Assembly: GCA_938002955.1 (NCBI GenBank)
Contig: CALLAA010000143.1
Span: forward strand, 1 to 51,615
From: an uncultured Acidimicrobiales bacterium
GTDB taxonomy: Bacteria; Actinomycetota; Acidimicrobiia; Acidimicrobiales; SHLQ01
Direction: 5' to 3'
DNA: 51,615 nt
Shown: one piece after another, positions 1-51,615 of the stretch
How positions within the stretch are numbered: position 1 is the first letter of the stretch
Layout of the letters: the number at the start of each line of letters is the position of its first letter
Made by a program: the position numbers and the translations under genes
The notes under the pieces: model-generated
Told to the model about the DNA's origin: nothing
Database searches by the model: none
What the model saw: the letters and a program-made list of their open reading frames with translations, nothing else

Positions 1-734
1 GTGATGACCTGGGCGACCTGCTCGACAGCGCTCGTCATTCGTTCGACGATGACGAACTCTTCGGTCGGAGACGGATATCCCACGAGGACCTTCATCATGA
101 AGCGGTCGAGTTGGGCTTCGGGCAGCGGGTACGTGCCTTCAGACTCGATCGGGTTTTGCGTTGCGAGTACGAGGAACGGGGTCGGGACTTTGTGTGTTTC
201 ACGCCCGATGGTGACCTGCCGCTCCTGCATCACTTCGAGCAGTGCCGACTGCACTTTGGCCGGTGCTCGGTTGATCTCGTCGGCGAGAAGCAGGTTCGTA
301 AACACGGGTCCAAGCGATGTCTGAAAGTCGCCTGACTTCTGGTTGTAGATTCGGGTGCCGGTGAGGTCGGCTGGCACCAAGTCCGGCGTGAATTGGATGC
401 GCTGGAACTCGCCGCCGATCGACTCTGCGAGCGTTTTGATTGCGAGGGTCTTGGCCAGTCCAGGAACTCCTTCGACCAGAACATGTCCCCGAGCGAGCAG
501 GGCGACGATGAGCTGTTCGAGAAGGAGGTCCTGTCCAACGATGACCTTCTTGACCTCGTAGAGCACCTCCTCGAGCGGACGCTGTTGGGGTGGGGCAGGT
601 GTGGATTGTTCGGCGGTCGCTGCTGGAGCAATGCTGACCTGCGGCATGGGCTGGCCGGCTGGCGGGCTCGGCGGTGGAGGAATCATCCCGGGAGCCGGCG
701 GCGGGGTTGTTGGGTCGTTCGACGACGTTGTCAC
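1..734 (-). CDS. MoxR-family AAA+ ATPase (partial, C-terminus outside window)
   Basis: A MoxR-type AAA+ ATPase, a cytosolic chaperone-like ATPase often linked to assembly or metal loading of membrane-associated partners. 244 codons are visible. A proline-rich, probably disordered leader (about residues 1-50) precedes the AAA core: Walker A GVPGLAKT (89-96, the usual MoxR variant), Walker B LLLADEIN (148-155), sensor TQNP (192-195) and an LDRF arginine finger (209-212). The GTG start at 734 overlaps the TGA stop of the protease gene upstream (GTGA) and has GGAGG eight bases before it, so the two genes are translationally coupled. The long Pro-rich leader is unusual for MoxR. The C-terminal lid lies beyond base 1. 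Confidence 0.93.
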
Positions 735-1639
735 TGTTCTGGTCCTCCGGCGGCGCCGCCTGCGGTTTCGATGGGAACGGCGAATCCGATCCCGGCAAAG
801 AAGTCCGAACCCGTCGGGTTGACGAGCGCGGTGACGATTCCGACGACTTGGGCATTGGCGTTGACCAACGGGCCGCCGGAGCTACCGGGGTTGACGGCAG
901 CATCGAATTGGATGAGGTCCTCGAGGAGTTGTCCGTCCTCGAGTGGCAAGGTCCGGTCAAGGCCAGAGACGACACCTTCGGAGAAGGACCCTCCGAGCCC
1001 GAGCGGATTACCCACGGCATAGACCTCGGCGCCCACTGGAACGGATCCGCCGAGTACCGCAGGAACGACGACCTGCGGGAGGGTGTTTGCCGCAATCGTT
1101 GCAATGTCGAGCTCTGGCCGAGACTCGATGATCTGGGCCGAGCTTGACGTGCCGTCGGTGAACGTCACGGTTATTGGCTGCCCACCGTCGACAACGTGGT
1201 TTGACGTCATGATGGTTCCGTCGGCGTTGATGATCACGCCGGTGCCGATCGATCCGGTCGCCGAGCCAGGTTCGCCGACCTGAATGAAGACGACCGATTG
1301 GATAATCGTTCCGAAGATCGCTGGGCCCCGATCGGGGGGAATCGTCGTTGTCGATAGGGCCTCATCGATCGCGGCGTCGACCTCTGCGGGCGTCGAGGTG
1401 TCTTCACGGTCGAGGAAGAGGAGTGCCGCAACGGCGCCGAGACCAATAGCGATGAGCCACAGGGAGAGCGGGATCAGCACGCGTCTCCAGAACGGACGCT
1501 TCGGAGGGGATTGTTCGGGTTCGGGAACTGCGACCGCCTCGGGTGCCTCGGGCTCGTCGTCGACCACCGGCATCATTCGGCCTGGAACGGCCACCGGCGG
1601 TGGCGGCGTGCGTGGGGCAAACGGGCGGGTCGAGGTCAT
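731..1639 (-). CDS. Membrane-anchored trypsin-like serine protease (HtrA/DegP-like, no PDZ)
   Basis: 302 residues: a Pro-rich cytoplasmic N-terminus (1-47), one membrane segment (about 54-76), then an extracytoplasmic trypsin-fold domain. The catalytic triad is readable as His148 (SNHVV), Asp178 (ELDIA) and Ser254 (PGSSGGPL). The protein stops right after the protease domain, so the PDZ domain of classical DegP/HtrA is absent. By family knowledge it is a surface quality-control or regulatory protease. It overlaps moxR by four bases and probably forms an operon with it. A TAGGGT hexamer nine bases before the ATG is a possible -10 box. Substrate unknown. Confidence 0.9.
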
Positions 1640-1648
1640 AGAGCTTGG

Positions 1649-1654
1649 ACCCTA
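1649..1654 (-). promoter_or_regulatory. -10 box (TAGGGT) of the protease-moxR operon
   Basis: TAGGGT lies nine bases before the protease ATG and no Shine-Dalgarno is visible, so transcription would begin within about three bases of the start codon. No convincing -35 was seen. Confidence 0.45.
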
Positions 1655-1718
1655 CGGTACTGGCCAGCCACGAAACGGCCCGGTCGAGGCCGCCTATCCT
1701 TGCCGATTTCTTAGCCCG

Positions 1719-2495
1719 CTATTGGCGATAGCTCGGGTCCAACTGGTCCATCAGGCGCTTCAATGCTGGCCATTCATGCTTGCCGAGCGGGAAGTGGTCG
1801 TATTGCCGCTTTGCTAACTCCCATATGTCGGTAGGACCAGGATCGATCTCGAGGCCACTGCCGTGTGCAGCGAGAAGCGCCCGGCAGCCTCGAACGAAGT
1901 AATGCATAACCATGAACGCTTCGCCGGCTGTTTCTCCGACGGTCAAAAATCCATGGTTTCGCATGATGAGAACCCGGTTGCCTTCCATGTTCTTCGACAG
2001 GCGTTCGCGCTCTTCTAAGGTGAGCGACAGACCTTCCCAGTCGTGATAGCCAATCTGGCCGTACAACATGGAGGTGTCCTGGACGATGTGTTGAAAGCCG
2101 TCTTTGAGCGCGGTCACCGCGAGGGCGTCGGGTACGTGTGCATGGAAGACGACTTTGTGCTCGGGGAAGTCGTTGTGGATCGCGGAGTGGATAACGAAGC
2201 CTGCGGTGTTGACGTCGGCTGGCCCTTCGAGGACCGTCCCCTCAGAATCCACCTTGATGAGGTTCGAGGCGGTGACCTCGTTGTAGAGCAGGCCGAACTT
2301 GTTGAGGAAGAAGTTGTGGTCGCTGCCGGGCACCCGCATGGTGATGTGATTCCACACGGTGTCGTCGTAGCCGAAGTGTGCCGACAGGCGGTACATGGCG
2401 GCGAGGTCGACGCGTGCCTCCCATTCTTCGCCGGTGAATCCGGTGGCGTTTGCTGCGCTGAAGTCGTCTGCGGTGAGTTCGTTGTTCATGTCCAT
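1719..2495 (-). CDS. Class II aldolase/adducin family protein
   Basis: 258 residues matching the class II aldolase/adducin fold, which uses a divalent metal to stabilise an enediolate during retro-aldol or decarboxylation chemistry. The metal histidines are visible as FHAH (His118, His120) and RNHG (His181). The ATG at 2495 was chosen because AAGGA sits five bases upstream; the open frame extends further but only into the neighbouring gene. It is the last gene of a three-gene operon with a beta-hydroxyacid dehydrogenase and a 2-oxoglutarate-dependent oxygenase. The pairing with the dehydrogenase recalls the LtnD/OtnC tetronate pathways, but the DUF1537 kinase of those pathways is not in the window, so the substrate is open. 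Confidence 0.88.
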   Translation of the reverse strand: MDMNNELTADDFSAANATGFTGEEWEARVDLAAMYRLSAHFGYDDTVWNHITMRVPGSDHNFFLNKFGLLYNEVTASNLIKVDSEGTVLEGPADVNTAGFVIHSAIHNDFPEHKVVFHAHVPDALAVTALKDGFQHIVQDTSMLYGQIGYHDWEGLSLTLEERERLSKNMEGNRVLIMRNHGFLTVGETAGEAFMVMHYFVRGCRALLAAHGSGLEIDPGPTDIWELAKRQYDHFPLGKHEWPALKRLMDQLDPSYRQ

Positions 2496-2506
2496 GGTTT
2501 CCTTCG

Positions 2507-3397
2507 TTAGATCTCGTGCAAAATGGCGTTGTTGGCTCGTTCGATGACCTGGGCTGCGAGCAGGTGAGCGGCGTCCGAACCATATTCGGCCTCGGTCGCT
2601 TCGTAGAGGTCGGCGACCCGCTGCATGAACGGAAGCTCGGCGCCTACCGAGCCGGCGAGTTCCATCGCAAGTCGCATGTCCTTGGCCGCGTGGCCGATCG
2701 GAAATGACGCGTCGTACGTGCCCGCGATGATCTCGGGCCCGTAGGCGGTAGCGCAATAGCTCGTGCCGGCCGAATTCACGATCAGATCGAGCATCTTGGC
2801 GGGCTCGATACCTGCCTTGACCCCTAAGAGCAGCGACTCGATGAGCGTGACGGTTTGGGTGTAGCACAGCGTGACCTGAGCGATCTTTGCCGCGATGCCG
2901 GTCCCGTGATCGCCCAGGTGGTCGACCTTTCCGCCGATGATGTCGAGCAACGGCCGAGCAGTGGCCACGTCGTGGTCGGTACCGCCTACGAAGATCGAGA
3001 GCGAACCGGCCTCGGCCCCCTCGGGTCCGCCCGAGACGGGCGCATCGATCAGGCGAACGCCACGAGCATCGCACTGTGCGGCGAGTGTCCGTGCGGTGTT
3101 GAGATCATTCGTCGAAAGCTCAACCCATAACGTCCCCGGCGTCATGGCGGGCAAGATCTCCGCTGCGATCGCAAGAATGTGCTTCGGGCCAGGAAGGGAC
3201 GTGAAGACCACGTTGGCTCCGTCGACGGCGAGTGCCGCCGTGTCGGCGCCGAGACCGCCTACAGCCACGACGGCCTCGACCTTCGATGCATCGAGGTCGG
3301 CTGCTCGCACCGGCACGCCGGCGCGTGCGAGATTACGAGCGACGCCGCCGCCGATGTTTCCCAACCCAATGACGGCAGTGGCTATGTTGCTGACCAT
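2507..3397 (-). CDS. NAD(P)-binding beta-hydroxyacid dehydrogenase (3-hydroxyisobutyrate dehydrogenase family)
   Basis: 296 residues of the 3-hydroxyisobutyrate/tartronate semialdehyde reductase family. The Rossmann motif GLGNIG is at 11-16, the substrate signature DAPVSGG at 118-124 and the catalytic lysine is Lys171. The residues after that lysine are IAQ rather than the family's usual xxNN, so the substrate-binding asparagine seems replaced and specificity is probably atypical. The ATG at 3397 shares one base with the TAA stop of the oxygenase upstream (TAATG), which fixes the start and implies translational coupling. It is the middle gene of the operon behind the TetR-type operator. Exact substrate unknown. 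Confidence 0.88.
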   Translation of the reverse strand: MVSNIATAVIGLGNIGGGVARNLARAGVPVRAADLDASKVEAVVAVGGLGADTAALAVDGANVVFTSLPGPKHILAIAAEILPAMTPGTLWVELSTNDLNTARTLAAQCDARGVRLIDAPVSGGPEGAEAGSLSIFVGGTDHDVATARPLLDIIGGKVDHLGDHGTGIAAKIAQVTLCYTQTVTLIESLLLGVKAGIEPAKMLDLIVNSAGTSYCATAYGPEIIAGTYDASFPIGHAAKDMRLAMELAGSVGAELPFMQRVADLYEATEAEYGSDAAHLLAAQVIERANNAILHEI

Positions 3398-4257
3398 TAG
3401 TCGACAAGCCCGTCGACGAGTGCGGACTCGCGCTCGTAGTGCAACTCGGTCGCACGCCCGTAGTACTGAATTGCGTGGTGCGGTCGGTTCATACGCCACG
3501 GGTCATAGACGTATGTAGGCAATGCAACGTACCGGGTCGTTGGGCCGGCGATTCGCGTCACCCGGTGTAGGGAGAACCGGCCTTTGAATAGCTGCAGGTC
3601 GCCTGGGACGAGGTCGAGTTCATGTACGCCATCTCGCCCGCCCTGCAAGATGTGTTGAATGTGCGCAAAGTTCTCGTCGTTCGGCTGGCGAATGTCGGGG
3701 ACGTATTCGAAGACCCCTCCGCTCTCTGCCTTCTGTACGAGGATGCTGACCGTGAACTCGTTGCCGTCGAAGTGCCACGGGAAGTAGTGATCGGTCTCCA
3801 TGACGCCATAGGGGTTCCTCCCGAGCGGGTCGGCCCATTGATAGATGGGTTTCGGTGTTCCGAGGGCTTCCCAAACAAAGTGTGTGAAGACGTTTGACGC
3901 GTACACGCGGTTGAGTAGCGACGTTTCGGGAAGCACGTCGGAGTTGATGAAGCCGCTCATGCGATCTTGGAATGTGTTTCGCGGATGATCGTCGGGAAGC
4001 TCGGGGTCGCCGGGAGAGGCGTACGGATTGTGTGACTGCTCAGCCCAAAAGGTCTGCGGGTGCAGGTCTATGGCTTCGGTCAACATTGTCTCGATCGCCT
4101 CTGGCCGCACGAAGTTGGAGATTCGGCAACAACCAACAGCATCCATCTGGGCTCGTGTGTCGGCGATCAGCTCTGCGCGAATCGGCGAATCGAGTCGGTG
4201 GATTGGGTACGTGTCGAGATCGAGAATGCTCGCAAGTGCATCGACGGAGGTGTTCAT
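3397..4257 (-). CDS. 2-oxoglutarate/Fe(II)-dependent oxygenase-like protein
   Basis: 286 residues with the facial triad of a non-haem iron, 2-oxoglutarate-dependent oxygenase: HFD (His162, Asp164) and distal His231 (SLHRVTRI), with Arg242 placed to bind 2-oxoglutarate. The overall layout resembles the HalD/BesD-like branch of the phytanoyl-CoA dioxygenase clan. Because the proximal carboxylate is present (HxD rather than HxG), hydroxylation is expected rather than halogenation. It is the first gene of the operon with a dehydrogenase and an aldolase, so it probably hydroxylates a small acid or amino-acid-like compound that is then oxidised and cleaved. TACCGT lies exactly six bases before the ATG and a TetR-type palindrome directly upstream of that. 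Confidence 0.75.
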   Translation of the reverse strand: MNTSVDALASILDLDTYPIHRLDSPIRAELIADTRAQMDAVGCCRISNFVRPEAIETMLTEAIDLHPQTFWAEQSHNPYASPGDPELPDDHPRNTFQDRMSGFINSDVLPETSLLNRVYASNVFTHFVWEALGTPKPIYQWADPLGRNPYGVMETDHYFPWHFDGNEFTVSILVQKAESGGVFEYVPDIRQPNDENFAHIQHILQGGRDGVHELDLVPGDLQLFKGRFSLHRVTRIAGPTTRYVALPTYVYDPWRMNRPHHAIQYYGRATELHYERESALVDGLVD

Positions 4258-4263
4258 ACCAAG

Positions 4264-4269
4264 ACGGTA
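4264..4269 (-). promoter_or_regulatory. -10 box (TACCGT) of the oxygenase operon
   Basis: TACCGT on the minus strand ends six bases before ATG 4257, placing the transcription start on the start codon. No Shine-Dalgarno is present. The 9+2+9 palindrome at 4276-4295 occupies the -35 side. Confidence 0.6.
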
Positions 4270-4275
4270 GCAAAG

Positions 4276-4295
4276 AACTGAACGACCGTTCAGTT
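4276..4295. promoter_or_regulatory. TetR-type operator (perfect 9-bp inverted repeat, 2-bp spacer)
   Basis: Arms AACTGAACG and CGTTCAGTT are exact reverse complements around AC. The GAACG-NN-CGTTC layout is typical of TetR-family operators. It lies six bases upstream of the TACCGT -10 box and ends four bases from the SEC-C gene stop, so bound repressor would cover the -35 region of the oxygenase operon. A terminator for the SEC-C gene is less likely: the loop would be two bases and the T tract following on that strand is poor. The TetR gene at 4750 is the obvious candidate ligand. Confidence 0.7.
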
Positions 4296-4299
4296 TTTC

Positions 4300-4710
4300 T
4301 TATTCGCTCACCGGATCGATTCCGTCCACATAGAACCAGCGGCCGTTTTCCCGCACGAAATTGCTGAGCTCGTGGAGTTCGAGGTGGGCTTCGCCTCGTC
4401 GGAACCGTGCGGTGAATTCCACCGAGCCTGACGTATCGAGACCAGCGCCGCCTGCGATGTTGATCACCGTGAGTCCGTGCCACTCAATGTCCTCGCTGAA
4501 GTCGATCGAGGCTGGTCGAGTGGAGTTATGCCAGGTAGCGAGAAGGTATGCAGCGTCTTCGATGACGTACGCGGTGTAACGCGAGCGCATCGTTGCCTCG
4601 GCGGTGGTCCCGAGACCGGCGTGGCCGGTGACATGGAGCGGTTTGCAACAATTCGCGTATGCCGAGCCATTGCCACACGGACACGTTTCGTAGTCTGCAA
4701 GAGCCGTCAT
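4300..4710 (-). CDS. SEC-C motif protein, YchJ/UPF0225 family
   Basis: 136 residues. The N-terminal SEC-C zinc motif is CPCG...CC (Cys10, Cys12, Cys21, Cys22), followed by an NTF2-like YchJ domain with RSRYTAY. Family members are small zinc proteins of uncertain function; the SEC-C motif elsewhere contacts SecB or ribosomes, but no partner is shown here. The ATG at 4710 was chosen because the motif starts right after it and TATCCT lies seven bases upstream with no Shine-Dalgarno. It is divergent from the TetR gene across a 39-base gap. Confidence 0.85.
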   Translation of the reverse strand: MTALADYETCPCGNGSAYANCCKPLHVTGHAGLGTTAEATMRSRYTAYVIEDAAYLLATWHNSTRPASIDFSEDIEWHGLTVINIAGGAGLDTSGSVEFTARFRRGEAHLELHELSNFVRENGRWFYVDGIDPVSE

Positions 4711-4717
4711 CTGAGCG

Positions 4718-4723
4718 AGGATA
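4718..4723 (-). promoter_or_regulatory. -10 box (TATCCT) of the SEC-C gene
   Basis: TATCCT ends seven bases before ATG 4710. It sits within the same 39-base divergent gap as the candidate TetR-gene promoter at 4736-4741, so the two promoters must share or compete for DNA. Confidence 0.5.
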
Positions 4724-4735
4724 GGGCCTCGCTGG

Positions 4736-4741
4736 TACGGT
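4736..4741 (+). promoter_or_regulatory. -10 box (TACGGT) of the TetR gene
   Basis: TACGGT ends eight bases before ATG 4750. No Shine-Dalgarno is visible. No copy of the operator palindrome at 4276 is present here, so autoregulation through the same site is not apparent. Confidence 0.4.
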
Positions 4742-4749
4742 TCGTGTCG

Positions 4750-5316
4750 ATGGCAGGTGCAGAGACCCAAGACGTGATTCTCGACGCGGTTCAGTCGGTG
4801 ATCGTCCGCGACGGCGTTCGGGGGGCGAGCATGCGTCAGGTTGCACTCGAGGCCGACGTCTCGCTCGGGCTGCTCAGCTATCACTTCGATGACAAGAACA
4901 GCCTTATCCTCGCCGCATTCGAACGGGCGACCAAGGAGCTCCGCGAGGCATCTATCGATGCCTCCGTTGCGGCCGATACGCCCGAAGACAAGGTCGAGGC
5001 CTTTATTCGGGGTTCGTTCACCGACGAGTTTCTCAACAGTGACTACCTGCGCTTGCGGGTGTCTCTCTGGGCGGTGTCACTCACCGATCCCGAGCTTGCC
5101 AAGATCGATACTCGCTATTACCACGAGTACTCCATGGCGCTCCAGGCCCTCATCTCGAACGCTCGGCCATCACTGGCGGCCACCGAGGTTGCCGCCCGTA
5201 CCTCGGACGTGATCGCGTATACGAACGGCCTTTGGCTCGACTGGGCTCGCTTTCACAACGACAACGATCTCGAACGTGGCCTCGCTCGATCGGTCACGAT
5301 GGCGTTGGGTTCCTGA
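4750..5316 (+). CDS. TetR/AcrR-family transcriptional regulator
   Basis: 188 residues with the N-terminal TetR helix-turn-helix at about 26-47 (SMRQVALEADVSLGLLSYHF) and an all-helical C-terminal ligand domain. The ATG at 4750 is preferred, although an in-frame GTG six bases earlier is possible. No Shine-Dalgarno is seen. The palindrome at 4276-4295, about 450 bases upstream on the other side of the SEC-C gene, is a fitting operator, so the likely role is repression of the oxygenase-dehydrogenase-aldolase operon until a pathway metabolite binds. That link is inferred from proximity and site type. The SDR gene 30 bases downstream has its own -10-like box and may not be co-regulated. Confidence 0.9.
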   Translation: MAGAETQDVILDAVQSVIVRDGVRGASMRQVALEADVSLGLLSYHFDDKNSLILAAFERATKELREASIDASVAADTPEDKVEAFIRGSFTDEFLNSDYLRLRVSLWAVSLTDPELAKIDTRYYHEYSMALQALISNARPSLAATEVAARTSDVIAYTNGLWLDWARFHNDNDLERGLARSVTMALGS

Positions 5317-5334
5317 ACAACGAACCCGGTCTGC

Positions 5335-5340
5335 GATACT
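5335..5340 (+). promoter_or_regulatory. -10 box (GATACT) of the SDR gene at 5347
   Basis: GATACT ends exactly six bases before ATG 5347, as expected for a leaderless transcript. The same GATACT variant recurs before the genes starting at 6945 and 50918. Confidence 0.45.
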
Positions 5341-5346
5341 CGACCA

Positions 5347-6099
5347 ATGGGCAGACTCTCGGACCTTTCGATCGTGGTGACCGGCGCGAGTAGCGGCATT
5401 GGCGCAGCGATCGCGAAGCGGTTCTGGGAGGAGGGCGCTCGCCTAACGCTCGGGAGCAGGACCGAACCCGTGGACTCTGGAGCAGGTGTGCGCTGGCATC
5501 ACACCGATGTGAGCAACCCAGCCGCCGCCGATCAGCTGATCGCTCATGCCGTCGAGCATTGGGGCAAGCTCGACGTCTTGGTCAACAATGCGGGCGTCCA
5601 GGTCGAAAAGTCGATAGCGGAGACGACTGACGAAGAGTACGACGCGGTGATGAACGTGAACGTGCGAGGGGTCTTCAACTGTGCCCGCGCCGCCGTGCGC
5701 CAGATTCAATCGCAACCCGGAGGCGGAGCCATTATCAACATCGGCTCGATCTCCGGCGACAGCGCCGATCACGGCATGGCGGTATACAACACGTCGAAAG
5801 GCGCGGTGCATGCGTTGACGCGCTCGATCGCCATCGATCACGGCCGGGACGGGATTCGTTGCAATGCAATTGCCCCTGGCTGGATCGCAACAGCGCTCGC
5901 CGATGCAGCGTTTGACCTCGCCGACGATCCCGACGTTGCTCGGTCGACGGCCGTGGGGCAACATCCGGTCGGACGTCTCGGTCTTCCCGACGACGTCGCC
6001 AACCTCGCCGTCTGGCTCGCGAGCGATGAATCACAGTTTGCGTCGGGTTCGGTTTACACGATCGATGGCGGGCTCACCGCGCAATCGCCGATCGGCTAA
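5347..6099 (+). CDS. Short-chain dehydrogenase/reductase (SDR)
   Basis: 250 residues, a classical SDR: cofactor motif TGASSGIG (12-19), NNAG (80-83) and the catalytic Ser134, Tyr147, Lys151 (YNTSK). C-terminal IDGG is the usual end of the fold. It reduces or oxidises a carbonyl/alcohol with NAD(P)(H); the sequence does not fix the substrate. Its ATG is preceded by GATACT at six bases and it follows the TetR gene on the same strand, so a role in the same regulated pathway is possible but unproven. The next gene is convergent. Confidence 0.9.
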   Translation: MGRLSDLSIVVTGASSGIGAAIAKRFWEEGARLTLGSRTEPVDSGAGVRWHHTDVSNPAAADQLIAHAVEHWGKLDVLVNNAGVQVEKSIAETTDEEYDAVMNVNVRGVFNCARAAVRQIQSQPGGGAIINIGSISGDSADHGMAVYNTSKGAVHALTRSIAIDHGRDGIRCNAIAPGWIATALADAAFDLADDPDVARSTAVGQHPVGRLGLPDDVANLAVWLASDESQFASGSVYTIDGGLTAQSPIG

Positions 6100-6120
6100 C
6101 GGATACTCGGTTATACGGCG

Positions 6121-6945
6121 TCAGCCCCACGGGGTGTTCGTGTCGGGTTGATGCGGGTCTTGGTTCGGTCGTGGCGGACTCGGCGATGTCGGTGGTGGCT
6201 GTACTGGTGACTGAGGCGAAGCGGGATCCCCGCTAGGTGGACCGGCGCCGGGGGGCGGAGGCGAACCAGCCGGCGGAACCGGGGGAGGGGTGGCCATGTT
6301 TTGTGCTGGCGTTGCACCCGATTGCGGAGCGGTGTACCCCGCTGGGGCAGAACCGCCGGTGTAACCCGGTTGCTTTTTCACCCGACCGCGACGAACGATG
6401 CCGGTGATCAACATCGCGAGTCCGACCAGGGTCAGGATCGAGCCCGCAATCAACATGATGACCCACGGAATGACCCGGTCAGGGGCTGACTGGATCGTAC
6501 GGCCGACTACGCTTCTGCTGCTCTCGCTGGCATCGATCGAGATCTCGTAGTCGCCAGCTTGGGTGATGTCGAACGACGCAACCGGTGCGTAGACGTTGGC
6601 CGATCGGCTGAGCGTGACCGTCGAATTCTCGATCACGAGCGGCACGGTCTCATCGGTCCCGAGGTTCGTGACGGTGATGTCGTCGACGAGGAAGGTGGGA
6701 TCTTCGAGGAAGGTCGACTCGTCGAGGTTGAAGAGCGACACCTCGGCCACGATGCCGTAAACCTCGTATTCACCAACGTCGAGCTCGCGGATGTCAGATC
6801 CGGGTACGGCGAAGGAATCGACGGTCAAGAGTTCGAATGTCTGCTGAAAGCTCTGCCAGCCGCCGAACGTCGCCAACGTGGCGCCGATCAAGGTGATGAT
6901 TACCGATAACCAAATGCCCGGACCGGGCAAGCCATTTTTCGCCAT
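6121..6945 (-). CDS. Two-pass membrane protein with proline-rich tail (unknown function)
   Basis: 274 residues, not recognised as a named family. A first membrane segment (about 11-31) is followed by a roughly 130-residue extracytoplasmic beta-rich stretch with alternating hydrophobic residues, a second membrane segment (about 165-188), a basic stop-transfer (RRGRVKK) and a cytoplasmic tail very rich in Pro, Gly and Ser. Such tails often bind cytoplasmic partners or are disordered spacers. The gene is divergent from the MFS transporter. GATACT lies five bases before the ATG and no Shine-Dalgarno is seen. Confidence 0.75.
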   Translation of the reverse strand: MAKNGLPGPGIWLSVIITLIGATLATFGGWQSFQQTFELLTVDSFAVPGSDIRELDVGEYEVYGIVAEVSLFNLDESTFLEDPTFLVDDITVTNLGTDETVPLVIENSTVTLSRSANVYAPVASFDITQAGDYEISIDASESSRSVVGRTIQSAPDRVIPWVIMLIAGSILTLVGLAMLITGIVRRGRVKKQPGYTGGSAPAGYTAPQSGATPAQNMATPPPVPPAGSPPPPGAGPPSGDPASPQSPVQPPPTSPSPPRPNQDPHQPDTNTPWG

Positions 6946-6950
6946 GTCCC

Positions 6951-6956
6951 AGTATC
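6951..6956 (-). promoter_or_regulatory. -10 box (GATACT) of the two-pass membrane protein gene
   Basis: GATACT on the minus strand ends five bases before ATG 6945. It faces away from the TAGCGT box of the MFS gene 23 bases further on. Confidence 0.4.
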
Positions 6957-6978
6957 GGCCATAGCCGGACCGCTGAGG

Positions 6979-6984
6979 TAGCGT
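6979..6984 (+). promoter_or_regulatory. -10 box (TAGCGT) of the MFS gene
   Basis: TAGCGT ends seven bases before ATG 6992. Identical TAGCGT boxes precede the genes at 26502 and 46690 at six and seven bases. Confidence 0.55.
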
Positions 6985-6991
6985 TTCGACA

Positions 6992-8389
6992 ATGTCCTCG
7001 GTTCAGGCCACTCACCGACCTCGGCTCTCGCTGTGGGTCGTCGTCGCCGCTGGTGGGCTAATCGCTGCGCTTTCGCTCGGTGTCCGATCCACCTTTGGAC
7101 TGTTAGTCACGCCGATCGCCGACGGTCTGGGCACCGACCTCGGGGCCATCTCTCTTGCGATCGCAGTGCAGAACCTCCTCTGGGGGCTGAGCCAACCCAT
7201 CGCCGGTGCGTTATCTGACCGCTATGGCGCCACGTGGACGCTCGCGGGCGGCGGGGTGCTCTACGCAGCAGCGATGTTGCTTCTGTCGACCGCGGAAAGC
7301 TCGGGCATGATCTTGTTGTCGGGGGGCTTTCTCACCGGCATCGCGATCGGCGCTGCCAGCTTCGCTGTCGTCCTATCAGCGGTTGGACGGATGGCGCCGC
7401 CCGAGAAGCGGTCGATGCTGCTCGGCATTGTCAGCGCGACCGGTTCGCTCGGCCAGTTCGTCCTCATCCCGGTCGCCCGGTACTTGCTCGATTCTCGCTC
7501 GTGGGAATCGACGGCCCTCATCTTGGCCCTCACCCTCATCCCGATCCTGTTGTTGGCGCCGCTCATGCGCGCTATTCCGATCGGCGACTCGGATCCTTCG
7601 ACAACACAACCCGCCGAAGCAACGCCCCTGCGAAGCGATCTTCGTCGAGCAGCGTCATCGCGGTCGTACATCCTGCTCAACGCCGCGTTTTTCGTCTGCG
7701 GATTCCATGTCACGTTCATTGGTATCCACCTCGCTGGGTTCGTCGAATTCGAAGGGCTTCAGGCCACGACCGCGTCGACGGCGCTGGCACTCGTTGGGCT
7801 GTTCAATGTTTTTGGCTCGCTCCTCGTTGGGGCGCTCGGTCAACGCTTCTCCTTCACCAAGCTGCTGTCGGGGATTTATGGACTGCGCGCCGTGGTGATT
7901 GCGATCTACATCCTCGTACCGGTCACCGCGACCTCAACGATCATCTTTGCCATGGCGATGGGCGTGCTTTGGTTGTCGACGGTGCCCCCAACGTCGGCGA
8001 TCGTGACACAACAATTCGGACCCACGAACGCCGGAGCGCTCTTCGGGATCGTCTTCCTGAGCCATCAGATGGGGTCGTTCATCGGTGCGTGGCTCGGTGG
8101 AGAATTGGTCGATACCACCGGTAGCTACACCACTATGTGGTGGCTTTCGGTCGGCCTTGGTGTCTTTGCGATGGTGATGCATCTGCTGATCGATGAGGGT
8201 CCGGTTCCTGAACCTCCTTCGTCTGCGGGCATCGGGGTTGTGCCGGCGGGTCTCGCTGCGGTGACGGTCGCTGTCGGTGTGTCGGCGGCGATCTCGCTCG
8301 CCCAGGTGTCGGAGGCCGAGGCGAGCGAAGGTGCCGAGCGCTCACCGGTGTCGTATTGCGTCCTCGGTCCTAGTCTTCACCAGCGATAG
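6992..8389 (+). CDS. Major facilitator superfamily (MFS) transporter
   Basis: 465 residues with twelve predicted membrane helices in two six-helix halves joined by a hydrophilic loop (about 195-225). The loop after helix 2 carries the MFS signature DRYGA (GALSDRYGATWTLAGG). The fold is that of secondary solute transporters; the sequence does not reveal the substrate. Residues after about 400 form an unusual extension with one more hydrophobic stretch and a polar tail not seen in a standard twelve-helix MFS protein. The reading frame is continuous, so this may be a genuine extension or an old frameshift past the original stop. It starts at an ATG preceded by TAGCGT and no ribosome binding site. 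Confidence 0.9.
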   Translation: MSSVQATHRPRLSLWVVVAAGGLIAALSLGVRSTFGLLVTPIADGLGTDLGAISLAIAVQNLLWGLSQPIAGALSDRYGATWTLAGGGVLYAAAMLLLSTAESSGMILLSGGFLTGIAIGAASFAVVLSAVGRMAPPEKRSMLLGIVSATGSLGQFVLIPVARYLLDSRSWESTALILALTLIPILLLAPLMRAIPIGDSDPSTTQPAEATPLRSDLRRAASSRSYILLNAAFFVCGFHVTFIGIHLAGFVEFEGLQATTASTALALVGLFNVFGSLLVGALGQRFSFTKLLSGIYGLRAVVIAIYILVPVTATSTIIFAMAMGVLWLSTVPPTSAIVTQQFGPTNAGALFGIVFLSHQMGSFIGAWLGGELVDTTGSYTTMWWLSVGLGVFAMVMHLLIDEGPVPEPPSSAGIGVVPAGLAAVTVAVGVSAAISLAQVSEAEASEGAERSPVSYCVLGPSLHQR

Positions 8390-8442
8390 AAGTTCCTGAA
8401 CAATGACCGGAAGAACACGTTGCGAGAGTGGGTCCTGCCAGC

Positions 8443-8730
8443 ATGGCACGAGCAGTATTTGATGGTGTCGTTGTAGCCGAGAGCGACGATGTAACCGTCG
8501 TCGAAGGCATCACCTACTTCCCGCTCGATGCTGTCGTCGAGGGTGCACTTCTCGACAGCCCGACAACGACGCGGTGTTTCTGGAAGGGCAAGGCGAACTA
8601 CTTCCACGTCGACAACGGCGAAGACACCTCCCTCGATTCTGCGTTCATCTACCGCAACCCATGGGTCCTTGCGAAGCGCCGGGTCGGCGGGCGAGTGGGC
8701 TTCTGGCGGGGCGTCGCTATCGAGAAATAG
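8443..8730 (+). CDS. DUF427 domain protein
   Basis: 95 residues matching the small beta-rich DUF427 fold: SDDVTVVEG near the start, YFPLDAV, then the family hallmark TTTRCFWKGKANYFHV and RNPWV. Biochemical function of the family is not established. The ATG at 8443 is preferred by alignment to the family start; a GTG 15 bases upstream is in frame. It lies between the MFS gene and the peroxiredoxin on the same strand. A 144-codon open frame on the opposite strand across this region is a shadow. Confidence 0.82.
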   Translation: MARAVFDGVVVAESDDVTVVEGITYFPLDAVVEGALLDSPTTTRCFWKGKANYFHVDNGEDTSLDSAFIYRNPWVLAKRRVGGRVGFWRGVAIEK

Positions 8731-8762
8731 CGGCCTGGTCCTGACGTCAGACACCGTGCCGA

Positions 8763-8768
8763 TATGCT
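8763..8768 (+). promoter_or_regulatory. -10 box (TATGCT) of the peroxiredoxin gene
   Basis: TATGCT ends exactly six bases before ATG 8775 and no Shine-Dalgarno is present, consistent with a leaderless mRNA. Confidence 0.55.
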
Positions 8769-8774
8769 CGGCGA

Positions 8775-9245
8775 ATGGCCGAAAAACCCCGTCCGCTCGA
8801 GGCAGGCACACCCGCCCCCGACTTCACCGCAACGACCGCCGATGGGCGTTTCGTATCGCTCGGGGATTATGCGGGGACCAAGCTCGCCCTGTACTTCTAT
8901 CCGAAGGATCAGACGCCGGGTTGCACGGCCCAAGCCTGCAATCTTCGAGACAACGATGCCGTGCTCGCAGAGCATGGCGTGGCCGTTGTTGGCGTATCTC
9001 CAGACAGCCTCGAAAGCCATGCCACCTTCTCCGAGGCACACGATCTGAACTTTCCCCTCATCGCCGATCCCGACCACACGGTGATCTCGGCCTATGGCGT
9101 GTGGGGAGAGAAGCAGAACTACGGCAAGACCTACATGGGTTTGCAACGGACGACGTTCCTGATCGACGAGCACGGTGTGATCCAACACGTCTTTAAGCGT
9201 CCAAAAACGAAGGCGCATGCCGAAGAAATCGTCTCGAAGCTGTAG
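8775..9245 (+). CDS. bcp: Thiol peroxidase, BCP/PrxQ-type peroxiredoxin
   Basis: 156 residues, full length for the PrxQ (bacterioferritin comigratory protein) family, which reduces hydrogen peroxide and organic hydroperoxides using thioredoxin. The peroxidatic cysteine is Cys50 in TPGCTAQAC and the resolving cysteine is Cys55, the CX4C arrangement of an atypical two-Cys PrxQ. FYPKDQTPGC is the usual active-site strand. It is followed 14 bases later by the Gfo/Idh/MocA gene, which has its own good Shine-Dalgarno, so the three genes to 11295 can form one transcript. Confidence 0.94.
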   Translation: MAEKPRPLEAGTPAPDFTATTADGRFVSLGDYAGTKLALYFYPKDQTPGCTAQACNLRDNDAVLAEHGVAVVGVSPDSLESHATFSEAHDLNFPLIADPDHTVISAYGVWGEKQNYGKTYMGLQRTTFLIDEHGVIQHVFKRPKTKAHAEEIVSKL

Positions 9246-9259
9246 ATGGGGAGAATTCA

Positions 9260-10375
9260 ATGACCGTACGCGTAGGCGTTCTTGGCACGAGTTGGTGGGC
9301 AGACACGATGTATCTGCCCCCGCTCGACGCACATCCAGACTGCGAGGTCGTGGCGGTATGCGGGCGGCGAGAAGAACCCGCGAAATCGTTTTCGGAGAAC
9401 TGGAACATTCCGCAGTGGTTCACCGACCCGACCGAGATGTTCGATGCCGTCGAGCTCGACGCTGTGGTGATCGCTACGGCGAACGACAGCCATTACCCGC
9501 TCGCCATGGACGCACTCGAACGTGGCCTTCATGTTCTCTGCGAAAAGCCGCTCGCCCGAAACGCCGAGGAGGGAGCGGCGATGGAGGCCAAGGCGGTCGA
9601 GAAGGGCGCCATCACGATGGTGCCGTTCACCTACCACTACATGCCCGTCAACCGCTTCGTAAAGCATCTGATCGACGACGGGTTCGTTGGTCGCCCCCAC
9701 CACGTCAACATTCGCTACTACACCGAGTTCGGATTCGATGACAGCTACTCCTGGCGATTCGACAAGGAACTCGCAGGGTCGGGAATCATCGGCGATATCG
9801 GATCCCACTGGATCCACCTCTCTCGGTGGCTTCTCGACGATGTCGAGACGTCGCTCACCGCAACGTCTGCCACATTCACCGATCGTGCTGCTCGCCCGGA
9901 TGGTTCGGACTACGAGCGCTGTGAGGACTCGGTCGCCATGACGATCAAGTACGCGAACGGTGCGTACGGCGTGTTACAGACCAGCGCGGTGTGCTGGGAA
10001 GGCACACCCTTTGGTCAGACACATCACCTCGAGGTTCACGGCGACGCCGGCACGATCTATGCCACCTGTGATTGGGACACCGTGCAGGAAGTGCGCATCC
10101 TCAAGCGAGGCGACGTCGGTCCCGCCGCTGTCGTGCCGATCCCCGACGACATTTGGGATGGTGCCCGGCAGGACACGGTGCACAACACGTACCGGGATGT
10201 GTTCCGCAAGAACAACAACATGACGAGGGCCTGGATCAGTGCCATTCGAGACGGCGAACCCGTCACTCCGGACTTCACGGAGGGGCAGGCGGTTCAACGA
10301 GTGCTCGACGCAGTGACCGCGAGCGCAGCCGCCGACGGTATGCCGATGTGGCCCCATGGGAAGCCCGCAAGCTGA
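9260..10375 (+). CDS. Gfo/Idh/MocA-family NAD(P)-dependent oxidoreductase
   Basis: 371 residues with the N-terminal Rossmann domain (GVLGTSWWA, 6-14), the family motif EKP (95-97) that contacts nicotinamide and substrate, and the C-terminal catalytic strand motif GDIGSHWIHL (Asp179, His183). Family members oxidise sugar or inositol-type hydroxyls, or reduce dehydro-sugars. GGGGAG precedes the ATG at a normal distance. The TGA stop overlaps the ATG of the next SDR gene by one base, so these two oxidoreductases are made together and may act in sequence. Substrate unknown. Confidence 0.92.
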   Translation: MTVRVGVLGTSWWADTMYLPPLDAHPDCEVVAVCGRREEPAKSFSENWNIPQWFTDPTEMFDAVELDAVVIATANDSHYPLAMDALERGLHVLCEKPLARNAEEGAAMEAKAVEKGAITMVPFTYHYMPVNRFVKHLIDDGFVGRPHHVNIRYYTEFGFDDSYSWRFDKELAGSGIIGDIGSHWIHLSRWLLDDVETSLTATSATFTDRAARPDGSDYERCEDSVAMTIKYANGAYGVLQTSAVCWEGTPFGQTHHLEVHGDAGTIYATCDWDTVQEVRILKRGDVGPAAVVPIPDDIWDGARQDTVHNTYRDVFRKNNNMTRAWISAIRDGEPVTPDFTEGQAVQRVLDAVTASAAADGMPMWPHGKPAS

Positions 10376-11295
10376 TGGCCGACTGGACCGCCTCCGACAT
10401 CCCGAATCTGACGGGACGGGTCGCGGTCGTGACCGGTGCAACGAGTGGCATTGGACTGGAGACGGTCCGCGAACTTGCCCGAAACGGCGCGCGGGTCATC
10501 CTCGCGGCTCGCAATGAGGTGAAGGCGGCGAGTGTGCTCGCGGATCTGTGGAAGGAACTCCCCGACGCTGACCTCATCTTTCACCACCTTGACATCTCGA
10601 GTCTCGAATCGGTCCGCTCGTTCGCTCGCTGGTATCTCGAGCGCGACGAGACGCTGCATCTGTTGGTCAACAACGCGGGAATCATGATGGTCCCGTACGG
10701 CGAGACCGTCGACGGGAACGAGCGCCAGTTGGCGACGAATCACTTCGGCCACTTTGCGCTCACCGGGTTGCTCTTGCCCGCGCTCGAACGGGCCAACGCA
10801 GCGCGTGTGGTTACGGTGAGTTCTATCGCCCACAAAGAGGCAGACCTCGACTTTGACAACCTCCAGTACGTCGGTGGTAAGGCCTACACGCCCACCCGTG
10901 CGTATCGACGGTCGAAGCTCTGCAATCTGCTCTTCACCTTCGAGCTTGATCGGCGGTTGAACGCATCAGGCTCGAACGTTATGTCGCTCGCTGCGCATCC
11001 TGGCGTGTCGAACACGAACCTCGGCAACGAGAACAGCGGCCAGCTGTGGTGGAAGGTGCTGCGGCCCGTTGCCTCGGTGGTCCTGCAAGGTGCCGACGTC
11101 GGAGCCTTGCCGACATTGCGGGCCGCAACCGACCCAACAGCTACCGGCGGACAGTATTACGGGCCGCAACGATTTGGTGAGTCCACGGGAGCCCCAGAGC
11201 TCGCGACCTCGACCTCGCTAGCACGAGACCCAGCCGTCGCAGCGCGTCTATGGGCGGAGTCCGTTGCGATTACCGGGGTGGACTACCTCACCTAG
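10375..11295 (+). CDS. Short-chain dehydrogenase/reductase, retinol-dehydrogenase-like
   Basis: 306 residues. Motifs: TGATSGIG (20-27), NNAG (99-102), Ser150 (TVSSIAH), Tyr177 and Lys181 (YRRSK). The length and the TNHFGHF and AHPGVSNTNL strings are those of the retinol dehydrogenase/WW-oxidoreductase-like group of SDRs, enzymes acting on lipophilic or aromatic alcohols and ketones. The ATG at 10375 shares one base with the preceding TGA (TGATG), fixing the start. A rho-independent terminator lies about 60 bases downstream. Confidence 0.9.
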   Translation: MADWTASDIPNLTGRVAVVTGATSGIGLETVRELARNGARVILAARNEVKAASVLADLWKELPDADLIFHHLDISSLESVRSFARWYLERDETLHLLVNNAGIMMVPYGETVDGNERQLATNHFGHFALTGLLLPALERANAARVVTVSSIAHKEADLDFDNLQYVGGKAYTPTRAYRRSKLCNLLFTFELDRRLNASGSNVMSLAAHPGVSNTNLGNENSGQLWWKVLRPVASVVLQGADVGALPTLRAATDPTATGGQYYGPQRFGESTGAPELATSTSLARDPAVAARLWAESVAITGVDYLT

Positions 11296-11353
11296 AGCCG
11301 TACTTCTCAAGCCGTGCGCTAGGGAACGGCCTGTTACCGAAGTGCCGCACGAT

Positions 11354-11374
11354 CGGGCCGAATGGCCCGTTTTT
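11354..11374 (+). terminator. Rho-independent terminator
   Basis: Six-base-pair GC stem (CGGGCC / GGCCCG) with a GAAT loop followed by five T residues. It sits 58 bases after the SDR stop and before the sigma factor gene, closing the peroxiredoxin-to-SDR unit. Confidence 0.75.
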
Positions 11375-11411
11375 GTCAAGCGACGGCCGGAATTGGTCGA
11401 ACCCGCTTCCG

Positions 11412-11966
11412 ATGAGGCCGCAGTCACCATCGTCGGAGTTCGAACGTGGGCTCGACGCGGCGCGCCATGGCAACGCCGTTGGCTTTGAGTACCTCTGGAA
11501 TCGATTTAGCCGACAAGTGGTCACCTTCGCCCGCTTGCAGGGCAGCGAAGATCCCGAGGGCATTGCCAATCTTGTCTTCGTCGCTGTCTTTGGCCAGCTC
11601 GATCGGTTTGTCGGAGACGAGGACCGATTCGTGGCGTTTACGTTCTCGATTGCGCGCAACAAGGTCATCGACGAACGACGAGCGAGGAGCCGCCGCGTCG
11701 TCACCGGTCCAATCGACGGGCACGAAGCCGTTGGCGGCAATGTGGAGCAGGACGCATTCGCGGGACTAAGCGACGCGGCTCGACGTGCTCTCGCCCAGCT
11801 CACCGACGATCAACGAGAGATCTTGTTCCTTCGGCTGATCGCTGACCTTTCGCTCGAAGCGGTCGCACACCTCACCGGCCGGTCGGTCGGCGCGACCAAA
11901 GCAATGCAACATCGGGCCCTCGCCGCGATGAAAAAGAAAATCTCCGAGGAGGCCGTATCCAAATGA
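11412..11966 (+). CDS. RNA polymerase sigma-70-family (ECF-like) sigma factor
   Basis: 184 residues. Region 2 (about 22-90) contains the core-binding and -10 recognition helices (FAFTFSIARNKVIDERRAR-type stretch) and region 4 (about 122-175) an HTH (LSLEAVAHLTGRSVGATKAMQHRAL). No region 1 or 3, so it is of the extracytoplasmic-function type. The ATG at 11412 follows a terminator and no TANNNT box is seen, so transcription may depend on another sigma or on itself. Its TGA stop overlaps the ATG of the membrane/coiled-coil gene (ATGA). Such coupling usually pairs a sigma factor with its own anti-sigma or signal sensor. Confidence 0.88.
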   Translation: MRPQSPSSEFERGLDAARHGNAVGFEYLWNRFSRQVVTFARLQGSEDPEGIANLVFVAVFGQLDRFVGDEDRFVAFTFSIARNKVIDERRARSRRVVTGPIDGHEAVGGNVEQDAFAGLSDAARRALAQLTDDQREILFLRLIADLSLEAVAHLTGRSVGATKAMQHRALAAMKKKISEEAVSK

Positions 11967-13252
11967 ACCCGTTCGACGATTCCTCCGACGAGATGTACAA
12001 CAACGATCTTTCATCCTCCGATGCAGAAGGGCTGGTGCGCGGCGATATCGATTCGCCGGCACACGCTGAGCTGATCGGCATGATGTCAGAGATGCGGAAC
12101 CTGTCAGCGGGAACACCAACCCCGACGCCAGGCCCTGCACTCTCGGAGTTTGTTGGCGTAGGTCTCACGACCAACAACATTCCGGTGGAGACACCGGACG
12201 CCGGTATCGATCTGCGGTTGACCTCAACCGCAGCAACGCCGGCAACGACGAGGAGAAATTCGGTGTTTGCCCAGATTGCAGCATTTGCAGGAACCGTAGG
12301 TGGGAAGGTTGTGCTCTCGAGCGCTGTTGCAGCAGCGTCGATCAGTGGTGCACACGCGACGGGAGTCGTCGACGTTCCGTACCTACCCGATACCGCTGCG
12401 GAGATTGAGACGGTGGATACCCAGCTCGGCGATGAGTCGATCGAGGTCGCCGATATCCCCGAAGCGCTTACCTTTGCCGAGCGGGAGAAGCTCGAAGAGC
12501 TCGAGAACCCATGGGCTGTCACGTCCGGCGAAGACGAGTCCAAGGAAGCCGACAAGGCTGCAGAGAACGACACGAACAGCGACGACGACGAAGATGTCGA
12601 CAAGGTCGATCTGCACGACGACATCGAGAAGAAGACCGAAGACGAGAAGGTAGAAGCCGAAAAGGCCGAGAAGCGAGCTCTCGAAGAGGCGGAGAAGGCC
12701 GAAGCTGAAAAGGCCGAGCTCGAAGCGAAGGAAGCCGCCGCTGCCGAGGAAAAGGCGAAGCAGGAAGCCGAAGCCAAGGCCGAGCTTGACGCAAAGAAGA
12801 AGGCCGAGGAAGACGCCAAGAAGACATCCGTCGGCGATGATGACGTCGAGGTCAAGATCGGTGAGCTCGAGGAACAGCTCGAGCGCGACAAGGCCGCGGT
12901 CATCGAGGCCGCTCGCGAAGACATCGTGTACTACGAGACGAAGCGAGAGAACAAAGAGGCATCGCTCGAGGCTGACCTCATTGGCATCGATGAACAGTTC
13001 TCCGGCTACGTTGCCGACATCGACGCGCAGATCGAGGCCGCTACGGACGAGCAAGAAATCGAAGAGCTGAAGGCCTATCGCGAGCAGAAGCTGGTGTGGT
13101 GGGAAGAAGCTCGTGAGGACCGCGAGGCGGCCTACCAGCCGTATCTCGACGATATCGAGAAGGAACTCGAGAAGATCGAACTCGCACGCGATGCAAAGAT
13201 CGAGTCGCTGATCGCTGACTTCCTCGCTGCCGTCGAAAAGGCCAAGTCGTAA
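11963..13252 (+). CDS. Putative sigma-coupled membrane protein with long acidic/basic coiled coil
   Basis: 429 residues, no named family recognised. Residues 1-60 are acidic with a short amphipathic helix (AHAELIGMMSEMRNLS) such as actinobacterial anti-sigma factors use. One hydrophobic segment lies at about 101-127. After it come a linker, a Glu/Lys/Ala-rich heptad coiled coil (about 218-288) and a second coiled coil (about 295-429). The ATG overlaps the sigma factor stop by four bases. The likely topology is sigma-binding N-terminus inside and a long stalk outside, i.e. an anti-sigma-like sensor, but no zinc anti-sigma motif is present and the role is inferred from coupling alone. A strong hairpin follows the stop. 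The large opposite-strand frame here is a compositional shadow. Confidence 0.72.
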   Translation: MNPFDDSSDEMYNNDLSSSDAEGLVRGDIDSPAHAELIGMMSEMRNLSAGTPTPTPGPALSEFVGVGLTTNNIPVETPDAGIDLRLTSTAATPATTRRNSVFAQIAAFAGTVGGKVVLSSAVAAASISGAHATGVVDVPYLPDTAAEIETVDTQLGDESIEVADIPEALTFAEREKLEELENPWAVTSGEDESKEADKAAENDTNSDDDEDVDKVDLHDDIEKKTEDEKVEAEKAEKRALEEAEKAEAEKAELEAKEAAAAEEKAKQEAEAKAELDAKKKAEEDAKKTSVGDDDVEVKIGELEEQLERDKAAVIEAAREDIVYYETKRENKEASLEADLIGIDEQFSGYVADIDAQIEAATDEQEIEELKAYREQKLVWWEEAREDREAAYQPYLDDIEKELEKIELARDAKIESLIADFLAAVEKAKS

Positions 13253-13271
13253 AAACACACGTGATTACGGG

Positions 13272-13297
13272 CGCCCCTCGCACCGTTGCGAGGGGCG
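13272..13297 (+). terminator. Strong hairpin between the sigma operon and the ClC gene
   Basis: Eleven-base-pair perfect stem (CGCCCCTCGCA / TGCGAGGGGCG) with a four-base loop, 19 bases after the coiled-coil gene stop. The T tract is poor, so termination may be hairpin-driven. The -10 box of the ClC gene starts seven bases later. Confidence 0.65.
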
Positions 13298-13303
13298 ATT
13301 CCG

Positions 13304-13309
13304 TAGAGT
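13304..13309 (+). promoter_or_regulatory. -10 box (TAGAGT) of the ClC gene
   Basis: TAGAGT ends exactly six bases before GTG 13316. It directly follows the terminator hairpin, so the ClC gene has its own promoter. Confidence 0.55.
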
Positions 13310-13315
13310 GCGAAG

Positions 13316-14944
13316 GTGACCAACGGAGCCATCAGATTCGTCGTGTATGCCGCACTCGGCATCGTGATCGGTGGACTCGTTGCGTTGCTCGACTGGATCA
13401 CGGTCGAGCTCGCGCTCGCATCGGTTCTCGAAGCGGACCTTTGGGTTCAGCTCGTTCTGCCGCCGATCGGGCTTTTGTTTGTGACGCTCATCTTGCGGGC
13501 CCGGCCCGGAACCGGCTCGCAAACCTCCGACGCATACGTGGAGTCTTTCCATTCGGGTACCGGCGCCGAAGCATCCACGCTGTTCCCGCGCCTGCTCGCT
13601 GCGTTTGCAACGATTGGCTCGGGAGGTGCGGTCGGTATGGAGGGGCCAGCGGTCCTCACGGGAGCGACCATCGGCCAATCGTTAGGCGAGCGGCTTCCGA
13701 AGGTACTGGGCGAGCGTCCACGCCTCGTGCTGCTCGTCGCTGGTGCCGCTGCGGGTGTCGCTGCGGTATTCAAGGCCCCAGCCACCGGCGTCCTATTCGC
13801 AATGGAAGCGCCGTATCGACGAGATATTTCGCGACATGGTCTCATCCCGGCGCTTATCGCAGCGGCCGCCTCGTACCTGACGTTCGTGGCCTTCCTCGGC
13901 GCTGAGCCGCTGTTGAGCTTTGCCCCAACCCAGGTCGACATCCAAGATGAGATCGTCGCATCGCTCACGATCGGTGTGCTCGCCGGCGTTGTCGCACGTG
14001 CCCTCGCTCGTGGCTTCAACTGGGCCAAGCACCTCGACGATAAGTGGCGCTTCCGCATTCGATTCCCCGTCGCAGCGCTGACGATGGCGGGCAGTTTGTT
14101 GTTGGCCAACTCCCTCATCGAAGAGCCGCTCACCATTGGGCTTGGTGCCGAGATCGCCGCGTCGTTGGTGGTGAACAACGAGGTCACCTTGATCACGGTG
14201 ATCATCTTGTTCGTGCTCCGTGCCCTCGTCACAGGGGCGACGCTTGGTGTCGGCGGCGTCGGTGGCGTCTTCATCCCTCTCGTGGTTCAAGGTATGTTGC
14301 TCGGTCGAGCCGTCGAGCTCATCGTCGGTGCGCCGTCGACCGGGTTATATCCGGTTATCGGCCTGGCCGCTGTCCTCGGTGCCGCGTACCGAACACCGCT
14401 GGCCGCGATCATGTTCGTCGCGGAGACGACCGGTCGCGCCGAGTTTGTGATCCCGGCGCTCATCGCCACCGCAATCGCCCAATCGCTCATGGGCGACGAC
14501 TCGGTTTCCTCTGGCCAGCGCACCGAGCGGCAGGGTCAGCTCGAACGCCGTCTCGTCGAACCGTGTTCGGTCGTGATGCTCGACGACCTCGGCGTGATCG
14601 ACCCCGACACGTCACTACTCGACATCATCGACAAATACGGAGACCGCTCCGAGTCGTTTGCGGTGCCCGTAGGAGGGCCCGAGTACCTCGGACTGATGGT
14701 GTTGCACGACCTGGCCAGCGCGATGCTCGAACATGGGCCAGATTCAACGGCCCGAACAGCAATGCGTGAGTTGCCTGCGGTGGCCGGTGACGCACCAGCG
14801 ATCGATGCAGCCCGACTGATGAATCAGCACGATACGGCCGCAATCGCTGTTGTCGATGACGACGACCGGCCAATTGGCGTGATCAGTACAACGTCGTTGG
14901 CCGGTCTGAAGACGGTCGACCTCGAGCGCACCTCGGATCACTAG
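13316..14944 (+). CDS. ClC-family chloride channel/antiporter with C-terminal CBS pair
   Basis: 542 residues. The membrane domain (about 1-400) has the ClC selectivity-filter motifs GSGGAVGMEGP (101-111; gating glutamate Glu109, the position of the external glutamate in ClC proteins) and GVGGVGGVFIPLVVQ. The usual GxFxP motif reads GVFIP. The cytoplasmic C-terminus carries two CBS-like segments (about 420-535), which commonly bind adenine nucleotides and regulate gating. The retained gating glutamate favours a Cl-/H+ antiporter over a passive channel, though the distinction also depends on a proton glutamate that I could not assign. GTG start with a TAGAGT box six bases upstream. Confidence 0.92.
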   Translation: MTNGAIRFVVYAALGIVIGGLVALLDWITVELALASVLEADLWVQLVLPPIGLLFVTLILRARPGTGSQTSDAYVESFHSGTGAEASTLFPRLLAAFATIGSGGAVGMEGPAVLTGATIGQSLGERLPKVLGERPRLVLLVAGAAAGVAAVFKAPATGVLFAMEAPYRRDISRHGLIPALIAAAASYLTFVAFLGAEPLLSFAPTQVDIQDEIVASLTIGVLAGVVARALARGFNWAKHLDDKWRFRIRFPVAALTMAGSLLLANSLIEEPLTIGLGAEIAASLVVNNEVTLITVIILFVLRALVTGATLGVGGVGGVFIPLVVQGMLLGRAVELIVGAPSTGLYPVIGLAAVLGAAYRTPLAAIMFVAETTGRAEFVIPALIATAIAQSLMGDDSVSSGQRTERQGQLERRLVEPCSVVMLDDLGVIDPDTSLLDIIDKYGDRSESFAVPVGGPEYLGLMVLHDLASAMLEHGPDSTARTAMRELPAVAGDAPAIDAARLMNQHDTAAIAVVDDDDRPIGVISTTSLAGLKTVDLERTSDH

Positions 14945-14982
14945 GTCTCTCAAGACTCCGACGATCATGCCGATTTGAAGGC

Positions 14983-16131
14983 ATGAGCGCCGTCACGCAG
15001 CCAGACGCGCCTGACGGACGTCAGGAACTGACCGGGCTCACCGCATGGCGTGGTGTCGCCGCGATTCTTGTGGTGCTCTACCACCTCGACGGCCTGTTCA
15101 GGGCAGTTGGACAAGACCTCGCCCTCGGACCGTTCACGGCGGTCATCGAGCGGGGATACGCCTTTGTCGACATGTTCTTCATCTTGAGCGGCTTTGTGAT
15201 CGCTCACGTGTACGGCCAGCGAAACCTGCTCGAGCGAGGGGCGCTGCGTCGCTTTCTGGCGCTGCGGCTTGGTCGCATCTACCCACTGCATCTCTTCGTT
15301 ATCGCACTCCTACTGGTCCTGCCGTTACTGCGCCTCTTGCAGGGCGATGTGGCGTTCTCGGGGTCGATGTCCCTTGGGTCATTGCTGACCGAGTTGTTGT
15401 TGCTCGATTCGATTGGACTGCACGACGGCTTGACCTGGAACGAGGTGTCCTGGTCGGTGAGCGCCGAGTGGATCTCCTACTTGCTTGCCCCAGTGCTCCT
15501 GCTGCTCGTTCGTGGTCGGCGGGTCTCGAACGGGGCTGTAGGAGTCGTCCTGGCCATGTTGTGGGTCGGTCTGTTTCTCCTCGCCGACGACGACGGTTAC
15601 CTCGGCTACGAACCATTCCGTATTGGCTGGATCCGAGGCGTCCTCGGCTTCACGATGGGAATCTGCACCTATCGTCTGTCGGAGCTACCGGTGATACGGC
15701 GTCTCAGCGGTCAGCGTGGCGCTGTCGTGGTGTCGGCGATCGCCGTGGTCGCCGCTGCCACCGTGTCGCCACACGATGCATTGCTCACGCCGTTCTTTCT
15801 CGTGCTAATCGTGACATCGATCGCGTCCACCGGTAGCGAAGCACAGCTCTTGAGCAGCGCTCCCATGCGCTGGCTTGGCGACATCTCCTACTCGACCTAC
15901 ATGTTGCAACAGGTCTTCCTGATCGGAACGCTCAACGTGATGGCGCGGGTGACGACGGTGTTCTCGCCCGTCGCCTTGTGGGCGATCACCGTTGTGTGGT
16001 TGCTCGCCCTGATCGGCGTTTCCTCACTGACCTACCGATGTATCGAAGTGCCGGCACGCGACGCTGTGCGCGGCAAGGTGCGGGCGCGTACGGCGTTGCA
16101 TGAACGCGAGCCCGCTCGAGTGGCGAGTTAG
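14983..16131 (+). CDS. Acyltransferase 3 family membrane protein (OafA/YrhL-like)
   Basis: 382 residues with about ten membrane helices. The acyltransferase-3 signatures are visible: [19 protein letters not shown] near the N-terminus with the conserved His, [17 protein letters not shown], and [12 protein letters not shown]. Proteins of this family transfer O-acyl groups (often acetyl or succinyl) to sugars of surface polysaccharides, peptidoglycan or macrolides, using donors from the cytosol. No glycan gene lies next to it, so the acceptor cannot be named. The stop overlaps the stop of the convergent fumarase gene. Confidence 0.9.
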
Positions 16132-17759
16132 CGCAAGCTAACCGGGGTGCTGACCTCGGCGAAGAAGTCGTTGCCCTTGTCATCGATAATGATGAACGCC
16201 GGGAAGTTCTCGACCTCAATGCGCCAGACCGCTTCCATGCCGAGCTCCTCGTACTCGAGCACTTCGACCTTGCGTATGGCATCTTTCGCGAGTCGTGCCG
16301 CAGGACCTCCGATCGATCCGAGGTAGAAGCCGCCGTGAGCCTTGCACGCATCGACTACCTGCTGGGACCGGTTGCCCTTGGCGAGCATGACCATCGAGCC
16401 ACCAGCCGCCTGGAATTGTTCGACGTAGCTGTCCATGCGGCCTGCGGTCGTTGGACCGAAGGAGCCCGATGCGTATCCCTCCGGTGTCTTGGCGGGGCCG
16501 GCGTAGTAGATCGGATGGTTTTGGAGATACTCGGGCATTGGCTCGCCAGCATCGAGCCGTTCTTTGATCTTGGCGTGGACGATGTCGCGGCCGACCACGA
16601 GCGTTCCGGTGAGCGACAGGCGGGTCTTGACCGGGTGTTTCGTGAGCTCGTCGCGAATCTCCGACATTGGACGATTCAGATCGATCTTCACTTCTGTAGC
16701 GCCGAGGTCGTCTTCGGTAACCTCGGGTAGGTAGTGCGCTGGGTCATGCTCGAGCTGTTCGAGGAAGACTCCATCTTTGGTGATCTTGCCGAGCGCCTGG
16801 CGGTCGGCTGAACACGAGACCGCAATGCCGACCGGGTTCGAGGCCCCATGGCGGGGGAGCCGGATCACCCGAACGTCATGGCAGAAGTATTTGCCGCCGA
16901 ACTGAGCGCCGATGCCCATCTCGCGAGTCAGTTCGAGAATTCGTTGTTCCCACTCGAGGTCGCGAAAGCCGTGCCCGAGCATGGTGCCCTCGGTGGGCAG
17001 GTCATCGAGGTAGCGAGCCGATGCGTACTTTGCGGTCTTGAGGTTGTACTCGGCCGATGTGCCGCCGATAACCACGGCGAGGTGATACGGGGGACAGGCG
17101 GCGGTGCCAAGCTTGCGAAGGTTGATGTCGAGGAACTCCATCAGGCTGTCGGGGTTGAGGAGGGCTTTGGTCTCTTGGAATAAGTAGGTCTTGTTTGCAG
17201 AGCCGCCGCCCTTGGCCATGAAGAGGAACTTGTAGGCGTCGCCTTGAGTTGCGTAGAGCTCGATCTGTGCCGGCAGATTGTTCTTGGTGTTCTTCTCCTC
17301 GAAGAGGCTGAGCGGAGCCAGCTGGCTATAGCGAAGGTTCGAGGTCAGGTACGTATCGAAAATGCCGCGGCTGATGACCTCTTCGTCGTCGAAACCAGTG
17401 AAGACGTTCTGGCCTTTCTTGCCCATCACGATCGCCGTGCCGGTGTCCTGGCACATCGGCAGGATGCCGCCCGCCGCGATATTTGCGTTCTGGAGCAGCT
17501 CGGTGGCAACGAAGTGATCGTTGGGCGATGCCTCGTCGTCCTCGAGAATGTTCTGCAGCTGCTGAAGGTGCGATGGCCGCAGATAGTGAGCGATGTCGCG
17601 CATTGCCGTTGCGGTGAGGAGCTGGATTGCTTCTGGCTCGACCTTCAGGAACTCGTGGCCGTTGGCCTCAAAGGTCGAGACGCCGTCGGTCGAGAGCTGG
17701 CGGTAGGTGGTGGTGTCCTCGCCCAAGGGGAGGAGCTCGGAGTACTCAAAGTTCGTCAC
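16128..17759 (-). CDS. fumA: Fumarate hydratase, class I (iron-sulfur)
   Basis: 543 residues, full length for the single-chain class I fumarase, which interconverts fumarate and malate in the TCA cycle. The three 4Fe-4S cysteines are Cys103 (PMCQDTGTA), Cys222 (TAACPPYH) and Cys316 (AVSCSADR), matching the known E. coli FumA spacing with a two-residue shift. Because the cluster is oxygen-sensitive, many aerobic actinobacteria use the class II enzyme; whether class II is also present cannot be seen here. GTG start; TACTCT lies exactly six bases upstream with no Shine-Dalgarno, so the mRNA is probably leaderless. Confidence 0.95.
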
Positions 17760-17765
17760 CCTTCG

Positions 17766-17771
17766 AGAGTA
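17766..17771 (-). promoter_or_regulatory. -10 box (TACTCT) of the fumarase gene
   Basis: TACTCT on the minus strand ends exactly six bases before GTG 17759; no ribosome binding site is visible. Confidence 0.55.
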
Positions 17772-17824
17772 TCGCTACCAGCGCCGCTCCAATGGCTTGG
17801 TGGGAATCAGCCAGGCGGCGTGCG

Positions 17825-19276
17825 CTAGGAGAGACGATTCTCGGGACCGAAGCGAGAACGGGTTGCGGCCCGATCGACCTTGCCCATGGGGTTTCGGGGA
17901 AGCGACGAGACGGCGATGATTGCGTCGACGGGCAGGTTGCTTGCTTCGGTGATGCCCATTGCGAGTTCGATGAGATCCAATCGGTCGGCGCCGACGAACT
18001 CGGGAGCGGCGACGACAGCGAGACCGACGATCTGCCCAAGGCGGTCGTCGGAGATGCCGACAGCGCACGCTTCGGCAACGAAGTCAGCGTCGCAGGCTGC
18101 AGCCTCGAGGGCTGTTGGGTCGATATTCGTGCCGCCGCGGATGATCAGGTCGCTGATTCGGCCGATGACCGACAGGGCGCCATCGGCGTCGAGCCGTCCA
18201 ATGTCGCCGGTGTGTAGTGCGCCGTTGCGGAACAGCTGTGCGGTCCGCTCCGGGTCATCGAGGTAGCCGAGCGTCCCGGTCCAGGTTCGGGCCCAAGGGC
18301 CGGTTGTGGAAGGGCGTAGGCAGATCTCGCCTTCGACTCCTGGCTCAGCGAGCGCGGTGTTCGTGCTGACGATATCGATCTCGATGTGGGGGAGGGGAAA
18401 CCCTCGCCCGCTGCCGATGGGGTCGTCGAGCGATTCGCGCACGACGCCGGTTGGGGCTTCGCTCATGCCGTAACTGAGCGTTGGACGAACACCGAACCGC
18501 GTCGCGAAGCGGGCGAGAAGCTCTGGGGCGGCTCCCGAGCCGCCGAGAATGACACGATCGAGTCCATCGAGTTGTTCGGTGACGACGGTGTCGCTCTCGA
18601 GGAGATCAAAGGCCAGAGCCGGCACCGCAAAGAGACGGGTGACGCCATGTGTGGCGATGTCGGCGGCGAGCGTTGGCCCATACCGGCTTCCCATCACGAC
18701 AAAGGTGGTTCCGCGAAGCAAGGCCGAAAGTGGGCCGAGCATGAAGATGTTGGCGTTGCCGAGATCGAGCGGGGTGCCGATGCGCTCATCGGGCGTCGGC
18801 GGCTCGAGTTCGACACTGATCAGGCCGGGTCCAAGCAGCGTGTGTTGACTATGCACAACCGCTTTGGGAGTACCGGTTGTGCCAGAGGTAAACGCGACCA
18901 CAGCCGGAGCATACGGGTCCAAGATTTGTGAGCGATTCTGCAGGCTGAGGCTGCAAAATCGCTCACAAATCTTTGTGGGGTCGGTTGGGCTGGCGAGCCA
19001 AATGGCTCCGGCTCGAAATGTCGCCAGGATCGAAATGACCTTGTCGGCTGAATTGCCCGGTGGCCACCAGCAGCATTGGCCTGGAGAGATCGTGCGAGCG
19101 ACTTGCCCAACCGCGTGGTCGAGTTCGGACCAGGTCCACGACAGTTCGCCGTCGATCAGTGCCAGGCGCTCGGGATGTTCGGCGAGGCCGGCGTCGAGGA
19201 CCGACGCAACGTCGGCTGGCCCAAAGGGGTATGGGCGAGGTGTGGGGTGTTGGTACAGCCCGTCGGTGTTGAGCAA
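17825..19276 (-). CDS. AMP-binding acyl-CoA synthetase/ligase family protein with in-frame palindromic repeat
   Basis: 483 residues of the ANL adenylating superfamily: P-loop FTSGTTGTPK (129-138), YGMSEAPTG, GDIGRLDADG, GRISDLIIRGG and the C-terminal catalytic lysine in PRNPMGKVDR. The chain activates a carboxylic acid with ATP, probably for CoA transfer. Residues 102-118 (KICERFCSLSLQNRSQI) are encoded by a palindromic DNA repeat found twice more near 42.5 kb. The segment between the first helical region and the P-loop is also about 40-60 residues shorter than usual, so the repeat may mark a deletion. The start is a TTG at 19276, eight bases after the HD gene stop; this is uncertain. Activity is plausible because the core motifs are intact. 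Confidence 0.85.
   Translation of the reverse strand: MLNTDGLYQHPTPRPYPFGPADVASVLDAGLAEHPERLALIDGELSWTWSELDHAVGQVARTISPGQCCWWPPGNSADKVISILATFRAGAIWLASPTDPTKICERFCSLSLQNRSQILDPYAPAVVAFTSGTTGTPKAVVHSQHTLLGPGLISVELEPPTPDERIGTPLDLGNANIFMLGPLSALLRGTTFVVMGSRYGPTLAADIATHGVTRLFAVPALAFDLLESDTVVTEQLDGLDRVILGGSGAAPELLARFATRFGVRPTLSYGMSEAPTGVVRESLDDPIGSGRGFPLPHIEIDIVSTNTALAEPGVEGEICLRPSTTGPWARTWTGTLGYLDDPERTAQLFRNGALHTGDIGRLDADGALSVIGRISDLIIRGGTNIDPTALEAAACDADFVAEACAVGISDDRLGQIVGLAVVAAPEFVGADRLDLIELAMGITEASNLPVDAIIAVSSLPRNPMGKVDRAATRSRFGPENRLS
18921..18973. repeat. Palindromic repeat copy A, inside the AMP-binding gene
   Basis: A 53-base near-perfect palindrome: arms of 23 bases with one mismatch around a seven-base GCTGAGG loop. 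The outer 14 bases on one side and 21 on the other are identical to the copies at 42461 and 42520. On the gene strand it is read in frame, without stops, as KICERFCSLSLQNRSQI, just upstream of the ATP-binding P-loop. Confidence 0.9.
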
Positions 19277-19284
19277 CGCGTTCG

Positions 19285-19884
19285 CTACTTCTGGACGGCG
19301 TCCTTGACGGCATCGAGGCTGCTCAGACCTCCAGGCCCAAACATCGCATCGAGGAGCGGTACGTAGTATTCGAGCGGCGGGGTCGTGGCCTCGGGATCGA
19401 ACGACGGCATATCGAACTTGGCGCAGAATTCTTCGCAGTGATCGTAGAACTCGTGATCCTTGAGCTCGTCACGCTTGTTGCGATCCATGCCGAGGTGATG
19501 GAAGTAGTAGTACCCCTGCACGGTCCCATGGTGCTTGACCATCCAATGGTTTGCATCGGACACATATGGCTTGAGAATTCCGGCCGCGATATCGGGATGA
19601 TTGAACGGGGCGAGGACATCTCCAATGTCGTGAAGTAACGCACACACGATGTATTCCTCGTCCTTACCGTCTTGTTCGGCGAGGTGGGCGGTCTGCAAGC
19701 AATGGGTCAGCCGGTCGACGGCGAACCCGCCCTGGTCGCTCTTGAGCGTTTCGAGTTGTTTGACGACCTGACCAGCGACCTCGTTGTGGGCCAGATCGAT
19801 GACCGATCCAACAATGATGTCCCAGTCCTGCTTTGTGGACTGATCCATGCGGGTGAACGTTGCTCGTGGTGCGGTATCGGTCAT
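19285..19884 (-). CDS. HD-domain protein, possibly a MIOX/PhnZ-like diiron oxygenase
   Basis: 199 residues. Metal ligands of an HD fold are visible: His61 (LTHCLQTA), His85-Asp86 (LLHDIGD), His96 (FNHPDIA) and His118/119 (MVKHHG), followed by a Tyr-rich YYYFHHL. This pattern, with extra histidines and no phosphohydrolase-specific signature, resembles the mixed-valence diiron oxygenases of the HD superfamily (PhnZ, TmpB, myo-inositol oxygenase) as well as ordinary HD phosphohydrolases. I cannot decide between them from sequence. It lies eight bases before the AMP-binding gene on the same strand, so the two are likely co-transcribed. A CATGCT hexamer is six bases upstream of the ATG. Confidence 0.72.
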   Translation of the reverse strand: MTDTAPRATFTRMDQSTKQDWDIIVGSVIDLAHNEVAGQVVKQLETLKSDQGGFAVDRLTHCLQTAHLAEQDGKDEEYIVCALLHDIGDVLAPFNHPDIAAGILKPYVSDANHWMVKHHGTVQGYYYFHHLGMDRNKRDELKDHEFYDHCEEFCAKFDMPSFDPEATTPPLEYYVPLLDAMFGPGGLSSLDAVKDAVQK

Positions 19885-19890
19885 GTAACC

Positions 19891-19896
19891 AGCATG
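19891..19896 (-). promoter_or_regulatory. Weak -10 box (CATGCT) of the HD gene
   Basis: CATGCT ends six bases before ATG 19884. It fits only the A and final T of TANNNT. The DUF2797 gene ends 22 bases upstream on the same strand, so read-through is equally possible. Confidence 0.25.
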
Positions 19897-19905
19897 GCAT
19901 AGAAC

Positions 19906-20886
19906 TCAAAACAAGCTGTCTTGCACCGTCAACTCGTCGGGAACTACCTCGGCAATGACGATCTCGACGCCGAACAGCGCTCGGATGTCGGCAACGAATC
20001 GGTCGCTCGAACCAGGCCTGGAGATGACAACGACCCGGCCGCTAGCGGTCAGAAATTCGATGTCGTGGTTCCCCGACTGGAGCTTTAGGGGATAGGCGTG
20101 GACACGATGCCACAGTGGATCGGTCGAGATTGGGCTGACCCAACCGGTCGAGCGCGTCTCGACACGATCGTCGCCATGTTGTTCGATGAGCGCGTGGACC
20201 GTCGTGGTCCAGCGGCTCAGCTCGGTGCGGAGCGCATCATCGGCGACAGGCTGGATTAACCCGGCGAGCTTGCGCCGAACCGAAACCGACTGCGGTAGAC
20301 CCAGCTCGACCGTGACCCGATCTTCGAGGGATCGAACAGCGAACCCGTCGGTCGTGGTCGCCACCACTTGGGCGACCCACGCTCCCTGCTCTTCGAGGCG
20401 GGTCTGCAAGCGAGGTGCTGTCGACGTTCCGACCTTGATCGACCCGTCTCGGAAGGTCGCCAAGTACAGGTTATTTGGCTGCTCGAGGTGTGAGCGGACC
20501 GCAGCGTCGAGCTCGCCCGCTCCACGGTTGTGGGCATGGTGGAGCTGGGACGCGAACGTGGCGTCGCTCGCTGCACATCGGTCGCAGGTGCGGCCATCGT
20601 GTAGCGGAGGGCGGTCGCAGTCCTCCCAGGCCACACCACGTTGACGAAACGGCTTGTGGCCAATGCAACGCCGCGGTGCGTCGGGGCCGGTCGAGTATTG
20701 CAGTGCGAGCCCCGATAACGCCAGGAGCTCGGAAGCTCGACCGTTGCGACGCAGGCGAAGCTTGGGCGAGCCGTTGTTCCACACCATGCCGGTGATGACC
20801 ACCGATTCGCCAGCTTCCACCGCTGGATTCTGGCGAAGAAGCAGGCGCAATGACGAACCCGGACCCTTCGTTGACGTTCCTTGCAC
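19906..20886 (-). CDS. DUF2797 domain protein
   Basis: 326 residues. Central motif NLYLATFRDGSIKVGTSTAPRLQTRLEEQGA is the DUF2797 hallmark (LYLA...IKVG...R..EQGA). Upstream a cysteine-rich stretch (about 75-105: RRCIGH, EDCDR, TCDRCAA) looks like a zinc ribbon. Family function is not established; members are conserved in actinobacteria and some archaea. GTG start at 20886 is the best available, with no clear Shine-Dalgarno or -10 box, so the start is uncertain. The gene is divergent from the IclR regulator across 64 bases. Confidence 0.75.
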   Translation of the reverse strand: MQGTSTKGPGSSLRLLLRQNPAVEAGESVVITGMVWNNGSPKLRLRRNGRASELLALSGLALQYSTGPDAPRRCIGHKPFRQRGVAWEDCDRPPLHDGRTCDRCAASDATFASQLHHAHNRGAGELDAAVRSHLEQPNNLYLATFRDGSIKVGTSTAPRLQTRLEEQGAWVAQVVATTTDGFAVRSLEDRVTVELGLPQSVSVRRKLAGLIQPVADDALRTELSRWTTTVHALIEQHGDDRVETRSTGWVSPISTDPLWHRVHAYPLKLQSGNHDIEFLTASGRVVVISRPGSSDRFVADIRALFGVEIVIAEVVPDELTVQDSLF

Positions 20887-20933
20887 ACCAGAGTTCCCGG
20901 TATGTGGGAAAGCTTGCAGTTACCTAATTGTTG

Positions 20934-20947
20934 GGAATACTGTTTCC
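20934..20947. promoter_or_regulatory. Candidate IclR operator overlapping the iclR -10 box
   Basis: GGAATACTGTTTCC has GGAA/TTCC arms around six bases, close to the TGGAA...TTCCA pattern known for IclR-type sites, and it contains the TACTGT -10 hexamer. A second, looser TTCCC-N7-GGGAA pair lies at 20894-20910, nearer the DUF2797 start. Both are in the 64-base divergent gap, so the regulator may control itself and DUF2797. Confidence 0.45.
20938..20943 (+). promoter_or_regulatory. -10 box (TACTGT) of the IclR gene
   Basis: TACTGT ends seven bases before GTG 20951, with no Shine-Dalgarno, and lies inside the GGAA/TTCC palindrome. Confidence 0.5.
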
Positions 20948-20950
20948 GTC

Positions 20951-21700
20951 GTGTCCGTAACCTCGATCGACCGGTCGTTCCGCATCCTTCAGGAGATCTC
21001 CGAACAACCAGGCTCGCTCACCGACCTCTCACGTGCGCTCGACATACCGACGAGCACGATGGGGCGCTTCTTGGGTTCGCTCCAAGCAGCCGGAGCAATC
21101 CAACGAGAATCCAACGGCACATATTCGATCGGACCGACGATCATCCGACTCGCGGGTGGACGAACCGCCAGTCCAGATCTGCTCACCGTGGCGGGAGCGC
21201 ATATTTCGGCATTGGCAAAGCTCACGAATGAGACAGCGGGTATCGCTGCCTCGGTCGATGATGATGTGCTGCACCTCGGCCAGGTCAGTAGCGATGCCGA
21301 CGTGCGGGTCCGCGACTGGACGGGTGAGCAAGTTGCTGCGCATCACGGCTGCACCGGGCTCGTTGTTATGGCGTACTGGCCCGAGGCGCAGATCGATCGG
21401 TACCTCGCCCAGGCGCTCGAGTCATTCAACGAGCACACGGTCATCGACGCCAACGTCATTCGGGAGCGGCTCGCACACATCCGGTCGGCCGGATACCTGT
21501 GGACGACCGATGAGTATGCCCGTGGCGTCACTTCGGCGGCAGCCCCTGTTCGTGACAGCACCGGGCGAGCGGTTGGAGCGCTGCACGTCTTTGGGCCCTC
21601 GTACCGATTCCCGAACGCCGAAGACATCGAGTCGCTATCGGCCGAACTCTGTCGACGAGCCGAGCAGATCAGCTCGGTTCTTCGCTTCCACGTCCAGTAA
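20951..21700 (+). CDS. IclR-family transcriptional regulator
   Basis: 249 residues. The N-terminal winged helix (about 4-60: SIDRSFRILQEIS, SLTDLSRALDIPTSTMGRFLGSL) is followed by the IclR GAF-like effector domain. The GTG start is fixed by the family's usual beginning and by TACTGT seven bases upstream. The MttB-family methyltransferase starts 45 bases downstream with its own ribosome binding site, so the regulator probably controls or is co-transcribed with methylamine/betaine metabolism. Effector unknown. The palindrome at its promoter suggests autoregulation. Confidence 0.9.
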   Translation: MSVTSIDRSFRILQEISEQPGSLTDLSRALDIPTSTMGRFLGSLQAAGAIQRESNGTYSIGPTIIRLAGGRTASPDLLTVAGAHISALAKLTNETAGIAASVDDDVLHLGQVSSDADVRVRDWTGEQVAAHHGCTGLVVMAYWPEAQIDRYLAQALESFNEHTVIDANVIRERLAHIRSAGYLWTTDEYARGVTSAAAPVRDSTGRAVGALHVFGPSYRFPNAEDIESLSAELCRRAEQISSVLRFHVQ

Positions 21701-21745
21701 CAACGTCGCCGGAAGGCAACAGCAACACACGCACAGGAGAGCGCA

Positions 21746-23317
21746 ATGACAACGGGTACAACCCCAGATGATGCTGGTGGCGAGCCACGCCGAAGGCGTA
21801 CTGGTGGGCGACAGCGAACCCGGGCCGCGGCGAAGGGAAACCTCGAGCAGGTTGGCTTCCAACAGGTCCGCCGACCATTCGAGGCCACCAAGGTCGTGTC
21901 CGAGGATGAACTCGAAGCAATCCATGAAGCCTCGCTCGTCGTGCTTCGCGACATCGGCATCGACTTTCTCGATGACACCGCCCGCCAGATGGTCGTCGAC
22001 GCTGGAGCGACAGCGGACGGCGAACGGGTTCGCTTCGACCCCGAGATGGTCACCGAGCTCATCTCGACGTGTCCCCGTGAGTTCACGATGCATGCGCCGA
22101 ACCCTGCCCACAACGTACAGATCGGGGGAGACAACGTCGTGTTCACGGCGGTGGCGAGCCCGCCGAACGTGTCGGATACCGCTGGCGGCCGGCGCGCCGG
22201 CAACCGTGAGGACTTTCGAAACCTCGTGCGCCTTACCCAACACTTCAACGCCATTCACATGCATGCGGGCTACCCCGTCGAACCGGCGGACATCCACGCC
22301 TCCGTGCGCCATCTGCACGCCACCTATGACCTGTTGACGTTGAGCGACAAGGCGCTGAACGCCTACAGCCTCGGTACCCAACGCAACATCGACTGCCTCG
22401 AGATGATCCGGATCGCACGCCAGGTGCCCGATGAGCAGCTCGATCGGGAACCTTCGGTGCACACGGTGATTAACTCATCGTCACCGCTTCGTCTCGACAT
22501 CCCCATGCTGCAAGGTATCCGGGCCTACTCGGCACGGAACCAGGTCATTATCATTACGCCGTTTACACTCGCTGGGGCCATGGCACCGGTGACCGTCGCC
22601 GGTGCGGTAACGCAACAAAACGCTGAAGCCTTGGCCGGAATGGTGATGACCCAGGTTGTTCGCGCAGGTTCGCCGGTGGTCTACGGCGGGTTCACCAGCA
22701 ATGTCGACATGAAGTCTGGATCTCCAGCCTTCGGGACGCCCGAGTTCATCAAATCCGCAATGCTCGGTGGGCAACTCGCTCGGCGTTACAACGTGCCCTA
22801 TCGGTCATCGAATGTGAATGCGGCCAATGCCGTCGATGCACAAGCCGGATATGAGTCGGCCTTCTCGCTGTGGGGAGCGATCATGGGCGGAGCCAACATC
22901 GTCTTCCACGGAGCGGGCTGGCTCGAAGGCGGCTTGCGCGCCAGTTACGAGAAGATGGTTCTCGATGCCGACCTGCTCTCGATGATGCAGACATTCCTTG
23001 AGCCGATCGGCGTGACCCCCGATGACCTCGCGATCGACGCGATCGCCGATGTCGGGCCGGGCGGACATTTCTTTGGGACTCAACACACCCAAGACCGTTA
23101 CAAGACCGCGTTCTACAGTCCGTTCGTTTCGGACTGGCGCAACTTTGAATCGTGGGAGGAAGCAGGTTCGCCCACAGCGCACGACAAAACCACCACGCTC
23201 GCTCAGGAGTTCCTCGCTGAATGCGAGGCACCGAAGATGGACCCGTCGACTCGAGCGGAACTCGATGAATTCCTCGCCAAGCGCGTCGAAGAGGGTGGCG
23301 TTCAAACAGATTATTGA
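21746..23317 (+). CDS. Trimethylamine methyltransferase (MttB) family protein, non-pyrrolysine type
   Basis: 523 residues of the MttB superfamily (TIM barrel) that moves a methyl group from a quaternary or tertiary amine to a corrinoid protein. The open frame contains no internal TAG, so this is the pyrrolysine-free branch that in characterised anaerobes includes glycine betaine methyltransferase (MtgB). The N-terminal 35 residues are Arg/Gly-rich and disordered. AGGAG precedes the ATG at a good distance. No corrinoid-binding protein (MttC-like) or corrinoid methyltransferase is in the window, so the methyl acceptor must be elsewhere or the chemistry differs. The IclR gene immediately upstream is the likely regulator. 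Confidence 0.9.
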   Translation: MTTGTTPDDAGGEPRRRRTGGRQRTRAAAKGNLEQVGFQQVRRPFEATKVVSEDELEAIHEASLVVLRDIGIDFLDDTARQMVVDAGATADGERVRFDPEMVTELISTCPREFTMHAPNPAHNVQIGGDNVVFTAVASPPNVSDTAGGRRAGNREDFRNLVRLTQHFNAIHMHAGYPVEPADIHASVRHLHATYDLLTLSDKALNAYSLGTQRNIDCLEMIRIARQVPDEQLDREPSVHTVINSSSPLRLDIPMLQGIRAYSARNQVIIITPFTLAGAMAPVTVAGAVTQQNAEALAGMVMTQVVRAGSPVVYGGFTSNVDMKSGSPAFGTPEFIKSAMLGGQLARRYNVPYRSSNVNAANAVDAQAGYESAFSLWGAIMGGANIVFHGAGWLEGGLRASYEKMVLDADLLSMMQTFLEPIGVTPDDLAIDAIADVGPGGHFFGTQHTQDRYKTAFYSPFVSDWRNFESWEEAGSPTAHDKTTTLAQEFLAECEAPKMDPSTRAELDEFLAKRVEEGGVQTDY

Positions 23318-23318
23318 T

Positions 23319-23335
23319 GCACATCGGCGATGTGC
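23319..23335 (+). terminator. Small hairpin directly after the MttB stop
   Basis: GCACATC / GATGTGC, a perfect seven-base-pair stem with a three-base loop, starts two bases after the stop. No T tract follows. It may act together with the larger hairpin at 23353. Confidence 0.4.
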
Positions 23336-23352
23336 CGACATGACGCTGACGT

Positions 23353-23378
23353 GCTGGCTGAGTGGCTACTCAGCCAGC
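23353..23378. terminator. Bidirectional hairpin between convergent MttB and cold-shock genes
   Basis: Perfect 11-base-pair stem (GCTGGCTGAGT / ACTCAGCCAGC) with a GGCT loop, placed between the convergent gene ends at 23317 and 23404. No T tract on either side, so it could be a rho-independent-like or processing hairpin for both. Confidence 0.6.
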
Positions 23379-23403
23379 GGTCGCTATGGCAACGGCAGCG
23401 GTG

Positions 23404-23604
23404 TTAGACAGCCGTGACGTTGAGGGCTTCGTCACCCTTACGTCCCGGACCAACCTCGAATTCGACCGCTTGGCCCTCTTCGAGTGACTTGTATCCGTCC
23501 CCAGCAATGTTGCTGTAGTGAACGAAGACGTCGTCGCCGTCGTCGCGTGAGATGAATCCGTAGCCCTTCTCGTTGTTGAAGAACTTGACGGTTCCTGATG
23601 GCAT
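23404..23604 (-). CDS. csp: Cold-shock-domain protein (CspA family)
   Basis: 66 residues, the normal size of a single cold-shock domain. The RNA-binding motifs are GYGFI (RNP1) and VFVHY (RNP2). Such proteins bind single-stranded RNA/DNA and act as RNA chaperones. The start MPSGTVKFF is that of the family; upstream in-frame ATG codons only extend into the leader. Unlike most neighbours it has a long 5' leader of up to 175 bases with several hairpins, typical of thermally regulated csp genes. Confidence 0.96.
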
Positions 23605-23654
23605 AACTTCGCTTCTTTCCTTGATCCCGCACAGTAGATAGTGCCACCGTACGC

Positions 23655-23696
23655 ATGCTCCAAACGTGGAGCATTCCAAATGCTAATTCGAATTAG
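23655..23696 (-). promoter_or_regulatory. Structured leader of the cold-shock gene: alternative hairpins and a 14-bp palindrome
   Basis: Three nested inverted repeats occur about 50-90 bases upstream of the start codon: ATGCTCCA/TGGAGCAT (23655-23674, four-base loop), AGCATT/AATGCT (23670-23684, three-base loop) sharing the GCAT arm with the first, and the perfect palindrome CTAATTCGAATTAG (23683-23696). The first two are mutually exclusive, a layout able to switch with temperature. The palindrome may instead be a protein site or promoter part. Confidence 0.5.
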
Positions 23697-23779
23697 AACA
23701 ACAGGTGGATCAAACCGGGGTATTCCCACGACTGTTCATCAAGAATTGTTCTTACGTATGTCGATCGTTCGACTGGCAG

Positions 23780-24568
23780 CTAGCGGCGGCCGCCGTCGAC
23801 GAGAAATTGCTGTGCCGTACACGCCGCACCATCGTCGGCTGCCAAGAACAAGACCATCTGTGCGAATTCTTTGGGGTAGATGCGTCGCTTGATCGCCTGA
23901 TCCGCGAGCGTCTGTGCTTCGCCCTCAGGAGACCACCACTTGAGGAGCTGCCGCTCGGTCGCGACCCATCCGGGAAGCACGGTGTTTACCCGAATGCCGT
24001 GGGGCCCAAAGGTGCGTGCCATGGTCCGCGTAATGCCTTCCACGCCGGACTTCGCCACGGCGTAGCCCGGGAAGAAATCCTCCTGCATCATGTAACTGCT
24101 CGAGCCAATATTGATGATCGAGCCGGCGTTGCGGTGGATCATTGCAGGCGCCACCGCTTGGATTGCGAAGAAGAAGTGCCGCAAGTTCGTGTTGAGGCGA
24201 TCGTCCCAGTAGTCGGGGGTCACCTCTTGCCAGGTATGGCGCTCGTCGTTCGCTGCGTTGTTGACCAGCACCTCGATCGATCCCAACGCTTCTTGGGCGT
24301 CGGTGATGGCCTGCTTGAGCGCCTCGATATCGACGAGGTCAACCTCATAGAACACCGGCGTATGGTCTGCCCCAGCGCATCGCTCGATGGTCTCGGTGGC
24401 CTTGTCGGCTTGGATGTCGGCAAAGGCAACCTTGGAACCCTGGGCTGCGAATTCGCTCACGAGGGCGCTGCCGATGCCATCGGCCCCACCGGTGATGAAC
24501 ACCGTGCGTCCAGCGAGCGAAGGGTAGCTCGCGTAGGAAGCGTCGGGTGCGGCGTGTGGATCGGTCAT
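23780..24568 (-). CDS. SDR-family dehydrogenase, sugar-dehydrogenase-like
   Basis: 262 residues: TGGADGIG (26-33), NNAA (103-106, in place of NNAG), Tyr169 and Lys173 (YAVAKS). The stretch NNAANDERHTWQEVTPDYW is characteristic of a subgroup annotated as sugar 1-dehydrogenases. AAGGAAA lies eight bases before the ATG and the gene follows the amidohydrolase by two bases. Together they suggest a sugar-to-lactone-to-acid oxidation: this SDR oxidises the sugar and the amidohydrolase opens the lactone. That function is inferred from families and order. It is the last gene of the operon. Confidence 0.88.
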   Translation of the reverse strand: MTDPHAAPDASYASYPSLAGRTVFITGGADGIGSALVSEFAAQGSKVAFADIQADKATETIERCAGADHTPVFYEVDLVDIEALKQAITDAQEALGSIEVLVNNAANDERHTWQEVTPDYWDDRLNTNLRHFFFAIQAVAPAMIHRNAGSIINIGSSSYMMQEDFFPGYAVAKSGVEGITRTMARTFGPHGIRVNTVLPGWVATERQLLKWWSPEGEAQTLADQAIKRRIYPKEFAQMVLFLAADDGAACTAQQFLVDGGRR

Positions 24569-24570
24569 GG

Positions 24571-25446
24571 TCAGGTTTCCTTTGTCTGGGACGTCGGTGA
24601 TTCGGGAAAGTCGTAGAGCCGAGTCGGGTTCTCCACGAGTATGCGTCGGGCGAGGTCGGCGTCTGGAATCCAGCGAGCCAGGAGGGCGAGAAGTTCGTGC
24701 GGGCTCGGCGGCTGCGTTTGTCCGGGATGGGGCCAATTCGTCGCCCACAGAGCCTTATCGCCAACACGTTCGATCAGCGCTGCGGCGAGTGGCTCGACAT
24801 CGACGTAGTCGGGGGCTCCCGATACCGAGGACTCATAGGGTGCAGAGATCTTGACCCACCCCTTCGTTTCGATCAGTGTGAGCAGGGCGTGAAAAGCGGA
24901 GTCTTGCGTCGTCACCGGAGGCATGAACCGGCCAACATGATCGACGACGACGTCGGTAGGTAGGTCCAGCAAAAGCGGCAACCGTTCCGGAAGTTCTCGA
25001 CCGTTCATCTGCAACTGAATGTGCCAACCAAAATCGGCAATTGCCATCGCGACCGGAGCCAATTGGTCCCAGCCGACCGCTCCGCCAGGGAGCATATGAA
25101 AGCGGGCGCCACGAACGCCGGCTTCATGCAGACGGCGAAGTTCGCGCTGCGTCGTCGACGTGTCGACGACCATCACGCCACGAACGGTGTGCGCTCCCGA
25201 CCCCTCTGCGAGCTGCATCATGCCATCGAGCTGGCAGGTGTTGTCGAGGCCATAGGTGGTGGGCTGTACGACGACGGTCCGGTCGATATCGAGATCTTCG
25301 CGTAGGGCGCTATACATCGCCGGCGTGGCATCGGGAGGAAATAGCACCGAGCCGGGCGAGGCGGGGTATCGCCCGTCATAGAAGTGCATATGGCAGTCCG
25401 TCGTTGGCCCGATCGGCCGGTTGGACTCGGCGGTTTCGTGAGTCAC
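24571..25446 (-). CDS. Amidohydrolase-family lactonase (LigI/COG3618-like)
   Basis: 291 residues of the amidohydrolase TIM-barrel clan. Motifs are DCHMH (17-21), VVDHVGR and WATNWPHP near the C-terminus, the last typical of the 2-pyrone-4,6-dicarboxylate lactonase, L-fuconolactonase and D-galactarolactone isomerase group, which are mostly metal-independent hydrolases of lactones. The GTG start sits right after the D-2-hydroxyacid dehydrogenase TGA. It lies between that gene and the SDR and is most simply a sugar-lactone hydrolase. A dicarboxylate substrate remains possible. Confidence 0.87.
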   Translation of the reverse strand: MTHETAESNRPIGPTTDCHMHFYDGRYPASPGSVLFPPDATPAMYSALREDLDIDRTVVVQPTTYGLDNTCQLDGMMQLAEGSGAHTVRGVMVVDTSTTQRELRRLHEAGVRGARFHMLPGGAVGWDQLAPVAMAIADFGWHIQLQMNGRELPERLPLLLDLPTDVVVDHVGRFMPPVTTQDSAFHALLTLIETKGWVKISAPYESSVSGAPDYVDVEPLAAALIERVGDKALWATNWPHPGQTQPPSPHELLALLARWIPDADLARRILVENPTRLYDFPESPTSQTKET

Positions 25447-25447
25447 G

Positions 25448-26431
25448 TCATCCCCAGAAGGCGGTGAGCCGGGACGCTGCCGCTTCGTTCACCGCTCTCG
25501 GTGGCATAACCCCCGAGGACATTGCCGTGACCTGCTCGACGCTACTGAGCGCCTGAGCGTCAGCATTCTCCGGGGTAAGGCCGCCCAGGTGAGGGGTCGC
25601 CACCACATCGTTGCGACCGGCTAACGCAAGCGATGGACGTTGGTCAGCGGCGCGCCCGACATCGAGACCGAGCCCGCCGAGGTGTCCGGACTCGAGTGAC
25701 GCCAGAACTGCGTCCTCGTCGAGCAGCTCGCCACGCGACACGTTGACCAGGATCGTGCCAGGAGCCATCACCGACAGTTCGTGGGTGCTGATGAAGTTCT
25801 CGGTTGCGGGAGTCGCCGGAGCGAGGGGAAAGACAACGTTGCTTCGTTCCAGAAGCGGGTCGAGCGCGAGCTGTTCGTACGGCTCGGGGACATCGACGAA
25901 CGGGTCATGGACGAGCACGACCAGGCCGAGTGCGTCGAGCAGCGACGCAAGGTACGAGCCAATCGCTCCGAATCCAATAATGCCCGCCGTCTTTCCGCGG
26001 ACCTGCGAACCAGCGCGCTGCGGCGGCTCGTCACCCCGTTGGTAGTCGACCGTGGAGCGGGCGATATTGCGGGCAACATCGAGGTACAACCCGAGCGCCA
26101 ACTCTGCGGTCGACGCAACGAAGCTCTTATCGGCATGTCCAACCAGCACGCCGTTGGCGGTGGCCGCGTCGACATCGATGGTGCTGATGTCGACGGCGCA
26201 TCGGAGGAACGCGACGAGGTCGGGGAGCTGTGCGAATACCTCGGCCTCACCCGGGGTCGACCGGTGGGCGGCAATGACATGGCAGTTCGCGGCGGCCTCG
26301 ATGAGCTCGGGGGTTGTGAGATCACGATCGAGCGGGTTGACCACGACGTCGGCCACCTTCTCCAGTTCGGCGAGCGCTCGGCCGTAATAGGCGTCTCGGT
26401 CCTCGGGGTTATGGGTCAGGAATACTCGCAT
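25448..26431 (-). CDS. D-isomer-specific 2-hydroxyacid dehydrogenase family
   Basis: 327 residues. The NAD-binding motif GFGAIG is at 153-158. Catalytic positions are visible as VNVSRGE (Arg), the following acidic residues and TPHLGG (His), the family Arg-Glu-His triad. It reduces a 2-keto acid to a D-2-hydroxy acid or the reverse. It is the first gene of the operon, with the amidohydrolase starting two bases after its stop. A TAGACC hexamer six bases before the ATG is a weak -10 candidate. Exact keto-acid not predictable. Confidence 0.88.
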   Translation of the reverse strand: MRVFLTHNPEDRDAYYGRALAELEKVADVVVNPLDRDLTTPELIEAAANCHVIAAHRSTPGEAEVFAQLPDLVAFLRCAVDISTIDVDAATANGVLVGHADKSFVASTAELALGLYLDVARNIARSTVDYQRGDEPPQRAGSQVRGKTAGIIGFGAIGSYLASLLDALGLVVLVHDPFVDVPEPYEQLALDPLLERSNVVFPLAPATPATENFISTHELSVMAPGTILVNVSRGELLDEDAVLASLESGHLGGLGLDVGRAADQRPSLALAGRNDVVATPHLGGLTPENADAQALSSVEQVTAMSSGVMPPRAVNEAAASRLTAFWG

Positions 26432-26489
26432 CCACCCGGTCTAGTCGGGTTTTGCCGACGGTATTGGGAGGTCGCGAGCAAAGTCTGCG

Positions 26490-26495
26490 TAGCGT
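26490..26495 (+). promoter_or_regulatory. -10 box (TAGCGT) of the gene at 26502
   Basis: TAGCGT ends exactly six bases before ATG 26502; no Shine-Dalgarno. Confidence 0.55.
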
Positions 26496-26501
26496 TGGGA
26501 C

Positions 26502-27185
26502 ATGGACCAAAAGTCAGCGCCTCAACGATGGCTCGATCTCGATGTTGGTGACACGCAGTGGCGCATCGACCGCACATTTCTCGAGTCCAACTGGTCGTGC
26601 ATCTGGGACCGGGGATGTGCCGGCATCGAAGAGGACTCCGCGATCGAAGCGCAGCTCGGCTGCTGCTCGGTCGGGGCCCAAATGCTCGATGAGGAGGAAG
26701 CCATGCTGATCGCGGCGCTCGGCGCGACGCTCGACCCGAGCTATACCCAGTTCGCTCATGTCATCGAGCGCGACGGGGCGCTGAACGATGAACGTTCCAA
26801 CACCCGGACCGTCGACGGCGCCTGCGTGTTCTTGAACCGGCCCGGCTTTGCTGGCGGAGCGGGATGTGCGCTGCATGCCGAAGCGGACCGGCTCGGGGAG
26901 TCCTACATCGATTGGAAACCATCGATCTGCTGGCAGCTCCCCATCAAGATCGAACGACATGAGACCACCGCTGGTTCCCCGCACGCAACACTACGAGCGT
27001 GGTCGCGCGCCGACTGGGGGCCAGATGGCGAAACGATGGCGTACTGCTGTACCGAGCGGGACGCCACGGCTGCCAATGCGTTCGTCGGCGATGTGCCCGT
27101 GATCGAGTCCCTCGGCGACGAACTCACCGCGCTCTTGGGGGACGATGTTGTCGGCGCGATCGTCGAGGGGCTTAGGCGGCCGTAA
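26502..27185 (+). CDS. Cysteine-rich conserved protein, resembling DUF3109/YkgJ metal-chelating proteins
   Basis: 227 residues, not assigned to a characterised function. Cysteines cluster as WSCIWDRGC (Cys33, Cys39), QLGCCS (Cys54, Cys55), a later GCALH and SICWQLP, plus a CC near 185. The GCC...GCALH...ICW order recalls the zinc/iron-chelating YkgJ/DUF3109 proteins. I take it as a probable metal- or cluster-binding protein. It starts at an ATG with a TAGCGT box six bases upstream and overlaps the convergent metal-hydrolase gene by 14 bases. Confidence 0.75.
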   Translation: MDQKSAPQRWLDLDVGDTQWRIDRTFLESNWSCIWDRGCAGIEEDSAIEAQLGCCSVGAQMLDEEEAMLIAALGATLDPSYTQFAHVIERDGALNDERSNTRTVDGACVFLNRPGFAGGAGCALHAEADRLGESYIDWKPSICWQLPIKIERHETTAGSPHATLRAWSRADWGPDGETMAYCCTERDATAANAFVGDVPVIESLGDELTALLGDDVVGAIVEGLRRP

Positions 27186-28083
27186 CGGTGGTGTCGGTAA
27201 CGGTGGTGTCGGTCCGCTGCTCGAGGCGGTTTGCGCCACCCGCATCGGTCCACAGCGGCATGGTGTTGGTCGCCGGGTCGAACTCCGTCAGCCACATCGC
27301 CATCCACGGCGGGTCGACCAGTTGATCGGGGTGGAAGCCCGTTGCGATCGACGCGGACGCGACCGGCATGACCACGAACGCAAAGCTGAATCCCCAGCCG
27401 ACGAGACGGGCCCAACGCAGCGGGTTGAACACGTGCCGCTTGCGGCCGAAGAGCGACAAGCCGCCGACGATCGTGAAGCCAATGAGCGTGGCGAATGCAA
27501 CGATGAGCGCCAACGGATACTTTTTGGCCGCTCTTGGGTGGGCGAGCATCACGTCATGGGCGATGCCCTTGTGTTCGATCTCCTCCGCGAGATGCCACAA
27601 GAACAACGTTGCGGCGCGTTCGTCGGCGCCACTGAAGTATTGACGTAAGCCCGCCTCGGCCCACCGCGCTGAACAGAACGCAACGATTTCGAACGCCGCG
27701 GCGAATGCGAGACCAAATGGGGTTGATCGCTTGGCGAGCTGGCGAAAGATCCACCCGCCGAACCAATCGAGCCGAGCCGCTACCGACGACGAAGCCGTCA
27801 ACGAACGATTGAAGTCGCGATGGGCCTTGAAATGGGCACTCTCTTGTTCGACGAGCACCTGGGCACGATCGATGAGGTCGGCGTCGCATTCGCCCTCGTC
27901 GAGGCCCGCTCGGACCATCGCGATGACGTACGGCTCTGCGTGCGGCATGAGCAGCGAAATTGCGTTCGCAGCGGCCCCAAACTCTGGGAGTGCGTGATGC
28001 CACCCGTCGGTATCACGTCCGAGCCAATCGAAACGGACGCGTCGCGTTGTCGGAGCGTTTGCGCTTGGGGTGGTCGACAACAT
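27172..28083 (-). CDS. Predicted metal-dependent hydrolase, PF10118-like
   Basis: 303 residues. The N-terminal part (about 35-110) has LLMPHAEPYVIAMVRAGL, LVEQESAHFKAHRDFN and later LWHLAEEIEHKG, the Glu/His ligand pattern of the PF10118 metal-dependent hydrolase family, whose substrate is unknown and which resembles ferritin-like diiron helices. Two hydrophobic helices (about 192-212 and 228-250) suggest membrane contact. The extreme C-terminus (TDTTVTDTTVTAA) is encoded by two 15-base repeats that also cover the overlap with the convergent gene. A GATGCT hexamer lies five bases before the ATG. Confidence 0.75.
   Translation of the reverse strand: MLSTTPSANAPTTRRVRFDWLGRDTDGWHHALPEFGAAANAISLLMPHAEPYVIAMVRAGLDEGECDADLIDRAQVLVEQESAHFKAHRDFNRSLTASSSVAARLDWFGGWIFRQLAKRSTPFGLAFAAAFEIVAFCSARWAEAGLRQYFSGADERAATLFLWHLAEEIEHKGIAHDVMLAHPRAAKKYPLALIVAFATLIGFTIVGGLSLFGRKRHVFNPLRWARLVGWGFSFAFVVMPVASASIATGFHPDQLVDPPWMAMWLTEFDPATNTMPLWTDAGGANRLEQRTDTTVTDTTVTAA
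27182..27211. repeat. Two exact 15-bp tandem repeats at the 3' end of the metal-hydrolase gene
   Basis: GTAACGGTGGTGTCG occurs twice back to back. On the minus strand it encodes TDTTV twice; on the plus strand it includes the stop of the cysteine-rich gene. Probably replication slippage at the convergent gene ends. Confidence 0.9.
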
Positions 28084-28088
28084 ACGTC

Positions 28089-28094
28089 AGCATC
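28089..28094 (-). promoter_or_regulatory. Possible -10 box (GATGCT) of the metal-hydrolase gene
   Basis: GATGCT ends five bases before ATG 28083. It is the weakest member of the GANNNT variants seen here; no Shine-Dalgarno is visible. Confidence 0.3.
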
Positions 28095-28131
28095 GGCACA
28101 ACGGCCGTGCCAGTAAAGGGCTGCCCGCTCG

Positions 28132-28920
28132 CTATGGCCGGGCAATGAGCAGTAGTTGGCGCGATTGCGCGACGAGTTCACCCGACTCGTCGTAGAGATC
28201 GGCATCGATCTCAAAGGTCCCGTTTTGGACGAAGTGCGTGACCGAGTCGACGAGGAGCCATTCCGTGGTGGGACGCATACGGAAGTGCACGGTCATCTGT
28301 ACGGTCGGGACCCAACCGACAGGCAGGTCGGTGTTGAAGACGGTCGGTGGCAGAAAATCCGACGCGAGGACCGCGGCGGTCGTGTCGATTCGTTCGCCGT
28401 CGAGGAGGCGGAACCAGCCACGCACTCGGGGTTCGCCGGTGGCGCCCGCTGCATCATCGGGGTGGAGTCGCTGCTCGATCTTGTCCATGAACGGAGGAGG
28501 GAACAAGCCGCCCGGATCGGCAACGGTTCGGGGGCAGTCGAGTGGGGCTGGCATCTCTGGGGCGCTTCGGTCGATGAGCGTTGGCCCCTCGCCGTCGCGA
28601 AGGTCGCCGGTGATGACCGTGCCGGAGAGCACGAGCCGATCGGGTCCGGTGAGGTCGACTCGGGTCGTGGCGAATCGCTTGCCGTGTTTCAGCGTCGTCG
28701 TCGTCGCCGTGACCGGGCCCGGCCGTCCAGGGGAGAGGAAGTGTGACGAGAGCGAGATGATGTCGGGTCGACCGGAGTCGAGCAACGCGGCCCGCCCCAG
28801 CATGCTCATCAGGTAGCCGCCGTTGGCATTTTCTAGGACATCCCATCCGGGATGGATTTCGCCCTCGTAGATGCCGGTTTCGCCGAGGCGAAGACCGGTT
28901 TGTTCAGCGAATTGGCCCAC
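28132..28920 (-). CDS. Acyl-CoA thioesterase, double hot-dog fold
   Basis: 262 residues of the TesB-like thioesterase superfamily (two hot-dog halves). The first half contains ENANGGYLMSMLGRAALLDSG (the usual GG.L....A helix) with SHFLSPGRPG, the second half the DSVTHFVQNGTFEIDADLYDESG strand set common to these enzymes. It hydrolyses acyl-CoA; chain length is not predictable. The GTG start at 28920 shares a base with the TAG stop of the small membrane gene upstream (TAGTG), so they are coupled. Confidence 0.85.
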   Translation of the reverse strand: MGQFAEQTGLRLGETGIYEGEIHPGWDVLENANGGYLMSMLGRAALLDSGRPDIISLSSHFLSPGRPGPVTATTTTLKHGKRFATTRVDLTGPDRLVLSGTVITGDLRDGEGPTLIDRSAPEMPAPLDCPRTVADPGGLFPPPFMDKIEQRLHPDDAAGATGEPRVRGWFRLLDGERIDTTAAVLASDFLPPTVFNTDLPVGWVPTVQMTVHFRMRPTTEWLLVDSVTHFVQNGTFEIDADLYDESGELVAQSRQLLLIARP

Positions 28921-29294
28921 TAGCCGAGCAGCGTCTGGCTATCTACCACGAACAACACGAGGAGCAAGACGATCACCGCAGCGTTCATTGCGCTGGCCCA
29001 CCAGCGGTAGGGGTGGTTGGAAGCAAAGAATCGGCGGATGCTCAACACGTTGAACACGATGGCGACGAGTCCGATGAGAACGCCGATCACCGCTCCGGTG
29101 CTCGATGCAATACCGACGAGGGGAGCGACGAACGGGAAGACGATGTAGGTGAGCAGGCAGCGAATTCCAGAGATGACGACCGACTTGGAAAAGACCCGTT
29201 CGGCAGGTTCGCTCGTCTGGTCACCGGTACTCGCATGTGCACTGTCGGGGACGCCCGCATCTGCATTGTCTGGGAGGATCGTTGCATCGCTCAT
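28920..29294 (-). CDS. Small membrane protein (unknown function)
   Basis: 124 residues. An acidic N-terminus (1-35) is followed by three hydrophobic segments (about 40-60, 64-86 and 100-121) with a short basic loop (RRFFASNHPYRWW). No family recognised. It precedes and overlaps the thioesterase gene by one base. A TACGCT hexamer lies eight bases before the ATG. Confidence 0.7.
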   Translation of the reverse strand: MSDATILPDNADAGVPDSAHASTGDQTSEPAERVFSKSVVISGIRCLLTYIVFPFVAPLVGIASSTGAVIGVLIGLVAIVFNVLSIRRFFASNHPYRWWASAMNAAVIVLLLVLFVVDSQTLLG

Positions 29295-29302
29295 TGGTTC
29301 CT

Positions 29303-29308
29303 AGCGTA
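29303..29308 (-). promoter_or_regulatory. -10 box (TACGCT) of the small membrane gene
   Basis: TACGCT ends eight bases before ATG 29294. AGGA is close to the ATG but too near for normal initiation, so leaderless or very short-leader transcription is likely. Confidence 0.4.
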
Positions 29309-29367
29309 GCCGTATCGAACCACCGGCCAGACCTCGGAGCATCGCACGATGTGTCACCACCGAGCGA

Positions 29368-29373
29368 TAGTGT
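29368..29373 (+). promoter_or_regulatory. -10 box (TAGTGT) of ruvC
   Basis: TAGTGT ends seven bases before ATG 29381; no Shine-Dalgarno. This promoter would drive ruvCAB. Confidence 0.5.
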
Positions 29374-29380
29374 CGTACAG

Positions 29381-29872
29381 ATGTTCGTGCTTGGAATAGA
29401 CCCGGGTCTCACCCGCTGCGGGTATGGCTGTGTCGAGTGGAGTGGTCCAAATAAGGTCCGCGCGATCTCGGCCGGCGTAATTCGTTCAGAACACACCGAA
29501 GATCTGCCGTATCGGCTCGCTGCTCTGCAGACCGAGATTGCGGGTCTGATCGAGGAGTTCGCCCCGAAGGTGGTCGCGATCGAACGTGTCCTCTTCCAGG
29601 TAAACGTCAGTACGGCTATGGCCGTTGGGCACGCGTCCGGCGTGGTCATGGCGGGCGCGGCTCGAGCCGGCTGCGAAGTGGTGCAATACAGCCCGAACGA
29701 AATCAAGCTTGCGGTCACCGGCTACGGAAACGCAGACAAGCAACAGGTGGAGCGAATGGTTCGAGCGCAGCTCAAGATCGACAAAGAACTCCGACCGGTC
29801 GATGCCGCCGACGCACTCGCCGTCGCACTGTGTCACACCGCGATCGTCGGCGTCCCGGAGGTTGTTGGATGA
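29381..29872 (+). CDS. ruvC: Holliday junction endonuclease RuvC
   Basis: 163 residues, normal length. The four catalytic acids are Asp7 (GIDPG), Glu68 (AIERV), Asp141 and Asp144 (VDAADALA). RuvC cuts four-way DNA junctions symmetrically, working with RuvA and RuvB after recombination. The ATG at 29381 gives the standard GIDPG start; the frame extends upstream but nothing there is conserved. The stop overlaps the ruvA ATG (ATGA), so ruvC-ruvA-ruvB is a coupled operon. Confidence 0.97.
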   Translation: MFVLGIDPGLTRCGYGCVEWSGPNKVRAISAGVIRSEHTEDLPYRLAALQTEIAGLIEEFAPKVVAIERVLFQVNVSTAMAVGHASGVVMAGAARAGCEVVQYSPNEIKLAVTGYGNADKQQVERMVRAQLKIDKELRPVDAADALAVALCHTAIVGVPEVVG

Positions 29873-30474
29873 TCGGCTCATTGCGAGGCACGCTCCTCGA
29901 CCGAAGCCCGAACGGCGACGAGTTGCTCATCGAGGTCGGAGGCATTGGCTACCGAGTGCTCGTGGCACCTGCGGCGTCAGCACGAGCGGGATCCCTCGGT
30001 GGCGAAGCGTTCTTGCACGTGCACCACCAGCAACGCGAAGATGCGCAGATTCTGTATGGCTTCTCCACGATTGAGGAGCGTCGCATCTTCGAGGTCGTCA
30101 TCTCCGCTCACGGTGTCGGCCCAGCGCTCGGTATGGCGATCTTGTCCGTGCATGGCCCCTCCGAGCTCAAGTCGGTTCTTGCGACCGAGGACATCGATGC
30201 GCTGTGTGCAGTGCCTGGGGTCGGGAAGAAGACCGCTACCCGCCTGCTCATCGAACTCAAATCCAAGCTGGATCTTCCCGACGTCGACCTCTCGGCTATC
30301 GATCGGCCCGCCGCTCAGATCGAGCTTCCCGCCCACGTTGAAGTCCGCCAGGCGCTCGAAGCACTCGGTTATGGCACCGACGAAGTGCGCGCCGTGTTGG
30401 CGAAACTGCCCGCCGAGGGCGACCCCGCTTTGCTCACTCGAGATGCCTTGCGTCTCATGGCCGAGGGTGTGTAG
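29869..30474 (+). CDS. ruvA: Holliday junction DNA helicase subunit RuvA
   Basis: 201 residues, full length. Domain I is the N-terminal OB fold (MIGSLRGTL...), domain II has two helix-hairpin-helix motifs (HGVGPALGMAIL, VPGVGKKTATRLLIELK), and a C-terminal UBA-like domain III (VRQALEALGYGTDEVRAVLAKL) contacts RuvB. RuvA binds the junction and loads the RuvB motor. Start at 29869 overlaps ruvC; the TAG stop shares a G with the ruvB GTG. Confidence 0.97.
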   Translation: MIGSLRGTLLDRSPNGDELLIEVGGIGYRVLVAPAASARAGSLGGEAFLHVHHQQREDAQILYGFSTIEERRIFEVVISAHGVGPALGMAILSVHGPSELKSVLATEDIDALCAVPGVGKKTATRLLIELKSKLDLPDVDLSAIDRPAAQIELPAHVEVRQALEALGYGTDEVRAVLAKLPAEGDPALLTRDALRLMAEGV

Positions 30475-31523
30475 TGCGCGACGAACTGCTGTCGCCATCG
30501 GGTGACGACGACGAACGCGGCGAAGAAGAACGCGACGAACACGGGCTTCGCCCGCAGTCGCTCGACGACTTTGTTGGACAAGAGCAGCTCAAAGGGCACT
30601 TGCGCGTCATGATGACCGCCGCCCGCAACCGAGAGCAGCCAATCGGGCACATGTTGTTCGCCGGGCCGCCGGGTTTGGGGAAGACGACGCTCGCCGGGAT
30701 CATCGCGAACGAGATGGGCGCCACGATGCACGTCACGTCGGGGCCAGCGCTCGAGAAAGGCGGCGACCTCGCGGCCATCTTGACCAAGCTCGAAGATGGC
30801 GATGTGTTGTTCATCGACGAAATCCACCGCCTCGCTCGCCCGGTCGAAGAAGTGCTGTATCCAGCCATGGAGGACTTCCAGCTCGACCTGGTGCTTGGTA
30901 AAGGTCCCGCCGCTCGAACGATGAGACTGCCGGTCGCTCGGTTCACGCTCGTCGGCGCAACGACGCGAACCGGTCTGATTACCGGGCCCCTTCGCGATCG
31001 CTTCGACTATCCGGCCCGACTCGACTACTACGAACCCGACGAGCTTCGCTCGATCGTGCTGCGCGCCGCCGGCATTCTCGACGTCGCCATCGACGAGGAT
31101 GGCGCAGGAGAAATCGCATTGCGGTCTCGGGGCACGCCACGGATCTCCAACCGTCTCTTGCGCCAGGTGCGAGACTTCGCCGAGGTCGAACGTGACGGGA
31201 TCATCACCAAAGATGTTGCGCGCGATGGTCTCGAGTTCTTCGGCGTTGACACCCGCGGTCTCGACAAGTCGACACGAGCGTTGCTTATGGCGCTATGCGG
31301 CATGTTTGAGGGCGGTCCCGTCGGCCTCAAGACCCTGTCGATCAGCGTCAGTGAGCCGGTCGAGACGGTCGAGGATGTGTATGAGCCCTACCTCATTCAG
31401 CAGGGCTTTCTTATCCGAACGCCCAAGGGTCGAGTCGCGACCGTCGCTGCGTGGCAACACCTCGGGATGACGGCCCCCGGATCGAGTCCAGATACTGGCG
31501 ATCCTCCTGGGCTGTTCGACTAG
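30474..31523 (+). CDS. ruvB: Holliday junction branch-migration ATPase RuvB
   Basis: 349 residues: Walker A GPPGLGKT (64-71), Walker B FIDEIHR (113-119), sensor GATTRTG, and the C-terminal winged helix (about 270-340). RuvB is the hexameric AAA+ motor that drives branch migration. An acidic N-terminal stretch (11-24) is slightly longer than in E. coli. GTG start coupled to ruvA. The stop overlaps the convergent membrane gene by four bases (CTAG). Confidence 0.97.
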   Translation: MRDELLSPSGDDDERGEEERDEHGLRPQSLDDFVGQEQLKGHLRVMMTAARNREQPIGHMLFAGPPGLGKTTLAGIIANEMGATMHVTSGPALEKGGDLAAILTKLEDGDVLFIDEIHRLARPVEEVLYPAMEDFQLDLVLGKGPAARTMRLPVARFTLVGATTRTGLITGPLRDRFDYPARLDYYEPDELRSIVLRAAGILDVAIDEDGAGEIALRSRGTPRISNRLLRQVRDFAEVERDGIITKDVARDGLEFFGVDTRGLDKSTRALLMALCGMFEGGPVGLKTLSISVSEPVETVEDVYEPYLIQQGFLIRTPKGRVATVAAWQHLGMTAPGSSPDTGDPPGLFD

Positions 31524-32236
31524 CTCCGCACGTCGAGCGTGTGGAGGGCTGGGTGCAGCTGGTCGAGGAGGGCGTCGAATCCGTCCGATGGGCCGCTCAA
31601 CGTCGCTACAGCTATCGTGCCGTCGCCGATCCGGATGAGCTGGAACGTGGACACCTCGATCCCGCTCTCGTCACGGAACGACGTGCTGATCGTCGCAAAC
31701 CGCTTTCCGTCGCGTACCCGGACACTGCCATCGATCTCGGCATCGTCGGGGAGGGCATCGCCCAATCCGGCCATCGTGCCCGCGAGAACTTCGTCGTAGC
31801 TCTGCGCCACCGAAGGGCCAGCCGTCGTGAATACCGCGGCGACCACACGGCCATTGTCGATCACGTTCCAACCTTGCGTCCCCGCTGGAGTCTCACTCGA
31901 TGACATCTGCTGCCAGGCCGAGCCGACGCGGATTTCGTAGCTGCCCGTCGAGTCGACGAACACCTCGTCGGCGAGCGCGATAGCCGTCGGTGCGGCCGCT
32001 CCCGAAGCGGCATCGATCTGACTGAACTCGGTCGATACCGTCGAGCCGAGCATTCTGAGGGCGAAGACGGCCACGACTACGAGCAAGAAAAGGCAAGTGA
32101 AGGCCGTGCCGATGATGATGGCGACCGTCTTGCCCGTCGATTTCTTCTCGAGCTGCGGCTCGACGAACGCGACGTTGGTCGCATATCCGAATTGGCCTGG
32201 TCCGCCTGGCGGTGGCGGACGTAGGTCTCTTTCCAT
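31520..32236 (-). CDS. Single-pass membrane protein with extracytoplasmic domain (unknown function)
   Basis: 238 residues. A Pro/Gly N-terminus (1-33), one membrane segment (about 37-60) and an extracytoplasmic domain of alternating strands. The domain's SYEIRVGSAWQQM...SYDEVLAGTM...DGKRFATIS layout recalls LpqN/PsbP-like surface domains of actinobacteria, but this is a weak resemblance. GGGGAG precedes the ATG at 32236, so unlike most neighbours it has a normal ribosome binding site. It is divergent from queA and convergent with ruvB. Confidence 0.72.
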   Translation of the reverse strand: MERDLRPPPPGGPGQFGYATNVAFVEPQLEKKSTGKTVAIIIGTAFTCLFLLVVVAVFALRMLGSTVSTEFSQIDAASGAAAPTAIALADEVFVDSTGSYEIRVGSAWQQMSSSETPAGTQGWNVIDNGRVVAAVFTTAGPSVAQSYDEVLAGTMAGLGDALPDDAEIDGSVRVRDGKRFATISTSFRDESGIEVSTFQLIRIGDGTIAVATLSGPSDGFDALLDQLHPALHTLDVRS

Positions 32237-32331
32237 AATCGCTCCCCGAGTCTTTGTCCCTAGGGCTTCGGTGCAATGCGACGGCCACCTAAGCACGATT
32301 TTGGTCAGCAGCCGTGCCCAAGGCGAGAGGA

Positions 32332-32360
32332 CTATCCGAAGTGGAGGGCTATCCGAAGTG
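32332..32360. repeat. Two 12-bp direct repeats upstream of queA
   Basis: CTATCCGAAGTG occurs at 32332-32343 and 32349-32360, a 17-base period, in the divergent gap before queA. Spaced direct repeats in a promoter region can be regulator sites. A 32380-32385 TACGCT hexamer follows. Confidence 0.6.
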
Positions 32361-32379
32361 ATCGTGACGCGTGTCTCGA

Positions 32380-32385
32380 TACGCT
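32380..32385 (+). promoter_or_regulatory. -10 box (TACGCT) of queA
   Basis: TACGCT ends ten bases before ATG 32396, giving a leader of about four bases. It would drive queA-tgt. Confidence 0.4.
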
Positions 32386-32395
32386 CGTGAGCCGT

Positions 32396-33427
32396 ATGAC
32401 TTCGATCGACGCATTTGACTACGCGCTGCCCTCGGAGCGGATTGCTCAGGTTCCGCTCGACGATCGAACGGCGTCGAAATTGCTGGTCGATGGGGGCTCT
32501 GCGGGGGCTCGACACCATCACGTATCCGACTTGCCGTCGCTCCTTAGTCCTGGCGACCTGCTGGTTGTAAACGACACCAAGGTGTTACCGGCGAGGATCT
32601 TTACAACCCGTCCGACGGGAGGCATCACCGAACTGCTGTTGCTCGAACCGGATGGGCCCGCAGCGTCGGCACTGCGCGACGAACGTTCCGAATGGGTTGC
32701 GCTCGTAAGGCCGAGCAAGAAGGTCGCACCAGGTACACGGCTGTCGATCGATGGTGAATCCGACCTTCAGATCACCGTCGGTGACGACCTGGGAGAGGGG
32801 CGTCGTCGAGTGGTCCTCGAATCGACGGGGCTCGAAGCTGCGCTCGAACGGGTTGGGCAGATGCCGTTGCCCCCGTACATCACCGAGACGCTCACCGATT
32901 CAGACCGATATCAAACCGTCTACGCAGACCGACCGGGAAGCGCCGCCGCTCCGACAGCAGGACTGCATCTCACCGACGAACTGTTGGCATCACTTCGTGC
33001 AGCCGGCATTGCAATCGCCACCGTCGAGTTGGTCGTCGGGCTCGATACGTTTCGTCCGGTGATGGTCGACCGGCTCGATGATCACCGGATGCATTCCGAG
33101 CGCTACCGGGTGCCCGACGCGACCGCAGCCGCAATCACTCAAGCATCTCGAGTGGTCGCAGTGGGAACGACAACCGTGCGAGCACTCGAGGCAGCTGCAC
33201 GCTCCGGACCGGAGGGTGCGACCGACATCTTCATTCGGGAACCGTTCGATTTCCAGGTCGTCGATCTACTCATGACGAACTTTCACATGCCAAAGAGCAC
33301 GCTGCTCGTCATGATCGAGGCATTCATCGGTCCACGTTGGCGAGACCTCTACGCTGAAGCGCTCGCCAGTGACTACCGATTCCTCTCCTTTGGCGATGCA
33401 ATGCTCCTCGACCGAACGGCCCGGTGA
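32396..33427 (+). CDS. queA: S-adenosylmethionine:tRNA ribosyltransferase-isomerase QueA
   Basis: 343 residues, the usual length. It builds epoxyqueuosine from preQ1 at position 34 of tRNAs with GUN anticodons, using the ribosyl part of SAM. Motifs are FDYALPSERIAQ, NDTKVLPAR, TAGLHLTDELL, VVGLDTFRPV and NFHMPKSTLLVM. The ATG at 32396 aligns with family starts. The stop overlaps the tgt GTG (GTGA), so modification enzymes are made together. The epoxyqueuosine reductase and preQ1 synthesis genes are not in the window. Confidence 0.96.
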   Translation: MTSIDAFDYALPSERIAQVPLDDRTASKLLVDGGSAGARHHHVSDLPSLLSPGDLLVVNDTKVLPARIFTTRPTGGITELLLLEPDGPAASALRDERSEWVALVRPSKKVAPGTRLSIDGESDLQITVGDDLGEGRRRVVLESTGLEAALERVGQMPLPPYITETLTDSDRYQTVYADRPGSAAAPTAGLHLTDELLASLRAAGIAIATVELVVGLDTFRPVMVDRLDDHRMHSERYRVPDATAAAITQASRVVAVGTTTVRALEAAARSGPEGATDIFIREPFDFQVVDLLMTNFHMPKSTLLVMIEAFIGPRWRDLYAEALASDYRFLSFGDAMLLDRTAR

Positions 33428-34533
33428 CCCTCATGCGCACACGTTTCGAACTCGAACACCAAGACGGCCTCGCCCGCGCCGGAACCGTCACCACTGCTCG
33501 GGGAACCTTTAGCACTCCGTGTTTCATGCCTGTTGGAACGAGGGGAGCAGTGAAGCATCTGTCCTCGGTCGACATGGAGGACCTCGGCGCACAGGTAATC
33601 CTGTCGAACAACTATCACCTGATGATGCGGCCGGGCGCCGACGTCGTCGAGCAACTCGGCGGACTCCACAAAATGGCGGACTGGAACGGCCACACGCTCA
33701 CCGACTCGGGCGGCTACCAGATCTTCTCGCTCAAGCCGAAGATCACCGACGAAGGCGCAAAGTTCAAGTCGGTCTACGACGGCAGTACCCACGTCATGAC
33801 GCCCGAGAGTGCCGTCGACTCCCAGATCAAGATCGGCGCCGACATTCAGATGGTGCTCGACGTCTGTTCTGAACTGCCCAGCCACCCTGCGGTCATTCGC
33901 CGAGCCCTTGAGCGAACCGCTGATTGGGCCGGCCGTGCCCGCAGCGAATTCCTCGCACATCCAACCGCGGCCGAGCGCCAAAGTCAGTTCGGGATCGTGC
34001 AAGGTGGCATCGACCTGGCGATGCGGAAGGAAAGCGCTGAGCGCACCGTCGAGATCGGCTTCGACGGATACGCCGTTGGCGGTCTCTCCGTCGGTGAGCA
34101 TCGAGATGAGTGGCACGAGCCGCTGCTCGCCGCGACCGCTGTACTGCCCGCCGACCAGCCGCGCTATTTCATGGGCCTCGGCGACCCATCGGGCATCGTC
34201 GACGCCGTCGCACGGGGAATCGACATGTTCGACTGTGTTCTGCCGACACGGCTCGCCCGTCACGGCACGTTGCTCACCTCATCGGGTCGAACGAACCTGA
34301 CCCGGGCCGAATACGCAACGTCCGACGAGCCGATCGACCCTGAGGGGCCCGCTTCTCGGTGGTCGAAGGGGTACCTGCGCCACCTGCTTCAGGTCCGTGA
34401 ACCCACGGCGCAACGCATCTTGACGCTGCACAACCTGTGGTGGTTGCTGCGTTTCGTCGACGACATGCGCGCAGCGATTGCTGAGGAGCGATTTGATGCG
34501 TTCGCCGCCGACGTGCACGAGCTCTGGTCCTGA
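33424..34533 (+). CDS. tgt: tRNA-guanine transglycosylase Tgt lacking the zinc cysteines
   Basis: 369 residues. It exchanges guanine-34 for preQ1 in tRNA. The acid/base DSGGYQ (Asp94) and nucleophile FDCVLPTR (Asp270) are intact, as are GIVQGG and the YLRHL stretch. However, the canonical zinc site DPECxCxxC, three cysteines near residue 310, reads DPEGPASRWSKGYLRHL here and is three residues shorter; only the fourth ligand His336 (TLHNL) remains. The DNA shows no frameshift around 34330-34380. Either zinc is not needed, or another residue set replaces it. GTG start overlapping queA; in-frame ATG at codon 4 also possible. Confidence 0.94.
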   Translation: MTLMRTRFELEHQDGLARAGTVTTARGTFSTPCFMPVGTRGAVKHLSSVDMEDLGAQVILSNNYHLMMRPGADVVEQLGGLHKMADWNGHTLTDSGGYQIFSLKPKITDEGAKFKSVYDGSTHVMTPESAVDSQIKIGADIQMVLDVCSELPSHPAVIRRALERTADWAGRARSEFLAHPTAAERQSQFGIVQGGIDLAMRKESAERTVEIGFDGYAVGGLSVGEHRDEWHEPLLAATAVLPADQPRYFMGLGDPSGIVDAVARGIDMFDCVLPTRLARHGTLLTSSGRTNLTRAEYATSDEPIDPEGPASRWSKGYLRHLLQVREPTAQRILTLHNLWWLLRFVDDMRAAIAEERFDAFAADVHELWS

Positions 34534-34579
34534 GCGTCTACTCCTAGAGGCCGGTCGCCGCACGTGACTAGACCGGGGA

Positions 34580-34585
34580 TAGGAT
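34580..34585 (+). promoter_or_regulatory. -10 box (TAGGAT) upstream of yajC
   Basis: TAGGAT lies 46 bases before the yajC ATG, giving a normal leader that ends in a GAGG ribosome binding site. It would drive yajC-secD-secF. No clear -35. Confidence 0.4.
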
Positions 34586-34631
34586 CAGGGGCTGTTCATT
34601 CGCGCTCTTTGAAAGCGGTCGAGGTCACACC

Positions 34632-34940
34632 ATGGCTCAACTCATTCTCCCACTCCTGCTCTTTGCCGGTATGTACATGCTGCTGATCCGTCCGCAGCAG
34701 CAGAAGATGAAGGAACAACAGGCACTCGTGGCCCGCGCCGCTGCCGGCGATCGTGTTCTGCTCGCCACCGGTATCTACGGAACTCTCACCGAGGTTTTGG
34801 CGACGTCGGCATATATCGAGGTCGCCGAAGGAATCGAAATGCTCGTTGCTCGCTCGGCAATTCAAGACATCCTGGACGAGTTTCCAACCGACGAAGACGA
34901 CGAGATCCAAGACGCCGCTGACGAAGAAGCTGAGGCGTAA
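34632..34940 (+). CDS. yajC: Preprotein translocase accessory subunit YajC
   Basis: 102 residues. One N-terminal membrane helix (about 2-19) is followed by the YajC signature RPQQQKMKEQQ, GDRVLLATGIYGTLTEV and an acidic tail. YajC associates with SecD-SecF in the export machinery of the cytoplasmic membrane. GAGG precedes the ATG at about eight bases. SecD starts six bases after its stop. Confidence 0.95.
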   Translation: MAQLILPLLLFAGMYMLLIRPQQQKMKEQQALVARAAAGDRVLLATGIYGTLTEVLATSAYIEVAEGIEMLVARSAIQDILDEFPTDEDDEIQDAADEEAEA

Positions 34941-34946
34941 CCACTA

Positions 34947-36407
34947 ATGCCAGGACGACAACTCGGGTACCTCCTGGGTATCACGTTGCTATCGATCGGA
35001 GCGCTCGTCGCAACGTTCATCGCCGGCAACGAACCACTCCTCGGGCTCGACCTTCAAGGTGGCGTCAGCGTGCGCTACCGCGTAACCGAAGAGATCGAAG
35101 ACGAAGTCGTTCTGGCGGAGCGGATCGACCAGGCGGTCGAAGTCATCCGCAACCGTGTCGACGGCCTCGGCGTTGCCGAGCCGGAGATTCAAGCCGAGGG
35201 AGACGGCATCTTGGTCTCGCTTCCGGGTGTCGATGACCAACAACGTGCCCTCGACCTCGTCGGCGACACCGCCGTCATGCGCTTTCGGCCCGTTCTCGCT
35301 GAGCTCGCACTCGGGTCGACCAACCGCCCAGACGGGTATCCCGAGACATCCTCACTCGACGAACTGGGCTTCACCCCGGTCGAAGAAATCGATGAGGACT
35401 CGATCATCATCGTGCCCGCCGACCCAACCCTCGCATCGCCTGGCCGATACTTGCTCGGCCCAACGGGCATGACCGGCGAAGGACTCTCCGATGCTCAGGG
35501 ACTCTTTACTGGACAACAGTGGATTATCTCGGTCGATCTTCAGGGCGGAGAGATTGGCGAAGATGCGTTTCGCAATCTGACGCAGCAGTGTTTCTTCGGT
35601 GCCGATACCTGCCCCCGAACGAGCATCGGCCCGGGCCGGATCGCCGTCGATTTGGACAACCTCGTCATCAGCGCACCCGCTGTGCAGGCCGAGGATCTCG
35701 GCGACTCGTTCCAGATCTCGGGCCAGTTCACCCAAGAAACCGCGAACGAACTTGCGCTCAAGCTTCGATTCGGAGCGCTCCCCATCCAGCTCGAGCCAGA
35801 GAACCAGCAGGTCGTATCGGCAACCATTGGCCAAGATGCACTCGATGCGGGCGTCATTGCCGGTCTCATCGGTCTTGTCCTCGTCGCGATCTTCATCATT
35901 AGCTATTACCGGATCCTCGGCGTGGTGGCGATGTTGAGCCTGTTGATCTCGGCGTCGTTGTTGTGGTCGATCATCTCGTTCCTCGGAGCGAGTCAGGGCC
36001 TGGCGCTCACGCTCGCCGGAATCACGGGAATCATTGTGTCGATCGGTGTGTCGGTCGACTCGAACATCGTCTACTTCGAGCACCTCAAGGAAGACGTGCG
36101 AAATGGTCGCACGGTCCGCACGTCGGTCAACAAGGCGTTCCCGGTTGCGTTCTCCACCATCGTCAAGGCCGATGTCGCCTCGCTCATCGGAGCGGTACTG
36201 CTGTACGCATTGACCGTGGGAGCCGTTCGTGGCTTTGCCCTATACCTCGGAATCGCCACGATTCTCGATCTGATCGCAACCTACTTCTTCATGGGGCCAG
36301 CGGTTCAATGGATTGCGCGGCAACCCAAGATCGCCGGCTCATCTGCGTTGATGGGAATTCCTGGCTTGACCGAAGACCGAGTCGGCACTGAGGGAGGCGA
36401 CGAGTGA
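34947..36407 (+). CDS. secD: Protein translocase subunit SecD
   Basis: 486 residues. One N-terminal helix (about 7-26), the SecD signature GLDLQGGVSVRY (33-44), a large periplasm-side domain with porter-like segments, then five helices (about 305-465) containing SIGVSVDSNIVYFEHLKED, the RND-type proton relay region. With SecF it uses the proton gradient to complete export through SecYEG. The secF GTG start overlaps its stop (GTGA). Confidence 0.97.
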   Translation: MPGRQLGYLLGITLLSIGALVATFIAGNEPLLGLDLQGGVSVRYRVTEEIEDEVVLAERIDQAVEVIRNRVDGLGVAEPEIQAEGDGILVSLPGVDDQQRALDLVGDTAVMRFRPVLAELALGSTNRPDGYPETSSLDELGFTPVEEIDEDSIIIVPADPTLASPGRYLLGPTGMTGEGLSDAQGLFTGQQWIISVDLQGGEIGEDAFRNLTQQCFFGADTCPRTSIGPGRIAVDLDNLVISAPAVQAEDLGDSFQISGQFTQETANELALKLRFGALPIQLEPENQQVVSATIGQDALDAGVIAGLIGLVLVAIFIISYYRILGVVAMLSLLISASLLWSIISFLGASQGLALTLAGITGIIVSIGVSVDSNIVYFEHLKEDVRNGRTVRTSVNKAFPVAFSTIVKADVASLIGAVLLYALTVGAVRGFALYLGIATILDLIATYFFMGPAVQWIARQPKIAGSSALMGIPGLTEDRVGTEGGDE

Positions 36408-37552
36408 AACTCACTCCAGAAAACGACGGTCGGCGTCACTACGATTTCCCAGCGTTGTGGAAGAAGGCGCTGGTTGTTTCGGGCGCCGCCGTGGCCGCCA
36501 GTCTTCTCGCGCTCATCATCGGAGGCCTCGACCTCGGCATTGACTTCGAAGGTGGTACCTCGTTCGAAGTGCAGACCGAGGCGTCCATCGATGAGGTCAG
36601 CAACGTGCTCCCGGGCGATGTTGCCGCTGAAGCGATCATCCAGGAAGTGACGACCGAGACCGGTGACCGACTCGTACGCGTTCGGAGTTCTGTCGAAGAT
36701 CCCGAGGCTGCCGAAAGCCTTCGTGCCTCGCTCGACGAACTCGGCGAAATCACGGCGTTCGAGTCCGTTGGGCCAACGTGGGGCTCGGCGATCACAAACA
36801 AGGCGCTGCGAGCGCTGTTCTTCTTCTTCATCGCGATTGCGCTCTACATCTCGGTCCGTCTTGAGTGGAAGATGGCCCTCGGAGCACTCGCTGCGGTCGC
36901 TCACGACATCATCATCAGCGTCGGCGCCTATGCGATCTTCCGCTTCGAAGTCACCCCAGCCACCGTCATTGCGTTCCTGACCATCATGGGCTACTCGCTG
37001 TACGACACGATCGTGGTCTACGACAAGGTTCGCGATATCACCGCCCGCGTCGGGGCTACCGGCCGCTATACGTACACCGAGATGATGAACCTTGCGCTCA
37101 ACCAGGTGCTTGCTCGATCGCTGAACACGACGATCACGTCGATCATCCCCGTGCTCTCGATGCTCATCATCGGCTCGCTCATTCTCGGAGCAACCACGCT
37201 GCAAGAGTTCTCGATAGCGCTTCTCGTTGGGCTTCTTGTAGGTGGCTACTCCTCACTGTTCGTGGCGTCGTACGTCGTTGCGAATCTCAAGGAGCGCGAG
37301 CCGGAGTATCAGCAGATCGCGGCGAAGGTCGCGAAGAAGTCCGGCGACACCGAGGGCTCCGGAACCCGCAAGGTCGCGGCCTCTGACGCCACCTTTGGAG
37401 AGCAGGCCCAACGCGCCCGTGTCCGGGCCGCATCGGGCGGCAGCACCTCGGCACCTCCAAAGCCAAAGAAGTCGTCAAAGGGCACCGGAGCAACAACGTC
37501 GGGTGGCACGCAGGTCCCACCTCGGCCCCGCAAGACCAAGAAGAAAAAGTAG
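36404..37552 (+). CDS. secF: Protein translocase subunit SecF
   Basis: 382 residues. First helix (about 24-42), the GIDFEGGTSFEV signature, then five helices with HDIIISVGAY and GYSLYDTIVVYDKVRD, the paired RND relay to SecD. A basic Lys/Pro/Ser-rich cytoplasmic tail of about 75 residues ends in KTKKKK, common in actinobacterial SecF. Translationally coupled to secD. The stop is two bases from the convergent Ppx gene stop. Confidence 0.97.
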   Translation: MKLTPENDGRRHYDFPALWKKALVVSGAAVAASLLALIIGGLDLGIDFEGGTSFEVQTEASIDEVSNVLPGDVAAEAIIQEVTTETGDRLVRVRSSVEDPEAAESLRASLDELGEITAFESVGPTWGSAITNKALRALFFFFIAIALYISVRLEWKMALGALAAVAHDIIISVGAYAIFRFEVTPATVIAFLTIMGYSLYDTIVVYDKVRDITARVGATGRYTYTEMMNLALNQVLARSLNTTITSIIPVLSMLIIGSLILGATTLQEFSIALLVGLLVGGYSSLFVASYVVANLKEREPEYQQIAAKVAKKSGDTEGSGTRKVAASDATFGEQAQRARVRAASGGSTSAPPKPKKSSKGTGATTSGGTQVPPRPRKTKKKK

Positions 37553-37554
37553 CG

Positions 37555-39108
37555 CTACCGAGAGGCGGCGGTCGCGTGATGCGAACCGATCCGCACGTCG
37601 CACACCAGCGCATCTTCGAGGAGTCCCTTTCGCTCATTGGCAGCGAAGAGTTCGAGCTCGATGTCGTCACCGAGCACGCCGATATCGATCGATGTCGCCG
37701 TGGCCTCGACCACGACATCGGAGGCGACGTTGCGATACGTACGATCGAGGGCGATCCCGATCCGTAACATGCCAGCCAGGATCGACACGGTCCGCTGGTC
37801 CGGCGCGGACAGCGATCCGTAGTCGTTGTGGCTCGGTTTGGGGATGCTCTTGCGGTGATAGCGGGCCACCTGAGCAATCAGCTCCCGTTCGTGCTCGTCG
37901 AAGCCGGCGAGGTGCTCGGTATTGCGAATGAGGTAGTAGCTGTGCTTGTGATGCGCACCATGGCCGACGAACCGTCCAATGTTGTGCAACATGGCGCCTG
38001 CCTCGAGTACGTCGCGCTGGTCTTCGCGAAGCCCATGTAGATCGGTCGTCGCATCGAAGATCCGCAACGCGATATCGGTGGCTTGTCTGCAGTGCACGAG
38101 GTTCTCGCCATATCGGGTAGCTACCGTGTCGACGCTGTTGGCACGGATGCGGCTCAGATGGCGTAACGCGTCCCCACCTGGAGCGAGCCGTTCGATGCGA
38201 TCGAGCAACAGGCCCTCTCGTAGCGCATCGGGGCTGACCTCGAACCGGTCGAGATCGAGCTCATTGAGTAGTCCCTCGACGAGAAGGGCTCCCGCCAGGA
38301 TCGTGTCTTGGCGGTGCGCATCGACACGGGCAATAGGCCCCCACGGCTGCTGAAGGCGAGCAGCGATGATGTGGTCGACGACCGTTGCGACTTCGTCGCG
38401 TCGGATGGCACCTCGGCGTTCGGTGTCGACGGCTCGGTGTCGGGCCAGTGCTGCGATCGTCTCAAAGGTTCCCGAGCATCCAATAGCGACGTCGACATCG
38501 GCCGAGCGAATCGCGTGCGCATCACGGGACAGAAACGAACGGATCGAGGACCGACAGTTCGCGATCGACTCTTCGTCGGCGCTGCCGTCAGCGAAGTATC
38601 GATCGGTGAGTCGCACGTGGCCCATCTTTAGGCTTCGCAGAAGCTGCGGGTTCAGCCCCTCGCCGACGATCAGCTCCGTCGAGCCGCCACCGATGTCGAT
38701 GACCAGATGCGTTCGATCCGAGATCGGCATCGCTCCGAGTGCGCCGAGATGGATCAATCGGGCCTCTTCGACACCAGCAATGACGTGAACATCGACGCCC
38801 GCTTCGGCTTTGGCTCGCCGGAGAAACTCTGAGGGGTCCTCAGCCTCGCGGACCGCGCTCGTCGCGACCGCATGCAGCTCGGCGCCGTGTGCGCTGGCGA
38901 TCGCGCTGAAATGGCGAAGCGCTTCGACGGTGCGGTCGACCGCTTCGGGCTCAAGCGACTTCATGTCTTTGGCGCCAGAGCCGAGCCGCACGGGGAGCTT
39001 TTCTTGAGCGATAATTTCCGGTCTGGCGCCGTCGACAATTTTGGCGATTGCGAGGTGTACCGACGACGTGCCGATATCGATTGCTGCGATGGTTCGACCG
39101 TCGGCCAT
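37555..39108 (-). CDS. ppx: Ppx/GppA-family phosphatase (exopolyphosphatase or pppGpp phosphohydrolase)
   Basis: 517 residues. The ASKHA N-domain carries AAIDIGTSSVHLAIAK (phosphate-1 motif), VATSAVREAED and VIDIGGGSTELIVG (phosphate-2). The C-terminal half (about 320-500) has the HD-like helical domain (MLHNIGRFVGHGAHHKHSYYLI) found in the long E. coli-type Ppx/GppA. It removes phosphate from polyphosphate and/or converts pppGpp to ppGpp. Its divergent partner is apt and relA follows, so a link to alarmone metabolism is attractive. The ATG has TACCCT exactly six bases upstream. Confidence 0.92.
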   Translation of the reverse strand: MADGRTIAAIDIGTSSVHLAIAKIVDGARPEIIAQEKLPVRLGSGAKDMKSLEPEAVDRTVEALRHFSAIASAHGAELHAVATSAVREAEDPSEFLRRAKAEAGVDVHVIAGVEEARLIHLGALGAMPISDRTHLVIDIGGGSTELIVGEGLNPQLLRSLKMGHVRLTDRYFADGSADEESIANCRSSIRSFLSRDAHAIRSADVDVAIGCSGTFETIAALARHRAVDTERRGAIRRDEVATVVDHIIAARLQQPWGPIARVDAHRQDTILAGALLVEGLLNELDLDRFEVSPDALREGLLLDRIERLAPGGDALRHLSRIRANSVDTVATRYGENLVHCRQATDIALRIFDATTDLHGLREDQRDVLEAGAMLHNIGRFVGHGAHHKHSYYLIRNTEHLAGFDEHERELIAQVARYHRKSIPKPSHNDYGSLSAPDQRTVSILAGMLRIGIALDRTYRNVASDVVVEATATSIDIGVLGDDIELELFAANERKGLLEDALVCDVRIGSHHATAASR

Positions 39109-39114
39109 ACGAGG

Positions 39115-39120
39115 AGGGTA
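39115..39120 (-). promoter_or_regulatory. -10 box (TACCCT) of ppx, overlapping that of apt
   Basis: TACCCT on the minus strand ends exactly six bases before ATG 39108. Its outer two bases (39119-39120) are also the TA of the apt box TAGTTT on the other strand. Confidence 0.6.
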
Positions 39121-39124
39121 GTTT
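39119..39124 (+). promoter_or_regulatory. -10 box (TAGTTT) of apt, overlapping that of ppx
   Basis: TAGTTT ends exactly six bases before GTG 39131. The GAGGAGG at 39111-39117 is too distant to be its ribosome binding site. The two start codons are only 22 bases apart. Confidence 0.6.
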
Positions 39125-39130
39125 CACCTT

Positions 39131-39646
39131 GTGCACTTGGCTGGCTATCTCCGTGATGTTCCCGATTTTCCTCAACCGGGGATCATGTTCAAGGACATCT
39201 CGCCCCTGCTCAACAACCCCGACGCGTTTGGTGCCGCAGTCGAGGCAATGGCTGCTCCGTTCGCATCGGCGGGTATAACGACGGTTGTCGGCGTCGAGGC
39301 CCGAGGGTTCTTGTTCGGACCGTCGATCGCCCAACGCCTCGGTGTGGGATTCGTGCCGATCCGCAAGCCCGGAAAGCTACCGGGTGCGGTCGTTGGCCTC
39401 GACTATGACCTCGAGTACGGAACTGACCGAATCGAACTGCCAGCGGATCTGATCGGTGCACACGACGTCGTCCTCGCTGTTGATGACGTTCTGGCGACAG
39501 GTGGGACCCTCGAGGCTGCGTGCTCGCTGATTAGCCAAACAGGTGCGGTTGTTGGTGGAATTAGCGTGCTTGTTGAATTGGTTGCACTCAACGGACGGGC
39601 CAAATTGCCCGATGTTCGAATTACCGCCCCTATCGAGGTGAACTGA
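39131..39646 (+). CDS. apt: Adenine phosphoribosyltransferase
   Basis: 171 residues, usual length. It makes AMP from adenine and PRPP. FPQPGIMFKDISPLL, EARGFLFG, VPIRKPGKLP and the PRPP motif VLAVDDVLATGGT are all present. The GTG start at 39131 gives the standard HLAGYLRDVPDFPQPGI beginning. relA follows four bases after the stop; the apt-relA pairing is a recurrent actinobacterial arrangement. Confidence 0.96.
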   Translation: MHLAGYLRDVPDFPQPGIMFKDISPLLNNPDAFGAAVEAMAAPFASAGITTVVGVEARGFLFGPSIAQRLGVGFVPIRKPGKLPGAVVGLDYDLEYGTDRIELPADLIGAHDVVLAVDDVLATGGTLEAACSLISQTGAVVGGISVLVELVALNGRAKLPDVRITAPIEVN

Positions 39647-39649
39647 TCT

Positions 39650-41866
39650 ATGCCGACCGTGACACGAGTCCTTCCGTGGCGACGACAGTCCGTTCGCGTC
39701 GAAGGGGAGCTCACGGCCATTGTCGAGGCCTACCGAGCCGGCCGACCGGGAGCGTCGATCGATCGAATCCAACGGGCCTATCGGATTGCGGCTGCAGCCC
39801 ATGGGGATCAGCGGCGCAAGTCTGGGGAGAGCTACATCTCCCATCCGTTGGCGGTCGCAAAGGTTGTCGCCGAATTCGGGCTCGACGATGTTGCGATCTC
39901 AGCGGCGCTCCTGCATGACGCAGTAGAGGACACGGCGGTATCGCTCGAACAGCTCACCGACGAGTTCGGCGAGGCTGTGGCCCACGTCGTCGATGGGGTC
40001 ACCAAGCTCGATCGGGTGCACTTCGACTCGAAGGAAGCCCAGCAAGCAGCGTCGGTCCGAAAGATGATGATCGCCATTGCCCAAGACGCTCGGGTGCTGA
40101 TCATCAAGTTGTCGGACCGTCTGCACAACATGGAGACGATTGCATCGTTGCCATCGTGGAAGCAGGAGCGGACATCGAAAGAAACGCTCGAGATCTACGC
40201 GCCTCTGGCGCATCGGCTCGGCATGCAAGACCTCAAGCAGCAGCTCGAAGACTTAGCGTTCGCTGCGAGCTACCCAAAGCAGTACGCCGAGCTTGAAGCC
40301 ATGGTCGCGGCTCGCGCCCCCGAGCGGGATGTCTACATCACCCAACTCCTCGCCGACATCGAGTCCCGGCTTGGCGAACTCGACATCACCGGAACGGTAA
40401 AGGGCCGCCAGAAACACCTGTACTCGATCTACGGAAAGATGGTCGTCAAGAATCTGCAGTTCGACGACATCCATGATCTTGTCGGTATCCGAGTGGTCGT
40501 TGACTCGGTCCGTGACTGTTATGCCGCACTCGGTTCGATTCACTCGGCATGGAAGCCGGTCCAAGGGCGCTTCAAGGACTACATCGCCATGCCCAAGTTC
40601 AACCTCTACCAGTCGCTGCACACGACGGTGATTGGTCCGCTTGGCAAAGAGGTCGAAGTTCAGATCCGGACCGAAGAGATGCATGCGCGGGCCGAGAATG
40701 GTGTCGCCGCACACTGGGGGTACAAAGAGACCGCCTCAGATCAAGAAATTGCGTGGCTGAACCGCATCGTCGAGTTCGACCAGGAATCCTCTGACCCGTC
40801 GGCGTTCATGACCAATTTGAAGACGGACCTCGATCATGAGGAGGTCTTCGTCTTTACACCGAAGGGCCAAGTCGTCGAGTTGGTCGTCGGTGCAACCCCG
40901 GTCGATTTCGCGTTCCAAATTCACACCGAAGTGGGGGAGCGTTGTACCGGCGCCCGGGTGAACGGCAAGCTCGTGCCGCTCGACACCCGACTGCAGTCGG
41001 GGGATCGGGTCGAAGTCATCACGTCGAAGAACCCTGATGCGGGACCGTCGAAGGACTGGCTGAACTTTGTCGCATCGCCCAAGGCCGCCCACAAGATCCG
41101 CAACTGGTTTAGCCGTGAACGCCGAAGCGAGTACATCGAGTCGGGTCGAGACGAGCTGATGGCGGCGCTACGCCGTGCCGACATGCCGGTGCAGCGGACG
41201 ATGAAGAGCGATCTCATTCTCGAGATCGCCGAAGAAATGAACTACACCGACCTCGATTCGCTGCTCGCAGCGCTCGGTGAAGGCCACGTCTCTCCTCGAA
41301 CGATCGTCAACCGTGTCAACAAGGAGTACGCGCCCGGTGAGTCGACCGAGCAGATGCCCGAGACGTTCGACCGGGTACGCAAGCGTTCCGATCCTCGTTC
41401 GCTTCACGGTGGCGTTCACGTCGAGGGGCTCGATGATCTCCTGGTTCGCCTGGCGACGTGCTGTACCCCGGTTCCCGGCGATGACATCGTTGGCTTCGTG
41501 ACCCGTGGGCGCGGTGTTTCCGTACATCGGTCGGATTGTTCGAACGCTCGGTCGCTCGGCACCGAACAGCACGATCGCTTGATCGAGGTCGATTGGGACG
41601 ATCGCCATCAAGGACTTCACGAAGCTGCCATCGAAGTCGATGCGCTCGATAGGCCCCGTTTGCTCTCCGATGTTGCCGGTGTGATGGCCAGCCATCAGAT
41701 CAACGTGACCTCCGTCGACACCCGGACCGGCTCTGACCGAATTGCGCACATGCGTTTCGGCTTCGAGTTTGCTGACCCGGCGCATCTCGAGTCGATGTTG
41801 AACGCGGTGCGCCGCGTCGAGTCGGTCTACGACGCATACCGCGTCCTGCCGGGTTCGACGCCCTAG
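39650..41866 (+). CDS. relA: Bifunctional (p)ppGpp synthetase/hydrolase, RelA/SpoT family
   Basis: 738 residues. The HD hydrolase domain keeps His65, His89-Asp90 and Glu93-Asp94 (LLHDAVEDT), so hydrolysis should work. The synthetase has YGKMVVKN, RFKD (307-310, the RXKD loop of bifunctional enzymes rather than EXDD of monofunctional RelA), NLYQSLHTTV and EVQIRTEEMHA. A TGS domain (about 400-460), a zinc-finger-like CCTPVPGDDI region and a C-terminal ACT domain (about 665-735) follow. It sets the stringent response. It is likely co-transcribed with apt. Confidence 0.97.
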   Translation: MPTVTRVLPWRRQSVRVEGELTAIVEAYRAGRPGASIDRIQRAYRIAAAAHGDQRRKSGESYISHPLAVAKVVAEFGLDDVAISAALLHDAVEDTAVSLEQLTDEFGEAVAHVVDGVTKLDRVHFDSKEAQQAASVRKMMIAIAQDARVLIIKLSDRLHNMETIASLPSWKQERTSKETLEIYAPLAHRLGMQDLKQQLEDLAFAASYPKQYAELEAMVAARAPERDVYITQLLADIESRLGELDITGTVKGRQKHLYSIYGKMVVKNLQFDDIHDLVGIRVVVDSVRDCYAALGSIHSAWKPVQGRFKDYIAMPKFNLYQSLHTTVIGPLGKEVEVQIRTEEMHARAENGVAAHWGYKETASDQEIAWLNRIVEFDQESSDPSAFMTNLKTDLDHEEVFVFTPKGQVVELVVGATPVDFAFQIHTEVGERCTGARVNGKLVPLDTRLQSGDRVEVITSKNPDAGPSKDWLNFVASPKAAHKIRNWFSRERRSEYIESGRDELMAALRRADMPVQRTMKSDLILEIAEEMNYTDLDSLLAALGEGHVSPRTIVNRVNKEYAPGESTEQMPETFDRVRKRSDPRSLHGGVHVEGLDDLLVRLATCCTPVPGDDIVGFVTRGRGVSVHRSDCSNARSLGTEQHDRLIEVDWDDRHQGLHEAAIEVDALDRPRLLSDVAGVMASHQINVTSVDTRTGSDRIAHMRFGFEFADPAHLESMLNAVRRVESVYDAYRVLPGSTP

Positions 41867-41915
41867 TCCGGTACGAGAGTCGGCTCACATCGTCGAGGGT
41901 CGACGCCGTGCCTGT

Positions 41916-41960
41916 CAGAAGTCCCCGTAGTAGAAGTCCCCGTATTAGAAGTCAGGGTGC
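41916..41960. repeat. Three 15-bp tandem units at and beyond the NUDIX 3' end
   Basis: Units begin CAGAAGTC, TAGAAGTC and TAGAAGTC; the first two continue CCCGTA(g/t). On the minus strand the gene ends HPDF-TAA and the same frame continues YGDFYYGDF-TGA, i.e. repeats of DFYYG follow the stop. This suggests slippage and a nonsense change that shortened a repetitive C-terminus. Confidence 0.8.
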
Positions 41961-42439
41961 TGGTCGGCGAGCATGATCGTGTGCGAGGGTGGGCCGTCGC
42001 GAAGGAGATCGGTGAGTCGGGCTCCGAGGTCGCGTGGGGCGAAGACCTCGTCTGACGTGACGATGTCCTCGAGCGACCACCACTTCAGCGTGGTGACGCC
42101 CTCGTCGAGAAGTTCTTGCTCAGTGAACTGTGGAGCGATCGCCTCGTCGATGGTTCGAGCAAAGAAGTACAGCTCGTTCTGGCCATCAAATCCGTGAAGC
42201 GGAAAGTGATGCGTCCGGTCCCAGATAGGACCGATGAGGTCGACGTCGCAAATGCCGGTCTCTTCGAGGAGTTCTCGCCGTGCTGCATCGTCTCGGCTTT
42301 CGTCGCCCTCGACACCCCCGCCTGGAGTGGCCCAAAACGAGCCGGTTGCCAGCTCGAATCGAACGAGCAGTACGCGATCGTTGGGGCTCATGGCCACCAC
42401 TCGGGCAGCGGGACGAAAGCGAGCGGTCGACGGAGGCAC
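41945..42439 (-). CDS. NUDIX hydrolase
   Basis: 164 residues with a complete NUDIX box (41-63: GGVEGDESRDDAARRELLEETGI, GX5EX7REUXEEXGU pattern), which binds Mg and cleaves a nucleoside diphosphate linked to X. Substrate not predictable. GTG start with TAGCCT exactly six bases upstream, divergent from hisS across 181 bases that hold two palindromic repeats. The last codons lie in a tandem 15-base repeat. Confidence 0.92.
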   Translation of the reverse strand: MPPSTARFRPAARVVAMSPNDRVLLVRFELATGSFWATPGGGVEGDESRDDAARRELLEETGICDVDLIGPIWDRTHHFPLHGFDGQNELYFFARTIDEAIAPQFTEQELLDEGVTTLKWWSLEDIVTSDEVFAPRDLGARLTDLLRDGPPSHTIMLADQHPDF

Positions 42440-42445
42440 AGGCCA

Positions 42446-42451
42446 AGGCTA
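42446..42451 (-). promoter_or_regulatory. -10 box (TAGCCT) of the NUDIX gene
   Basis: TAGCCT on the minus strand ends exactly six bases before GTG 42439. Palindromic repeat copy B begins ten bases further upstream, where the -35 region would be. Confidence 0.55.
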
Positions 42452-42460
42452 CGCCCAAAC

Positions 42461-42506
42461 ATTTGTGAGCGATCGCGCTCGCTCAGCCTGCAAAATCGCT
42501 CACAAA
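42461..42506. repeat. Palindromic repeat copy B (NUDIX-hisS gap)
   Basis: Arms TTTGTGAGCGAT / ATCGCTCACAAA enclose a GC-rich centre that can also pair as TGAGCG / CGCTCA. It is identical to copy C over 46 bases and shares both ends with copy A at 18921. The 60-base period to copy C equals 20 codons. Confidence 0.9.
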
Positions 42507-42519
42507 AGCCTCGACGCAG

Positions 42520-42568
42520 GATTTGTGAGCGATCGCGCTCGCTCAGCCTGCAAAATCGCTCACAAATC
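42520..42568. repeat. Palindromic repeat copy C (NUDIX-hisS gap)
   Basis: A 49-base unit of the same length and ends as copy A, with a different centre. All three are open in the frame giving ICERxxSLSLQNRSQ, and here also in the hisS frame (VSDRARSACKIAHKS). Confidence 0.9.
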
Positions 42569-42606
42569 CCTGGACTTGGGAGGCGATGGTGCCCGTTGTG
42601 GCGCAG

Positions 42607-42612
42607 TAGCCT
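42607..42612 (+). promoter_or_regulatory. -10 box (TAGCCT) of hisS
   Basis: TAGCCT ends eight bases before GTG 42621. No Shine-Dalgarno. Same hexamer as the NUDIX box on the other side of the repeats. Confidence 0.45.
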
Positions 42613-42620
42613 TACACGTC

Positions 42621-43886
42621 GTGGCTACGTCGAAATTTCAAGCGCTTCGCGGTATGCGCGACATCATGAGTCCGGACGCTGAGCGTCAGCGCGCTCTCGT
42701 CGATGCGTTCGCCGATCTCGCCCGTCTCTCGGGGTATGGCCACATCATGTCGCCCATCGTCGAAGACCTCGGGGTGTTTCTCCGCGTCGGCGAATCGACC
42801 GATGTCGTCACCAAAGAGATGTACGACTTCGAAGACAAGGATGGCACTCGCATCGCCATGCGCCCCGAGCTCACTGCATCGGTCGTTCGTGCATTTGTCC
42901 AACACAACCCGACGAGCCTTCCGTGGAAGGTCTGGTACGAGGGGCCCCAATTCCGCCACGAGAAGCCACAAGCTGGCCGTTATCGCCAATTCAGTCAGGT
43001 TGGTATCGAGGTGCTCGGTAGCGACGACCCCGCTGTCGATGTCGAGGTCATTGCGCTTGGTTGGCGCTTCTATCAAGCGCTCGGTATGAACGAGGTGACG
43101 CTGCTTCTCAACTCCCTCGGCGACGAGTCGTGTCGACCGCAGTACTTCGAAGCGCTCGAGACATACTTACGCGACCGATCAGCAGAGCTCAGCGAAAAGT
43201 CCCAGGAAACACTCGACAAAAACCCGCTCCGAGTACTCGACAGCAAGCGACGCGAAGATCAGCAGATCATCGCCGAGGCGCCGCTCATGGTGGACTTCCT
43301 GACCGAGGACAGCGCCGAGCACTTCGCTGCCGTCCGGTCCGGCCTCGAGTCGCTCGGCATTCCCTATGAAATCTCACCTCGCTTGGTACGAGGCCTCGAC
43401 TACTACACCCGCACGACCTTCGAGTTCGCGTCGACAGCGCTCGAGAACGCTCAGAATGCGGTTGGTGGCGGCGGCCGCTACGACGGTCTCGCCGAAAGTC
43501 TTGGAGGTAAACCAACCCCCGGCATCGGATTTGCCCTCGGTGTTGACCGGATCCTGCTTGCGTGTGACGCGGAGGGGGTCTTCCCAGCGCCGGACCTCGC
43601 ACCCGATGTCTTTATTGTCGATCTTGTCGGCGGCGGGGAAGCAACCGCACTCGCCGATCAGCTTCGCCAAGCCGGCATCGCCGCCGATCGCGGTTTCGAC
43701 GGCCGGTCGATGAAAGCCCAGATGAAAGTTGCTGATCGTTCGGCGGCACCGTGGGCGGTGATCATCGGCGAGACAGAACTCGCCGAAGGCAATGTCACAC
43801 TCCGCGACATGTACGGCGACAGCGGCCAGACTCTCGTAAGCCGAGATGATCTGGTTGCCACGCTGACCGCCAAGCTGGCGAACTAA
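42621..43886 (+). CDS. hisS: Histidyl-tRNA synthetase
   Basis: 421 residues, class II. Motif 2 is YEGPQFRHEKPQAGRYRQF, the histidine motif is GLDYYTRTTFEF, motif 3 is GIGFALGVDR, and an anticodon-binding domain closes the protein. The GTG at 42621 gives VATSKFQALRGMRD, the standard family beginning. The frame is open far upstream through both palindromic repeats, but that extension has no homology and lies in a promoter region, so I exclude it. aspS follows 51 bases later. Confidence 0.96.
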   Translation: MATSKFQALRGMRDIMSPDAERQRALVDAFADLARLSGYGHIMSPIVEDLGVFLRVGESTDVVTKEMYDFEDKDGTRIAMRPELTASVVRAFVQHNPTSLPWKVWYEGPQFRHEKPQAGRYRQFSQVGIEVLGSDDPAVDVEVIALGWRFYQALGMNEVTLLLNSLGDESCRPQYFEALETYLRDRSAELSEKSQETLDKNPLRVLDSKRREDQQIIAEAPLMVDFLTEDSAEHFAAVRSGLESLGIPYEISPRLVRGLDYYTRTTFEFASTALENAQNAVGGGGRYDGLAESLGGKPTPGIGFALGVDRILLACDAEGVFPAPDLAPDVFIVDLVGGGEATALADQLRQAGIAADRGFDGRSMKAQMKVADRSAAPWAVIIGETELAEGNVTLRDMYGDSGQTLVSRDDLVATLTAKLAN

Positions 43887-43937
43887 CGCCTCTCCAACCA
43901 CTCTTCACGAACTTCGAAATCTCAACAAGGAAACAAC

Positions 43938-45671
43938 ATGTCACTTCGCACGAACTACTGCGGTGAACTCAGCGCTGAACACGTTGGTCAGACCGTTACG
44001 GTCTGCGGCTGGGTCGATACCCGCCGCGTCCACTCCGAGCACCTCGCCTTTGTCGACGTGCGCGATCACACCGGCATTGTCCAGGTCGTCGTCGACCAGA
44101 AGGTCAACGTCCGCAGCGAGTACGTCGTTGCGGTCACCGGTACCGTCGCCGCACGTCCGGCCGAAATGGTCAACGATGCCCTCGCATCGGGTGCTATCGA
44201 AATTGTCGATACCGAGGTCAACGTTCTGAACGAGGCCGAGCCGCCACCGTTCCCCATGCACGACCGGACCGACGTCAACGAAGAGATCCGACTCGAACAT
44301 CGCTACGTTGACCTTCGCCGCGAGAAGATGCAGCGCAACCTGCGAGCTCGCGCCAAGATCAACAGCGCTATTCGTGGCGCTATGGAGCGTCAGGGCTTCT
44401 GTGAGCTCGAGACGCCGATGCTCATCGCTTCGACGCCCGAGGGTGCTCGCGACTTCGTGGTGCCTTCGCGCATGCACCCAGGCAACTTCTACGCGTTGCC
44501 CCAGAGCCCGCAGCTGTTCAAGCAGCTGTCGATGGTCGGTGGCCTCGACCGCTACTACCAGATCGCCCGCTGCCTTCGCGACGAAGACCTCCGCGCCGAC
44601 CGCCAGTTCGAGTTCATGCAGCTTGACGCCGAGGCCAGCTTCGTCGACCAAGAAGATGTCTTCACGTTCATCAGCGAGGCTGTTGCCGACGCAACCGAGG
44701 CAATTACCGGAGAACGTCCAACCGACTTCCCACGCATGACCTACGCCGACGCAATGGACCGTTACGGCTCAGATAAGCCAGACGTCCGCTTCGGCATGGA
44801 GCTCGGCGACCTCACCGACCTGTTCGCCGAGACCGAATCGAACGTCTTCAAGACGCCATCGGTCAAGGGCATCTGCATGCCTGGCGGCGCCGACGAGCTC
44901 GGCCGAAACAAGATCGACGAGCTGACAGATAAGGCCAAGCAGTGGGGCGCTAAGGGCCTTGCTTGGTTCCGTATGAAGGAAGAGGGCCTCGAAGGCGGCC
45001 TCACCAAGTTCATGAGTGAATCCGAGCTCGCTGGAGTCGTCGAACGTCTCGATGCGAAGACCGGCGACATGGTGTTTCTCATTGCGGACAAGAAGCGTGT
45101 TGCGAACAAGGTGCTTGGCTTGCTTCGCCTCGAACTTGGCAAACCACCGGTCAACAGCGGCGACTTCAGCTTCCTGTGGATCACGGACTTCCCGCTGTTC
45201 GAGGACGTTATCGATGGCAACCCAATCCCAGCGCATCACCCGTTCACGATGCCGCACGAGGACGACGTCGAGATGCTCAAAACCGCCCAGGGCGACGAAT
45301 GGCTCGACATCCGTTCGCAGGCGTACGACCTCACCCTGAACGGCTGGGAGCTCGGCTCGGGGTCGATTCGAATCTTCCAGCGCGATGTGCAGGAGCAGAT
45401 CTTTGAGATTCTTGGCATCGGCGAAGAAGAGCAGATGGCCAAGTTTGGCTTCCTGCTCAACGCGTTCAAGTACGGGGCTCCACCGCACGGCGGCTTTGCG
45501 TTCGGTATCGACCGCCTGACCGCGCTGCTCGTCGGCGAAGAGAACATTCGCGAGGTCATCGCCTTCCCGAAGACGCAGAAGGGCTCAGACCCACTCACAA
45601 ACGCACCAAGCCCTGCAGATCCAGCGCACCTCGAAGAGCTCGGACTCCGAGTTCTTCCTCGCGAGGAGTAA
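43938..45671 (+). CDS. aspS: Aspartyl-tRNA synthetase
   Basis: 577 residues, bacterial-type class II enzyme. An N-terminal OB-fold anticodon domain (about 1-105), catalytic motifs 1-3 (RQGFCELETPMLIASTPEGARDF, CLRDEDLRADRQFEF and GGFAFGIDRL) and the bacterial GAD insertion (about 290-400). It charges tRNA-Asp; whether it also mischarges tRNA-Asn depends on the GatCAB system, not in the window. AAGGAAAC precedes the ATG, a normal ribosome binding site. A small gene follows three bases after the stop. Confidence 0.97.
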   Translation: MSLRTNYCGELSAEHVGQTVTVCGWVDTRRVHSEHLAFVDVRDHTGIVQVVVDQKVNVRSEYVVAVTGTVAARPAEMVNDALASGAIEIVDTEVNVLNEAEPPPFPMHDRTDVNEEIRLEHRYVDLRREKMQRNLRARAKINSAIRGAMERQGFCELETPMLIASTPEGARDFVVPSRMHPGNFYALPQSPQLFKQLSMVGGLDRYYQIARCLRDEDLRADRQFEFMQLDAEASFVDQEDVFTFISEAVADATEAITGERPTDFPRMTYADAMDRYGSDKPDVRFGMELGDLTDLFAETESNVFKTPSVKGICMPGGADELGRNKIDELTDKAKQWGAKGLAWFRMKEEGLEGGLTKFMSESELAGVVERLDAKTGDMVFLIADKKRVANKVLGLLRLELGKPPVNSGDFSFLWITDFPLFEDVIDGNPIPAHHPFTMPHEDDVEMLKTAQGDEWLDIRSQAYDLTLNGWELGSGSIRIFQRDVQEQIFEILGIGEEEQMAKFGFLLNAFKYGAPPHGGFAFGIDRLTALLVGEENIREVIAFPKTQKGSDPLTNAPSPADPAHLEELGLRVLPREE

Positions 45672-45674
45672 ACA

Positions 45675-45917
45675 GTGGTCGGCGTCGGCAAGCACCGCGG
45701 CATGGGGATCGACAAACTTGGCGACGGAGCCAAGGACATCGACTTCAACAAGCAAGTGCGTAAGGCGAAGCGTCAACCGACAGACGAAGCGATCATCGAC
45801 GGTGTGACTCACGATTCAATCGCTGGTTTCGTTGCGGCGACGAATGCAGCCAAGGCCAATGGCAACGTTGCCGCGAAACGCAACGGCTGGTGGCAACGAT
45901 TGTGGAAGAAGGACTGA
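45675..45917 (+). CDS. Small hypothetical protein after aspS
   Basis: 80 residues, basic and hydrophilic (RKAKRQ, AAKRNGWWQRLWKKD) with no membrane segment or recognised domain. The GTG start has GGAG eight bases upstream within the aspS end, so it is translated as part of the aspS unit. The tight spacing and codon use like its neighbours support a real gene. Function unknown. Confidence 0.65.
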   Translation: MVGVGKHRGMGIDKLGDGAKDIDFNKQVRKAKRQPTDEAIIDGVTHDSIAGFVAATNAAKANGNVAAKRNGWWQRLWKKD

Positions 45918-45958
45918 TGGGGAGCGGAGCTCGCATAGCGACCATGCAGGTCGGCTCG

Positions 45959-45983
45959 GTTCTCCACCGGTTGGGTGGAGAAC
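45959..45983 (+). promoter_or_regulatory. Hairpin holding the pyrE ribosome binding site
   Basis: GTTCTCCACC and GGTGGAGAAC form a perfect ten-base-pair stem with a five-base loop. The right arm contains GGAG seven bases before ATG 45988, so folding would hide the ribosome binding site. It lies 41 bases after the small gene. A terminator is less likely because no T tract follows and the hairpin abuts the start codon. Confidence 0.6.
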
Positions 45984-45987
45984 AGTA

Positions 45988-46632
45988 ATGATGCAGCAAT
46001 ACAAGCGCGACTTCATCGACTTCATGATCGAGTCGGACGTCTTGACGTTCGGCGACTTCACCACGAAGAGCGGGCGCAAGACGCCGTACTTCGTGCAGAC
46101 GGGCAAGTACCGCACCGGTGCTCAGATTCGACGGCTTGGTGAGTTCTATGCCGATGCGATCGAGGCAAACTTTGGCGACTTCGACGTGCTGTTCGGTCCG
46201 GCGTACAAGGGGATCCCGCTTGCGGTCGAGACCGCTGGCGCGCTCGCCGCTCGGGGTCGTGATGTTGGGTTCATGTTCAACCGCAAGGAGGCAAAGGACC
46301 ACGGTGAAGGTGGAGTCCTCGTGGGACACGTACCGCAGCCCGGTGACCGGGTGCTCATCATCGAAGATGTCACAACCGCTGGGACCTCGATTCGTGAAAC
46401 TGTCCCGGTGCTTCGTGCTGCAGCCGACGTGGAGTTGGCCGGATTGATCGTCAGCGTCGATCGCATGGAGCGAGGAACGAGCGACAAGGCAGCGCTTGCT
46501 CAGGTGGGCGATGAGTTCGCGATGCCGACACACGCGATCGTCACCGTGCAGGAGATCATCGAACACGCCGAGCTATCCGACGAGATGGTTGAGCGAATGA
46601 ACAGCTACCTGTCCGAGTACGGCCCGCGCTAG
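45988..46632 (+). CDS. pyrE: Orotate phosphoribosyltransferase
   Basis: 214 residues. It forms orotidylate from orotate and PRPP in pyrimidine synthesis. GRKTPYFVQTGKY, LFGPAYKGIPLA, FNRKEAKDHGEGG (the orotate-specific KxxxKxHG loop) and the PRPP motif VLIIEDVTTAGTS (122-134) are complete. Two ATG codons are adjacent; the first is taken. Its ribosome binding site lies in a perfect hairpin. Other pyr genes are absent from the window. Confidence 0.95.
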   Translation: MMQQYKRDFIDFMIESDVLTFGDFTTKSGRKTPYFVQTGKYRTGAQIRRLGEFYADAIEANFGDFDVLFGPAYKGIPLAVETAGALAARGRDVGFMFNRKEAKDHGEGGVLVGHVPQPGDRVLIIEDVTTAGTSIRETVPVLRAAADVELAGLIVSVDRMERGTSDKAALAQVGDEFAMPTHAIVTVQEIIEHAELSDEMVERMNSYLSEYGPR

Positions 46633-46676
46633 TTCTCCTCGCAGCAATCATCGTCACGAGTCATCCATGGTCTCGG

Positions 46677-46682
46677 TAGCGT
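46677..46682 (+). promoter_or_regulatory. -10 box (TAGCGT) of the SDR gene at 46690
   Basis: TAGCGT ends seven bases before ATG 46690; identical hexamers precede the genes at 6992 and 26502. Confidence 0.5.
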
Positions 46683-46689
46683 CGAGGCC

Positions 46690-47436
46690 ATGAATCGTCT
46701 GACCATCATCACCGGAGCATCGAGCGGTATCGGAGCCGAGCTCGCCGCACAGGCAGCGGCCGCTGGACACAAGGTCGCAACGGTGAGCCGGCGTCCAGGG
46801 CCAGGCGCACATATGGCAGCCGACCTTGCAGATCCCAATACCTGGGGACTCGTCAGCGACTGGGCGGCAGACCTGATCGTTTCGCAGCCGTGGGAGCGCG
46901 TCGTCTTCATCCACAATGCCGGCTCGCTCGAACCTGTTGGTTTTGCCGGCGAGGTCGATAGCGACGCGTACGTCCGCAATGTCATGTTGAACTCCGCGTC
47001 TCCACAGGTTCTCGGCGACCGCTTTATCGCTGCGGTCGAATCGGCAGAGATCCCGGCCCAGTTCCAGCTCATCAGCTCCGGCGCTGGAAAGCGGCCGTTC
47101 CTCGGCTGGTCCGCCTACTGCGCTGGCAAGGCCGCCGGCGATATGTGGGTACGAGCAGCCGGAATCGAACGGACCGAACGCAAGAGCAAAACGCTCGTGA
47201 CCTCGGTAGGTCCCGGAATCGTCGACACCAATATGCAGGCCATGATTCGCAGCCAGAACGAGGAGACCTTTCCGATGGTCGAACAGTTCCAGGGCTTCCA
47301 CGCAGGTGGACAACTGGCCACTCCGGCCGACGTTGCCCGGACGCTGTTGGCGCTCGCTGATTGCGACGAGGGTGACACGATGGGTGGCATCACGATCGAG
47401 AACGGCATCGTCACCGATGTGGGCTCGCTTACCTAG
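46690..47436 (+). CDS. SDR-family oxidoreductase, sepiapterin-reductase-like
   Basis: 248 residues: TGASSGIG (8-15), HNAG (75-78), Ser130, Tyr143 and Lys147 (YCAGK). The HNAG and PGIVDTNMQ features and length match the sepiapterin reductase/benzil reductase group of SDRs, which reduce 1,2-diketones or pteridines. The natural substrate cannot be read from sequence. Leaderless-type start. Confidence 0.88.
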   Translation: MNRLTIITGASSGIGAELAAQAAAAGHKVATVSRRPGPGAHMAADLADPNTWGLVSDWAADLIVSQPWERVVFIHNAGSLEPVGFAGEVDSDAYVRNVMLNSASPQVLGDRFIAAVESAEIPAQFQLISSGAGKRPFLGWSAYCAGKAAGDMWVRAAGIERTERKSKTLVTSVGPGIVDTNMQAMIRSQNEETFPMVEQFQGFHAGGQLATPADVARTLLALADCDEGDTMGGITIENGIVTDVGSLT

Positions 47437-47482
47437 GACGCTCTTTCGGTACGCTTTCGGCGCCCTATGCCTCAATGACGGA

Positions 47483-48232
47483 ATGGGTCGTGATGTTGTT
47501 GTTCGTGTCGTCGTGGCGCTTGGCGTTGTTGCATTGCTCGCCAGTGGCTGCGGTGTGCTGTCGAGGAGCGACCGTGGGAACGTCTCTGGATTCCCCGACG
47601 ATGATCTTGGCGTACGAGTTGAGGTGTACAAGGAGACGCCGCAGCGCGACCTGCATTTGCACGTCTTTGCGCCGGAGTCAGCGTCGGCTGGTTCGGGAGC
47701 GGTCCTGTTCTTTCACGGCGGCGGGTTCGCCACGACCCGGGTCGAACAGTTCGCCCGCCAAGCACAAGCAGCCGCTGACGCTGGCATGGTCGGGTTCGTC
47801 GTCGAATACCGAGTGACTCCTGAAGGGACTTCACGCGCCGACGCGATCGGCGATGGAGTCGATGCTGTCGCCTACGTTGCACGGGAAGCCGGCCGGCTCG
47901 GTGTCGACCCGTCGAAAATCGCTGTCGCTGGATCGTCGGCTGGAGGCGCGCTGGCCGTGGAAGCATCTAGCGAGGCCGCCGCACTCGCGTTGTTCAATCC
48001 GGCAGTTGGTCGTGGCTCGGCGTCATTCCTTGCTGGCCAGCCTGTTATTGCATTCCACAGCAGGCAAGACACGATCGTGCCGTTCTCGTCGGTGGAGGCA
48101 TTCTGCGACGCTGCTCAAAACTGCACGATGGTTGCCTTTGACCAAGGCGATCACGGATTCTTCAACGACGACCCCGCCTTCACCGAGACGACTGAGCGAA
48201 CTATCGAGTTTCTCGACGATCTCGGCTGGTGA
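47483..48232 (+). CDS. Lipoprotein alpha/beta hydrolase (HGGG-type esterase)
   Basis: 249 residues. A lipoprotein signal peptide ends at LLASGC (Cys23). The mature part has the oxyanion HGGG (FFHGGGF), nucleophile GSSAGG, and C-terminal Asp/His (SRQDTIV; DQGDHGFF), the hormone-sensitive-lipase/carboxylesterase pattern. It should be anchored on the outer face of the cytoplasmic membrane and hydrolyse esters. ATG at 47483 follows the position giving a proper signal peptide; upstream extension is not conserved. Confidence 0.85.
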   Translation: MGRDVVVRVVVALGVVALLASGCGVLSRSDRGNVSGFPDDDLGVRVEVYKETPQRDLHLHVFAPESASAGSGAVLFFHGGGFATTRVEQFARQAQAAADAGMVGFVVEYRVTPEGTSRADAIGDGVDAVAYVAREAGRLGVDPSKIAVAGSSAGGALAVEASSEAAALALFNPAVGRGSASFLAGQPVIAFHSRQDTIVPFSSVEAFCDAAQNCTMVAFDQGDHGFFNDDPAFTETTERTIEFLDDLGW

Positions 48233-48263
48233 GCCCGAGCCAACCGATCTGGCGGCCGCAATA

Positions 48264-48269
48264 TAAGGT
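48264..48269 (+). promoter_or_regulatory. -10 box (TAAGGT) of rarA
   Basis: TAAGGT ends exactly six bases before GTG 48276 and is preceded by TA-rich sequence. No Shine-Dalgarno. Confidence 0.5.
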
Positions 48270-48275
48270 GCGATC

Positions 48276-49568
48276 GTGACCGACTTGTTCGCCGCCGCCG
48301 CCCAGGAGCAGCAATCGAAAAGGGCCCCACTCGCCGACCGTTTGCGACCGATTCGACTCGACGACATCGTTGGGCAGGACCACCTTTTGGGTAAGGGGCG
48401 GCCGTTGCGGGGGCTGATCGAGGCAGACACGTTGGGATCGGTCATCTTCTGGGGGCCGCCGGGAACCGGCAAGACCACACTGGCCAAGGTCATTGCTCGG
48501 ACGACCGAGCGGAGTTTCGAATCGCTTTCGGCGGTGAGCGCGTCGGTCAAGGACGTTCGAGAAGTCCTCAAGCGGGCCCAGGACCGGCTCGGACAGCAAG
48601 GACAAGGCACCATCTTGTTCCTCGACGAGGTTCATCGCTTCAACAAAAGCCAGCAGGACGCGCTGCTACCTGGGGTCGAGAGCGGCCTCATCAGCCTCAT
48701 TGGGGCAACCACCGAGAACCCCAACTTCGAAGTAAACGCTGCGCTCCGTAGCCGCTCAACGCTCTTTCGCCTCAACATGCTCGACGAGGCTGCGCTCAAG
48801 ACGCTCGTCGAACGCGGGCTCGATGCCGAGGGTACGAATGCAACTGACGATGCCGTCCAGCTGCTCGTTGACCGAAGCGCGGGCGACGGCCGTCAAGTGC
48901 TCACCGCCCTCGGGGTTGCGTCGGCGATAGCGAAGCCTGACGGCGGCGAAATCTCCGAAGCGCACATCGAAGCTGCGCTCGGGACGAAGGCGATACGTTA
49001 TGGCCGCGACGATCACTACGACGTCATTAGTGCCTTTATCAAGAGCATCCGGGGGAGCGATGCCGATGCCGGCCTGTACTGGTTGTACCGAATGCTCGAC
49101 GCTGGCGAGTCCGCAAGGTTCATTGCTCGACGAATGGTGATCTTGGCGAGCGAAGACGTGGGGATGGCAGATCCGATGTCGCTCGTTATTGCAAACGCTG
49201 CGGCCCAAGCGGTCGAGTTCGTTGGCCTACCAGAAGCCGAATTCAACCTGACGCAGGCCGTCGTGCACTTGGCCACGGCGCCGAAGTCAAACTCGCTCAC
49301 GACAGCGCGAGCCGCCGCCAAACAGGCCGCACAAAGTCCCGGCACCGGCGAGGTACCTACCCACTTGCGCGATGCGCATTATTCCGGCGCGGCAGGCCTC
49401 GGCCACGGAGTTGGCTATCGTTTACCTCATAAGGACCCGAGAGGCTGGGTCGATCAGCAGTATCGACCCGCCGAGGTCGCCGATGATGTGTACTACATGC
49501 CATCGGATCATGGAGCCGAACCCGCACGCTGGGAACGGTGGAACAAGGAGCGCAAATCCGATGCCTAA
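48276..49568 (+). CDS. rarA: Replication-associated recombination protein RarA (MgsA), AAA+ ATPase
   Basis: 430 residues. Walker A GPPGTGKT (60-67), Walker B LFLDEVHR (114-121), sensor GATTENP and the C-terminal tetramerisation helices with [16 protein letters not shown], plus [19 protein letters not shown] near the end, all RarA/WRNIP1 hallmarks. It acts at stalled replication forks. GTG start. A small gene overlaps its end by eight bases. Confidence 0.96.
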
Positions 49569-49923
49569 ACGACTGTTCTGGATGACTACGGGTTATGTGT
49601 CGGGCGCGGCCTCAAGCTGGTGGGTGCAGCGCAAGGTGAAGCGCGAGGTCGAGCGGGTGCTCCCCAACGCGGTGCGGACCGAAATGACGAACCGTGTATC
49701 GGCTGTTGGCGAAAAAGCTCTGGAGAAGACGGTGAACTCGCCGGTCACACAAGGAGCCAACCGCGCAATCCAGCGAGTCCGACCGGACATCGATATCACC
49801 GATAAGGCCCAAGCGCGGCTCGAAGCGAGGCAGCAACCCGCGTTAACGGTGGTCGATGGCGACCTCGCTGATCAGCCCGGCATCACCCGACTGCGCGAAC
49901 GCGCTCGCCGCTTCCGTAGCTAG
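49561..49923 (+). CDS. Small conserved-type protein after rarA (unknown function)
   Basis: 120 residues. A weakly hydrophobic N-terminus (LFWMTTGYVSGAASSWWVQ, about 5-23) may be a short membrane anchor, then a charged helical region (KREVERVLPNAVRTEMTNRV) and an Arg-rich end. A small gene is commonly found between rarA and alaS in actinobacteria. AAGGAG lies about ten bases before the ATG, and the gene overlaps rarA by eight bases. Confidence 0.7.
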   Translation: MPKRLFWMTTGYVSGAASSWWVQRKVKREVERVLPNAVRTEMTNRVSAVGEKALEKTVNSPVTQGANRAIQRVRPDIDITDKAQARLEARQQPALTVVDGDLADQPGITRLRERARRFRS

Positions 49924-50918
49924 TTCGAACTGAGCGCACAGCTATCGAGAACCAGTCGGTCACCAAACTTTTTCCAGGTCACCCAGATCTCGATGGACTC
50001 GCTACGTGTCGACCGTTCGGTCGGTCGGATTTCGACGAGTCCAGTGCTCGCTCCACTGCCTGTGTAGCGGGCTTCGAAGAATCCCGAAGCGAGCGCGACC
50101 TGCACCGTAAGTAGTGGGTGCTCCCAGGGCGACGAATTGTTGAACGGAAACACGTCTGCGAGTCCGGAGGTCTCGATCGCGTAGAACTCGGCGAAGTCTT
50201 CGTCGGTGAAATCGGCAAACGTCTCGCCTAGCAACTGTTGGTCAGCTATTTCTAGTGCAGAGCTAGAATTCTCCAGGCGCCGCGCCATACAGGCAGGATC
50301 GAGCCACTCGCCCAGAGGTGTCGTGCGGTTCGCAAAACCATCGAGAAGCGAGGTCGTGGCCCTCTCGACCTCGGACTGTGAAGGAAGTTCGAACGGGCAG
50401 TCAGCGAGCACAAGTTCGCCGTCGACTCTGCGCCATCGAACGGTCGCGAGGTGTGATTCTTGGCGAGCCGACTTCGCTGTCGGCACTAGCTCGACGCGTG
50501 CAGTCTCTGCATCGACATCTGCGATGGAGGTCTCGAAGTAGCCGAGCGCGATCGTGGACTGAAACATGGGCTCCGCGGCATCGCGCGGATCGGCGTTGGT
50601 CAGAAACGATGCATCCTCCAACAGAAGCGAGTCGATGAGATCTTGCTCGCTCATGTTGGCAAGGTCTGGCATGAAGAGGTTGTCGAACAACTCTTTCTGT
50701 AGTGATTGCTCAACCGCCTGCAACGCCAAACACCCGGAATCGAACCACTCGCCAATGGGTATCGACCGGTCTTCGAGACCAGCGAGCAGTTCTGTTGTGG
50801 CGGCGCGAACTTCCTCAGCGTCCGCGTCGCTGGCGGGCTGTCCGCAGCCCGCAGCAACGAGGGCGATCAGAAGTGCCATCGTCAATGAGCGGATTCGCGA
50901 TTTGGTCAGCTTCGCCAT
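49920..50918 (-). CDS. Lipoprotein with internal tandem duplication (unknown function)
   Basis: 332 residues. A lipoprotein signal ends at VAAGC (Cys25). Residues about 36-175 and 185-325 are two copies of one domain: each begins with a helix (ATTELLAGLEDRSIPIGEW / ATTSLLDGFANRTTPLGEW), continues with a cysteine (SGCLAL / PACMAR) and ends with a strand pattern (RRVDGELVLADC / KKFGDRLVLDSC). The paired Cys in each copy may form a disulfide. No family recognised. The gene diverges from alaS; GATACT lies exactly six bases before the ATG. Confidence 0.75.
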   Translation of the reverse strand: MAKLTKSRIRSLTMALLIALVAAGCGQPASDADAEEVRAATTELLAGLEDRSIPIGEWFDSGCLALQAVEQSLQKELFDNLFMPDLANMSEQDLIDSLLLEDASFLTNADPRDAAEPMFQSTIALGYFETSIADVDAETARVELVPTAKSARQESHLATVRWRRVDGELVLADCPFELPSQSEVERATTSLLDGFANRTTPLGEWLDPACMARRLENSSSALEIADQQLLGETFADFTDEDFAEFYAIETSGLADVFPFNNSSPWEHPLLTVQVALASGFFEARYTGSGASTGLVEIRPTERSTRSESIEIWVTWKKFGDRLVLDSCALSSN

Positions 50919-50924
50919 GATTTG

Positions 50925-50930
50925 AGTATC
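50925..50930 (-). promoter_or_regulatory. -10 box (GATACT) of the duplicated lipoprotein gene
   Basis: GATACT on the minus strand ends exactly six bases before ATG 50918. Confidence 0.5.
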
Positions 50931-50967
50931 GCAGCTCTTGCTGCGTCACTTGAGGGGCCCCACGTCA

Positions 50968-50973
50968 TAGACT
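50968..50973 (+). promoter_or_regulatory. -10 box (TAGACT) of alaS
   Basis: TAGACT ends exactly six bases before ATG 50980; no Shine-Dalgarno. Confidence 0.55.
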
Positions 50974-50979
50974 TTTGGC

Positions 50980-51615
50980 ATGGATGCCACTCAAGTACGA
51001 CGCATGTTCACCGACTTCTTTACCGAACGCGGCCACGAGGCGGTTCCGTCAGCGAGCATCATCCCGCATGATGACACGCTGTTGTTCACCAACTCGGGCA
51101 TGGTCCCGTTTAAGCCCTTCTTCCAGGGAACAGAAAAGGCCCCGTACGACCGTGCGACCACGGTCCAGAAATGCGTGCGCGCCGGAGGTAAGCACAACGA
51201 TCTCGACGAGGTTGGGCGCACCGCCAGGCACTTGACGTTCTTCGAGATGATGGGCAATTTCAGCTTTGGCGATTATTTCAAGGAAGACGCAATCCCGTTT
51301 GCTTGGGACCTCCTCACCAAGGGCTTTGGCCTCGACCCAGGCAAGCTTTGGGTCACGTGTCACCTGACCGACGACGAAGCCGAGGAGATCTGGGCCAACA
51401 AGGTCGGCGTGCCTCGCGACCGCATCCAACGTCTCGACGAGGACAACTGGTGGCGCATGGCCGATACGGGTCCCAATGGTCCCTGTTCGGAAATCTTCTA
51501 CGACCTTGGTCCTGAATACGGGCCCGACGGCGGTCCGGAGAACCTCGAAGCCGACGCACGCTTCGTCGAAATCTGGAACCTCGTCTTCATGCAGTTCGAC
51601 CAGCAGCCCAACGGT
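50980..51615 (+). CDS. alaS: Alanyl-tRNA synthetase (partial, N-terminal 212 codons)
   Basis: Class II synthetase N-terminus. [78 protein letters not shown] and [16 protein letters not shown] are the AlaRS catalytic core motifs. It charges tRNA-Ala; the editing and C-terminal domains lie beyond the window. rarA, small gene, alaS is the usual actinobacterial order. TAGACT exactly six bases upstream. Confidence 0.97.

Follow-up and report, generated by a model that had tools for sequence, protein, structure and literature searches.

A dispersed 45-bp palindrome family in an Acidimicrobiales genome and its association with genes for predicted AbiEi-like nucleases

A near-perfect palindrome of about 45 bp, one copy of which is read in frame through an acyl-CoA ligase gene, is dispersed through a 3.9-Mb Acidimicrobiales MAG (hereafter G000) and flanks a gene for a predicted nuclease. 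Palindromes of this kind are associated with such nuclease genes in related genomes, their sequences are private to individual gene lineages, a palindrome type co-occurs with its gene, and different palindromes occupy orthologous sites in different species. We consider it probable that the palindrome is the non-autonomous half of a two-part selfish system in which the predicted nuclease is the partner.

The palindrome in the ligase gene and its dispersed copies

The window, by which we mean the whole 51,615-nucleotide stretch of DNA that was analysed, contains a 483 aa ORF on the minus strand (17825..19276) for an acyl-CoA ligase of the ANL superfamily, with the domains AMP-binding (PF00501, E=1e-38) and AMP-binding_C. 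As an earlier note on this DNA had observed, a 53-bp palindrome (18921..18973, AAGATTTGTGAGCGATTCTGCAGGCTGAGGCTGCAAAATCGCTCACAAATCTT; 45-bp core 18925-18969) lies in frame within this gene, where it reads on the minus strand as ...KICERFCSLSLQNRSQI... and has a single mismatched arm pair as well as a mismatched centre. It encodes residues ~101-118 (TKICERFCSLSLQNRSQI), directly N-terminal of the FTSGTTG P-loop. The structure model of the ligase is confident overall (pLDDT 87.5) and reaches its minimum (57-63) over the element, as would be expected for a tolerated variable segment.

Among the same-genus orthologues of the ligase, only that of the sister species G008 (86% identical) carries the element. 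Both the repeat DNA and the peptide are missing from all seven others (47-63% identical), none of which encodes the peptide without the DNA repeat. A degenerate palindrome in the G010 ligase was considered and rejected: its linker peptide is vaguely alike, yet the DNA holds no palindrome. The W-to-FT linker spans 36 residues here compared with 33-58 in the seven genus orthologues and, since 17 of the 36 belong to the element, 19 are left, fewer than in any other genus orthologue. This short remainder makes it likely that, as the earlier note suggested, insertion was accompanied by loss of neighbouring sequence, although the linker itself is hypervariable. Outside the element, the comparison of G000 with G008 gives a dN of 0.082 and a dS of 0.479, and judging by the sequences the gene is functional and under purifying selection. 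The palindrome part has 0 synonymous changes in 11.3 sites relative to G008 (pS elsewhere 0.35) and 1 difference in 54 nt, compared with a gene mean of 8.

A search of G000 with TTTGTGAGCGAT-N21-ATCGCTCACAAA gives 22 matches at 21 distinct sites, one site being counted twice because contigs C218 and C226 both end in it; the reversed control gives 0, so the palindrome recurs beyond chance. A covariance model adds five further diverged copies (C32, C85, C142 and two at C48) for 26 distinct copies, a count from which very diverged ones may be missing given these pattern and covariance model searches. With this many copies in the genome and no repeat in the ligases of seven congeners, the view that a dispersed repeat interrupts the ligase holds. 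All 26 copies share a 45-bp core, the outer arms of which are nearly invariant while the inner 21 bp vary, with termini TTTGTG...CACAAA and flanks of AAGA/TCTT or similar. The arm TTGTGAGCG (18925-18969, and in all copies) is similar to a lac operator half-site, which is probably a coincidence; related families have different arms. A search of Rfam returned no family above the gathering score, and a known RNA element was rejected, the sub-threshold matches being miRNA noise only. Single 12-mers resembling uptake sequences were also rejected, as each exact TTTGTGAGCGAT in the window belongs to a pair.

Two further copies lie 23 kb from the ligase copy, in the 181-bp gap between the divergent genes for a NUDIX hydrolase (41945..42439, minus strand) and histidyl-tRNA synthetase (hisS, 42621..43886, plus strand). 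They form a tandem pair, unstranded, at 42461..42506 (core 42462-42506) and 42519..42569 (core 42522-42566), with a 15-bp spacer (42507..42521) equal in length to that of pairs elsewhere and in other species; across this class of palindromes the spacers of tandem pairs are 14-15 bp. The gene caller had placed the pair (42462/42522) inside hisS, which we reject as an over-called start since the Pfam domain begins after 42621. The earlier note had recognised both as intergenic relatives of the ligase copy, with which they do share outer arms and the 45-bp length. The peptide ICERxxSLSLQNRSQ that it read from all three copies is found on the matching strand only because all 40 distinct copy/strand sequences are open in that frame (and closed in one other), and the intergenic copies are non-coding. 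At a separate locus (L007:1501-1615, G000:C111), 14-15 bp separate a copy of the TTTGTGAGCGAT type from one of the GATTTGTACAG type, and this site is empty in G006.

The ligase copy is the only one of the 26 within a CDS, the others occupying gene ends or intergenic gaps. As judged with a simple codon-usage gene caller, 12 of the 22 copies with a resolvable neighbour supply its stop codon (TTTG-TGA); for a further 7, that codon is no more than 10 nt away. One copy (L067:754-798, G000:C177) is found directly 3' of an apparent 5S rRNA gene, judged by eye, and its terminator hairpin. Twelve of the 13 distinct exact-arm sites of G008 are common to G000, and most copies are old. At these 12 sites the arms are unchanged (0/288, an identity partly imposed by the exact-arm search) and the flanks are ~12% different. 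We found no clean single-event empty site with a target duplication, no consistent target duplication in copy flanks or aligned empty sites, and no parent transposon. Two contigs end in or near a palindrome (G000:C226:1-45 and G000:C218:97-141), C226 starting exactly with one, so these MAG assemblies are broken up by the repeats, and nuclease genes as well as copies may be hidden as a result.

The nuclease gene and its private palindromes

The candidate partner gene (C226:81-992) encodes a protein of 303 aa and has one palindrome upstream (C226:1, the same as C218:97) and two downstream (at 986 and 1046), with its stop codon supplied by the downstream palindrome. The N-terminal ~190 residues of the protein have the AbiEi fold, and the C-terminal half is a Vsr/DUF559/I-Bth0305I-like nuclease. 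AbiEi profiles (PADLOC) match it with E values down to 5e-27 and, in Pfam, DUF559 scores over its cut-off and MTES_1575 slightly under. The structure model (pLDDT 80.8) matches the AbiEi antitoxin 6y8q (E=5e-6) and the homing endonuclease I-Bth0305I (3r3p, E=3e-3, TMt 0.77) in Foldseek, and the profile matches 3r3p at E=5e-6. Residues D234, E245, D247 and H252 of the nuclease domain are invariant across 26 homologues, and these acidic and histidine residues align only partly, and not one-to-one, with I-Bth0305I.

A toxin-antitoxin operon was rejected, as no AbiEii nucleotidyltransferase is encoded by the ten ORFs examined beside six nuclease genes; these ORFs carry housekeeping-type domains, apart from one without a Pfam match. 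This orphan state argues against a toxin-antitoxin role for the nuclease. A phage or plasmid source was rejected as well (0 phage matches and three weak plasmid matches). The orthologous gene is palindrome-flanked in three species, namely G000 (TTTGTGAGCGAT), G004 (TTTGTGAAGGAT) and G006. It was not recovered from the G008 assembly although G008 has palindromes, and since the flank of the gene is missing there too, incompleteness of the assembly is possible.

Across the genus, 48 of 57 gene ends of homologues carry palindromes exceeding the 95% quantile of controls; for comparison, 7 of 92 ends of ordinary genes in the window score as palindromic, two of these being the same element. The palindrome sequence is private to each nuclease gene lineage. 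The upstream and downstream palindromes of one gene are within 2 of 14 nt of each other in 18 of 21 cases, compared with 8.6% between genes. The distances between proteins and those between arms are correlated (r=0.44 in the nonredundant set, a value reached in 0 of 5000 permutations), as both common descent and co-evolution would lead one to expect. The TCTGTGGAGTCT type is dispersed with 7 copies in G000, 9 in G008 and 13 in G010, and the TTTGAACCG type with 5 copies in G000, 6 in G008, 4 in G006 and 3 in G010 and none elsewhere in the genus, these four genomes being precisely those where its gene was found. The GATTTGTACAG type was met incidentally at many positions of the G000 and G008 genomes, and three of these positions surround gene C132. 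As these other palindrome types also disperse, we count four gene-palindrome pairs in G000.

It is important to consider whether the palindromes might instead be operators for autorepression by the AbiEi-like protein, with the scattered copies forming a regulon and the nuclease domain idle in mobility. AbiEi antitoxins autoregulate via paired 23-bp inverted repeats (PMC7319586), near the size of the 45-49 bp units described here, and 25 of 27 genus nuclease genes have an upstream palindrome. Downstream palindromes, however, are almost equally frequent (21 of 26), most of the dispersed copies lie at 3' ends, where they overlap stop codons, and one falls within a CDS, and the invariance of the four nuclease residues in 26 proteins also tells against an idle domain. 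We regard the operator explanation as unlikely.

The pairing of gene and private palindrome also recurs beyond the genus, across the Actinomycetota. Of 199 Actinomycetota genomes sampled there, 109 encode an AbiEi-nuclease protein, and palindromes are present at 46 of 138 sampled gene ends versus 5 of 276 control ends. There is no above-cut-off palindrome at 36 of the 69 sampled non-genus homologues; the gene-palindrome link is either not universal or has decayed. Palindromes taken from 12 non-genus genomes have further matches in most of these genomes and few in G051, G261 and G404. Whether these genes constitute an undescribed phylum-wide selfish class in the Actinomycetota seems to us evenly balanced; in such a class each orphan AbiEi-nuclease gene would disperse a private ~45-bp palindrome over its genome and hold every copy to its own binding specificity through gene conversion driven by cutting, so that a change of the nuclease would alter entire palindrome families in concert.

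Different palindromes at orthologous sites and the proposed mechanism

At one orthologous site the arms are TTTGTGAGCGAT in G000, TTTGTGAAGGAT in G006 and TTTGTACACGG in G010, with identical immediate flanks in all three (GTT on the left and TCT on the right). A second site holds a palindrome pair with a 15-bp spacer in G000, G006 and G010, again with arms that differ between these species, and is empty in G005, and one G004 copy is positionally orthologous to a G000 copy (L133/L011). The presence of different palindromes at orthologous sites in different species implies genome-wide homogenisation, in which both arms appear to be switched jointly, genome by genome, toward the version found beside the nuclease gene of that genome. 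That palindromes were instead inserted repeatedly into one hot spot seems less likely. In two loci of G000 (L144:1493-1597 in C48 and L143 in C142) one arm is altered (TTTGTGATGGAT or TTTGTGAGCGTT) and the second is standard; these copies are perhaps intermediates of arm replacement.

The first part of the system we propose would be a nuclease encoded by one gene, in which an AbiEi-like winged helix for DNA binding forms the N-terminal module and a Vsr/DUF559/I-Bth0305I-like domain the C-terminal one, and the second would be the ~45-bp near-perfect palindrome that flanks the nuclease gene and is scattered elsewhere. The site bound by AbiEi consists of two 23-bp inverted repeats separated by 3 bp (PMC7319586), and I-Bth0305I dimerises on a target of nearly 60 bp (PMC3943268), target sizes that would make a dimeric fusion protein on a 45-55 bp palindrome natural. 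Two nuclease monomers would bind the two ~22-bp half-sites and nick or cut at the bound palindrome, repair off another copy would carry the palindrome to new sites, and old copies would be rewritten to the version recognised by the current nuclease. Surviving copies would be those mostly in harmless positions, at the 3' ends of genes, and the ligase copy may have persisted because its insertion left the reading frame intact and hit a linker that is variable.

The 3'-end placement is also compatible with copies that are kept as bidirectional 3'-end hairpins, acting as terminators or mRNA stabilisers, with the nuclease having only delivered them or being unrelated to their upkeep. The frequency with which copies hold a neighbour's stop codon (12 of 22, with 7 more close by) speaks for this, as do arms that stay constant at the 12 G000/G008 sites within diverged flanks. 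A hairpin function, however, needs structure and not a conserved arm sequence equal to the version of the local nuclease gene, and neither the species-wide switching of arms at one site nor the tandem pairs in a divergent gap and the copy in a CDS fit it. The ligase copy, with no synonymous change in 11 sites, also weighs against this explanation, which we hold to be quite improbable. Mobilisation as an ordinary REP/RAYT or MITE by a Y1 (IS200-like) or other resident transposase is highly improbable: Y1_Tnp genes are present in 11 of 11 genus genomes and REPs likewise prefer 3' ends and stop codons (PMC3733652), but the 35 examined Y1_Tnp loci of the genus, including all five in G000, have 0 matches to the palindrome, several of them have their own, different palindromes, the palindrome lacks the GTAG/CGTC tag that REPs bear at one end, and the nuclease gene, unlike the transposases, is palindrome-flanked in three species.

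Relation to known systems

The earlier note had likened the ligase insertion to the RPE of Rickettsia. An in-frame palindrome in a metabolic gene with one frame always open is common to both, but the RPE unit is ~150 bp rather than 45-53 bp, and nearly half of the R. conorii copies lie in ORFs (PMC10969869) as opposed to 1 of 26 here. A partner nuclease was found for the present palindrome, so its explanation differs, and the reading as an RPE-like invader of genes is not supported.

The nuclease itself shares its fold with the I-Bth0305I/EDxHD homing endonucleases, and the ~60 bp dimer target of I-Bth0305I (PMC3943268) is near the palindrome length; here, in contrast, there is no intron or inserted allele, the AbiEi module is predicted to bind the DNA, and repeats are scattered without the nuclease gene. 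With the AbiE type IV toxin-antitoxin system it shares the AbiEi fold and a site organisation that matches the paired 23-bp inverted repeats of AbiEi, but it is an orphan, with no AbiEii toxin beside the examined genes, and has a nuclease domain fused at the C-terminus.

We found no report in the open-licence literature that links AbiEi/DUF559 proteins with palindromic repeats. MTES_1575 has been described as the Vsr-type domain of a HEPN fusion protein, and the passages of that source that were consulted do not mention palindromes (PMC3710099). The enzyme-repeat pairing fits no known family and we therefore judge it new; it would be a variant only if every palindrome with a dedicated enzyme were taken as one kind. 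If the two-part selfish system is real, it would represent a second route to interspersed bacterial palindromes after REP/RAYT, enzymatically unrelated to it, and would suggest a possible role for the many orphan AbiEi/DUF559 proteins. It would also allow the co-evolution of a nuclease with dozens of target copies to be read directly from genomes, and would be a source of cognate pairs of nucleases and 45-bp sites with many specificities.

In organisation the pairing resembles the REP/RAYT systems (REPtrons), in which short palindromes are also dispersed singly and in pairs, a cognate single-copy enzyme gene lies between repeats with several gene-repeat pairs per genome, and the repeats are mainly extragenic, 3' of genes and usable as stop codons (PMC3733652). 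The differences are the enzyme, which is AbiEi-like with a Vsr/I-Bth0305I-like nuclease rather than the HUH/Y1 transposase of RAYT, and the length of 45-53 bp compared with 20-40 bp for REPs. A separate REP/RAYT set is present in the same genomes, consisting of Y1_Tnp (RAYT-like) genes flanked by palindromes of their own such as AGGTACCTGGTACCT, TTAGGGACAGTCCCTAA and AGGTGCCTGGCACCT, at L105 (G000:C145), L111 (G008:C278), L115 (G010:C88) and L122 (G007:C101).
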